From an uncultured Lactobacillus sp. (GTDB lineage Bacteria; Bacillota; Bacilli; Lactobacillales; Lactobacillaceae), in assembly GCF_944327175.1 (NCBI RefSeq), contig NZ_CALVGT010000005.1, positions 1-37,587 on the forward strand: a stretch of DNA of 37,587 bases. The letters are read 5' to 3'. The position numbers were made by a program, and so were the translations under genes. The notes below the pieces were generated by a model. It did no database searches and was not told the DNA's origin. It saw only the letters and a list, made by a program, of their open reading frames with translations. This document shows, piece by piece, positions 1-37,587 of this stretch (within the stretch, counting starts at the first letter, position 1; every line of letters starts with the position of its first letter).

Positions 1-81
1 CCTAAGGTAGGTGCCTCTTCTGTGATCGTCTACCCATTCGTGGTAGATAGCAAGTTTTATTTCTTTAGTGTATTTAGTCAT
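1..81 (-). CDS. IS3-family transposase OrfA, N-terminal fragment
   Basis: Twenty-seven codons are visible, beginning ATG at 81 and running off the window edge. The peptide starts MTKYTKEIKLAIYHEW and continues to a HRRGTYLR stretch. This is the usual beginning of an IS150-type OrfA, whose helix-turn-helix (leucine-zipper-linked) domain recognises the IS ends. The full element would make OrfAB by programmed frameshifting with a DDE catalytic domain in OrfB, but none of that is visible here. Family assignment rests on the short peptide and on the neighbouring terminal repeat, so it is moderate. Confidence 0.6.
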   Translation of the reverse strand, partial: MTKYTKEIKLAIYHEWVDDHRRGTYLR

Positions 82-88
82 GAAAATA

Positions 89-120
89 ACCCCCGAAATT
101 AGTGTCCTAATTTCGGGGGT
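89..120. terminator. Perfect 13-bp hairpin at the IS end; insulator or terminator
   Basis: The arms ACCCCCGAAATTA (89-101) and TAATTTCGGGGGT (108-120) are perfectly complementary around a six-base loop. Read on the minus strand the stem is followed by TTATTTT, so it could end the L,D-transpeptidase transcript and at the same time keep read-through transcription from expressing the transposase. Confidence 0.6.
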
Positions 121-153
121 CATATCAAAGATAGATCCTTTTTAATTTACGTC

Positions 154-1365
154 TTAGTAAACGATCACAGGCATGTGAACCGTAACCGCGTTCCAAACGG
201 ACTTGATTTCACTAGGCCGGATGTTGACGCAGCCGTGTGACCCGCCTTCCAGGTAGGCCGTGCTTGACCAGTTAGTCCGCCATGACGCGTCGTGCAAGCC
301 GCACCCGCTCATGGTAAACGGCATCCAGTAGCTGACCTTAGAAGCGTAGTTCGACCCGTCGTCGTTCTGCCCTCTCAAAGTAGCGTTCTGCTGCTTGTAC
401 ATGATGTACCAGACACCCTTAGGCGTAGCGTTGTCGCCCTTGTTTTCCGTCCCGGTAACCACGTCGGATACAGTTACAGCTACCTTGCCGTTAACGACGA
501 TCCATATGTCCTGGCGGGCAATTGATACAACCACATAGCTGTTGCCCAGCCCGTTGTTGCTCTTGCCGTAGCCCAGACCTTGCGTGGTATAGCCTTCACC
601 ATAGATGTGGTTCTTCCCGTCAATGGTCTTCTTGCCAGTCTCATAAGCTGACAGAACCGCCTTCTTGGCGCTGGCCGTCCAGATCCCCCAGCCGTAGCTC
701 TGGTTGGTAACGGTGATGGTTGACCCGGCAGGCGTCTTGAACTTGTAGCTCTTGCCCAAAGTCTTAACGCTCTTGTCCATGGCCTCCAGTTTCGCCATCA
801 GCTTGCTTGCGTCGTCGTAGTGGACAGCGCCGTTGTAGTAGCTGACTTGGGTCAAGTAGTCCTTAGCTGCCAGGGTAAAAGTCTTCCCCGCCACAGAGTA
901 GTCCACGCTGGCCGCGCTAATGGCCTTCAGCTTGCTCTTGCCCTTCTTCAGAGCCGTGTTCTCGTAATTGTAGCTCTGGTCAGTCGGCAGCTGGGTGTAC
1001 TGCTTGTCAAAGTACTTCTGGACCTGCTCCTTGCTGATGGTTGTCAGCTTGCTGTCACGAACAGAGCTGATTTTGCCGTCCTTGTAGACCAGCTTGTTCA
1101 CGGCCTTGGCCTGGATCTTTCCGACCGCTTGGTCAACCGTCAGCTTGCCTACCTTGACGCCATAGATAGTGACGTTGGCGTTGAAGTGCTTCTTGTTGTA
1201 TGCCACTTGCTTCTTGTTTTCTGCCAGAACGGTTGCCTGGTGCTGCTGGTAAGCATTGTGTCCCCAAACACCAGCGCAGGCCAAAACAATAACTGCCACG
1301 CCCGCGATAATCAGGTACTTGCTGCCTTGAGTGTTTTTCTTCCGGTAGTCTTTGCGAGAAGTCAT
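154..1365 (-). CDS. Membrane-anchored L,D-transpeptidase (YkuD domain)
   Basis: This is a cell-wall L,D-transpeptidase, which forms 3-3 cross-links or attaches donors to peptidoglycan outside the membrane. A basic N-terminus (SRKDYRKKNTQG) leads into one membrane anchor at about residues 17-36, then a long extracellular region, a probable peptidoglycan-binding/linker part, and a C-terminal YkuD domain. The catalytic motif GGSHGCVNIRP is present with the nucleophile cysteine 25 residues from the end. The start at 1365 is preferred because GGAG lies six bases upstream; an in-frame ATG at 1386 has no such site. The protein is then 403 residues. An IS element sits just downstream. The exact substrate (wall cross-linking, or anchoring a polymer) cannot be told from the sequence. 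Confidence 0.88.
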   Translation of the reverse strand: MTSRKDYRKKNTQGSKYLIIAGVAVIVLACAGVWGHNAYQQHQATVLAENKKQVAYNKKHFNANVTIYGVKVGKLTVDQAVGKIQAKAVNKLVYKDGKISSVRDSKLTTISKEQVQKYFDKQYTQLPTDQSYNYENTALKKGKSKLKAISAASVDYSVAGKTFTLAAKDYLTQVSYYNGAVHYDDASKLMAKLEAMDKSVKTLGKSYKFKTPAGSTITVTNQSYGWGIWTASAKKAVLSAYETGKKTIDGKNHIYGEGYTTQGLGYGKSNNGLGNSYVVVSIARQDIWIVVNGKVAVTVSDVVTGTENKGDNATPKGVWYIMYKQQNATLRGQNDDGSNYASKVSYWMPFTMSGCGLHDASWRTNWSSTAYLEGGSHGCVNIRPSEIKSVWNAVTVHMPVIVY

Positions 1366-1402
1366 TAATAACTCCAATCTGTTCATTCAAAAGATTGTGT
1401 TC

Positions 1403-1431
1403 AGTATAACACTAATCGCTTAGCGATTAAA
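1403..1431 (-). promoter_or_regulatory. Promoter of the L,D-transpeptidase with a palindrome in its spacer
   Basis: On the minus strand a -10 box TATACT (1408-1403) lies 17 bases after a weak -35 TTTAAT (1431-1426). The spacer and -35 edge contain a perfect 17-base palindrome at 1413-1429 with arms TAATCGCT and AGCGATTA. Such a position would let a repressor block polymerase. No regulator is identified. Confidence 0.5.
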
Positions 1432-1459
1432 ATGTATGGAGAGACTTTTTAATATCCTT

Positions 1460-2095
1460 TTAAAATTTTGTCTCCGCGATATCGTCCTCCGGCCGGTGGC
1501 CTTGAATCCGGACCAGTCGCCAGGCAAAAGGACTTTCCTGCTTCTTTAACTGAACCGTCAGGACTCCGTTTTCAAAAACAAATTCACATTCTTCCCGGCT
1601 GTCAATCCATTCGATCCGGTTTGGCTCCTCTGTCAAACCGGTCACTTTGACCTCTTCTGGATAAGGGGACTTTAAGAAAAGGTAGGCCTGGTATGGCGCG
1701 TGCCGGTTGGTCAAGACAAAAGCCTCTTCCGCGTCGGCTGACAATTCGCTTGCCTGCCCTTCATTGACCGCGTGGCCAAACTTGTGCATCCAGGCGTTCA
1801 AGGCGTCTAAAGCCGCTTGGTCAGCTTCATTTTCAGCGTCCACGTCGATGGTCAAAGCCTGGCTGTCTTTTCTGGCGGCTAGCAAGGCGTCCACGACTTC
1901 ATCGGCACTATAGCGCTGGCCAGCTTGGTCTGGCAGGTAGGCGATGGTGTACTTTTCGCAGGCCGCTTTTAATTCTTCCCGGCCGCTGACGGCGCGGGCA
2001 CCGATGTCCCTTGCCTGGCGGACCAGAGCATCCGCGTTTACATTTGCCCCAGTTGGGTTAAAATTTAAGATAATCGCAAAATCAGGGTTAATCAT
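1460..2095 (-). CDS. Hypothetical protein; possible fucosidase C-terminal-like beta domain
   Basis: A 211-residue soluble, acidic protein with no signal peptide or membrane segment. A strong site (AAGGAGGAGC) precedes the ATG at 2095. The N-terminal part (MINPDFAIILNFNPTGANVN) and the helical middle, rich in Ala, Asp and Glu, match nothing I recognise. The last 75 residues, with FVLTNRHAPYQAYLFL, VTGLTEEPNRIEW and a short strand pattern ending WRLVRIQG, have the look of the small beta-sandwich found at the C-terminus of family 29 alpha-L-fucosidases, but no catalytic barrel is present. Treat the function as unknown. It is divergent from yaaA, 64 bases away, and may share its regulatory interval. 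Confidence 0.7.
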   Translation of the reverse strand: MINPDFAIILNFNPTGANVNADALVRQARDIGARAVSGREELKAACEKYTIAYLPDQAGQRYSADEVVDALLAARKDSQALTIDVDAENEADQAALDALNAWMHKFGHAVNEGQASELSADAEEAFVLTNRHAPYQAYLFLKSPYPEEVKVTGLTEEPNRIEWIDSREECEFVFENGVLTVQLKKQESPFAWRLVRIQGHRPEDDIAETKF

Positions 2096-2159
2096 GCTTG
2101 CTCCTCCTTATTGTTAAACACAAGTTTTATTTTACTAGATTATGAATAGGAAGTAAAAA

Positions 2160-2897
2160 ATGAAGATCGTAATTTCCCCCGCTAAAAAAATTCAGACGGA
2201 TGGCGGCTTTTTGCCGAAAAGCCAGCCCGTCTTCCTCAACCAGGCTGAGGAGCTTTGGTCCTATCTGCATTCCTTAGACCAGGTTGATCTGGAAAAAGTC
2301 TGGCGGGCCAATGCCAAAATCACCGAAGAAGCCCGGCAGATGCTGGCTGCTGACCTGACTCAGCCGCAAGTACCAGCCCTCTTTGCCTACAGTGGCCTGC
2401 AGTACCAGTACCTGGCCGCCGATGTTTTAGATCAAGCCGGGCTTGACTACCTGGACCAGCACCTGCGCGTTTTGTCCGGTCTTTACGGCAGCCTTCGCCC
2501 GTTTGACGGGATCGTGCCCTACCGCCTGGAAATGAAGAGCCCTCTGCCTGACTTTAAGTATAAGAGCCTTTATGAATTCTGGGGAGAAAAAGTTTACCAA
2601 GAGCTCTACCAAGATGATTCCGTGGTCCTCAACCTGGCTTCTAAGGAATACAGCCGTCTCCTGGCTCCCTATCTTAAAGAGGGCGACCGCTTGCTTGAGG
2701 TCGTCTTCCAGGAAGAGAAAAACGGCAAATGGCGGACTCAAGCAACTCATGCCAAGATGGCCCGTGGCCGTTTAGTCCGCTGGTTGGCGGAAGGAGGCCG
2801 GGACTTGTCCGACCTGCCGGACTTCACCGACTTCGGCTATGCCTTTGCCCCTAACCAAAGCGGGGAAGACCGGGTCGTTTTCCGGAAGAAAGCGTGA
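2160..2897 (+). CDS. yaaA: Peroxide stress protein YaaA (DUF328)
   Basis: A 245-residue protein of the YaaA/UPF0246 family, starting with the diagnostic MKIVISPAKKIQ and carrying the family block SGLYGSLRPFDGIVPYRLEM near residues 105-125 and GEKVYQEL further on. In Escherichia coli YaaA lowers intracellular iron during hydrogen peroxide stress and has a DNA-binding fold; the role in lactobacilli is by homology only. An AGGAAG site stands just before the ATG. Length is close to the family norm. It is a single-gene unit closed by the terminator at 2941. Confidence 0.92.
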   Translation: MKIVISPAKKIQTDGGFLPKSQPVFLNQAEELWSYLHSLDQVDLEKVWRANAKITEEARQMLAADLTQPQVPALFAYSGLQYQYLAADVLDQAGLDYLDQHLRVLSGLYGSLRPFDGIVPYRLEMKSPLPDFKYKSLYEFWGEKVYQELYQDDSVVLNLASKEYSRLLAPYLKEGDRLLEVVFQEEKNGKWRTQATHAKMARGRLVRWLAEGGRDLSDLPDFTDFGYAFAPNQSGEDRVVFRKKA

Positions 2898-2940
2898 CAA
2901 TTTTTCACAAAGTGCAAAAAAAGAAAAAATTTACACTTTT

Positions 2941-2980
2941 AAAAGGCTGGGAAGCGCTTGCTGACCAGCCTTTTTTCTTT
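2941..2980 (+). terminator. Rho-independent terminator after yaaA
   Basis: The arms AAAAGGCTGG and CCAGCCTTTT pair across a 14-base loop and are followed by a T run. Confidence 0.85.
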
Positions 2981-2999
2981 TGTGCAATAAATCATAAAA

Positions 3000-3028
3000 T
3001 TGACAACGCTTTCAGATGTGGTTTAATA
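3000..3028 (+). promoter_or_regulatory. Consensus promoter with overlapping cre (CcpA) site
   Basis: A perfect -35 TTGACA (3000-3005) is followed after 16 bases by TTTAAT (3022-3027). The segment TGACAACGCTTTCA (3001-3014) matches the catabolite-responsive element consensus TGWAANCGNTNWCA at 13 of 14 positions and overlaps the -35 box, the classical place for CcpA repression. The downstream flavin oxidase is therefore probably repressed on good sugars. Confidence 0.7.
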
Positions 3029-3083
3029 GAGACAGAGATTGAAATACAAAGAAGTTTAATAGAAACAGAGATTGAAATACAAA
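3021..3083 (+). repeat. Tandem 30-bp duplication spanning -10 and leader of the oxidase gene
   Basis: Two copies, 3021-3050 and 3054-3083, differ at one base (GAGACAG versus GAAACAG) and repeat with a 33-base period. Each contains TTTAAT, so the -10 hexamer is duplicated although only the first copy has a -35 box at the right distance. Confidence 0.85.
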
Positions 3084-3108
3084 AAAGAAAACTGTAAGGT
3101 GAGTTAGA

Positions 3109-4512
3109 ATGGAATATCATAAGTTAACTGCTGAAGACATTGAAAACTTGCGTCCAATGATTGCTGACCCAGAACGTTTTATTACTGAAGTAACTGAACA
3201 CTGGGATCACGACCAATTCAAGACTGTCCGGGCTATGCCTGACCTGGTAATCCAGCCAACCACGGCTGAAGAAGTAGCCAGTGTCTTGAAGTATGCCAGC
3301 GACCACGAAATTGCCTTGACTCCACGGGGCAACTCAACTGGTTTGATGGGAGCTAACTTGACTGTGCACGGCGGGATCTCCCTGGACATGGTTAAGATGA
3401 ACAAGGTTATCGATTACGACCCAGCCAGCTTGACCATCACTGTTCAACCAGGCATCCGTTTGAACCAACTGGAAGAATTTTTGGCAGACAAGCCATTTAC
3501 CTACATGCCAGCACCAGCCATGCACTGGGCTACTGTAGCCGGCAACATCAGCACCAACGCCGGCGGCTTGAAGGCCATCAAGTACGGGGTAACCCGTGAA
3601 CACATCCGGGAAGTCAAGGTTGCCTTGACTGACGGCAAGGTTTACAAGTTCGGTTCCAAGTCAGTTAAATCATCATCCGGCTATTCTTTGAAGGACCTGA
3701 TCATCGGTTCTGAAGGGACTTTGGGCGTCATCACTGAAGCTGTTCTCCGTCTTTACCCAAGACCAAAGCACGCTTTGAACGCCATCATTCCTTTCCCAAC
3801 TCTGGACGATGCCATCGAATCAGTGCCAGCTATCCTGGCTTCCGGCGTTGTGCCAACTACTGTTGAATACATGGGCCGCAAGGTCTTGAACCTGTGGGAA
3901 AAGTACTACGACGCTACTTTCCCAATCAAGGAAGGCGACGGCTTCATCATCCTGGGCATCGACTCCTTCACGGCCAGCGACGCTGAAGCCCAATTGGCCC
4001 AGGCTTTGGAAGCGGTCAAGCCATTCCACGCTTTGAAGGAGACTGTCTTGAACGCTGAATCAGACAAAGCCAAGACAATCTGGGACGCTCGTGAAAAGCT
4101 GCTTTTGGCCATCCAAAAGTCAACTCCGAAGATGGACGAAGTCGACGTTTCCGTGCCGATCAACAAGATCCCGCTGGTTCTGCACCGGATCGAAGAACTG
4201 GAAAAGGAAGAAGACATGCGGATTCCTAACTTCGGCCACGCCGGCGACGGTAACCTGCACATCTACCTTTGCTCAGACGATATGACTGACGAAGAATTCG
4301 CCAAGAAGGGCGACACCGTTATCTCCGAACTCTACAAGACCGCCAAGTCAGTGGACGGCAACATGTCCGGTGAACACGGGGTTGGCTACGCCCGCCAGAA
4401 CTACTACGAAGACTTCTACGGCAAGGATTACACCGACTTGCTCAGAAAGGTCAAGAGCCTCTTCGATCCTAAGGGCATCCTTAACCCAGACAAGATCTTC
4501 CCGTTAGACTAA
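3109..4512 (+). CDS. FAD-linked 2-hydroxyacid dehydrogenase (GlcD / D-lactate dehydrogenase type)
   Basis: A 467-residue flavoprotein of the VAO/PCMH fold. The FAD-binding half contains TPRGNSTGLMGANLTVHGG near residue 75, GNISTNAGGLKAIKYG near 147 and GSEGTLGVITEA near 200. The cap half ends with the substrate/metal motifs FGHAGDGNLHIYL and SGEHGVGYARQ. Members oxidise D-lactate or glycolate to the keto acid; the exact substrate cannot be assigned. No membrane segment or iron-sulfur partner is adjacent. Codon use is extremely biased (AAG, AAC, GGC, CCA), which suggests abundant expression. The start is supported by AAGGTGAG ten bases upstream. It stands alone, controlled by the cre-bearing promoter. 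Confidence 0.88.
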   Translation: MEYHKLTAEDIENLRPMIADPERFITEVTEHWDHDQFKTVRAMPDLVIQPTTAEEVASVLKYASDHEIALTPRGNSTGLMGANLTVHGGISLDMVKMNKVIDYDPASLTITVQPGIRLNQLEEFLADKPFTYMPAPAMHWATVAGNISTNAGGLKAIKYGVTREHIREVKVALTDGKVYKFGSKSVKSSSGYSLKDLIIGSEGTLGVITEAVLRLYPRPKHALNAIIPFPTLDDAIESVPAILASGVVPTTVEYMGRKVLNLWEKYYDATFPIKEGDGFIILGIDSFTASDAEAQLAQALEAVKPFHALKETVLNAESDKAKTIWDAREKLLLAIQKSTPKMDEVDVSVPINKIPLVLHRIEELEKEEDMRIPNFGHAGDGNLHIYLCSDDMTDEEFAKKGDTVISELYKTAKSVDGNMSGEHGVGYARQNYYEDFYGKDYTDLLRKVKSLFDPKGILNPDKIFPLD

Positions 4513-4714
4513 AGTACGCTCCCTCCGCGCGGCAAGCTTCAAAAATCCGAAGTAAAAATAATCAAGAACTAATCAAATCAAGAATTAATCAACTAATCAA
4601 ATCAAGAATTAACCAAAAACCGAAAAGAACAAGTATCTAGCAATAAGTACATAAAAACAATAACAACAAAACAACATTTTAATTTTTAAGCTTCACAAAT
4701 TAATTATCACAAGG
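4513..4714. other. AT-rich gene-free interval with a short tandem repeat
   Basis: Two hundred bases without a credible gene lie between the oxidase and a terminator. Two identical 21-base copies at 4568-4588 and 4592-4612 (beginning ACTAATCAAATCAAGAATTA, 24-base period) follow a partial third copy near 4558. No hairpin stands directly after the oxidase stop codon, so the oxidase transcript probably runs to the terminator at 4715. Confidence 0.7.
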
Positions 4715-4740
4715 AAGGGCTGCTCTGGCAGCCCTTTTTT
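4715..4740 (+). terminator. Rho-independent terminator
   Basis: A perfect nine-pair stem AAGGGCTGC / GCAGCCCTT with loop TCTG is followed by six T residues. It separates the oxidase transcript from the TetR-ABC operon. Confidence 0.88.
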
Positions 4741-4772
4741 GTGCAAGAAAAATGACATCGCATCACTTTTTG

Positions 4773-4831
4773 TTGACACGGTGTCACCTTGGGCATATAA
4801 TAGAAAGCAGTTGAGGGTGACATGATGTCAC
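4773..4831 (+). promoter_or_regulatory. Consensus promoter with two TetR-type operators
   Basis: The -35 TTGACA (4773-4778) and -10 TATAAT (4796-4801) are perfect and spaced by 17. Operator 1, TGACACGGTGTCA (4774-4786), is a perfect palindrome overlapping the -35. Operator 2, GTGACATGATGTCAC (4817-4831), is a perfect palindrome between the -10 and the ribosome-binding site. They share TGACA...TGTCA half-sites and their centres are 44 bases apart, about four helical turns. A weaker relative TGACATCGCATCA lies at 4753. The natural ligand is the TetR protein encoded next. Confidence 0.85.
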
Positions 4832-4842
4832 GGAGGTGAAAA

Positions 4843-5346
4843 ATGGTCAAGGCAACTTTTGAGAATTTAAGTAAAGACAAGCAGGACCGGGTAACAGAGG
4901 CCCTGCTCAAGGAATTCAGCGTCCATACTTTGGCCAGCGCCCAGGTAGCGCGGATCGTCAAGGAAGCCGGGATTGCCCGGGGGGCCTTTTACAAGTACTT
5001 TGCGGATTTGACGGATGCTTACCAGTACCTGTTCAAGCTGGCCATGCGGGACCTGCACACGGGTCTGACCGGCCGGATGGGGGCAGACGAGCTCTACCAG
5101 ATGACCAAGGACTTTGTGACCAAGGCCACTGGCAGCCAGTACTATGACTTGATCCGCCTGCACTACGCGGCTAACGAGGCGCTTTTGCCAAGTAGTAGGC
5201 CTAAGCAGATGCCGGCCTGCACCTGGGCAGCCATGGCCCTGTCACACGAGGCAATCAAGGAGGCTTTGCTGGACCCGGATAAGGCAGATTTTTACTTAGA
5301 CCGGGAGCATGAGGCTTTAGAGAAGCTTTTTAGCCAACATAAATAG
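4843..5346 (+). CDS. TetR/AcrR-family repressor, probably autoregulatory
   Basis: A 167-residue regulator. The N-terminal 50 residues are a TetR helix-turn-helix (KQDRVTEALLKEFSVHTLASAQVARIVKEAG, then ARGAFYKYFADLTDAYQYLF), and the rest is a helical ligand/dimerisation domain without a recognisable class. GGAGG stands seven bases before the ATG. The two palindromes in its own promoter make autorepression very likely. The next two genes encode an ABC transporter, and only 43 bases separate the regulator from the permease, so all three appear to be one operon in which the regulator senses a compound exported or removed by the transporter. The inducing ligand is unknown. Confidence 0.9.
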   Translation: MVKATFENLSKDKQDRVTEALLKEFSVHTLASAQVARIVKEAGIARGAFYKYFADLTDAYQYLFKLAMRDLHTGLTGRMGADELYQMTKDFVTKATGSQYYDLIRLHYAANEALLPSSRPKQMPACTWAAMALSHEAIKEALLDPDKADFYLDREHEALEKLFSQHK

Positions 5347-5389
5347 GCAAGCTAGGGAAAAGACACAAGAAAGGTAGAAAGCAGAAAAA

Positions 5390-6448
5390 ATGTTTTTAGC
5401 ACTAAAAGAGATCAAGCATGAAAAGAAGCGGTACGGCTTGATCGTTTTCATGATTTTTCTGATCGCGTACATGATTTTGGCAACCTGGGGCCTGGCATAC
5501 GGCCTGGCCCGGGAAAACACGGTGGCTCTGGAGAACTGGCAGACCAAGAGCGTGGTCTTGAACAAGAATGCCAACCTGTCCATGAACAGCTCAATTTTGA
5601 CCAAGGACGACTTGAAGAAGATCGACCTGACTGACAAGGAAGCCATGGTCGGCGAACTGCAGGTAGTGGCCAAGAAGAAGGGCAAGACCGGGATTAACGC
5701 CCAGTACATGGGGGTTAAGAAGGGCGAGTTCATCTACAAGGACCAGGACGTAATCGCTGGCCGCCGGGCTAAGAGCAAGTACGAAGTCACGGCTGACAGC
5801 CGCCTTAAGGACAAGGGCTACAAGCTGGGCGACAAGGTGACCTTGAACGGGTCAGACCACAAGTACACGATCGTCGGCTTCGTCAAGGATGCCAAGATCA
5901 ATATTGAACCGATCATGTATGGCTTTTTGCCGGCGTGGAAGGAATTGAAGAACGTGGCACCGAGGATTGAAGCTTCCGGGATCATTTCTCAGCGGAAATT
6001 GTCTGTTAAGGGGAAGAACTTCAAGACTTACGGGGTTAAGGAATTTACGCAAAAACTGCCAGGCTACTCTGAACAGAACCTGACTTTTGAATTGATGATT
6101 GCTTTCATGTTCATCATTTCCCTGGTTATCGTGGCAGTCTTCCTGTACATTTTGACTATCCAGAAGCTGCCGAACTACGCGGTTCTGCGGGCACAGGGCG
6201 TGCCGGCCAAGACTTTGATCTGGGCCACGGTCAGCCAGAGTCTGCTTTTGGTAACGAGCGCTTTGGTCCTGTCCCTTTTGGCAATCTGGGGCACGGCGGC
6301 CGCGATGCCGGCATCTGCTCCGATGGCCTTTACACCAGGGATTTTCGTGGCAGCGATCGGCGGGATGTTGGTAATGGCTCTGCTGGGCGGGCTTAACCCA
6401 GTCAGAACGATTTTGAAGATTGACCCGGTACAGGCAATTGGAGGCTAA
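5390..6448 (+). CDS. ABC transporter permease, FtsX/MacB type
   Basis: A 352-residue permease. One N-terminal membrane segment (about residues 17-37, IVFMIFLIAYMILATWGLAY) precedes a large extracellular domain of the MacB periplasmic-core type (about 40-220). Three C-terminal membrane segments follow, near 233-255, 280-300 and 315-335, and it ends with the family signature NPVRTILKIDPVQAIGG. Such permeases usually act mechanically in peptide resistance, lipoprotein or toxin export rather than in solute uptake. The partner ATPase begins one base after the stop codon, so translation is coupled. The role is inferred from family and from TetR control, and the substrate is unknown. Confidence 0.88.
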   Translation: MFLALKEIKHEKKRYGLIVFMIFLIAYMILATWGLAYGLARENTVALENWQTKSVVLNKNANLSMNSSILTKDDLKKIDLTDKEAMVGELQVVAKKKGKTGINAQYMGVKKGEFIYKDQDVIAGRRAKSKYEVTADSRLKDKGYKLGDKVTLNGSDHKYTIVGFVKDAKINIEPIMYGFLPAWKELKNVAPRIEASGIISQRKLSVKGKNFKTYGVKEFTQKLPGYSEQNLTFELMIAFMFIISLVIVAVFLYILTIQKLPNYAVLRAQGVPAKTLIWATVSQSLLLVTSALVLSLLAIWGTAAAMPASAPMAFTPGIFVAAIGGMLVMALLGGLNPVRTILKIDPVQAIGG

Positions 6449-6449
6449 G

Positions 6450-7124
6450 ATGGCAGCGATTGAAATCAAGAACGTGAAAAAAGTTTACGGGCAGGGGGAT
6501 GCAGCGACGGTTGCCCTCAAGGGGGTCGACTTCAGCGCGGACACTGGCAACGTGGTTCTGTTAATGGGACCAAGCGGGGCCGGGAAGAGCACCCTGCTGA
6601 CGATTATGGGCGCATTGCAGAACGCGACGAGCGGGCAGGTGGAAATCGACGGCCAGGACATCAGCCAGTTGAAGGAAAAAGACCGCAGCCGCCTGCGCTT
6701 GAATAAATTGGGCTTTGTTTTGCAGGCCTACAACCTGGTGCCGTACTTGACGGTTAAGGAACAGTTCCAGCTGGTGGACAAGGTGAAGAAGACCGGCAGC
6801 TTGAGCCAGAAAGAATTAAAGGATCTTTTGGCTGACTTGGGGATTGAGAACCTGGTCAAGAAGTATCCGGAAGATCTGTCAGGCGGGCAGAAGCAGCGGG
6901 TGGCAATCGCCCGGGCCATGTACGCCAATCCGAAGATTTTGCTGGCTGATGAGCCAACGGCATCACTGGACAGTGAACGGGTGGAAGAAGTTGGCCGCTT
7001 GTTTAAGAAGTTGGCCAAGGACCACGGGAAGGCGATCATTCTGGTCACTCACGACCCGCGGCTGGAAAAATACGCTGACCACATCTATGACATGATGGAC
7101 GGGCAGCTGACGCAAAGAAAATAA
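6450..7124 (+). CDS. ABC transporter ATP-binding protein (MacB/LolD type)
   Basis: A 224-residue ATPase with Walker A GPSGAGKST near residue 41, Q-loop LQAYNLVPYLTV, signature LSGGQKQRVAIARA, Walker B ILLADEPTASLD and H-loop VTHDPRLEKYADH. All catalytic residues are present. The ATG at 6450 is chosen because GGAGG lies at the end of the permease gene at the right distance; an in-frame upstream ATG at 6420 would overlap the permease and lacks a site. It is the cytoplasmic engine of the preceding FtsX-type permease. Confidence 0.93.
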   Translation: MAAIEIKNVKKVYGQGDAATVALKGVDFSADTGNVVLLMGPSGAGKSTLLTIMGALQNATSGQVEIDGQDISQLKEKDRSRLRLNKLGFVLQAYNLVPYLTVKEQFQLVDKVKKTGSLSQKELKDLLADLGIENLVKKYPEDLSGGQKQRVAIARAMYANPKILLADEPTASLDSERVEEVGRLFKKLAKDHGKAIILVTHDPRLEKYADHIYDMMDGQLTQRK

Positions 7125-7129
7125 ACTGA

Positions 7130-7163
7130 AAAAGGCTCCGCGCAAGGCGCGGGGCCTTTTTTG
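7130..7163 (+). terminator. Rho-independent terminator after the ABC operon
   Basis: AAAAGGCTCCGCGC pairs with GCGCGGGGCCTTTT (one G-U pair) around a two-to-three-base loop and ends in a T run. Confidence 0.88.
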
Positions 7164-7198
7164 ACCGGATACGCGGAAAAATGACCAGATTTGAATTT

Positions 7199-7228
7199 TT
7201 GACAGAAAAAATCTGAAAAAAGTATATA
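7199..7228 (+). promoter_or_regulatory. Promoter of the duplicated hypothetical protein
   Basis: TTGACA (7199-7204) and TATATA (7223-7228) are spaced by 18 bases and lie about 40 bases before the start codon. Confidence 0.6.
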
Positions 7229-7269
7229 GTTAAATAAGAAAACGAGTGAGAAATGTGAGGTCGTTAGGG

Positions 7270-8289
7270 ATGGAAAAATTATACGAAATCTACACAGACG
7301 CTGCTGAGGAGAGTTTTGAAGTCGGTCGCCTCTTGTTTGAAGAAAACGGCTGGCAGCTCTACTTGACTTTGGATGAGCTGGGCCGGGATGATTCCTTGCT
7401 CTTGATCAGAAAGTCAGCGGTCACGCGGCTGTTGGCTCAATCGGATTATTTGGCAGAGATCCAGTGCCGGCGGAAGCTGCTAACGCAAAAAGGCCTGGCA
7501 GATCCTTTCAAGCTGGAAGACAAAGTTACCTTAATCAAGTCAGTCGGAAGCTTTATGGACTTATTGCCCGGGCAGGTTGTATATTTTGGACTGGAAGGCG
7601 AAGATTACCAGCAATGGGGATATATTGATGAAATTTCTGCCGGGCAAGTTAATTTTGCAGCATATCCTTCTGGCAAGTACCAGCCTTTCGCAGGAAAAGT
7701 TGCTGTCAGTCAACTCCGGCGGCTAGCCGCTTTCTCCGGTGAATGGTTGCTGGACAATCCTAAGTTGCGGGATACTAAAGATACAACTGTAGATGGTTTG
7801 CGCGAAGTTCATCTGAAAGAAGATCCAGCTTCATTCGCGGTTGGTCGGCTCTTGTGTGCTGATGACGACTTCAGCTTGTATTTGACTGTTGACGAAATTG
7901 GCCGGGATGACTCATTGCTGCTGGTTAAGAAGAAGGCCGTTGACAGAGTAATTGATCGATCAGAGTATTTGCAAGATATCAGCCGCTGCCGGCGCCAGCT
8001 TAAGGAAAGAGGATTAGAAGATCCCTTTGAAGTTCAAGATAAAGCAGCAGAAATCAAGCAGATGCATGACTTCTGGCAATTAGCTGCCGGGCAAGTCGTG
8101 TCCTTTGTCATGAAAGATGAAGAAGAAGCAGAATATGGCATCTTGCAGAGCAAGGAAGGGGATGCCTTAAACCTTGCACAATACCCGTCCGGCAAGTACG
8201 AGACTTTTGCTGGCCAGATCAACCTGGCTGAAGTTGATCGCTTGGAAGCTTTTGGCGGTGAATTGACTTTGGAAAATAACAATTGTTAG
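7270..8289 (+). CDS. Hypothetical protein made of two tandem copies of one domain
   Basis: I do not recognise the family. The 339-residue soluble acidic protein consists of two homologous halves, roughly residues 10-165 and 188-337. Both halves contain, in order, F-VGRLL, LYLT-DE-GRDDSLLL, a CRR-L...GL-DPF block, GQVV-F, a YPSGKY--FAG motif and RL-AF-GE--L-N. The last motifs look like beta-strands of a compact alpha/beta unit. No catalytic motif, signal peptide or membrane segment is seen. The ATG at 7270 is chosen because GTGAGG lies nine bases upstream; a GTG at 7246 is in frame but less well placed. The gene is monocistronic with its own promoter. The conservation of GRDDSLLL and YPSGKY in both copies suggests a binding role for each half. 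Confidence 0.8.
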   Translation: MEKLYEIYTDAAEESFEVGRLLFEENGWQLYLTLDELGRDDSLLLIRKSAVTRLLAQSDYLAEIQCRRKLLTQKGLADPFKLEDKVTLIKSVGSFMDLLPGQVVYFGLEGEDYQQWGYIDEISAGQVNFAAYPSGKYQPFAGKVAVSQLRRLAAFSGEWLLDNPKLRDTKDTTVDGLREVHLKEDPASFAVGRLLCADDDFSLYLTVDEIGRDDSLLLVKKKAVDRVIDRSEYLQDISRCRRQLKERGLEDPFEVQDKAAEIKQMHDFWQLAAGQVVSFVMKDEEEAEYGILQSKEGDALNLAQYPSGKYETFAGQINLAEVDRLEAFGGELTLENNNC

Positions 8290-8385
8290 CGGGAACATGT
8301 AGTAAAACTACCATCAAAATGATAAACTAGACAGTGATGATTGCGCTTACATATTTTAGTCTGAATATTATTTTGAGGTTGATTT

Positions 8386-8883
8386 ATGTTTAGAATTTTT
8401 GATTTGCTAAAGAGCAGGGCCCGGCTGAGCAAGGTTCTGGCTCCGGTCCAGGGCAGGCTGTTCCCGCTCGAGGACGTCAACGATGAGATTTTTGCCAGCA
8501 AGGGACTGGGTGAGGGCTTCGCGGTTCAGCCGTCCAGTGACTTGATCTACGCTCCCTTGAACGGCACGGTTACTTCCTTGTTTCCGACCAACCATGAGAT
8601 TGGCATCCGGACCAAAGAAGGACTGGATCTCTTGATCCACCTGGGTTTGAACACGGTAGAGCTAGGCGGGGGCGGTTGCGACATTTTAGTTGAAGCCGGC
8701 CAGGAAGTTAAAAAGGGGCAGCTATTGGCGACTATGAACCGTAAGCTGCTCCGCGGACTCGGCTACGACGATACGGTGATCGTGACTTATACCAACGACC
8801 AGATCCTGAAAGGGGTCTCGGCACCGGTCTTCTTTAGAGAGATCAATGCCAAAAGGGCGGTCCAGACGATCAGCTACCATTAA
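8386..8883 (+). CDS. PTS EIIA-Glc-type phosphocarrier, stand-alone
   Basis: A 165-residue EIIA of the glucose family (Crr-like). The barrel-forming core includes VLAPVQGRLFPLEDV, a G-GFAVQPSS stretch, LYAPLNGTV-like ISLAPLNG (here IYAPLNGTV), His70 in NHEIGI and the phospho-accepting His85 in LLIHLGLNTVEL. It accepts phosphate from HPr and passes it to an EIIBC permease domain. No permease is adjacent, so it probably serves a transporter encoded elsewhere, such as a glucose, sucrose or beta-glucoside type. GAGG lies seven bases before the ATG. A conserved terminator hairpin follows directly. Confidence 0.92.
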   Translation: MFRIFDLLKSRARLSKVLAPVQGRLFPLEDVNDEIFASKGLGEGFAVQPSSDLIYAPLNGTVTSLFPTNHEIGIRTKEGLDLLIHLGLNTVELGGGGCDILVEAGQEVKKGQLLATMNRKLLRGLGYDDTVIVTYTNDQILKGVSAPVFFREINAKRAVQTISYH

Positions 8884-8895
8884 TTTAGATAAAGA

Positions 8896-8940
8896 AACAG
8901 GCGTGAAAGCAGCAATGGTGCACTTTCACGCCTGTTTTTT
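8896..8940 (+). terminator. Terminator hairpin, copy 1 of a repeated element
   Basis: AAACAGGCGTGAAAG and CTTTCACGCCTGTTT form a long stem around a 13-base loop (CAGCAATGGTGCA), followed by T residues. The 33-base core at 8900-8932 recurs at 11733-11765 with a single difference, loop included. Confidence 0.88.
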
Positions 8941-9015
8941 ATTTAGTACTTGTATCTGGTTATCTGACTATCGGGTATAAGAAAAAGGCAATTAATGCCT
9001 AAATAAAATCTTAAA

Positions 9016-9044
9016 TTGTAAACAGAAAGTGAATGGACTATAAT
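9016..9044 (+). promoter_or_regulatory. Promoter of the ABC-2-like cassette
   Basis: TTGTAA (9016-9021) and a perfect TATAAT (9039-9044) are spaced by 17 bases. A small dyad with arms AGGCA and TGCCT lies upstream at 8986-9000. Confidence 0.6.
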
Positions 9045-9085
9045 TTTCATTGACTATTAATTGTTCAATATGGAGGAGGATATTT

Positions 9086-9880
9086 GTGTATATCAGAGAG
9101 CGACTTAAGTCGCCAAAAATGTATATAGGGATAGCAATAGGCACGATAATTGTGCTTTTTCATTTTATTTCTGATTATTCCGTAATTAAACCGCAATTAG
9201 ATGGTAACGTTGTGTTTTTCACGCCATATACGCGGTGTATTGGTTATGATACTGGTGCTATGACAACTTTTTATTATACTTTGTTGCCGTTGTTAGCCTG
9301 TTTAACAGCCAACCAGTTATTCTATCAAGAGCTAAAAAGTGGCTTTATCAAACATGCGGTTAAGGAACAAGGGGTTGCAAAGTACAGCTTATCTCACTTG
9401 GTGATCAGCTTCCTGGCAGGCTTTTTGACAGTGTCTTTGCCACTACTTTTGGATTTTGTCTTGTTTTACTGCATCTTGCCTAATATGAAGCCAGATCCTG
9501 TTCTGAATATGAGCGTGGGTGTTACTTCAGATTTAACCTACCTCGCTGGTTTGTACTATTCAAATCCCTTGCTACACATAGCTTTCTACCTATTCTTGGC
9601 AGGTCTAGCAGGTGGCTTAGCCGCTACCATTTCTTTGGCTGTAACTTGTTTTATCAGCAACTATTTTGCTGATGTAGCCGCTGCTCTCTTAGTTACATTG
9701 ATCTTTAATGTTTTTTCCGCAGCAACAGATAAAGCATTTCTCTCGCCAAACCTTTTTGTCATACCAGTTTGCCCACTTTATATTCCTTCATTGACGGTAG
9801 CTCTGTCAGAGCTCCTTTTAGGGGAGCTTTTGTTCAGCTTAATCTATTTCTACGGGGTAAGACGCCATGTCTTTAGTTAA
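9086..9880 (+). CDS. Multi-pass membrane protein, ABC-2-type permease subunit
   Basis: A 264-residue integral membrane protein with about six hydrophobic segments, including YIGIAIGTIIVLFHFI near the N-terminus, FYYTLLPLLACLTANQLFY, a LVISFLAGFLTVSLPLLL helix, and a last pair at the C-terminus. The pattern fits the ABC-2 permeases of bacteriocin-immunity or antibiotic-export systems, although I see no specific family motif. GTG at 9086 is preferred because GGAGGAGG lies six bases upstream; the frame is open back to a TTG at 9050 without a ribosome site. The coding sequence is more AT-rich and less codon-biased than its neighbours. The next permease gene overlaps it by 14 bases. Confidence 0.8.
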   Translation: MYIRERLKSPKMYIGIAIGTIIVLFHFISDYSVIKPQLDGNVVFFTPYTRCIGYDTGAMTTFYYTLLPLLACLTANQLFYQELKSGFIKHAVKEQGVAKYSLSHLVISFLAGFLTVSLPLLLDFVLFYCILPNMKPDPVLNMSVGVTSDLTYLAGLYYSNPLLHIAFYLFLAGLAGGLAATISLAVTCFISNYFADVAAALLVTLIFNVFSAATDKAFLSPNLFVIPVCPLYIPSLTVALSELLLGELLFSLIYFYGVRRHVFS

Positions 9881-10565
9881 CTACTTGCGGCAAAAGAGCG
9901 GATCCTGGCTGGCGATAAAAAGTATCTTGTTTGTGATTATTTGGGCTTCGGTTTATACTGCTCTGTTTTTGATGCATAACAAAATCGTTGCCCCTGGCAC
10001 GCCGGCCTTGAGTAATGTCCGTCTGACTGTTACCAATCTTCACAAGCAGCTTTACTTCCTTGCCCCTTTGCTGATAGTCAGCAGCCTGCTTTTCTTCAGC
10101 CGCCCTCAAAGCGTTGAATTTTTCTATTTAGTTTTAAGAAAACGGCTGCGCCAGTATTTGCTGATCTATACCGTTCTTGAAATGTTTTTGCTCACCATTA
10201 GTTTATTGATCAGCAGCTTGATTTCTGCTTTCGTGACGAAAGCGCCAATAGCCCCGCAGGCTGGTTCAGAAATAATAATATTGCTGGCTCATTTCTTGGG
10301 GGTCTTTGTCTTGATTCTCTCTTTAAACGCTTTGGTCTTCTTGACCGATAAACTAAAGGCAGGGGCTGCAGTTGAAGTTCTGCTCTTACTGGATACCCTT
10401 TGCATAGCAAAGCTGAGCTGGTCCTTCTTCTTGGCTCACGGTTTGGTAAATCTGATCGATAATACATTCTTTGTGTTTGATCCACTGGTCTATCTGATTT
10501 ATGGCTTTCTGCTTTATTATTGTTTGGGCAGCCGGGCTTTTTACCAGCTGGTTCAATATGTCTGA
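9867..10565 (+). CDS. Second multi-pass membrane protein of the ABC cassette
   Basis: A 232-residue membrane protein with about six hydrophobic segments, starting SWLAIKSILFVIIWASVYTA and ending VYLIYGFLLYYCL. It overlaps the preceding permease gene by 14 bases and precedes an ATPase by 31 bases, so it is probably the second half of a two-permease ABC-2 transporter. Two-permease-plus-ATPase layouts are known for lantibiotic self-protection (LanFEG) and related exporters. No precursor peptide or modification enzyme is visible in the window, so the substrate is open. Confidence 0.78.
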   Translation: MSLVNYLRQKSGSWLAIKSILFVIIWASVYTALFLMHNKIVAPGTPALSNVRLTVTNLHKQLYFLAPLLIVSSLLFFSRPQSVEFFYLVLRKRLRQYLLIYTVLEMFLLTISLLISSLISAFVTKAPIAPQAGSEIIILLAHFLGVFVLILSLNALVFLTDKLKAGAAVEVLLLLDTLCIAKLSWSFFLAHGLVNLIDNTFFVFDPLVYLIYGFLLYYCLGSRAFYQLVQYV

Positions 10566-10596
10566 CGATAATATCAATTTTTCTTTGGAGTAAAAA

Positions 10597-11259
10597 ATGA
10601 CGAAAATTATAGAAGTTGACCATGTCACCAAGCGCTTTAAAAACAAACTGGCCCTTGATGACGTTTCCTTCAGCATTGAGGCTGGTAAAATCTATGGCTT
10701 CCGAGGCCCCAACGGGTCAGGCAAGTCCGTGACCTTCAAAACCGTTCTCGGCTTTATCCGGCCAAACTCCGGGACTGTCAAAGTTTTGGGCAAAAAAATC
10801 CGCCAGGACGTCATCTTTGCCCCGGACACCGGCTTCGCGATTTCTGAATACGGCCTGCTGGAAGACAAAACCGGCCTGGAAAACCTCAACCTGCTCAAAG
10901 TCTTGAACGATGACCAAGTCAGCCAGGCAGAAGCGATCTTGCAGCGGGTAGGCCTGGATCCAGCCAATCCCTTGAAACTGAAAGAGTATTCTCTGGGCAT
11001 GCGGCAGCGGCTTTTGATCGCGGCCGCCCTCCTAGGCGACAAGCAGATCCTCCTCTTCGATGAGCCAACCAATGCCCTCGATGAAGACGGGCAGGACTTT
11101 TTAGCCCGGCTCCTGCTAGAACTGAAGGGGCAAGGCAAGACCATCCTCGTCTCCAGCCACGACAAAGACTTCCTTAACCGGGTTGCCGACCACATCTTCG
11201 TCTACAGCGAAGGCAAGATTGTCAAAGAATTGGAGCAAGAGCATGAAGTTGAAGCATAA
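10597..11259 (+). CDS. ABC transporter ATP-binding protein
   Basis: A 220-residue ATPase of the ABC-2/CcmA-BcrA type. It contains Walker A GPNGSGKS near residue 39, a Q-loop region around APDTGFAISEYGLLEDKTGLENL, signature YSLGMRQRLLIAAALL, Walker B ILLFDEPTNALD and H-loop VSSHDKDFLNRVADH. All essential residues are intact. The stretch between Walker A and the signature (EYGLLEDKTGLENL) is typical of BcrA-like subunits. It energises the two upstream membrane proteins. The C-terminal end overlaps the next gene by 17 bases. Confidence 0.92.
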   Translation: MTKIIEVDHVTKRFKNKLALDDVSFSIEAGKIYGFRGPNGSGKSVTFKTVLGFIRPNSGTVKVLGKKIRQDVIFAPDTGFAISEYGLLEDKTGLENLNLLKVLNDDQVSQAEAILQRVGLDPANPLKLKEYSLGMRQRLLIAAALLGDKQILLFDEPTNALDEDGQDFLARLLLELKGQGKTILVSSHDKDFLNRVADHIFVYSEGKIVKELEQEHEVEA

Positions 11260-11704
11260 AGGAATCTGGTTCTCTGTAATCTTGCTCTTGTGCCTGCTGG
11301 GCCTTCTTCTAAGCAAAAAGCATATCGACCAAGTCTACCGGAATTTGCAGGTCTCCCAAACTGAAGTCAGCCAGACTGCCTATAGTAAAGTTAGCCAGAA
11401 TCTGGCTGTCAAAAGCGGGCAGGGCAAGAATGAAGGAGGTAACTACCTGGCAACCATCTACGTCAAGGCTAAGACTGGGCAGAAGCTGTCCAGAAATGAT
11501 TTCTACCTTTATCGAGGACTGAAAGAGGGAACGACCATGATCGACTCTTTAAAAATCAATGGCCAGGCAACTAGCCGCCTGCTATCCGGCGTAAACAAGG
11601 TCCAGGTTAAAGCCCCGAAAAACGGCAATGAGCAATATCTCTATTTGCTCGTTAACCCCCAAAAAGGCAAGTACGTCAAATATCATTTCAATCTGCAAAA
11701 ATGA
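11243..11704 (+). CDS. Small membrane-anchored extracellular protein of the ABC cassette
   Basis: A 153-residue protein with a basic start (MKLKHKG), one hydrophobic segment (IWFSVILLLCLLGLLL, about residues 8-23) and a roughly 125-residue outer part. The cysteine in the hydrophobic segment lacks a proper lipobox, so it is more likely an uncleaved anchor than a lipoprotein. The outer part (DFYLYRGLKEGTTMIDSLKINGQATSRLLSG, ending KYVKYHFNLQK) suggests a small beta-rich domain. I recognise no family. The ATG at 11243 has GGAG upstream and lies inside the ATPase gene end, indicating translational coupling, so it is probably an accessory subunit of the transporter. Confidence 0.75.
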   Translation: MKLKHKGIWFSVILLLCLLGLLLSKKHIDQVYRNLQVSQTEVSQTAYSKVSQNLAVKSGQGKNEGGNYLATIYVKAKTGQKLSRNDFYLYRGLKEGTTMIDSLKINGQATSRLLSGVNKVQVKAPKNGNEQYLYLLVNPQKGKYVKYHFNLQK

Positions 11705-11728
11705 AAAATAGAAGTTAGAACAGCAAAA

Positions 11729-11772
11729 AATAGGCGCGAAAGCAGCAATGGTGCACTTTCACGCCTTTTTTA
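11729..11772 (+). terminator. Terminator hairpin, copy 2 of a repeated element
   Basis: The core 11733-11765 matches 8900-8932 at 32 of 33 bases, including the loop. The stem GGCGCGAAAG / CTTTCACGCC (one mismatch or wobble) ends in T residues. It sits between convergent genes and may serve both. Confidence 0.85.
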
Positions 11773-11782
11773 ATATGCTTTT

Positions 11783-13183
11783 TTACAAGTTAGGATCCAT
11801 CTGGAAGCTGAGCGGGGAATCACCCGTTTGCTCAGTAATCAAGCTGCTGATCAGCTTGTTGTAGATGTCCGTTACCGTCTTGGCCATCTTGGCATTAGCC
11901 TCATCCGCGATCGCCGTGGCCTGGCTTGGGTCAGCATGCAGCTTCTGGTCGTATTCATAACGGAGCCGCATGACCTTTTCCTTGGCTTCCGTCTGGGCGT
12001 TGGCCAGTTCCTTGCCGTACTTACCCCAGTTCCGGTCAACCAGAACCCCGGCCAGCTTGAAGATCCAGTAGGCAGAGTTCGGGCTGTAGTCGACCTTGCC
12101 GTTGCCCCACATGTAAGGCACCTTGCTCCCTTGCGGGAAGAAGGGGATGTAGACGCTCTGGGCCGTAACCCCCATGGCCAGCCAGTGGTACATGTCCTCG
12201 CCCTTAAGCTGTAAGAGGTGGGATTCCTGGGTCGTCGCCACCCCGATCGGCCGGAAGCTTGCCTGGCCTGCGTTCTTCGGGTTGGTCAAGTCATATTCAG
12301 TGTCGCTGTAGTGGCTGGCCAGCACCGTCTGGGCGTCCTGGATGCTCAGCGGCCGGTCCGCCTTTTGAATAAATGGCAAGTCAAAAGATTGCGGCTCTTG
12401 CTTAACTGACGGGGTCAGCAGCTTCTGCCCGTACCAAACCCGCGGGGTGTTGTAGTGCAGGTCGCTCTCGCTTCTCGTGCCAAAAATTTCCCGCCAGTTG
12501 AACTTGGCTTCCTTTGGCCACAGCTGGTGTTCATAAACGAATTCCTGCAGGCCGGCTGAATAAAGGAAGTTGGCCGGATCGTTAAAGTCGATCTCTTGAA
12601 TTGACAGCTGGTTGGCCACTACCGTGTAGGAGTCATCCGGAATTCTCTGGGCAACCCAGTGGTGGCCAGACCCGATTTCTAAGTACCAGGCCTCGTCTCT
12701 GTCCGCAAATAGAATCCCGTTTGATTCAGCGGCCCCGTACTTTTCCACGATCTCGCCCAAGCGCTTGACCCCTTCTTGGGCCGTCTTGACGTAAGGCAAA
12801 ACAATAGTCACCATGGCTTCTTCCAGCAGGCCCTTTTCCGGGTCAAAAGGATCGATGGCCAGAACCCGTTCGTTGGCATAAGCACTTTCCGTGGCGCTCA
12901 TTGCCACATGGTACTCATTGATCCCGTCTTCTTCAAAAAGCCCGTACTTTTTTGTCCATTCTGGAGTGGATGAATATGCAAAGGCTTCTTCAGGCAAGTC
13001 AATTGTGAACTTATTATCATGCGACTTGAAAGTCTGGGCTCCTGCTTGCCGCTGGTGGAAGGCCAGGTGCTTGGGCCAGGCTGTCCGTGAGTCCTCATTG
13101 CGGCCAATAATCACGCTGCCATCAAGGCTGGCCTTTTTCCCAATCAAGATTGAAGTGCAAGATGAACGTCCGTGTGTTGTCAT
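11783..13183 (-). CDS. pepD: Dipeptidase PepD, peptidase family C69
   Basis: A 466-residue N-terminal-nucleophile hydrolase. The start MTTHGRSSCTSILIGKKAS places the catalytic Cys at residue 9, which becomes the N-terminus after a short propeptide is removed. DGSVIIGRNEDS follows, as is typical of Lactobacillus PepD/dipeptidase A. Other family blocks include NEYHVAMSATESAYAN, WYLEIGSGHHW and YSPNSAYWIFKL. It cleaves a broad range of dipeptides in the cytoplasm, feeding amino acids from peptide uptake. The length is normal. A GAGG site lies seven bases before the ATG at 13183. It is a single gene, convergent with the ABC cassette and divergent from the next TetR gene. Confidence 0.93.
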   Translation of the reverse strand: MTTHGRSSCTSILIGKKASLDGSVIIGRNEDSRTAWPKHLAFHQRQAGAQTFKSHDNKFTIDLPEEAFAYSSTPEWTKKYGLFEEDGINEYHVAMSATESAYANERVLAIDPFDPEKGLLEEAMVTIVLPYVKTAQEGVKRLGEIVEKYGAAESNGILFADRDEAWYLEIGSGHHWVAQRIPDDSYTVVANQLSIQEIDFNDPANFLYSAGLQEFVYEHQLWPKEAKFNWREIFGTRSESDLHYNTPRVWYGQKLLTPSVKQEPQSFDLPFIQKADRPLSIQDAQTVLASHYSDTEYDLTNPKNAGQASFRPIGVATTQESHLLQLKGEDMYHWLAMGVTAQSVYIPFFPQGSKVPYMWGNGKVDYSPNSAYWIFKLAGVLVDRNWGKYGKELANAQTEAKEKVMRLRYEYDQKLHADPSQATAIADEANAKMAKTVTDIYNKLISSLITEQTGDSPLSFQMDPNL

Positions 13184-13294
13184 AATTTGTCCTCTTTTCT
13201 TCTTTTGCTCTTGTCTAGATTTTACCTTATTTTTCCTCTGCCCGCAGGGACGGGGGGTTATCTGCTTAACTTTTTACTAAAAATACGCCGCTGG

Positions 13295-13318
13295 TTTGAT
13301 ATTGTGCTAATATACAAA
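13295..13318. promoter_or_regulatory. Interrupted dyad in the pepD / tetR divergent interval
   Basis: In the 276-base gene-free interval, TTTGATATT and AATATACAAA (one extra base) form a dyad around GTGCT. It is a candidate operator for the TetR regulator that follows. No convincing -35/-10 pair was settled on for either gene in this interval. Confidence 0.4.
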
Positions 13319-13459
13319 TTAGTAAGAATAAGCTCTTTTTATAGGCTGATTGCTGATGATTCATTGGTCTAAGCTAATAGAATCAGCTGGAAAAGCTTGT
13401 TATGATTAGGAATGAAATATTAAAGTGTTTACAAAATATGATGAAATTAGGTGGAGCAG

Positions 13460-14008
13460 ATGGTGGCCAGAAGGAAAGAGATTGATCGCGAGCGAATATT
13501 GGATATCGCCTACAAGAAGGCCTTGACCGACGGAATCGAGAACTTGACTGCCCGCAGCATTGCCCAGACTGGCCATTTTTCAACTCAACCGATCTATTTG
13601 GAATTCAAGAACATGGATGGCCTGCGCAAGGAAGTGCTTAAGCGCGTCTCCTGCACCTTGCGCGATGAAATCTTGCAGAAGAAATTTATTGGCGAACCCT
13701 TATACGATGTTGACCTCTCCTACTTGCAATTTGCCCGCGACCACCGGAGCCTGTTCTCAACGATTTTCGTCAATGGGGAATTTGGTGACGACTTAATCCG
13801 CGATACCTTGATGGACCTGGGCCGCACCAAGGTCCGCGAACAGTACCAGCGCGACCTTGACCCGGACCTGGAGAAGTGGCTCATCGCCCTCAACTGGATT
13901 ATCGTCAACGGCCTGGCCGTAATGCTGGTCGATGGCCTGATTGACTATGACCAGGATGGCTTCGTCCGGATCATCAAAGGGCAGCTGGAAAGCCTTTTTG
14001 ACCGTTGA
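13460..14008 (+). CDS. TetR/AcrR-family transcriptional regulator
   Basis: About 182 residues. The N-terminal helix-turn-helix runs through RERILDIAYKKALTDGIENLTARSIAQTGHFSTQPIYLEFKNMDGLRKEVLK. The C-terminal domain is similar to TetR_C-type helical bundles (YDVDLSYLQFARDHRSLFSTIF; EKWLIALNWIIVNGLAVMLVDGL). The start is uncertain among GTG 13451, ATG 13460 and GTG 13463; AGGTGGAG at 13449 fits the last two best. The gene lies 128 bases before two FMN reductase genes that have their own -10 region, and it may regulate them, but no operator shared with that promoter was found. Confidence 0.85.
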   Translation: MVARRKEIDRERILDIAYKKALTDGIENLTARSIAQTGHFSTQPIYLEFKNMDGLRKEVLKRVSCTLRDEILQKKFIGEPLYDVDLSYLQFARDHRSLFSTIFVNGEFGDDLIRDTLMDLGRTKVREQYQRDLDPDLEKWLIALNWIIVNGLAVMLVDGLIDYDQDGFVRIIKGQLESLFDR

Positions 14009-14095
14009 TCCATTTAAAAAATTAAACTATCAATCGGGCATTTCTATCCTTGTAATTTTTTCACAAAAACTCTGCTGAAATCCCTTTAATTTGGG

Positions 14096-14101
14096 TATAA
14101 T
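14096..14101 (+). promoter_or_regulatory. -10 box of the FMN reductase operon
   Basis: A perfect TATAAT lies 36 bases before the start codon. The -35 position at 17 bases (TGCTGA) is weak, suggesting an activator or a less dependent promoter. Confidence 0.45.
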
Positions 14102-14136
14102 AAGGGGAGTAATGGAAAATCTGAAAGGTGGTTTTT

Positions 14137-14676
14137 ATGAAAGTTTTAGCTCTTAACGGATCTAACGCTGACAAGTCTTACAACGAAATGCTGCTGAAGT
14201 TCATTGCCAAGCACTTCGCTGATAAGTATGATTTTGAATTCGCGACCGTGAAGGGGTTGCCGATGTTTAAGGAAGGCCAGGAAGACCCGGCTGACGTGGC
14301 CAAATTGAGTGACCAAGTTGCCGCTGCTGACCTGGTTTTGATCGGGTCACCGGAACAACAGCACTCTGTAACCAGCGCTTTGAAGAGCGCCTTGGAATGG
14401 CTGTCAACCAACTCCCACCCCTTCAACGGCAAGCCAGTCGTTATCGTGTCAACTTCGCCGCTGGCTCAAGGGGCTGCCCGGTCACAGACCAAGCTGAAGA
14501 CGATTTTGGCTTCCCCAGGCCTGCACCCGGTTGTCTTCAACGACGACGAATTCATGATGGGCGGGGCAGCTGCTGCCTTTGACGAAAACGGCGATTTGAA
14601 GATTTCCGGTACCGTTGACTTCCTGGAACACTTCTTTGACGAAGTCGACGCCTGGTACGCACAAATCACGAAGTAA
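14137..14676 (+). CDS. NAD(P)H-dependent FMN reductase family protein, paralogue 1
   Basis: A 179-residue flavodoxin-like protein (FMN_red fold). It begins [23 protein letters not shown], the phosphate-binding loop of this family, and has the second signature [21 protein letters not shown]. The usual PEYN/PEYD motif at this second site is altered to PEQQ, so the tyrosine is lost. Members reduce FMN, quinones or azo compounds with NAD(P)H. Codon use is strongly biased, indicating high expression. The ATG at 14137 follows AAAGGTGG. Its paralogue begins 14 bases after the stop, so the two form an operon and may act as a pair. Confidence 0.88.
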
Positions 14677-14690
14677 GTGGGGGATTTCAA

Positions 14691-15239
14691 ATGAAATTAT
14701 TAGCTATTGTCGGAACTAATGCCGATTTTTCTTTCAACCGTCTGCTCTGCCAGTTCATCGCCAAGCGCTTCGGCGATAAGGCAGAAATTGAAGTCGCTGA
14801 AATTGGCGACCTGCCAGCCTTCTACAAGGAAGGACAAGCCGACGCCCGCGTTGTGGCATGGCGGGAAAAGGTTGACCAGGCTGACGGCTTGATCATCGCT
14901 ACTCCAGAATACGACCACGGTATCCCAGCCGCTTTGAAGAGCGCTTTGGAATGGCTGGGCAGCCATGCTGGCAGCAAGGTTATGACCTACAAGCCAGTCT
15001 GCGTTGTAGGCGTGTCCTTGGGCGGCCAAGGCGCTTCCCGCGCCCAGGAAGATGCCCGGGAAATCCTGCTGTCACCAGACATGACAGCCAATGTTTTGCC
15101 AGGCAACGAATTGCTGATCGGCCGGGCCTACAGCAGCTTTGACAAGGAAAGCGGCGACCTGGTTGACGAAGCTTCAATCGCCCAACTGGACAAGGTTATG
15201 GAAGCCTTTTTTGCTTTCGTTGCTCAAGCCAAGAAGTAA
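14691..15239 (+). CDS. NAD(P)H-dependent FMN reductase family protein, paralogue 2
   Basis: A 182-residue flavodoxin-like reductase homologous to the preceding gene product: MKLLAIVGTNADFSFNRLLCQFIAKRF at the N-terminus and [22 protein letters not shown] in the flavin-contacting loop, here with the regular PEY motif, then VVGVSLGGQGASRAQEDAREILLSP. It probably binds FMN and reduces a quinone or flavin with NAD(P)H. GGGGG-rich site AAGTGGGGG precedes the start. A terminator follows, so the pair forms a two-gene unit. Confidence 0.9.
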   Translation: MKLLAIVGTNADFSFNRLLCQFIAKRFGDKAEIEVAEIGDLPAFYKEGQADARVVAWREKVDQADGLIIATPEYDHGIPAALKSALEWLGSHAGSKVMTYKPVCVVGVSLGGQGASRAQEDAREILLSPDMTANVLPGNELLIGRAYSSFDKESGDLVDEASIAQLDKVMEAFFAFVAQAKK

Positions 15240-15261
15240 TGTAAAAGAAAAACTGCAAAAT

Positions 15262-15296
15262 AAGGCGGATAGCTTGGCGCTTCCGCCTTGTTTTGT
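15262..15296 (+). terminator. Rho-independent terminator after the FMN reductase pair
   Basis: AAGGCGGA (15262-15269) pairs with TCCGCCTT (15282-15289), then GTTTTGTTTT. Confidence 0.8.
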
Positions 15297-15332
15297 TTTA
15301 AAATTATAGGGAGAAGTGAAGGAGGAGAAAAG

Positions 15333-16115
15333 ATGGCGATGGAGCTTTTACCCTTGAAAACAGTCCGCAATCCCCGGGACCTTGGCGGCTACACCGGCTT
15401 TGCCGGCAGGAAGATCAAGGCCGGACTTTTGCTGCGGACCGGAACGGTCGCGGCGATCAGCGAGGAAGACGGCGATTATTTGCGGGCCTGCGGGGTGAAG
15501 ACCATCATCGACCTCCGTTCTCCGCAAGAATGCCGCAAGCGGCCGGATAAAAAGCTAGCCGGGATCCGGAACGTCAATATCCCCGTTAACAGCCGGGACC
15601 AGACCAAGGCCGGGGCCAGCCTGACGGAATTAGCCAAGCAGTACGGCTTAGACCCCCTGGCGGGCTTCCGCCACATGGTGGAGAGCTACCGGCTGATGGT
15701 GACGGAAGAGCACGCCCAGTTGGCTTTTGGCCAGGTTTTAGCCTATCTGGCTGAAGCTGAAGGCGGAACTATTTACCATTGCTCGGAAGGCAAGGACAGA
15801 ACAGGCCTGGTGACCGTCTTTTTGCTGACAGTTTTGGGGGTTGATCCGGAAACCATCCGCCAGGACTATCTTTTATCCGCTCCCTACCTTAACGGCTACC
15901 GGGCCAAAAGGGACAAGGAAGCTCGGGAAAACGGGGAAAGCCTGGTGCAGCGGGCCAACCTCAGGTCTCTAGGGACGGTCAACAATGAGTACTTAGACAG
16001 CGCATTGATCACCATCGACCAGGAATATGGCGGCATGGAAGCTTTTTTGACCCGGCAATTGGGCGTCAGCCCGGACCTTCGTGACCAGCTCCGGGCCAAG
16101 TATCTAGAAGAGTAA
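15333..16115 (+). CDS. Tyrosine-protein phosphatase (LipA/Ptp3-like)
   Basis: A 260-residue cysteine-based phosphatase. The N-terminal block NPRDLGGYTGFAGRKIKAGLLLRTG is the family hallmark, and the P-loop HCSEGKDRTGL (C-x5-R) at about residue 150 carries the catalytic Cys and Arg. Related enzymes are the broad tyrosine/phosphoinositide phosphatases of Gram-positives. No secretion signal is seen, so a cytoplasmic location is expected. The ATG at 15333 is chosen for the GGAGGAG site eight bases upstream; a longer reading frame reaches back to 15288 within the terminator and is rejected. The ApbE gene begins 11 bases after its stop, so they are co-transcribed. Confidence 0.9.
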   Translation: MAMELLPLKTVRNPRDLGGYTGFAGRKIKAGLLLRTGTVAAISEEDGDYLRACGVKTIIDLRSPQECRKRPDKKLAGIRNVNIPVNSRDQTKAGASLTELAKQYGLDPLAGFRHMVESYRLMVTEEHAQLAFGQVLAYLAEAEGGTIYHCSEGKDRTGLVTVFLLTVLGVDPETIRQDYLLSAPYLNGYRAKRDKEARENGESLVQRANLRSLGTVNNEYLDSALITIDQEYGGMEAFLTRQLGVSPDLRDQLRAKYLEE

Positions 16116-16126
16116 GGATTTTAAAA

Positions 16127-17086
16127 ATGGGAATTATCAAATACATATCAACTGACCAAGTCATGGCTCAGCACAAGGCCATGGGGACCCACATCAGCCT
16201 GCAGATCTACGGGGCAAGGGAAGACCCGGAAAAGATCCTGGATCAGACCAAGGCCTTGATCGACCACTTTGAAGACCTGCTGACGGTCAACCGCAAGCCG
16301 GACCACCCCCGCTACGGCCTGTCCGAAGTTACCCGGGTCAACGACCAGGCGGGTAAGGAGGCTGTGCAAGTCTCCAGCAGCGTTTACGGCTTGATTAAGC
16401 TTGCCGTTGAGACCAGCCGGGAAAACTTCGGCTTCAACGCCTTGATCGGCCCCCTGGTCAAGCTCTGGTCCATCGGCTTTAAGGACGCCCACGTACCGAG
16501 TGACGCGGAAATCAAAGAAAAAATGCAGCTGATCGACCCCTGGATGGTCGAATTAAATGACGATGACCACACGGTCTTTTTGAAGCAGGAAGGCATGGAG
16601 CTGGACCTGGGCGGGATCGCCAAGGGCTGGACGGCCGACCGGATCCGGGACCTCTGGCGGGCCTACGGGGTCGAAGCCGGCATCATCAACCTGGGCGGCA
16701 ATGTCCTCTTCGTCAACCCTTGTCCAAAGCGGGCCAACGGGATGTGGACGGTAGGCGTCCAGGATCCTTTGAAGCCGCGGGGAGAAAACATCACGGCCAT
16801 GATGATCCCGGAATGTTCCGTGGTCACCAGCGGGACTTACGAGCGCTTTTTGGAAGTGGACGGGCACAAGTACCACCACTTGATCGACTCCCGGACCGGT
16901 TACCCGGTGGAAACCAACATTGCCGGAGTGACGACCTTCACCAAGAATTCCGTTGACGCGGAAATCGAGTGCAAGCGCTGCTTCTTTGCTGGCCAGCCAA
17001 TTGCCAACTGGGTCAATGACCGCCGCTTAGGCGCCGTTTACGTTTATAACGATGAACGGGTGGAAAAAGTCGGCCTGGATTACTAA
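16127..17086 (+). CDS. apbE: FAD:protein FMN transferase, ApbE family, cytoplasmic type
   Basis: A 319-residue flavin transferase, which links FMN from FAD to a Thr/Ser of a target flavoprotein. Family blocks are MGTHISLQIYG, FNALIGPLVKLWSIG, LDLGGIAKGWTADRIRDLW, INLGGNVLFV and YHHLIDSRTGYPVETNI. The C-terminal metal site is non-standard: SVDAEIECKR replaces the usual D-A-x-x-T pattern, with Glu four residues after Asp. There is no lipobox or signal peptide, so it should act in the cytoplasm. Target flavoproteins (FMN_bind domain, or fumarate reductase-like proteins) are not in the window. Its closeness to two FMN reductases makes a flavin theme plausible. Confidence 0.88.
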   Translation: MGIIKYISTDQVMAQHKAMGTHISLQIYGAREDPEKILDQTKALIDHFEDLLTVNRKPDHPRYGLSEVTRVNDQAGKEAVQVSSSVYGLIKLAVETSRENFGFNALIGPLVKLWSIGFKDAHVPSDAEIKEKMQLIDPWMVELNDDDHTVFLKQEGMELDLGGIAKGWTADRIRDLWRAYGVEAGIINLGGNVLFVNPCPKRANGMWTVGVQDPLKPRGENITAMMIPECSVVTSGTYERFLEVDGHKYHHLIDSRTGYPVETNIAGVTTFTKNSVDAEIECKRCFFAGQPIANWVNDRRLGAVYVYNDERVEKVGLDY

Positions 17087-17094
17087 AGTAAAGC

Positions 17095-17129
17095 AAAAGC
17101 AGCCTCACCTTCTGGTGAAGCTGCTTTTT
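17095..17129. terminator. Bidirectional terminator between apbE and cvpA
   Basis: AAAAGCAGC-C-TCACC pairs with GGTGA-A-GCTGCTTTT around TTCT, with an A run upstream and a T run downstream, between convergent genes that end at 17086 and 17132. Confidence 0.85.
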
Positions 17130-17131
17130 CC

Positions 17132-17656
17132 TTAGGCCGTGGTCCGGCTGACGCTGAAGAGGGTCTTGAAGACCCCGGTTGACAGACCTGGCGTGTCGTT
17201 GACGATGAAGCTGAGCAGCTGGGAATCGCTGATCAGCTGGCTCAGCTGGCTGACGCCGACGGAGTTGAGAATGGACAAGACCACGTACATGAAGAAGTAG
17301 GAAGCCACGAAAGAAACGACGGCCCCGGCAATGTGGTCCAAAGTGGCCGTGAAACCAGTCTTGGTCTCCTGGGCAGGCAGCCAGGCCTTGAAGATCTTGG
17401 CTACCTGCTTGAAGATGAAGAAGAGGGCGAAGAAGGCCCCAAAGCGGCAGGCCTGCAGGACCATGCTGGAGTCGCCCGCCTGCCCTTGGACGAACTGGGT
17501 GTAGATCAAGTTGCCGACCGGATTCTGCAGCATGATGGCCAGCATGAAGACGAGACCGGCGAAGATCAAGTTGACGATCCGCTTGGAGAAACCCACTTGG
17601 TAGCCCTTGTAGGTTTGCCAGGCGATGTAGAGAATTACGAAAATAACTAAGAGCAT
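17132..17656 (-). CDS. CvpA-family membrane protein
   Basis: A 174-residue integral membrane protein with four to five hydrophobic segments (MLLVIFVILYIAWQTYKG; NLIFAGLVFMLAIML; CRFGAFFALFFIFKQVAKIF; AGAVVSFVASYFFMYVVLSIL). This is the CvpA/colicin V production domain seen in Gram-positive bacteria, and the precise function is unsettled. AAAGGAT lies seven bases before the ATG at 17656. It is a single gene, divergent from the rsmG operon, with the 163-base interval shared for regulation. Confidence 0.85.
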   Translation of the reverse strand: MLLVIFVILYIAWQTYKGYQVGFSKRIVNLIFAGLVFMLAIMLQNPVGNLIYTQFVQGQAGDSSMVLQACRFGAFFALFFIFKQVAKIFKAWLPAQETKTGFTATLDHIAGAVVSFVASYFFMYVVLSILNSVGVSQLSQLISDSQLLSFIVNDTPGLSTGVFKTLFSVSRTTA

Positions 17657-17791
17657 CTTTATATCCTTTGTTTTTAGCGGTAATTTTCCATGGATTCTTT
17701 TTGACCTTCAAGCAAAAATAATCCATAATTGTTAAGATGGTTTGTGTAACATTTTTTTGCGCAAGATTGCTTTTTGCGTTACATTTAAGGG

Positions 17792-17818
17792 TGTGAAACA
17801 CGGTTTCACAGGTGAAAG
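17792..17818. promoter_or_regulatory. Dyads with parS-like half-sites overlapping the rsmG ribosome-binding site
   Basis: TGTGAAAC (17792-17799) and GTTTCACA (17803-17810) form a perfect eight-pair dyad around ACG. The second arm is followed after AG by GTGAAAG, which contains the ribosome-binding site of rsmG. GTGAAACA and TGTTTCAC are the half-sites of the ParB target parS, but here they are everted and spaced differently from a real parS. Confidence 0.45.
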
Positions 17819-17819
17819 A

Positions 17820-18539
17820 ATGAATCCTGAACTTTTTGCAGAAACATTGTCAAAATATAATTTTAAGTTGTCTCCTGTCCAAGAGCAACAATTTAAAACA
17901 TATTTTAAGGAATTGGTCCGGGTCAACGAACACGTCAACCTTACCCGGATCACGGACGAAGACGAGGTCTACCTCAAGCACTTCTACGACAGCGTGACTC
18001 CGCTCCTGCTCTGGCCAGAGGTCTTTGCAGAAGGAGCCAAGCTCTGCGATGTCGGGGCCGGGGCCGGCTTTCCGTCACTGCCGATCAAGATTCTCCGCCC
18101 GGACTTGGAAGTCACCATCGTTGACTCTTTAGGCAAGCGGCTGAACTTCCTGTCCGACTTGCTGGAGAAGCTTGGCATCGAAGGCGTGAACCTGGTGCAC
18201 GGCCGGGCTGAGGACGTGGGGCAAAACCCGGACTACCGGGAGAAGTTTGACCTGGTAACTGCCCGGGCCGTGGCCAGAATGAGCGTTTTGAGCGAATACT
18301 GCCTGCCCCTGGCCAAAGTCGGCGGCAAGTTCCTGGCTTTAAAGGGGCCGCGGGCTGATGAAGAATTGGAAGACGCCAAGAGTGCCTTGGAGAAATTGGG
18401 CGGTGAAGCTGTCTTCAGCCGGATCTTCACCCTGCCAGGCAGCGCTGAAGAGCGGACCCTCGTCCTGGTTGACAAGGTCAAGGCAACTCCGGGCAAGTAC
18501 CCGCGCCAGGCAGGCACGCCAAACCGGAAACCCTTGTAG
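17820..18539 (+). CDS. rsmG: 16S rRNA (guanine-N7) methyltransferase RsmG (GidB)
   Basis: A 239-residue Rossmann-fold methyltransferase that modifies G527 (E. coli numbering) of 16S rRNA using S-adenosylmethionine. Visible motifs are the family [23 protein letters not shown] block (about residues 36-58), the SAM-binding [17 protein letters not shown] (76-92), [14 protein letters not shown], and [11 protein letters not shown] with [12 protein letters not shown]. The ATG at 17820 follows GGTGAAAG; an upstream in-frame codon at 17742 is rejected because it lies in the intergenic dyads. It heads the rsmG-noc-parA-parB gene order that lies near oriC in Firmicutes, although oriC itself is not seen here. 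Confidence 0.94.
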
Positions 18540-18557
18540 TTTTTTGGAGGTGCCCAA

Positions 18558-19382
18558 ATGGCTTTTGGTTTTTTCCATCGAAATGAAATTCCCCAAAACA
18601 AGCAGGTCCAGGACCTGCCTTTAGCGGAAATCCATCCGAACCGCTACCAGCCAAGAAGGACTTTTAGCGATGATTCCATCCAGCAGCTGGCCCAGACCTT
18701 GCAAGAAGAAGGGCTCCTGCAGCCGATCATCGTCCGTGAAGACCAGGGCGGCTACGAAATTATTGCCGGCGAGCGCCGTTTCCGGGCGGCCAAGAGCCTG
18801 GGCTGGGAAAAGATCCCGGCCATCGTGAACAATCTTGATGACCAGCAGACAGCCTCTTTGGCCTTGATCGAAAACCTGCAAAGGGAAAACCTGAACCCGA
18901 TCGATGAGGCCCAGGCTTATGAGCAGCTGATGCAGCTCAACGACTTGACCCAGACCCAGCTGGCCCAGGACATCGGCAAGTCCCAGTCCTACGTGGCCAA
19001 CAAGCTCCGCCTGCTCAAGCTGGCTGAACCTGTCCAAGAGCATTTGGCCAAAGGCGAGCTCAGCGCCCGCCACGGACGGGCCATCTTGGGCTTAAGCGAA
19101 GAGGACCAGGTCAAATTGGCTGAAGAAGTCGTCAAGCAAGGGCTCAGCGTGAAAGAGACGGAAGAGCGGGCGGCCAAGCTGGACAATCCTAAACCAGCCG
19201 TTAAGAAAAAGGCGGTGGTCCGCTATGGCCGGGACATGCAGCTGCAGATCAACACGATCAAGCAGGCGGTTAAACTGGCCAAGGAGTCCGGCGTGAAAGT
19301 CAAGGTTACCGAGGCGAAGAGCCCGGATGAGTACCAGATTACTATCGTGATGAAGAAGCAGAGAAAGAAGAAGGAGGACTAG
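18558..19382 (+). CDS. noc: Nucleoid occlusion protein Noc (ParB family)
   Basis: A 274-residue ParB-type CTPase that binds chromosomal Noc sites and tethers them to the membrane, keeping FtsZ off the nucleoid. The N-terminus MAFGFFHRNE is amphipathic and fits the membrane-targeting helix of Noc, unlike the KGGLGRGLGALF start of the ParB gene further on. The CTP-binding boxes are EEGLLQPIIVRE, GERRFRAAK (71-79) and ENLQRENLNPIDEA (about 105-118), followed by the helix-turn-helix TQTQLAQDIGKSQSYVANKLRLL. GGAGG lies seven bases before the ATG. parA starts one base after its stop, so the genes are tightly coupled. Confidence 0.92.
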   Translation: MAFGFFHRNEIPQNKQVQDLPLAEIHPNRYQPRRTFSDDSIQQLAQTLQEEGLLQPIIVREDQGGYEIIAGERRFRAAKSLGWEKIPAIVNNLDDQQTASLALIENLQRENLNPIDEAQAYEQLMQLNDLTQTQLAQDIGKSQSYVANKLRLLKLAEPVQEHLAKGELSARHGRAILGLSEEDQVKLAEEVVKQGLSVKETEERAAKLDNPKPAVKKKAVVRYGRDMQLQINTIKQAVKLAKESGVKVKVTEAKSPDEYQITIVMKKQRKKKED

Positions 19383-19383
19383 C

Positions 19384-20163
19384 ATGGGCAGCGTCATCGC
19401 AGTCGCCAACCAGAAGGGCGGCGTTGGCAAAACCACGACGACCATCAATTTGGCCGCTTCCATTGCTAAAAGAGGCTATAAGGTATTGATTGTCGACATT
19501 GACCCGCAGGGCAATGCCACCTCAGGCTTGGGAATTGAGAAGTCAACCATCGAGTACGACATCTACAATGTCTTGATCGATGAAATTCCGATCGCCTCAG
19601 CTATCAAGCCGACCAGCAGCAAGAAGCTGGACATTGTGCCGGCCACGATCAACCTGGCCGGGGCGGAAACCGAGCTGATCAGCATGATGGCCCGGGAAAC
19701 CCGCTTGAAGGGGGCCATTGAAGACCTGGGCGACAAGTACGACTTCGTCTTTATCGACTGTCCTCCTTCTTTGGGGCAATTGTCCATCAACGCCTTTACG
19801 GCCAGCCAGTCGATTTTGATTCCGGTCCAAAGTGAATACTACGCCATGGAAGGGCTGAGCCAGCTGCTCAACACCATCCGCTTAGTCCAGAAGCACTTCA
19901 ACAAGGACCTGGGCGTGGAAGGGGTCCTGTTGACCATGCTAGATGCCCGGACCAACCTGGGGGCCGACGTGGTCCAGCAGGTCAAGGAATATTTCGGCGA
20001 CCGGGTCTACAAGACGATCATCCCGCGGATCACCAAGCTGGCCGAAGCGCCAAGCTACGGGGAGGCAATCACGGAATACGCGCCAAGTTCGCGCGGGGCC
20101 AAGGTTTATGATGACTTAGCAAAAGAGGTGCTGAAGGCTCATGGCAAGAGACTCAAGAAATAA
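19384..20163 (+). CDS. parA: Chromosome partitioning ATPase ParA (Soj)
   Basis: A 259-residue deviant Walker-A ATPase. MGSVIAVANQKGGVGKTTTT at the N-terminus carries the KGGVGKTT motif, LIVDIDPQGNATSGLG is the A' motif and DFVFIDCPPSLGQLS is Walker B. It cycles on DNA and works with ParB in origin segregation, and in Bacillus it also modulates DnaA. The GGAGG site is in the end of noc. The start lies one base after the noc stop, and parB overlaps its end by 23 bases. Confidence 0.95.
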   Translation: MGSVIAVANQKGGVGKTTTTINLAASIAKRGYKVLIVDIDPQGNATSGLGIEKSTIEYDIYNVLIDEIPIASAIKPTSSKKLDIVPATINLAGAETELISMMARETRLKGAIEDLGDKYDFVFIDCPPSLGQLSINAFTASQSILIPVQSEYYAMEGLSQLLNTIRLVQKHFNKDLGVEGVLLTMLDARTNLGADVVQQVKEYFGDRVYKTIIPRITKLAEAPSYGEAITEYAPSSRGAKVYDDLAKEVLKAHGKRLKK

Positions 20164-21031
20164 GAAACAGGAAAAGAAGGGCGGCCTGGGCCGGGGCTTA
20201 GGGGCGCTTTTTGAAGAAGGACCCCAGGTAAAGCCGGCTGAAGAAATCGAAGACCTGCCTTTGGCAGAAGTCCGGCCCAACCCTTATCAGCCGCGGAAGA
20301 ACTTCGACGACAAGAAGCTGGCTGAACTGGCTGAATCCATCAAAGAAAACGGGGTTCTGCAGCCGATCATCGTCCGCCGGTCAGTCGGCGGCTACGAAAT
20401 CATCGCCGGCGAGCGCCGCTGCCGGGCTTCAGAATTAGCCGGCCAGGCCACCATCCCGGCCATCATCCGCCAATTTGACGAAAGCCAGATGATGGAAGTG
20501 GCCATCCTGGAAAACCTGCAGCGGGAAGACCTGACTCCTTTGGAAGAAGCCCAGGCTTACGAAATGCTGCAAAAGAACCTGGGCCTAACCCAGGAAGAGG
20601 TTTCCAAGAAGATGGGCAAGTCCCGCCCTTACATCACCAACTACCTCCGCCTGCTCACCCTGCCGCAGAAGACCAAGGGCCTTTTGCAAAGAGGAGAATT
20701 GTCCATGGGCCAGGCCAGAACTCTCCTGGGCCTCAAGGACAAGGACCGGATCGATGAATTGGCCAAACGGGTGGTTAAGGAAGGGATGCCGGTCCGCAAG
20801 GTCGAGGCGCTGGTCGCCAAGATGAACGAGCGCGGGCAGAAGCAGAAGAAAAAGAATGCCGGCAAGTCGGCCTTTGTGCGGGCTAGCGAAAGCCAGCTGG
20901 CCGCCAAGTTTGGCTCGCCGGTAAGCATTACGGAAAACAAGACGGGGAAGGGGCACTTGTCAATTGACTTTGCTTCCCCGGATGAACTGAACCGGATTCT
21001 GGATTTGTTAGGTGTGAATCTCGATGACTAA
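20141..21031 (+). CDS. parB: Chromosome partitioning protein ParB (Spo0J)
   Basis: A 296-residue ParB. The N-terminal KKGGLGRGLGALFEEG (about residues 12-27) is the ParA-stimulating segment. The CTP/DNA-clamp boxes are NGVLQPIIVRR, GERRCRASELA (90-100, Cys where Phe or Trp is common) and ENLQREDLTPLEEA, followed by the helix-turn-helix TQEEVSKKMGKSRPYITNYLRLL and a C-terminal dimerisation region. It loads at parS sites near oriC and recruits SMC. A perfect parS was not found in this window. The start overlaps parA. Confidence 0.95.
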   Translation: MARDSRNKKQEKKGGLGRGLGALFEEGPQVKPAEEIEDLPLAEVRPNPYQPRKNFDDKKLAELAESIKENGVLQPIIVRRSVGGYEIIAGERRCRASELAGQATIPAIIRQFDESQMMEVAILENLQREDLTPLEEAQAYEMLQKNLGLTQEEVSKKMGKSRPYITNYLRLLTLPQKTKGLLQRGELSMGQARTLLGLKDKDRIDELAKRVVKEGMPVRKVEALVAKMNERGQKQKKKNAGKSAFVRASESQLAAKFGSPVSITENKTGKGHLSIDFASPDELNRILDLLGVNLDD

Positions 21032-21287
21032 AAATATTACTTTTGACTTGGCGGACACGGTTGAAATGAAGAAGCCCCACGCTTGCCAGACCAACAACTG
21101 GGAGGTTCTGCGCCTGGGCGCCGACATCCGCTTGAAATGCATGGGCTGCGGGCACGTGGTCATGATGCCGCGGGCTGATTTCAACAAGAAGGTCAAGAAG
21201 CTCCTGGCCAAGAGCAATGATCCCGTCAACTTGAAGAACGATTTTTACGTGGCCAAGGAGGACATCGCCCGGCCAAATTTCGGCTAG
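21024..21287 (+). CDS. DUF951 family small protein (YyzM-like)
   Basis: An 87-residue conserved protein with a zinc-ribbon-like pattern: HAC near residue 20 and KCMGCGHVVMMPRADFNKKVKKLL in the middle. It is found next to parB and ychF across Firmicutes. Function is unknown; the Cys residues suggest metal binding or nucleic-acid contact. It overlaps the end of parB by eight bases, so translation is coupled. Confidence 0.9.
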   Translation: MTKNITFDLADTVEMKKPHACQTNNWEVLRLGADIRLKCMGCGHVVMMPRADFNKKVKKLLAKSNDPVNLKNDFYVAKEDIARPNFG

Positions 21288-21290
21288 GCA

Positions 21291-21319
21291 TTGACTAATC
21301 TGGCCAAAAGGCCAAGAAT
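21291..21319 (+). promoter_or_regulatory. Possible internal promoter for ychF with a dyad in the spacer
   Basis: TTGACT (21291-21296) and AAGAAT (21314-21319) are spaced by 17 bases, and the spacer contains the dyad TGGCCAAAAGGCCA (21301-21314). The -10 is weak. Confidence 0.35.
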
Positions 21320-21363
21320 TAAACACGCAAGCAAGAAAAAACAAGAAAGAGGAATTACAAAAT

Positions 21364-22464
21364 ATGGCTTTAACTGCTGGTATCGTCGGTTTGCCAAACG
21401 TCGGCAAGTCAACTTTGTTTAACGCAATTACCAAGGCGGGCGCGGAAATGGCTAACTACCCATTCGCGACCATTGAACCAAACGTGGGGATGGTTGAAGT
21501 GCCGGACAAACGCCTGGCCAGAATCCAGGAACTGATCCCGGCCAAGAAGGTTGTCCACACGACTTTTGAATTCACCGACATTGCTGGTTTGGTCAAGGGG
21601 GCTTCCAAGGGTGAAGGCCTGGGCAACAAGTTCTTGGAAAACATTCGCCAAACTGACGCCATCGTGCACGTGGTCCGGGCTTTTGACGATGAAAACATCA
21701 CTTCCGTCTCCGGCAAGGTTGACCCGGAAGAAGACATCGACACCATCAACCTGGAACTGATCTACGCTGACTTGGACTCAGTTGACCGCCGGATCGGCAA
21801 GGTGCAGAAGATGGCCCAGCAAAAGGACAAGGAAGCCATGGCTGAATACAATGTCTTGCAAAAGATCAAGCCAGTTCTGGAAGCCGGCGACCCGGTCCGG
21901 TCCATCAAGTTCACTGATGACGAAGCCAAGATCGTCAAGGGCCTCTTCCTCCTGACTTCCAAGCCGGTCATCTACGTGGCCAACATCGCGGAAGAATCCA
22001 TGGCTGATCCGGAAAGCGACAAGTACTACCAAATCGTCAAGGCCCACGCCGACAAGGAAGGGGCTGGCTGCCTGGGCATCTCCGCGGCGATTGAAGAAGA
22101 AATCGCCGGCCTGGATGATGAAGAAAAGGCAGAAATGCTGGCGGCTGAAGGGGTTGAAGAATCCGGTTTGGACCGCTTGATCCGAGCTGCCTACCACCTG
22201 CTGGGCCTCAGAACCTTCTTTACGGCCGGGGGCAAGGAAACCCGGGCCTGGACCTTCCACCAGGGCATGAAGGCGCCGCAAGTTGCCGGGGTCATCCACT
22301 CCGACTTTGAACGGGGCTTCATCCGGGCCGAAGTCGTTTCCTTCGAAGACCTGGACAAGTACGAAAGCATGCAGAAGATCAAGGAAGCCGGCAGAGTCCG
22401 CCTGGAAGGCAAGGAATACGAAGTCCAGGACGGTGACATCATCGAATTCAGATTTAACGTATAA
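21364..22464 (+). CDS. ychF: Redox-responsive ATPase YchF (Obg-family, OLA1-like)
   Basis: A 366-residue P-loop ATPase of the Obg/YchF family. The G1 loop is GLPNVGKST (9-17), G3 is FTDIAGLVKGASKGEGLGNKF, and the guanine-specific NKxD is replaced by VANIAEES, the change that makes YchF prefer ATP. The C-terminal TGS domain is visible in LGLRTFFTAGGKETRAWTFHQGMKAPQVAG. It binds ribosomes and affects translation of leaderless mRNAs and the oxidative stress response in other species. Codon use is strongly biased. GAGG lies eight bases before the ATG. Confidence 0.95.
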   Translation: MALTAGIVGLPNVGKSTLFNAITKAGAEMANYPFATIEPNVGMVEVPDKRLARIQELIPAKKVVHTTFEFTDIAGLVKGASKGEGLGNKFLENIRQTDAIVHVVRAFDDENITSVSGKVDPEEDIDTINLELIYADLDSVDRRIGKVQKMAQQKDKEAMAEYNVLQKIKPVLEAGDPVRSIKFTDDEAKIVKGLFLLTSKPVIYVANIAEESMADPESDKYYQIVKAHADKEGAGCLGISAAIEEEIAGLDDEEKAEMLAAEGVEESGLDRLIRAAYHLLGLRTFFTAGGKETRAWTFHQGMKAPQVAGVIHSDFERGFIRAEVVSFEDLDKYESMQKIKEAGRVRLEGKEYEVQDGDIIEFRFNV

Positions 22465-22478
22465 GGCAGGAGACAGAA

Positions 22479-23249
22479 GTGAGCGAAGAAAAGCAAGTTA
22501 AGAACGCTTCTCAAGCCAAGCTGCAAAAGCAGGGGCAGGCAGAAGCCAAGACGGAAAGCCTCAAGCAGGAGAACCCGGAAGAACTCCGGGGGAAATTGTC
22601 CAACAAGAACAAGGACTACATTTACCGCTTGAAGAAGGAACTGGTTGCCGGGGGCATGAGCGAAGGCGACGCTGACGCCCAGATCGCCGGCCTTTTGCCG
22701 GAAATCTACGCCGCCCAGATCAAGGGGCAGCCAGCCAACGCTTTGTTTGGCGCCGCGCCTAAGCTGAAGGCCAGCCAGATCCTGCACCCGGTCGTTAAGC
22801 CGGAAAAGGTGCCGGATAATCTGGTAGCCCTGGACGGGGCCCTCTTCTACACGGCCATGCTGACGGTTCTGTTTGGGATCCTGCAATTGTTCACGGACAA
22901 CAGCAAGTCCACTTCCTCCGGTTCCGGGATCTTGACCTTGATCGTGATGGGTCTGGCCATGGGCTGGTACTTCACCAAATCCAACACCTGGATGCAGCCT
23001 GACCCGAAGACCGGCAAGCCGGCCTGGGGCAAGATGATCTGGGGCCTTCTGGGGTCACTTTTGATCATCATGCTGATCGTCTTTGTCCTCTCAATGCCAG
23101 CCTTGTCCGTCATCAACCCGGTTCTGCCAGGCTGGGCTGACATCCTGGTGGCCGCAGCCGCTTACGGGATCCGCTGGCTGGTTCGCCGCCACTACGGGAT
23201 TGAAGGGACCTCTCTCAGCCCGGACAAGCTGACCATGAAGAAAAAGTAA
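22479..23249 (+). CDS. DUF1129 family membrane protein
   Basis: A 256-residue protein. The first 100 residues are charged and Lys/Gln/Glu-rich, with a coiled or helical part (LSNKNKDYIYRLKKELVAGGMSEGDADAQI) that is typical of DUF1129. Three or four membrane segments follow (FYTAMLTVLFGILQLF; GILTLIVMGLAMGWYF; LLGSLLIIMLIVFVLSM; ADILVAAAAYGIRWLV). The role is unknown, but the gene is a constant neighbour of ychF and parB in lactobacilli. The GTG start at 22479 follows GGAG six bases upstream. It is the last gene of the segregation block. Confidence 0.87.
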   Translation: MSEEKQVKNASQAKLQKQGQAEAKTESLKQENPEELRGKLSNKNKDYIYRLKKELVAGGMSEGDADAQIAGLLPEIYAAQIKGQPANALFGAAPKLKASQILHPVVKPEKVPDNLVALDGALFYTAMLTVLFGILQLFTDNSKSTSSGSGILTLIVMGLAMGWYFTKSNTWMQPDPKTGKPAWGKMIWGLLGSLLIIMLIVFVLSMPALSVINPVLPGWADILVAAAAYGIRWLVRRHYGIEGTSLSPDKLTMKKK

Positions 23250-23303
23250 ATCAATAGCGTGCTTTTTAATCCTAATGGGTGTAAAATAAGCTGATAAATA
23301 TAG

Positions 23304-23335
23304 AACAAATAGATGCTGAGCATCTATTTGTTTTT
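23304..23335 (+). terminator. Rho-independent terminator closing the rsmG-to-DUF1129 block
   Basis: A perfect 13-pair stem AACAAATAGATGC / GCATCTATTTGTT with loop TGA is followed by T residues. Confidence 0.92.
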
Positions 23336-23387
23336 GTTTGACGATTTTTTATAAAAAGCGATGAGCAGTAAAAGAGGGAGGTCATTA

Positions 23388-25115
23388 ATGCTTAAGACTT
23401 TATTGAAGTCCGTCCGCCAGTACAAAAAAGAGACGCTCTTGTCTCCTTTGTGCGTGGTCGTCGAGGTCTTCATTGAAATGTATATCCCATATATTATGGG
23501 GCTCTTGATTGACAACGGGATTAACAAGGGGGACATGGACTACGTGCGCAAGATGGGTCTGTTCACCATCCTGCTGACCCTGGTCTCCTTGGTCCTGGGG
23601 GCCAGTGCCAGCTACTTCTCAGCCCACGCGGCAGCCGGCTTTACCGCCAACCTCCGCCAGGACATGTTCTATCACATGCAGGACTTCTCATTTGAAAACA
23701 TTGACAAGTTCTCCAGTGCCAGTCTGGTGACCCGGCTGACGACCGACACCAACAACATCCAGCAGGCCTACCAGATGAGCATCAGAATGGCCGTCCGGGC
23801 CCCGTTTATGATGATCATTTCCCTGGTCATGGCTGTTTCGATCAGCTGGAGACTGACCCTGGTCTTCCTCGTGGCTGTTCCGGTTTTGGCTCTGGCCATG
23901 ATCTTGATCATCAAGAATGCCCGGCCATACTTCCCGAGAATCTTCCGGGCCTATGACGAACTGAACCGGAAGGTCCGGGAAAACATCCGCGGGGTTCGGG
24001 AAGTCAAGACTTACGTCCACGAAGAAGAGCAGATCGAGAACTTTGAAAATTCCACTAGCAAGATCTACAAGCTCTTCAGCCGGGCCATGTTCATCATGGC
24101 CTTCAACGGCCCGGTCATGACCCTAATGATCGATGCTGTTATGCTGGCCCTGTCCTGGTTCGGGGCAAAACTGATCGTGGGCCATCAACTGGCTACCGGT
24201 CAGCTGGTCTCCATGTTCTCTTACACCATGTCTATCTTGATGTCCTTAATGATCCTGTCCATGATCTTCACCCAGCTGATGATGGCCCAGTCAAGCGGCC
24301 GCCGGGTAGCTGACGTCTTGACGGCTAAGCCGACCATCGTCAACCCGGCCAAGTCACCTTTGACCAGCGTGACCAACGGGGAAATCGTTTTTGACCACGT
24401 TGACTTCAAGTACGACAAGGAAGATGCCCACTATGCCTTAAAGGATATTGACCTCCAGATCAAGTCCGGGGAAACTTTGGGGATTATCGGGGAAACCGGG
24501 TCCTCCAAGTCAACCTTGATTTCCATGATTCCCCGCCTTTACGACGTGACCGGCGGGGCAGTCAGAGTCGGCGGTCACAACGTGCGCTCTTACGACCTTA
24601 AGACCCTGCGCGACAACGTGGCGGTCGTTTTGCAAAAGAATGTCCTTTTCTCCGGCACTATCAAGGACAACCTCAAATGGGGCAATGAAAAGGCCAGCGA
24701 CGAGGAAATCGTCCGGGCAGCCAAGATTGCCCATGCTGACGGCTTTATCCGGGAAATGCCGGACGGCTATGACACCATGGTCGAACAAGGCGGCAACAAT
24801 GTTTCCGGGGGGCAAAAGCAGCGGATCACGATCGCCAGGGCCCTGTTGAAGAAGCCGAAGATCCTGATCCTGGACGACTCCACCAGTGCCGTCGACACCA
24901 AGACTGAACGGGAAATCCGGGAAGCTTTGAAGCGGGACCTGCCGGAAACGACCAAGATCATCATTTCCCAGCGGATCGTCTCCATCAAGGATGCCGACCG
25001 GATCGTGGTCATGAATCACGGGAAGATCGAAGATGTCGGAACCCACGATGAATTGATCAAGCACAACGACTTGTACTCATCCATCGCCAAGTTCCAGGAA
25101 GAAAACAGCAAGTAG
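23388..25115 (+). CDS. Heterodimeric ABC exporter, subunit 1 (degenerate-site half, LmrC/BmrC/TM287-like)
   Basis: A 575-residue half-transporter with six membrane helices (residues 1-310) and a C-terminal nucleotide-binding domain. Walker A near 367 reads GETGSSKST (Ser in place of the last Gly before Lys), the signature near 470 is VSGGQKQRITIARAL, and Walker B near 492 reads LILDDSTSAVD, with Asp replacing the catalytic Glu. These changes mark the subunit with a non-hydrolytic site in heterodimeric multidrug exporters. GGGAGG precedes the ATG at 23388; an in-frame upstream ATG at 23361 has no site. The partner subunit starts 11 bases after its stop. The substrate is unknown (drugs, lipids or peptides). 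Confidence 0.9.
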   Translation: MLKTLLKSVRQYKKETLLSPLCVVVEVFIEMYIPYIMGLLIDNGINKGDMDYVRKMGLFTILLTLVSLVLGASASYFSAHAAAGFTANLRQDMFYHMQDFSFENIDKFSSASLVTRLTTDTNNIQQAYQMSIRMAVRAPFMMIISLVMAVSISWRLTLVFLVAVPVLALAMILIIKNARPYFPRIFRAYDELNRKVRENIRGVREVKTYVHEEEQIENFENSTSKIYKLFSRAMFIMAFNGPVMTLMIDAVMLALSWFGAKLIVGHQLATGQLVSMFSYTMSILMSLMILSMIFTQLMMAQSSGRRVADVLTAKPTIVNPAKSPLTSVTNGEIVFDHVDFKYDKEDAHYALKDIDLQIKSGETLGIIGETGSSKSTLISMIPRLYDVTGGAVRVGGHNVRSYDLKTLRDNVAVVLQKNVLFSGTIKDNLKWGNEKASDEEIVRAAKIAHADGFIREMPDGYDTMVEQGGNNVSGGQKQRITIARALLKKPKILILDDSTSAVDTKTEREIREALKRDLPETTKIIISQRIVSIKDADRIVVMNHGKIEDVGTHDELIKHNDLYSSIAKFQEENSK

Positions 25116-25125
25116 GTGATAATCG

Positions 25126-26970
25126 ATGACTAAAAAACAAGCTCAGCAACCATCACAAATGCAGACCTTGACCCGCCTGCTGAAATACGTCTACCGGGTT
25201 AGCCCGGCGGCTTTGATCGTTTCCCTGGTCTCCGTGATCATCAGCGCGGCGGCTTCCGTTGTCGGCTCCTTGTTCATTGAACAGGTTATCGACCGCTACA
25301 TCACGCCCATGCTTAAGCAAAAGAGCCCGGACTTTGGCCCCTTGGCTCACGCTGTTTTGCTCATGGCCGGCATCTACGCCATCGGTCTGGTCGCCAACTA
25401 CCTTTTCACCCTGCTGATGATGGTCTTGTCCCAGCAGGTGCAAAAGCAAATCAGAAATGAAATGTTTACCCACATGCAGCGGCTGCCGATCGCCTTTTTT
25501 GACCAGAACGAATACGGCGACATCATGTCCCGCTACACTAACGACATTGACACCTTGATGCAGATGATTTCCCAGGCCCTGCCGATGTTCGCTAACTCTG
25601 TCTTTTCAGTAGTCTTCGTTTTGGCGGGGATGTTCTACCTCAGCTGGCAATTGACCCTGGTTTCCCTGGTAGTGGTTCTCCTGTCCTTAGGCGTCGTCCG
25701 CTACTTGACCGGCAAGTCCAGCTACTACTTTGACCAGCAGCAGAAGACTGTGGGGACGGTCAACGGCTACAACGAAGAAATGCTTAACGGCTTGAAGGTC
25801 ATCAAGGTCTTCTCCCATGAACCGGAAGCCAAGGCCGACTTTGACCGCTACAATGACCAGCTGCGGATTGCCTCAGGTAAGGCCAACACTTATGCCACCA
25901 TCTTGTTCCCAATCATGGGCAATATCGGTAACCTGCTCTACGTTTTGATCGCCTTGCTCGGCGGGGCGGCAATCTTAGCCGGCAACATTCCGCTGACCTT
26001 GGGGGCCCTGGCTTCCTTCATGCAACTATCCAAGGCCTTCATCATGCCGATCGCCCAGATTTCCCAGCAGCTGAACGCCATCGTTCTGGCTATTGCCGGG
26101 GCCCGGCGGATTTTCCAGGTCCTGGATGAAAAAGTTGAAGTCGACGACGGCCAGGTAACTATCGAAGAAAAGCCGGGTGTCAAGAATGCTTGGCAGTGGA
26201 AGGTGCCGACCGAAAACGGCTTTAAGTACGTGCCAGTCAAGGGCCATATCGTTTTTGACCACGTCAACTTCGGCTATGTGCCGGGCAAGCAGATCCTGCA
26301 CGACATCTCCCTTGAAGCCAAGCCGGGGATGAAGGTGGCTCTGGTCGGGGAAACCGGGGCCGGGAAGACTACCATCTCCAGCATGATCAACCGCTTCTAC
26401 GAAATCAATTCCGGCACGATCACTTACGACGGGATCGACATCAAGGACATCAAGAAGGATGACCTCCGCAAGTCAGTCTCCATCGTCTTGCAGGAAACGC
26501 ACATGTTTACCGGCAACATCATGGAAAACATCCGCTTCGGCCGGCCTGACGCCTCAGATGACGACGTCTACCAGGCAGCCCGCCTGGCCCGGGCTGACGA
26601 GTTCATCCATGACCTGGATGATGGCTATGAAACGGTGATCGACGGGGGCGGCAGCGATCTCTCCCAGGGGCAGCTGCAGCTGCTCTCCATCGCCCGGGCC
26701 ATGATCGCTGACAAGCCGGTCATGATCCTGGACGAAGCCACCAGTTCTATCGACACCCGGACTGAGCGCCTGGTGCAAGTCGGGATGGACAACCTTTTGG
26801 CTGGCCGGACCAGCTTTGTTATCGCCCACCGTCTGTCCACCATCGTCAACTCCGACTTGATCATGGTCCTGGACCACGGCCGGGTTCTGGAAGCCGGCAA
26901 CCACGACCAGCTTTTGGCCAAGCAGGGCTACTACTACGAGCTCTACACTGGTAAAAAAGAAATACAATAA
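25126..26970 (+). CDS. Heterodimeric ABC exporter, subunit 2 (LmrD/BmrD/TM288-like)
   Basis: A 614-residue half-transporter. Six membrane helices occupy about residues 20-330, followed by a linker with an extra segment before the nucleotide-binding domain. Walker A GETGAGKTT (near 407) is canonical, Walker B VMILDEATSSID (near 533) has the catalytic Glu, and the signature is LSQGQLQLLSIARAM (near 511), changed from LSGGQ. The degenerate signature here pairs with the degenerate Walker motifs of the partner, while the other site is complete. That is the asymmetry known from LmrCD, BmrCD and TM287/288. No regulator is adjacent on the left; a two-component system follows after a terminator. Confidence 0.9.
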   Translation: MTKKQAQQPSQMQTLTRLLKYVYRVSPAALIVSLVSVIISAAASVVGSLFIEQVIDRYITPMLKQKSPDFGPLAHAVLLMAGIYAIGLVANYLFTLLMMVLSQQVQKQIRNEMFTHMQRLPIAFFDQNEYGDIMSRYTNDIDTLMQMISQALPMFANSVFSVVFVLAGMFYLSWQLTLVSLVVVLLSLGVVRYLTGKSSYYFDQQQKTVGTVNGYNEEMLNGLKVIKVFSHEPEAKADFDRYNDQLRIASGKANTYATILFPIMGNIGNLLYVLIALLGGAAILAGNIPLTLGALASFMQLSKAFIMPIAQISQQLNAIVLAIAGARRIFQVLDEKVEVDDGQVTIEEKPGVKNAWQWKVPTENGFKYVPVKGHIVFDHVNFGYVPGKQILHDISLEAKPGMKVALVGETGAGKTTISSMINRFYEINSGTITYDGIDIKDIKKDDLRKSVSIVLQETHMFTGNIMENIRFGRPDASDDDVYQAARLARADEFIHDLDDGYETVIDGGGSDLSQGQLQLLSIARAMIADKPVMILDEATSSIDTRTERLVQVGMDNLLAGRTSFVIAHRLSTIVNSDLIMVLDHGRVLEAGNHDQLLAKQGYYYELYTGKKEIQ

Positions 26971-27003
26971 GGGCGAATCTTATGTTTTGCTAAAATCCAA
27001 GTC

Positions 27004-27031
27004 AGAGCGTACGTCAAAGTACGCTCTTTTT
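27004..27031 (+). terminator. Rho-independent terminator after the ABC exporter
   Basis: AGAGCGTAC / GTACGCTCT is a perfect nine-pair stem with loop GTCAAA, followed by TTTT. Confidence 0.87.
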
Positions 27032-27098
27032 GGTATATTGGTTAAAATAAAGGTTACAATATAGGATAGATAAGTTTGGAATAGAAGAGGTTTTGCAA

Positions 27099-27785
27099 AT
27101 GAAAATTCTCGTTGTCGACGATGATCACGAAATCGTGGAACTCTTAAGCATTTATTTGAAGAATGAAGGCTATGAGCCGGTTGCCGCCTACAATGGCAAG
27201 GAAGCCCTGACCAAGCTCTCAACCACGCCGGATATCGCCTTGATGATTCTGGACGTGATGATGCCGAACATGTCAGGTATCGATGTGGTCAAGGAAGTTC
27301 GCAAGGATTCCGATATTCCGATCATCATCGTCAGCGCCAAGACCGGCGACATGGACAAGATTCAAGGCTTGATCACCGGGGCCGACGACTATGTGTCCAA
27401 GCCATTCAACCCTCTGGAAGTCATGGCCCGGGTCCGGTCCCTTTTGCGTCGCAGCCAGAAGCAGGTCAAGGAAGAAGAACCTGACGTTTTGGAAGTCGGT
27501 CCCTTGATCATCAACAAGGACTCCCATGAGGTCAAGACGGTCGAAGGCAAGGAAATCCAGCTCACGGCCCTGGAATTCGGCATTCTCTACCTTTTGTCCA
27601 GCCACCCAAACCGGGTCTTCTCAGCTGATGAGATCTTCGAGCGGGTTTGGCAGCAAGAGTCCATTGTCAGCGCCAAGACGGTCATGGTTCACGTTTCCCA
27701 CTTGCGGGACAAGATCCAGAAGGCCACCGACGGTGAAGAAGTCATCAAGACTGTATGGGGTGTAGGTTACAAGGTTGAAGCCTAA
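27099..27785 (+). CDS. Two-component response regulator, OmpR/PhoB class
   Basis: A 228-residue regulator. The receiver domain has the acidic pair MKILVVDDDHE, the phospho-acceptor Asp52 in MILDVMMPNMSG and Lys in GADDYVSKPFNP. The C-terminal winged helix (about 130-228) contains IQLTALEFGILYLLSSHPNRVFSADEIFERVW and ends VWGVGYKVEA. Overall similarity is to VanR/YycF-type OmpR regulators. The ATG at 27099 follows AGAGG. The kinase gene overlaps its 3' end by 11 bases. Its targets are unknown; the nearness of murE and an aspartate racemase suggests, but does not show, a wall-related signal. Confidence 0.93.
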   Translation: MKILVVDDDHEIVELLSIYLKNEGYEPVAAYNGKEALTKLSTTPDIALMILDVMMPNMSGIDVVKEVRKDSDIPIIIVSAKTGDMDKIQGLITGADDYVSKPFNPLEVMARVRSLLRRSQKQVKEEEPDVLEVGPLIINKDSHEVKTVEGKEIQLTALEFGILYLLSSHPNRVFSADEIFERVWQQESIVSAKTVMVHVSHLRDKIQKATDGEEVIKTVWGVGYKVEA

Positions 27786-28983
27786 GCAAGACAAAGAAAA
27801 ACAAGTCGTCCAGGGCAAGCGGCCCCGGGTCAAGCTGACCGCGGCTGAGAAGAGCGAGCTTTTTGCCGAAGGCGTGGTGACGGTCATCATCATGCTGCTC
27901 TTGAACATGTCCGTCATCATCCTCTACCATTTGGCGGTCCTGCAGGACAAGAGTCTGGTCAACGGCATTTATTTTTTGAAAAAGACCATGACGATCGGAC
28001 CGGGCTACCATATCTGGTCCTGGGAAAGAATCGGGATCATTTTGATGGGGATCGCTGACGTTATCGTCTTGTACTGGCGCTTAATCCGCCGCTACCACCA
28101 GATGCAGCTGCGGCACATCATTTCCGAATTGCACTATATTGCTAACGGCCACTTTGACCACCGGATTTCCTTCAGCGTCAACACCGACATGCAGAAAGTG
28201 ATCGATTCCATCAACTCCCTGGTCGACTCAACCGTGGGGGCGATCAATGAAGAAAAGGCGATCGAGCAGTCTAAAGACGAACTGATTACCAATGTTTCCC
28301 ACGACATCCGGACCCCTTTGACCAGCATTATCGGTTATCTGGGCCTGCTTAAGAACGGGGCCGTGACCAGCCAGGAGGACATGCTCAAGTACATCAACAT
28401 CGCCTATGACAAGGCTGAGCAGATGAAGTCCCTGGCCAACGACCTCTTTGAGTACACGACCTTGAAGTCGACCAAGACCAAGCTGAACGTGACCCCGATC
28501 AACATCAAGGGCATGATGGAGCAGGTGGCGGCCGGCTTTGAACTGGAAGCGGAGAAGAAGGGCATTGCCTTTAACGTCAAGGCCCGGCCGGACGACTTGA
28601 TTGTCAACGCCGACGTGGAAAAGCTGGTCCGGGTCTACAATAATTTGATCTCCAATGCCTTGAAGTACGCGGCTGGAGCCAGCCGGATCAACCTGGTGGC
28701 CAACCTGATCAACCACGAGCAGGTTGAGCTGCGGGTGGAGAATAACGGGGAACCGATTCCCAAGGACAAATTGAAGAAGATTTTTGACCGCTTCTACCGG
28801 GTGGAAAGCTCGCGCAATACCAAGACCGGGGGCACGGGCTTAGGCCTGTCCATCGTCCAGGGGGTCGTCGAGCTGCACGGGGGGACGATCCGCTGTGAAT
28901 CAAACAAGGATTGGACCAGTTTCATTATTCTCTTGCCCCGGGATCCTCAGGCGAACAACTTTGCTCTTAGACCTGTGGTATAA
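27775..28983 (+). CDS. Sensor histidine kinase, VanS-like topology
   Basis: A 402-residue membrane kinase beginning at a TTG inside the regulator gene (no ATG occurs before the first membrane helix, and AAGG lies just upstream). Two membrane segments (about 34-55 and 86-105) enclose only about 30 outer residues, so the signal is probably sensed in the membrane or through a partner. A HAMP-like linker (106-160) leads to the HisKA motif VSHDIRTPLTSIIGYLG with His176, then the ATPase domain with NNLISNALKYA, FDRFYRVESSRNTKTGGTGLGLSIVQGVVELHGG. All catalytic motifs are present. Confidence 0.92.
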   Translation: MKPKQDKEKQVVQGKRPRVKLTAAEKSELFAEGVVTVIIMLLLNMSVIILYHLAVLQDKSLVNGIYFLKKTMTIGPGYHIWSWERIGIILMGIADVIVLYWRLIRRYHQMQLRHIISELHYIANGHFDHRISFSVNTDMQKVIDSINSLVDSTVGAINEEKAIEQSKDELITNVSHDIRTPLTSIIGYLGLLKNGAVTSQEDMLKYINIAYDKAEQMKSLANDLFEYTTLKSTKTKLNVTPINIKGMMEQVAAGFELEAEKKGIAFNVKARPDDLIVNADVEKLVRVYNNLISNALKYAAGASRINLVANLINHEQVELRVENNGEPIPKDKLKKIFDRFYRVESSRNTKTGGTGLGLSIVQGVVELHGGTIRCESNKDWTSFIILLPRDPQANNFALRPVV

Positions 28984-28984
28984 T
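28976..28984 (+). promoter_or_regulatory. Extended -10 promoter of murE inside the kinase gene end
   Basis: TGGTATAAT combines TGn with a perfect TATAAT, 36 bases before the murE start; no good -35 is present. It lets murE be transcribed apart from the two-component genes. Confidence 0.6.
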
Positions 28985-29019
28985 TTGAACTGAATCTTAA
29001 TTGACAGTGAGGAGTAAAA

Positions 29020-30570
29020 ATGAGCATCTCATTAAACACCTGTATTTTAATCTTAAAAGAACACCACCTGCTCAAGTCTAGTGCCGTCCAGGACACTGTC
29101 CAGACCAGAATGGAGGCTGTTTCTTATGACTCACGCGATGTCCAGAACAACAGCCTCTTCTTCTGCAAGGGGGCAGGCTTCCGGCCAACCTACCTGACCA
29201 TGGCCAAGGAAAACGGGGCAATTGCCTACGTGGCTGAGCAGCCATACCCGGAAGGCACGGGGATGCACGCCTTGATCGTCCGCAACGTATCCAAGGCGAT
29301 GGCTCTTTTGTCAGCTGCCTTCTACCGCTTTCCGCAAGACGACCTCTTCCTGGTTGGCTTTACCGGGACCAAGGGCAAGACCACTTCCGCCTACTTCTTA
29401 AAGGGGATGCTGGACCAGCTCAACGGCGGCCGGACTGCTCTTTTGTCCTCAGTCAACAACATCCTCGGGCCGGCTCCGGAAGACACCTTCAAGTCCAGCC
29501 TGACCACGCCGGAATCACTGGACTTGTTCAGAGACATGCGGCGGGCAGTTGACAACGGCATGACCCACATGGTTATGGAAGTGTCATCCCAAGCCTACAA
29601 GAAGAGCCGGGTCTTTGGCCTGACCTACGACCTGGGCTTCTTCCTGAATATCAGCCCGGACCACATCGGGGTCAACGAGCACCCGAACTTTGAGGACTAC
29701 CTCCACTGCAAGCTGCAGCTTTTGGTCAACTCCCGCAAGTGCATCATCAACGCGGAAACCGACCGTTTCGCTGATGTTTACGCGGCAGCGACGACCACGA
29801 CCAATCCGGACAGCATCTACCTGTTTGCCCGGGACGGCTTTGAAAACCCAGATCTGAAGAAGCCGATCGACTTCCGCTACAAATCCGTGGAAACTGACCT
29901 GGCTGAAACCAAGTTCATCTTGACTACGGCTTCAAGCAAGGCTCACAAGCTGCCAATCTCTGGTGAATACACTTTGCAGATGATCGGCGACTTCAACGAA
30001 ACCAACGCTACTGGCGCCATCATCGGGGCTGGCCTGGCCGGGATGAGCTATGAAGACTGCGTCAAGGGGATCCGGCACGTGACCATCCCAGGCCGGATGG
30101 AAACTGTCACAACCCAAAAGCACGGTTTGATTGTGGTGGACTATGCCCACAACAAGGCCTCCATGATGGCTTTGATGCGGTTCATGCGCCGTGAATTCAC
30201 CAACCCCCGGGTTATCGTCGTGGTCGGCGCGCCTGGGGACAAGGGGATTTCCCGCCGGCCTGGCTTCAGCGAAAGCTTGACGGCAGAAGCTAACAAGGCC
30301 TACCTGACCACGGACGACCCTGGCTTTGAAAATGCCCAGGACATCTGCGAGGAAATCGATGCCGGGATCGACCACTCCAAGTGTGAAACGGTTATCGAAC
30401 TGGACCGGGAGAAGGCTATCAAGGAAGCCATTTCTGAAGCTGGCCCGGACGACGTGGTCCTGCTCTGCGGCAAGGGGGCTGACGCCTTCCAGAAGATCCG
30501 CGGGGTAGACACCCCATATGCCGGCGACATTGTTATCGCCCGGCAGGTGATCCAGGAATTAGAAAAGTAA
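29020..30570 (+). CDS. murE: UDP-N-acetylmuramoyl-tripeptide synthetase MurE, probably L-lysine-adding
   Basis: A 516-residue Mur ligase in the cytoplasmic phase of peptidoglycan synthesis, which adds the third stem residue to UDP-MurNAc-L-Ala-D-Glu. Seen motifs are the N-terminal YDSRDVQNNSLFFCKGAGF, the P-loop GFTGTKGKTTSAYFL, LTTPESLDLF, MEVSSQAYKKSR, ISPDHIGVNEH and HCKLQLL (carbamylated Lys), and the C-terminal PGRMETV, VVDYAHNKASM and TTDDPGFENA. The mDAP-type DNPR motif is absent (DDPG instead), which fits L-lysine specificity. GAGGAG precedes the ATG. The aspartate racemase gene starts 13 bases after its stop. Confidence 0.93.
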   Translation: MSISLNTCILILKEHHLLKSSAVQDTVQTRMEAVSYDSRDVQNNSLFFCKGAGFRPTYLTMAKENGAIAYVAEQPYPEGTGMHALIVRNVSKAMALLSAAFYRFPQDDLFLVGFTGTKGKTTSAYFLKGMLDQLNGGRTALLSSVNNILGPAPEDTFKSSLTTPESLDLFRDMRRAVDNGMTHMVMEVSSQAYKKSRVFGLTYDLGFFLNISPDHIGVNEHPNFEDYLHCKLQLLVNSRKCIINAETDRFADVYAAATTTTNPDSIYLFARDGFENPDLKKPIDFRYKSVETDLAETKFILTTASSKAHKLPISGEYTLQMIGDFNETNATGAIIGAGLAGMSYEDCVKGIRHVTIPGRMETVTTQKHGLIVVDYAHNKASMMALMRFMRREFTNPRVIVVVGAPGDKGISRRPGFSESLTAEANKAYLTTDDPGFENAQDICEEIDAGIDHSKCETVIELDREKAIKEAISEAGPDDVVLLCGKGADAFQKIRGVDTPYAGDIVIARQVIQELEK

Positions 30571-30583
30571 GGATTGATATTTA

Positions 30584-31333
30584 GTGAAGCATTTCTTTAG
30601 CATTATTGGCGGGATGGGGACCATCGCGACCGAAAGCTATGTCCGCTTGATCAACCACCGGGTCAAGATCAGCAAGGACCAGGACTACTTGAACTACATC
30701 CTGGTCAATGATGCCCAGGTGCCAGACCGGACGGCCTACATCAAGGACCACAGCCAGCCGAATTTTTTCAATGCGCTTAAAGAAGATGTTTTAGGCCAGG
30801 CCAAGCTGGGGCCGGATTTCATGGTCATGCCCTGCAACACGGCCCACTACTTTTATGACGACCTGGCGGCTTTGACCGACATTCCCTTCTTGCACATGAT
30901 GCGGATTGCCGTTCACCAATATGTCGACCAGTTTCCAAACAGTCCCAAGATCGGCTTGATCGCGACTGAAGGGTCAATTTACGACCACCTATATGAAGAC
31001 GAGATCCACCGGGTGGGCCGGGAAGTCGAATTCGGCGGCCCCGAGATCCAGCCGATGGTGACGGAGTTGATCTACCGGGACATCAAGGAGAAGGGGATCG
31101 TCGACAAGGAGCTCTACCATGAGATCCTCCGCAAGATGCACGACGAATATGGCTGCGACGTGATCCTGCTGGGCTGCACGGAACTTTCCTTAGCCCAGGA
31201 GCAGGCGCCGGACCACCCCTACCAGGTTATCGACCCCCAGTCGATCATCGCTGACGTGTCGATCGAACTGGCTCTAGCGATCAGAAACGGGCAAGACCCC
31301 CGCCAGGCCTGCCAGAAATATCTATATGACTAA
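30584..31333 (+). CDS. racD: Aspartate/glutamate racemase family protein (aspartate racemase)
   Basis: A 249-residue cofactor-independent racemase. The two catalytic cysteines are in MPCNTAHYF (about residue 85) and LLGCTELSLA (about 197), and the N-terminal IIGGMGTIATESYVRLI matches aspartate racemases better than MurI (glutamate racemase). It would make D-aspartate, used for the D-Asp cross-bridge on L-Lys in lactobacilli with A4-alpha (Lys-D-Asp) peptidoglycan. The start is GTG at 30584 with AAGGA upstream. Its position directly after the Lys-adding murE, in one operon, supports a cell-wall role. Confidence 0.88.
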   Translation: MKHFFSIIGGMGTIATESYVRLINHRVKISKDQDYLNYILVNDAQVPDRTAYIKDHSQPNFFNALKEDVLGQAKLGPDFMVMPCNTAHYFYDDLAALTDIPFLHMMRIAVHQYVDQFPNSPKIGLIATEGSIYDHLYEDEIHRVGREVEFGGPEIQPMVTELIYRDIKEKGIVDKELYHEILRKMHDEYGCDVILLGCTELSLAQEQAPDHPYQVIDPQSIIADVSIELALAIRNGQDPRQACQKYLYD

Positions 31334-31335
31334 AT

Positions 31336-31363
31336 AAAAGACCAGGGTTTCCTGGTCTTTTTT
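31336..31363 (+). terminator. Rho-independent terminator after the murE-racD operon
   Basis: AAAAGACCAGG / CCTGGTCTTTT is a perfect stem with a four-base loop, followed by a T run. Confidence 0.9.
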
Positions 31364-31391
31364 GCTTGCCTGGCTAATTTTAAGTATGTTT

Positions 31392-31474
31392 CAGTCAAAA
31401 ACAGTCAATTTTTTAGTAAAGTTGCTCATTTTTGACGGAAAATGATTGCTTTTGATTGGGAAAGCCTTTACAAT
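31392..31474 (+). promoter_or_regulatory. fru operon promoter with phased operator repeats and a cre-like site
   Basis: TTGCTT (31446-31451) and TACAAT (31469-31474) are spaced by 17. Two CAGTCAA copies (31392, 31402) and two TGATTG copies (31443, 31453) are each set 10 bases apart; TGATTG differs from the complement of CAGTCA at one base. GGAAAGCCTTTACA (31459-31472) matches the cre consensus at 12 of 14 and overlaps the -10. The repeats are candidates for the DeoR-type regulator encoded next. Confidence 0.55.
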
Positions 31475-31495
31475 AGATAATGAGGTGAGATGAAG

Positions 31496-32245
31496 ATGCT
31501 GACGGAAGAGCGGCAACAAATGATTGCCCATTATGTAGACGAACATCAGATTTGCCGCGTAACGGAACTTTGCCGCTTGACCTCGACATCCGAGTCGACG
31601 ATCAGACGCGATCTGAGTGAAATGGAAGACCGGGGCCTGCTTAAGCGGGTCCACGGCGGAGCGCAGAGCCTGCAGACTTTTGGCCAGGATGTGGCCCAGC
31701 AGATCCGCTTCAATCTGAACAAGGATGACAAGCAGGCCATTGCCCGCCTGGCTGCCAGGAAGGTGCACCCGCACGACTATCTCTTTTTAGACGCGGGGAC
31801 GACCGTTTATGAAATGGTTCCCTTTTTAAAAGAGATCAGCGGTCTGCACGTGGTGACCAACGGGCTGGAAACGGCCCTGGCCCTGACTGACGCGGGAATT
31901 GACTGCTGCCTTTTAGGCGGCCACGTCAAGCGCCAGACCCACGCGGCCATTGGCGCGACCACTGTCTCCCGCCTGCAGGAGCTGAACTTCAACGCGGCTT
32001 TCATCGGGGCCAATGCTTTGAGCCCGGCCGGCTTTTTAACCACGCCGGACACTGAGGAAGCTGCCGTGAAAAGGACGGCTATCCAGCAAAGCCAGCAGGC
32101 TTTCGTTTTAATCGACCGCAGCAAATTTAACGCGGTAACTTTTGCCGAATTCGCCAAGACCGACCAGGTGACCATCATCAGCCGCCTGGAGGCTGGCGAC
32201 CGGGAGAAATTGCCAGTAAATATTCAACTTGAGGAGGCTGAATAA
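31496..32245 (+). CDS. fruR: DeoR-family regulator of the fructose operon
   Basis: A 249-residue repressor. The N-terminal helix-turn-helix (MLTEERQQMIAHYVDEHQICRVTELCRLTSTSESTIRRDLSEMEDRGLLKRVHGGA) carries the DeoR signature, and the C-terminal sugar-phosphate sensor (DeoRC) has FLDAGTTVYEMVPFL and VTNGLETALALTDAG. In relatives fructose 1-phosphate relieves repression. The ATG at 31496 is preferred over 31490 because AGGTGA ends seven bases before it and only one base before the other. The stop overlaps the fruK start (TAATG), so the operon is tightly coupled. Confidence 0.9.
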   Translation: MLTEERQQMIAHYVDEHQICRVTELCRLTSTSESTIRRDLSEMEDRGLLKRVHGGAQSLQTFGQDVAQQIRFNLNKDDKQAIARLAARKVHPHDYLFLDAGTTVYEMVPFLKEISGLHVVTNGLETALALTDAGIDCCLLGGHVKRQTHAAIGATTVSRLQELNFNAAFIGANALSPAGFLTTPDTEEAAVKRTAIQQSQQAFVLIDRSKFNAVTFAEFAKTDQVTIISRLEAGDREKLPVNIQLEEAE

Positions 32246-33159
32246 TGATTTACACCGTGACTGTCAACCCAGCTTTGGACTACGTTCTGCAACTGCCAGA
32301 AGTCAAGGCCGGGGAGACCAACCGGTCAAGCGACACCCAGTTCTTAGCTGGGGGCAAGGGGATCAACGTTTCCCAGATTCTTAACCAATTAGGCGTGGAC
32401 AACACTGCCTGGGGCTTTGTCGGCGGCTTTACCGGCGAAGAATTGATCCGCCAATTGAACGTCAAGAAGATCAACAGCGACTTCGTAAGAATCAGCGACG
32501 ACACCCGGGTGAACGTTAAGATTCACGCCCAGGTGGAAACTGAAATCAACGCGGCTGGCCCGGACATTACCGACCAGGAAGTCGCAGCCTTCAAGTCCCG
32601 CCTGGACGACCTGGAAGCAGGCGACGTCGTTGTTTTGAGTGGTAGCCTGGCTCCAAGCCTGCCAACTGACTTCTACGAAAGCCTTTTGCCTTTGATTCGG
32701 GAAAAGGGCGCGGAATTCGTCGTTGACACGACTGGCGAAGCTCTGCTGCGGACTTTGAAGTTCAATCCATTGGTTATCAAGCCAAACCACCACGAACTGG
32801 CTGACCTCTTTGACACCAGCTTCTCATCAACTGCCGACATGCTGGAAGCAGCCAAGAAGCTGCAGAAGATGGGTGCCCAAAACGTCATGATCTCCATGGC
32901 TGGCGAAGGTGCTTACCTGGTAACTGCTGACCACGTCTACCACGCTAACGCGGCTAAGGGTACGGCAGTTAACTCAGTTGGCGCCGGAGACTCCATGATT
33001 GCCGGTTTTGTCGGCACCTGGTTTGAAAAGCACGACGCTGCTGAAGGCCTCCGGGTCGGCAGTGCCTGCGGCGGGGCAACAGCTTTCACCGAAGACATCG
33101 CGGTCAAGAGCCAAATCGACGCCGTATTGCCGCAAATCAAGATCGACGTCGTTGAATAA
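32245..33159 (+). CDS. fruK: 1-phosphofructokinase FruK (PfkB family)
   Basis: A 304-residue ribokinase-fold enzyme that phosphorylates fructose 1-phosphate at C6 to give fructose 1,6-bisphosphate. It starts MIYTVTVNPALDYVLQLP, has the first PfkB signature GGKGINVSQILNQLGV, and the second VNSVGAGDSMIAGFVGTW with the catalytic Asp. GAGGAGG lies in the end of fruR, and the ATG overlaps the fruR stop by one base. Codon use is biased, suggesting high expression on fructose. Confidence 0.95.
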   Translation: MIYTVTVNPALDYVLQLPEVKAGETNRSSDTQFLAGGKGINVSQILNQLGVDNTAWGFVGGFTGEELIRQLNVKKINSDFVRISDDTRVNVKIHAQVETEINAAGPDITDQEVAAFKSRLDDLEAGDVVVLSGSLAPSLPTDFYESLLPLIREKGAEFVVDTTGEALLRTLKFNPLVIKPNHHELADLFDTSFSSTADMLEAAKKLQKMGAQNVMISMAGEGAYLVTADHVYHANAAKGTAVNSVGAGDSMIAGFVGTWFEKHDAAEGLRVGSACGGATAFTEDIAVKSQIDAVLPQIKIDVVE

Positions 33160-33206
33160 AGGAAATAAGCAGTAACAGAGTATTTTTAGTAACTGAGGAA
33201 AACAAG

Positions 33207-35183
33207 ATGCGGATTAAAGATATTTTGAGCCCAGAGTCTATGATTATGGACTTAAAGGCCACCACCAAGGATGAAGCCATCAATGAAATGGCCGACTTGG
33301 AAGTAGCTACGGGCATCGTCAACAACAAGGAAAAGTTCGTTGAATCCATCTGGGCCCGGGAAAAGGAATCCACTACCGGGATCGGTGGCGGGATTGCCAT
33401 GCCTCACGCCAGAAACGAATACATTAACAAGGCCCGGGTGCTTTTTGCCAAGAGTGAAAAGGGCGTGGACTTCGACTCATTAGACCAGCAGCCAGTCCAC
33501 CTCTTCTTCATGATCACTGCTCCAGCCGGTGCGGACAACACCCACTTGCAAGCCCTGGCTAAGCTGAGCAGCCTTTTGATCAACCCTGACCTGGTTGAAA
33601 AGCTGAAGGCAGCTAAGACAGCTGACGAAGTTATCGACCTCTTCAGCCAGGCAGAAGCTGACAAGGATAAGGAAGACGCTGAACGCGAAGCCAAGCTGGC
33701 CGCTAAGAAGGAAGCGGAAGCTAAGGCAGCTAGTGATGAAAAGCCATTGATCGTCGGCGTTACTGCCTGCATCAACGGGATCGCCCACACTTACATGGCT
33801 GAAGAAGCCTTGATCAAGGCCGGTGAAAAGCGCGGCGTTGAAGTCCGGATTGAAACCAACGGTTCAGAAGGCGTTAAGCACGAACTGACTGCTGACGAAA
33901 TCAAGCGGGCTAAGGGTGTCATCATCGCTTCCGACAAGCAGGTCAAGATGGCCCGCTTTGACGGCAAGGAACTGGTTAAGCACCCAGTTGTTGACGGGAT
34001 CAACAAGCCAGACCAACTGGTTGACGACATCCTGTCCGGCAAGGGTAGCGTTTACCATGCCGAAGCTGGTGAAGCCAGCGAAAGTTCAGCTGCAAGCGAC
34101 GGCAGCGTATGGTCAACTATCTACCGGCACCTGATGAGCGGTATTTCTCACATGCTTCCGTTCGTTATCGGTGGTGGTATCTTGATGGCCATCTCCTTCC
34201 TGGTTGAACAATACATGGGTGGTGCCAAGAGCCCGGCCTTCATCTTCTTGAACAGTGCTGGTAACCTGGCCTTCGCCTTCATGGTTCCGGTTCTGGCCGG
34301 CTACATCGCTGAATCAATCGGTGATCTGCCAGCCTTGATGCCAGGTTTCGTCGGTGGTTTCATGGCCTCAATCGCCAACTCTTCATTGGGTGGCTCTTAC
34401 GCCGTTAACGCCAACGCCAAGGCTACTTCACCAGCCGGCTTTTTGGGCGGGATTGCCATCGGTTTCATCGCCGGTTACCTGATCCTGGGCCTCAAGAAGC
34501 TCTTCGCTAAGCTGCCGAAGAACGTTGAAGGTATGAAGCCAATGCTGCTCTACCCAATCTTTGGTCTGCTTCTGGTTGCCTTGATCATGTACTACATCAT
34601 CAACCCGGTCTTCGGTGCCTTGAACGCGGTTATTACCAACTTCCTGAACGGCATGGGTACTGGCAACCTGGTTCTTTTGACCACGATCCTGGCCGGCATG
34701 ATGAGTATCGACATGGGTGGTCCTTTCAACAAGGCTGCTTACGTCTTCGCTTCAGGTGCCTTTGCCAACGACCCGACTTCCAAGACTTCAGCTATCTTGA
34801 TGGCTTCTGTTATGGTTGGTGGTATGGTAGCACCATTCGCGACTGCGATCGCGACTACTTTCTTCAAGAACAAGTTTACTGAAGATGAACGCCGGGCCGG
34901 TGTTTCCAACTGGATCCTGGGCTTCTCCTTCATCACTGAAGGGGCTATCCCATTCGCCAGTGCTGACCCGCTGCACGTTATCGTTTCATCAATCGTCGGC
35001 AGTGCTGTCGGCGGGGCCTTGGTAGGTCTGTGGCACGTCGGCGTGCCAGCACCTCACGGTGGTTTCTGGGTTATCGCTTTGTCCAGCAACTGGCTGGGCT
35101 ACCTGGGCGCCGTAGCTGTCGGCTCAATCGTAGCTGCTTTGATGTTGGGCTTCTGGAAGAAAGTAATTGACCAAAAGAACTAA
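33207..35183 (+). CDS. fruA: PTS fructose transporter, fused EIIA-EIIB-EIIC
   Basis: A 658-residue fructose permease. The EIIA domain (about 1-150) has the phospho-accepting His67 in GGGIAMPHARN. An Ala/Glu/Lys-rich linker (151-177) leads to the EIIB domain with Cys188 in VGVTACINGIAHTYMA (Ile-Asn in place of the common Pro-Thr after Cys). The EIIC membrane domain (about 300-655) contains PFVIGGGILMAISFL, MPGFVGGFMAS and GAIPFASADPLHVI. It takes up fructose with formation of fructose 1-phosphate, the substrate of FruK. GAGG precedes the ATG, 47 bases after fruK. Confidence 0.95.
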   Translation: MRIKDILSPESMIMDLKATTKDEAINEMADLEVATGIVNNKEKFVESIWAREKESTTGIGGGIAMPHARNEYINKARVLFAKSEKGVDFDSLDQQPVHLFFMITAPAGADNTHLQALAKLSSLLINPDLVEKLKAAKTADEVIDLFSQAEADKDKEDAEREAKLAAKKEAEAKAASDEKPLIVGVTACINGIAHTYMAEEALIKAGEKRGVEVRIETNGSEGVKHELTADEIKRAKGVIIASDKQVKMARFDGKELVKHPVVDGINKPDQLVDDILSGKGSVYHAEAGEASESSAASDGSVWSTIYRHLMSGISHMLPFVIGGGILMAISFLVEQYMGGAKSPAFIFLNSAGNLAFAFMVPVLAGYIAESIGDLPALMPGFVGGFMASIANSSLGGSYAVNANAKATSPAGFLGGIAIGFIAGYLILGLKKLFAKLPKNVEGMKPMLLYPIFGLLLVALIMYYIINPVFGALNAVITNFLNGMGTGNLVLLTTILAGMMSIDMGGPFNKAAYVFASGAFANDPTSKTSAILMASVMVGGMVAPFATAIATTFFKNKFTEDERRAGVSNWILGFSFITEGAIPFASADPLHVIVSSIVGSAVGGALVGLWHVGVPAPHGGFWVIALSSNWLGYLGAVAVGSIVAALMLGFWKKVIDQKN

Positions 35184-35194
35184 TTTTCTCAAAT

Positions 35195-35226
35195 AAAAGA
35201 ACTCGGATTTTTTCCGAGTTCTTTTT
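35195..35226 (+). terminator. Rho-independent terminator after fruA
   Basis: AAAAGAACTCGGA / TCCGAGTTCTTTT is a perfect 13-pair stem with a five-T loop and a T run. Confidence 0.92.
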
Positions 35227-35293
35227 TCTTTTAGGTAAAAATTGCTTCTTTCGTGTAATAGTCAGTAGAGAGACTAAGCAAAGGAGCGATCTT

Positions 35294-36889
35294 ATGGAAC
35301 GAATGTGGACAAATTGGTACCTGGCCAGTGAAGAAGTTGAAAATGACGCTGTCGTGCAATCGGCCCAGGCAGCTGAGCAGCTAATCAATCCGGACTATGA
35401 CCACACCCGGCAGCTTTCTGATCAGAATTTGGCTGGGGTGCGCGAGCTGAACGACTTGCTGGTCAGCTATAACCAGCTGGGGGTGGCCCAGGCAGCGACT
35501 TTGACGCAGGAGCAGTTGGTGAATACGGAAAATCTATTAGCGGGCGCGGCGGGTGAGTGGCTAGTCGATCAGGCGGTCAAGTCCGTCGCGGCGGTAGTTT
35601 TTCATAATGTGATTCTGCCCTGCAAATATGATAGAAATCGGCCAGTTGGCGATAACCAAATTGATAATTTGGTGATTACCAGTACCGGCATTTATTGTAT
35701 TGAAGTCAAGGTGCGCAAAATAGCGGGGAAGCTTTTCGACTTTAACCGGCTGGGCCGGGGCATTTATGATCAGATTAGCTACCACAAGGAGGCGCTGACG
35801 CAAGCCCTGCAGCCAATGGGGATCAGTCCCAATTTTATTAAGACGATTGTGGTGGTGATCAACCGGCTGGGGAATGATGACTTCAAGCTGAAGAACCAGG
35901 AGGATCTGCAGCGGGCTGGTTCGCAGGTGGTTAAGCTGTCGGTCTTAAACCTATTTTTGAGCAATGACGGGTTCGCCTTGCTGAATCAGCAGCAGATCCA
36001 GGCAATTGAGCAGGCGATTCAAAGCCAGCGCCTGCCTGATCGGCGGACCTATCCAGCCAATGTCCGTTTTAAGTTGACGCAGGCGCATCTGGATAAAGCT
36101 AGACAGATCAGCCAGGCGGTCAGACTTGGAATTCCGCTTGCGCAGAACGTGACGTATCATGGGCGGTTAAATGATTATCCGCTCACAGGCTTGACCGGAA
36201 GGCAGCAGAATATGTTGTGGCTGATCGTGGGCCGGCTTTATGGTTTCGGGTGCGGCACGCTCCAGCTGACCCGAAGTGAGTTGCGGACTGGGGCTGGTTA
36301 TGGCGGGCGTGATTTTTTGCGGCTGGATCAGCAGTTAAGCGAATTGGCTGAGTTCATGCAACAGAGCAAGCTTTTTCAAAAGGCTAAGTATGAAGATAAG
36401 AAATTGACAGTTAGCGTTAGCAAGAAGTACTCGTTCCTGTTTAACGGCTGCACGAAGGACTTCACCTGCTGGAATTATCAATTGCTGCGCCGAATCAGCC
36501 TGAACAACGCCAAGACTTTGTTCCGCAAGCTACTGCAAGTTTCAGCAGCTGGCTGCTACCAGGTGTCCTTTGAGCAGCTGCGGGAGATTCTGGCAGTGCC
36601 GGATAGCTATTCGAATTATGAGGTAATGAGGAATAAGATTAAGCCTGCTGTACTTCAACTGGTACCATTTTTTGGCAATTTGAGCTACGAAGTGGTCAAG
36701 AGCGGCAAAGCGAATAAAATTGTTGGGATAACTTTCACTTTTGATAAGTTTTCGCCGGAGGAACTGTTGGCCTTAAGAGAATGGCACAAATATTCAACTA
36801 ATATTTCTGCTAATTCGCATTTATCTCTAACCGAGCAATTGAAAGCTGAAAAAATTTTAGAAAAGAATTTTGGAGATTGTTTGAAGTAG
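35294..36889 (+). CDS. NERD nuclease-like domain fused to a RepB/Rep_3-like winged-helix domain
   Basis: A 531-residue soluble protein. Residues 1-80 are helical and acidic. Residues 86-190 are a NERD domain: GEWLVDQAV, VVFHNVILP, then NQIDNLVITSTGIYCIEVKV, giving Asp124, Glu137 and Lys139 in the PD-(D/E)XK nuclease arrangement. Residues 300-365 resemble a first winged helix, and 376-483 read like the second winged helix of Rep_3 plasmid initiators: KKYSFLFNGCTKDFT, LLRRISLNNAKTLFRKLLQ, VSFEQLREILAVPDSY, RNKIKPAVLQL, YEVVKSGKANKIVGITFTF. The likely action is binding repeated DNA and cutting it, inferred from the domains. AAGGAG precedes the ATG. Codon use is less biased than in its neighbours and the 3' end turns AT-rich. 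A 42-bp repeat array begins just downstream. Confidence 0.82.
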   Translation: MERMWTNWYLASEEVENDAVVQSAQAAEQLINPDYDHTRQLSDQNLAGVRELNDLLVSYNQLGVAQAATLTQEQLVNTENLLAGAAGEWLVDQAVKSVAAVVFHNVILPCKYDRNRPVGDNQIDNLVITSTGIYCIEVKVRKIAGKLFDFNRLGRGIYDQISYHKEALTQALQPMGISPNFIKTIVVVINRLGNDDFKLKNQEDLQRAGSQVVKLSVLNLFLSNDGFALLNQQQIQAIEQAIQSQRLPDRRTYPANVRFKLTQAHLDKARQISQAVRLGIPLAQNVTYHGRLNDYPLTGLTGRQQNMLWLIVGRLYGFGCGTLQLTRSELRTGAGYGGRDFLRLDQQLSELAEFMQQSKLFQKAKYEDKKLTVSVSKKYSFLFNGCTKDFTCWNYQLLRRISLNNAKTLFRKLLQVSAAGCYQVSFEQLREILAVPDSYSNYEVMRNKIKPAVLQLVPFFGNLSYEVVKSGKANKIVGITFTFDKFSPEELLALREWHKYSTNISANSHLSLTEQLKAEKILEKNFGDCLK

Positions 36890-36912
36890 GTGTTCTATTT
36901 TTTTAGGTTCAT

Positions 36913-37122
36913 GTGGTTCAGTAAAAACTGGGGTTAAAATTATTGAAAAAGGTCGTGGCTCAGTAAAAATCGGGGTCAAAATTTTTGAAAAAGGCCGTGG
37001 TTCAGTAAAAATCGGGGCTAAAATTATTGAAAAAAGCCGTGGCTCAGTAAAAATCGGGGTTGAAATTATTGAAAAAGGCCGTGGCTCAGTAAAAATCGGG
37101 GCTCGAAGCGATGAACTGTCCC
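36913..37122 (+). repeat. 42-bp direct repeat array, plus-orientation subfamily, five units
   Basis: The unit begins GTGG(C/T)TCAGTAAAAA, continues with TCGGGG and an AT-rich half (AAATTATTGAAAAA), and ends with a GGCC-like tail. CAGTAAAA starts at 36919, 36961, 37003, 37045 and 37087, exactly 42 bases apart. There are no unique spacers; the whole 42 bases are repeated with scattered substitutions. 42 bases is four turns of B-DNA, so all units would face the same side. Confidence 0.92.
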
Positions 37123-37123
37123 A

Positions 37124-37587
37124 GTTTTTACCGCAGCCACATCCAAATCCCGCAAACTCATCCCCGTTTTTACCGCAGCCACGTCCAAATCCTGTAAACT
37201 CATCCCCGTTTTTACCGCAGCCAGGGCCAAATCCCGCAAACTCATCTCCGTTTTTACCGTAGCCACGTCCAAATCCTGTAAATTCATCCCCGTTTTTACC
37301 GTAGCCAGGTCCAAATTTCGCAAACTCATCCCCGTTTTTACCGTAGCCACATCCAAATCCCGTAAAACTGTCCCCGTTTTTACCGCAGCCACATCCAAAT
37401 CCCGCAAAACCATCCCCGCTTTTACCGCAGCCACATCCAAATCCCGCAAAACTATCCCCGCTTTTACCGCAGCCACGTCCAAATTTCGCAAAAACATCCC
37501 CGTTTTTACCGCAGCCACGTCCAAATATCGCAAGACCGTCCCCGTTTTTGCCACAGCCAAAACCAAACCCAACAAAAGTACACCAGA
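37124..37587 (-). repeat. 42-bp direct repeat array, opposite-orientation subfamily, at least eleven units
   Basis: On the minus strand the unit reads GTGGCTGCGGTAAAAACGGG, then GATGAGTTTGCGGGATTTGG. Units begin (plus-strand G of GTTTTTACC or GCTTTTACC) at 37124, 37166, 37208, 37250, 37292, 37334, 37376, 37418, 37460, 37502 and 37544, an unbroken 42-base period up to the window edge. The first half is clearly related to the plus-orientation subfamily (GTGGCT, GTAAAAA, CGGGG), the second half has diverged. The outermost unit is degenerate. One minus-strand frame is open through the array (14 codons per unit), but coding is unproven. Confidence 0.92.

Follow-up and report, generated by a model that had tools for sequence, protein, structure and literature searches.

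A Rep_3-type initiator fused to a NERD domain is accompanied by chromosomal repeat arrays in a Lactobacillus and its close relatives

A Lactobacillus-type bacterium carries a protein that joins a NERD domain, a predicted nuclease module, to a complete plasmid-type Rep_3 replication initiator, and close relatives carry the same protein together with many matching arrays of evenly spaced short repeats scattered between their genes. This combination looks like an undescribed repeat-and-nuclease system, in which binding of the arrays is strongly implied, whereas cleavage and purpose are inferred. The gene lies near the end of a contig of 37,587 nucleotides from an uncultured Lactobacillus sp. (NZ_CALVGT010000005.1; here, the window). 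We refer to the genome of the window as G000 and to two other genomes of the genus as G001 and G012; contigs within genomes are given C numbers, and individual loci in these and other genomes are given L numbers. Open reading frames (ORFs) in the loci outside the window were called mechanically, and gene names such as murC, fruA, apbE, cvpA, or HAD are our readings of the translated sequences.

A sequence-only reading of the window had proposed that this ORF encodes a NERD nuclease domain with a complete core (Asp124, Glu137, and Lys139) followed by a C-terminal region resembling the second winged helix of Rep_3 initiators. This observation was confirmed. The protein scores above the Pfam cutoffs for NERD, Rep3_N, and Rep3_C (Table 1), with no transposase match, and the three named residues, which are of the catalytic type, are as described and invariant in all eight fusion proteins that we identified. 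The Rep part is a whole initiator and not only the second winged helix: a profile of residues 273 to 531 with six relatives aligned with seven plasmid-type Rep_3 initiators over 238 columns (hhalign probability, 99.8%; E value, 3e-30), including a C-terminal tail beyond the Pfam domains. Among the eight proteins, an E value of ≤0.01 was reached by eight for NERD, seven for Rep3_N, and four for Rep3_C; L028 alone matches only NERD, so the weaker members rest on the alignment. Sequence and profile searches of the PDB gave no hit at E values of ≤10 and ≤1, respectively. An AlphaFold model built from the window protein and its 97% relative from L003 had a pLDDT of 39, too poor to count, and only the order of predicted helices and strands agreed with NERD and winged helices.

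Table 1. Features of the window that bear on the fusion gene and its repeats
Position	Strand	Feature	Basis
35294-36889	+	NERD-Rep_3 fusion gene, ATG start, 531 aa (W protein)	ORF translation; Pfam; relatives and alignment
35543-35857	+	NERD domain, residues 84-188, with Asp124, Glu137, Lys139	PF08378, 43.3 bits (cutoff 22.1); residues invariant in 8 of 8
36149-36526	+	Rep3_N, first winged helix, residues 286-411	PF01051, 34.9 bits (cutoff 22.4); profile alignment to plasmid Reps
36566-36742	+	Rep3_C, second winged helix, residues 425-483	PF21205, 32.9 bits (cutoff 21.1); profile alignment to plasmid Reps
36743-36886	+	C-terminal tail, residues 484-531, shared with plasmid Reps	Profile alignment to plasmid Reps
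36913-37101	-	First arm of the array, 4.5 units of 42 bp, W1 core CCCCGATTTTTACTGAGCCAC on the - strand	Tandem Repeats Finder; 4 W1 matches on -
37119-37559	+	Second arm, inverted to the first, 10.5 units of 42 bp, W2 core CCCCGTTTTTACCGCAGCCA on the + strand; the contig ends at 37587	Tandem Repeats Finder; 8 W2 matches on +
35195-35225	+	Terminator-like hairpin between fruA and the fusion gene	
17087-17131	.	45-bp gap between apbE-like and cvpA-like genes, with a terminator-like hairpin only and no array; the same site carries arrays in G001 (L115) and G012 (L133)	
3021-3087 and 4560-4616		Two short tandem repeats (33 bp twice; 16 and 24 bp units), not related to the arrays by eye	

If the fusion were an artifact of assembly, it would not be expected to recur, a point that had been set beforehand as a test of the proposal. 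Of 75 genomes of the genus, 24 have some match and three have full-length fusions: two in G000, two in G001, and four in G012. These eight open copies rule out an assembly joint. Pairwise identities are 35 to 51%, apart from two cross-species pairs at 97%: the window protein with a protein on contig C15 of G001 (the W protein) and a protein on contig C12 of G001 with one on contig C150 of G012 (the C protein). The paralog in G000, on contig C14, is called D, and its frame of 534 residues is open up to its own TAG stop. Record JAEDAG010000003 (L003), which corresponds to G001 C15, is titled Faecalicatena absiana (a Lachnospiraceae name), yet a contig of the same length and match lies in a genome of the genus of the window, so the label looks wrong. 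No further full-length fusion was found in samples of 397 family, 395 order, and 398 phylum genomes (the last two at an E value of ≤1e-28; in all of these samples, at most three candidates were scored per genome), and 0 of 737 matching plasmid records cover 80% of the protein. Among 65 and 30 pattern matches in viral contigs, there was no relative of the fusion or of its Rep part, and phages gave one weak Rep-only match. Two other groups of proteins in the genus contain one of the two parts. Proteins of 545 to 609 aa (L007, positions 724 to 2367; L010; L011; L014) have the NERD domain in the second half after an unnamed N-terminal part, with no Rep_3 domain in the three scanned with Pfam, and are possibly the source of the NERD module. 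Longer Rep_3 proteins with frames of 425 to 470 aa (L022, positions 949 to 2346, on G043 contig C3; also in genomes G035, G073, and G026) lie on contigs of various sizes, plasmid, prophage, or other; the one scanned with Pfam (L022) has no NERD domain.

The sequence-only reading did not mention the paralog on another contig or the two inverted arrays of 42-bp repeats that directly follow the gene. All eight fusion genes have tandem arrays nearby, seven within 250 bp and one (L025) separated from its array by an insertion sequence. The periods are 42 bp, or 31 to 32 bp for L023 (D) and L029. We considered whether the arrays might have nothing to do with the protein, being coding repeats or neutral satellites that happen to lie next to it, because 42 bp is 14 codons and long frames run through the arrays. 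However, arrays of 31 to 32 bp cannot be codon repeats, all eight genes have arrays, and the array families follow the genomes that carry fusion genes, as described below. We therefore regard this explanation as very unlikely. The array in the window folds strongly as RNA (z score, -8.06; 20 shuffles), as an inverted repeat would, and we did not use this as evidence.

To determine whether the arrays are restricted to the vicinity of the fusion genes, we searched all 75 genus genomes with patterns for each family. The C-type pattern occurs only in G001 (32 hits) and G012 (109 hits), the W-type only in G000 (8) and G001 (41), and the D-type only in G000 (12) and G012 (12); the same patterns read backwards gave 0. 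W and C families thus follow their proteins across species. D is an exception, as G012 has D arrays but no protein closer than 51% to the D protein. W arrays were found at 8 distinct places in G001 and 1 in G000, where the contig ends inside the array, and C arrays were found at 4 places in G001 and at least 22 in G012 within the stretches that we read; the genomes are partly fragmented, many G012 contigs end in arrays, and some places at contig ends may be halves of one array. In G001, one W and one C place adjoins a fusion gene, and the other ten places that we read have none nearby. A junction pattern used to find array pairs also had one reversed-control hit in G000 and one in G012, and its hits at G000 C55, G001 C17, and G012 C24:12884 were dropped because they show no 42-bp array. 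A further family, T3 (core CCCCGGAAAGTACCCAAC / CCCCGCAAAGTC), lies directly beside W arrays in G001 (L113, positions 4755 to 4911; L115, 4370 to 4852; L116, 4217 to 4740) with no recognized protein of its own. Array families also stack at one site, W with T3 in L113, L115, and L116 and C with D in L029, L123, L125, L130, L155, and L156.

We next compared repeat units collected by a short anchor. A core of 20 to 22 bp is conserved both within sets (identity, 0.91 to 0.94) and between unlinked sets (0.87 to 0.90), whereas spacers agree within a set (0.76 to 0.90) but not between sets (0.59 to 0.62). This comparison used 19 C1, 17 C2, 6 W2, and 7 W1 sets, a set being one locus and strand, so that L026 pools several arrays; anchor bases are identical by construction, only units with the next anchor at 41 to 43 bp were used, and C1 sets had to contain TATGT or TATAT in half of their units. 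Among anchor intervals of 20 to 60 bp, the spacing is exactly 42 bp in 348 of 380 C, 47 of 49 W2, and 35 of 36 W1 intervals and 32 bp in 73 of 91 D intervals, with 12 at 33 bp and 6 at 42 bp. At 10.5 bp per turn, 42 and 31.5 bp are four and three turns. A core held constant at unlinked sites, at fixed helical phase, is what a shared DNA-binding protein would impose.

The presence of a complete initiator suggested that the gene and its arrays might be an integrated mini-replicon or satellite that still excises as a circle, replicates from its arrays, and reintegrates by homologous recombination at resident arrays. The D gene is flanked by array pairs, against one pair and no gene at the same place in G012, which would fit this idea. 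However, loci of the nearest plasmid-type Reps show 22-bp arrays in 19 of 25 cases, and no 22-bp iterons or 11-bp repeats like those of the plasmid relatives were found here. A simple pattern scan, which cannot exclude an origin, found no DnaA-box-like site in 7 of 8 gene regions and two degenerate sites in L029. In addition, no plasmid record covers the fusion, and the genes lie among ordinary chromosomal ones by our reading of the translations. We consider a mini-replicon quite unlikely. The array cores do not convincingly resemble plasmid iterons: in comparisons of 11 typed units with 9 iterons, with 200 shuffles each, 5 of 99 reached 0.015 or less, all for D, L029, or T3b units and none for W or C.

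The functional proposals of the sequence-only reading were a DNA-targeting defense protein, a plasmid-control protein, or a domesticated replicon remnant. Its interpretation was partly supported: the domain assignment is right, with the fold of the C-terminal part supported by sequence profiles alone, but the functional suggestions missed the main feature, the arrays. In a defense role, the protein would recognize iterons or replication intermediates of incoming plasmids or phages and cut them, and the chromosomal arrays would be decoys, storage, or self-marks with a noncleavable 42-bp geometry. NERD nucleases occur in candidate defense systems (PMC12458937), Rep_3 specificity fits plasmid targets, and the genes are patchy and recently transferred. 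However, a scan of the fusion protein matched no PADLOC model (0 families at an E value of ≤10), the neighboring genes read as ordinary metabolism and not as a defense island, the array cores do not match the iterons tested, and a DNA search of the gene and its array found no plasmid match. Defense also does not explain why arrays follow the proteins. We found no direct sign of defense and regard it as possible but unlikely. "Replicon remnant" is too weak a description, given the array families across the chromosome that go with the gene and the purifying selection and recent mobility described next.

Two of the genes moved recently between species. Between G000 and G001, the fusion gene has a dS of 0.117, while seven neighbors have 0.446 to 1.305; between G001 and G012, the C gene has a dS of 0.057, while six other genes, from the fru region, have 0.98 to 4.6. 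Identity along the window gene is 94 to 99% in steps of 150 bp, against 72 to 95% in the 3 kb before it. dN/dS is about 0.10 and 0.22, so selection keeps the protein. In G001 and G012, the C gene with its arrays sits at unrelated places; the shared block carries a 3' piece of a neighboring exporter-like gene and stops abruptly, and no short target duplication or terminal repeat was recognized by eye at its ends. The W gene lies between fruA and a HAD gene in G001 and after fruA at the end of the contig in G000, but G012 has only 188 bp between the two. At the racemase/fruR site, the intergenic sequence was too diverged to give exact insertion ends. The D gene in G000 is flanked by arrays on both sides, whereas the matching site in G012 has one array pair and no gene, and identity there steps from 84% to 91 to 97%. 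This fits entry or loss by recombination between arrays.

The positions of the arrays suggested another possibility, that this is a domesticated chromosome-organizing or insulating system. In this view, the protein coats or bridges arrays (handcuffing, as iteron initiators of Rep_3 plasmids do [PMC5703833]), blocking transcription or replication between convergent genes or folding the nucleoid, and NERD is structural or acts on collisions. We dropped sites beside fusion genes, sites with one flank beyond the contig, and two sites with insertion sequences as a flank (L111 and L112). Of the remaining 17 two-sided W/C sites, 14 lie between convergent genes, against 14 of 157 array-free gaps of 30 to 600 bp in the same loci (Fisher P = 1.3e-10). 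Two of the 14 were relabeled by hand (L119, whose left flank is only a gene fragment, and L026 at 441, whose left gene is seen in L135), L115 uses the gene beyond an insertion sequence, and the two arms in L118, split by an insertion sequence, count as one tandem site; unedited machine labels, with L111 and L112 kept, give 13 of 20. Three neighborhoods hold arrays in both G001 and G012, although in two of them the family differs: cvpA/apbE and a gene starting MWSWNVLG have W in G001 and C in G012, and a BMP-lipoprotein region has C in both, there with extra genes between in G001. The inverted symmetric arms and constant helical phase also fit such a role. In contrast, only 1 of 8 D sites is convergent, the genes move horizontally, array families stack and replace one another, the window lacks an array at the cvpA/apbE site, and fusions are present in only 3 of 75 genus genomes. 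This is the main rival explanation, but we consider it unlikely. Two transposase-like genes (463 and 472 aa) recur beside or inside array sites in G001 (L025, positions 7409 to 8800; L111, 5257 to 6648; L112, 1920 to 3311; L115, 4985 to 6376; and L114, 6543 to 7961; L118, 4595 to 6013), as if arrays were safe landing places for insertion sequences.

Our preferred reading, which we hold tentatively, is that the window contains one copy of a two-part chromosomal system, a Rep_3-type initiator armed with a putative nuclease that acts in trans on dispersed arrays of iteron-like sites. In this model, the Rep_3 half would bind the core of each unit, many molecules would line up on one face of the DNA because units are spaced by whole helical turns, and the two inverted arms would make a symmetric site. 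The NERD half, a putative PD-(D/E)XK-type nuclease, would cut or nick at or near loaded arrays under some condition, and repair by homologous recombination with another array would exchange arrays and let the gene with its arrays move between sites and species. Binding by the Rep_3 half is the simplest account of the arrays beside the genes, their dispersal with the proteins, and their conserved cores and spacing; a putative nuclease tied to such sites, gene mobility, and breakpoints at arrays suggest break-and-repair exchange between arrays. The analysis itself establishes the fusion, the intact catalytic-type residues, purifying selection, arrays by every fusion gene, array families confined to genomes with fusion genes, a core constrained at unlinked sites, near-exact spacing, and recent movement of two of the genes. 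What we infer from these is binding of the arrays, which is likely; cutting by NERD, which is somewhat more likely than not; and spread driven by cutting, which is somewhat less likely than not. Several results weigh against the model. D arrays in G012 lack a close protein, T3 arrays lack a recognized one, and only one W array place was found in G000. Locus-specific spacers argue against recent copying of most arrays, and NERD has not been shown to be a nuclease in PMC9040797. The array cores do not convincingly resemble iterons of the nearest plasmid Reps, and no short target duplication or terminal repeat was recognized by eye at the ends of the shared C block.

Taken further, the evidence would allow a chromosome-wide repeat system of a previously undescribed class, a reading that we consider about as likely as not. 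Plasmid initiators would have been converted, by fusion to a NERD nuclease, into proteins that act on dispersed inverted arrays of iteron-like sites with helical-turn spacing, and successive families (W, C, D, and T3) would invade, stack at the same intergenic sites, and replace one another, spreading by cleavage-stimulated recombination between arrays. Literature searches, limited to open PubMed Central papers and judged by title and the start of the abstract, listed nothing on this protein or these arrays. If correct, this reading would show a plasmid replication initiator reused as a site-specific effector on the chromosome, give the little-studied NERD domain a natural DNA target, and add a second, unrelated answer to what dispersed bacterial repeats are for and how they spread. 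The paired protein and array families (W, C, and D) would make the recognition code directly testable.

Comparison with known systems places these elements as follows. Like CRISPR arrays, they alternate a conserved repeat with a less conserved spacer at constant length, but spacers within an array are 76 to 90% alike and arrays come in inverted pairs; no Rfam match was found in the 4 sources searched, no cas genes were recognized by eye among the neighbors, and we rejected this identity. The protein shares the NERD core and its catalytic-type residues with other NERD proteins, most of which are single-domain, some with kinase or helicase domains (PMC9040797); we found no mention of fusion to an initiator there or in PMC12458937. 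With Rep_3 theta-plasmid initiators (PMC5703833), it shares both winged helices, the C-terminal tail, and tandem repeats beside the gene, but it differs in its N-terminal NERD module, its chromosomal place, the 42- or 31- to 32-bp spacing instead of 22 bp, the inverted arms, and the many places in trans. The nearest analog is the REPtron, TnpA_REP/RAYT with dispersed REP/BIME repeats (PMC8266576; PMC2817692), which also has a gene beside cognate repeats that are dispersed between genes, protein and repeat families that change together, and repeats in inverted arrangement, although "cognate" here rests on co-occurrence and not on binding. This system would share the logic of a REPtron but be built from unrelated parts: the protein is a Rep_3-NERD fusion and not an HUH (Y1) transposase, and the repeats are long tandem arrays with 20- to 22-bp cores at 42 or 31 to 32 bp, not short palindromes, at about 12 to 22 places per genome rather than at high copy number.
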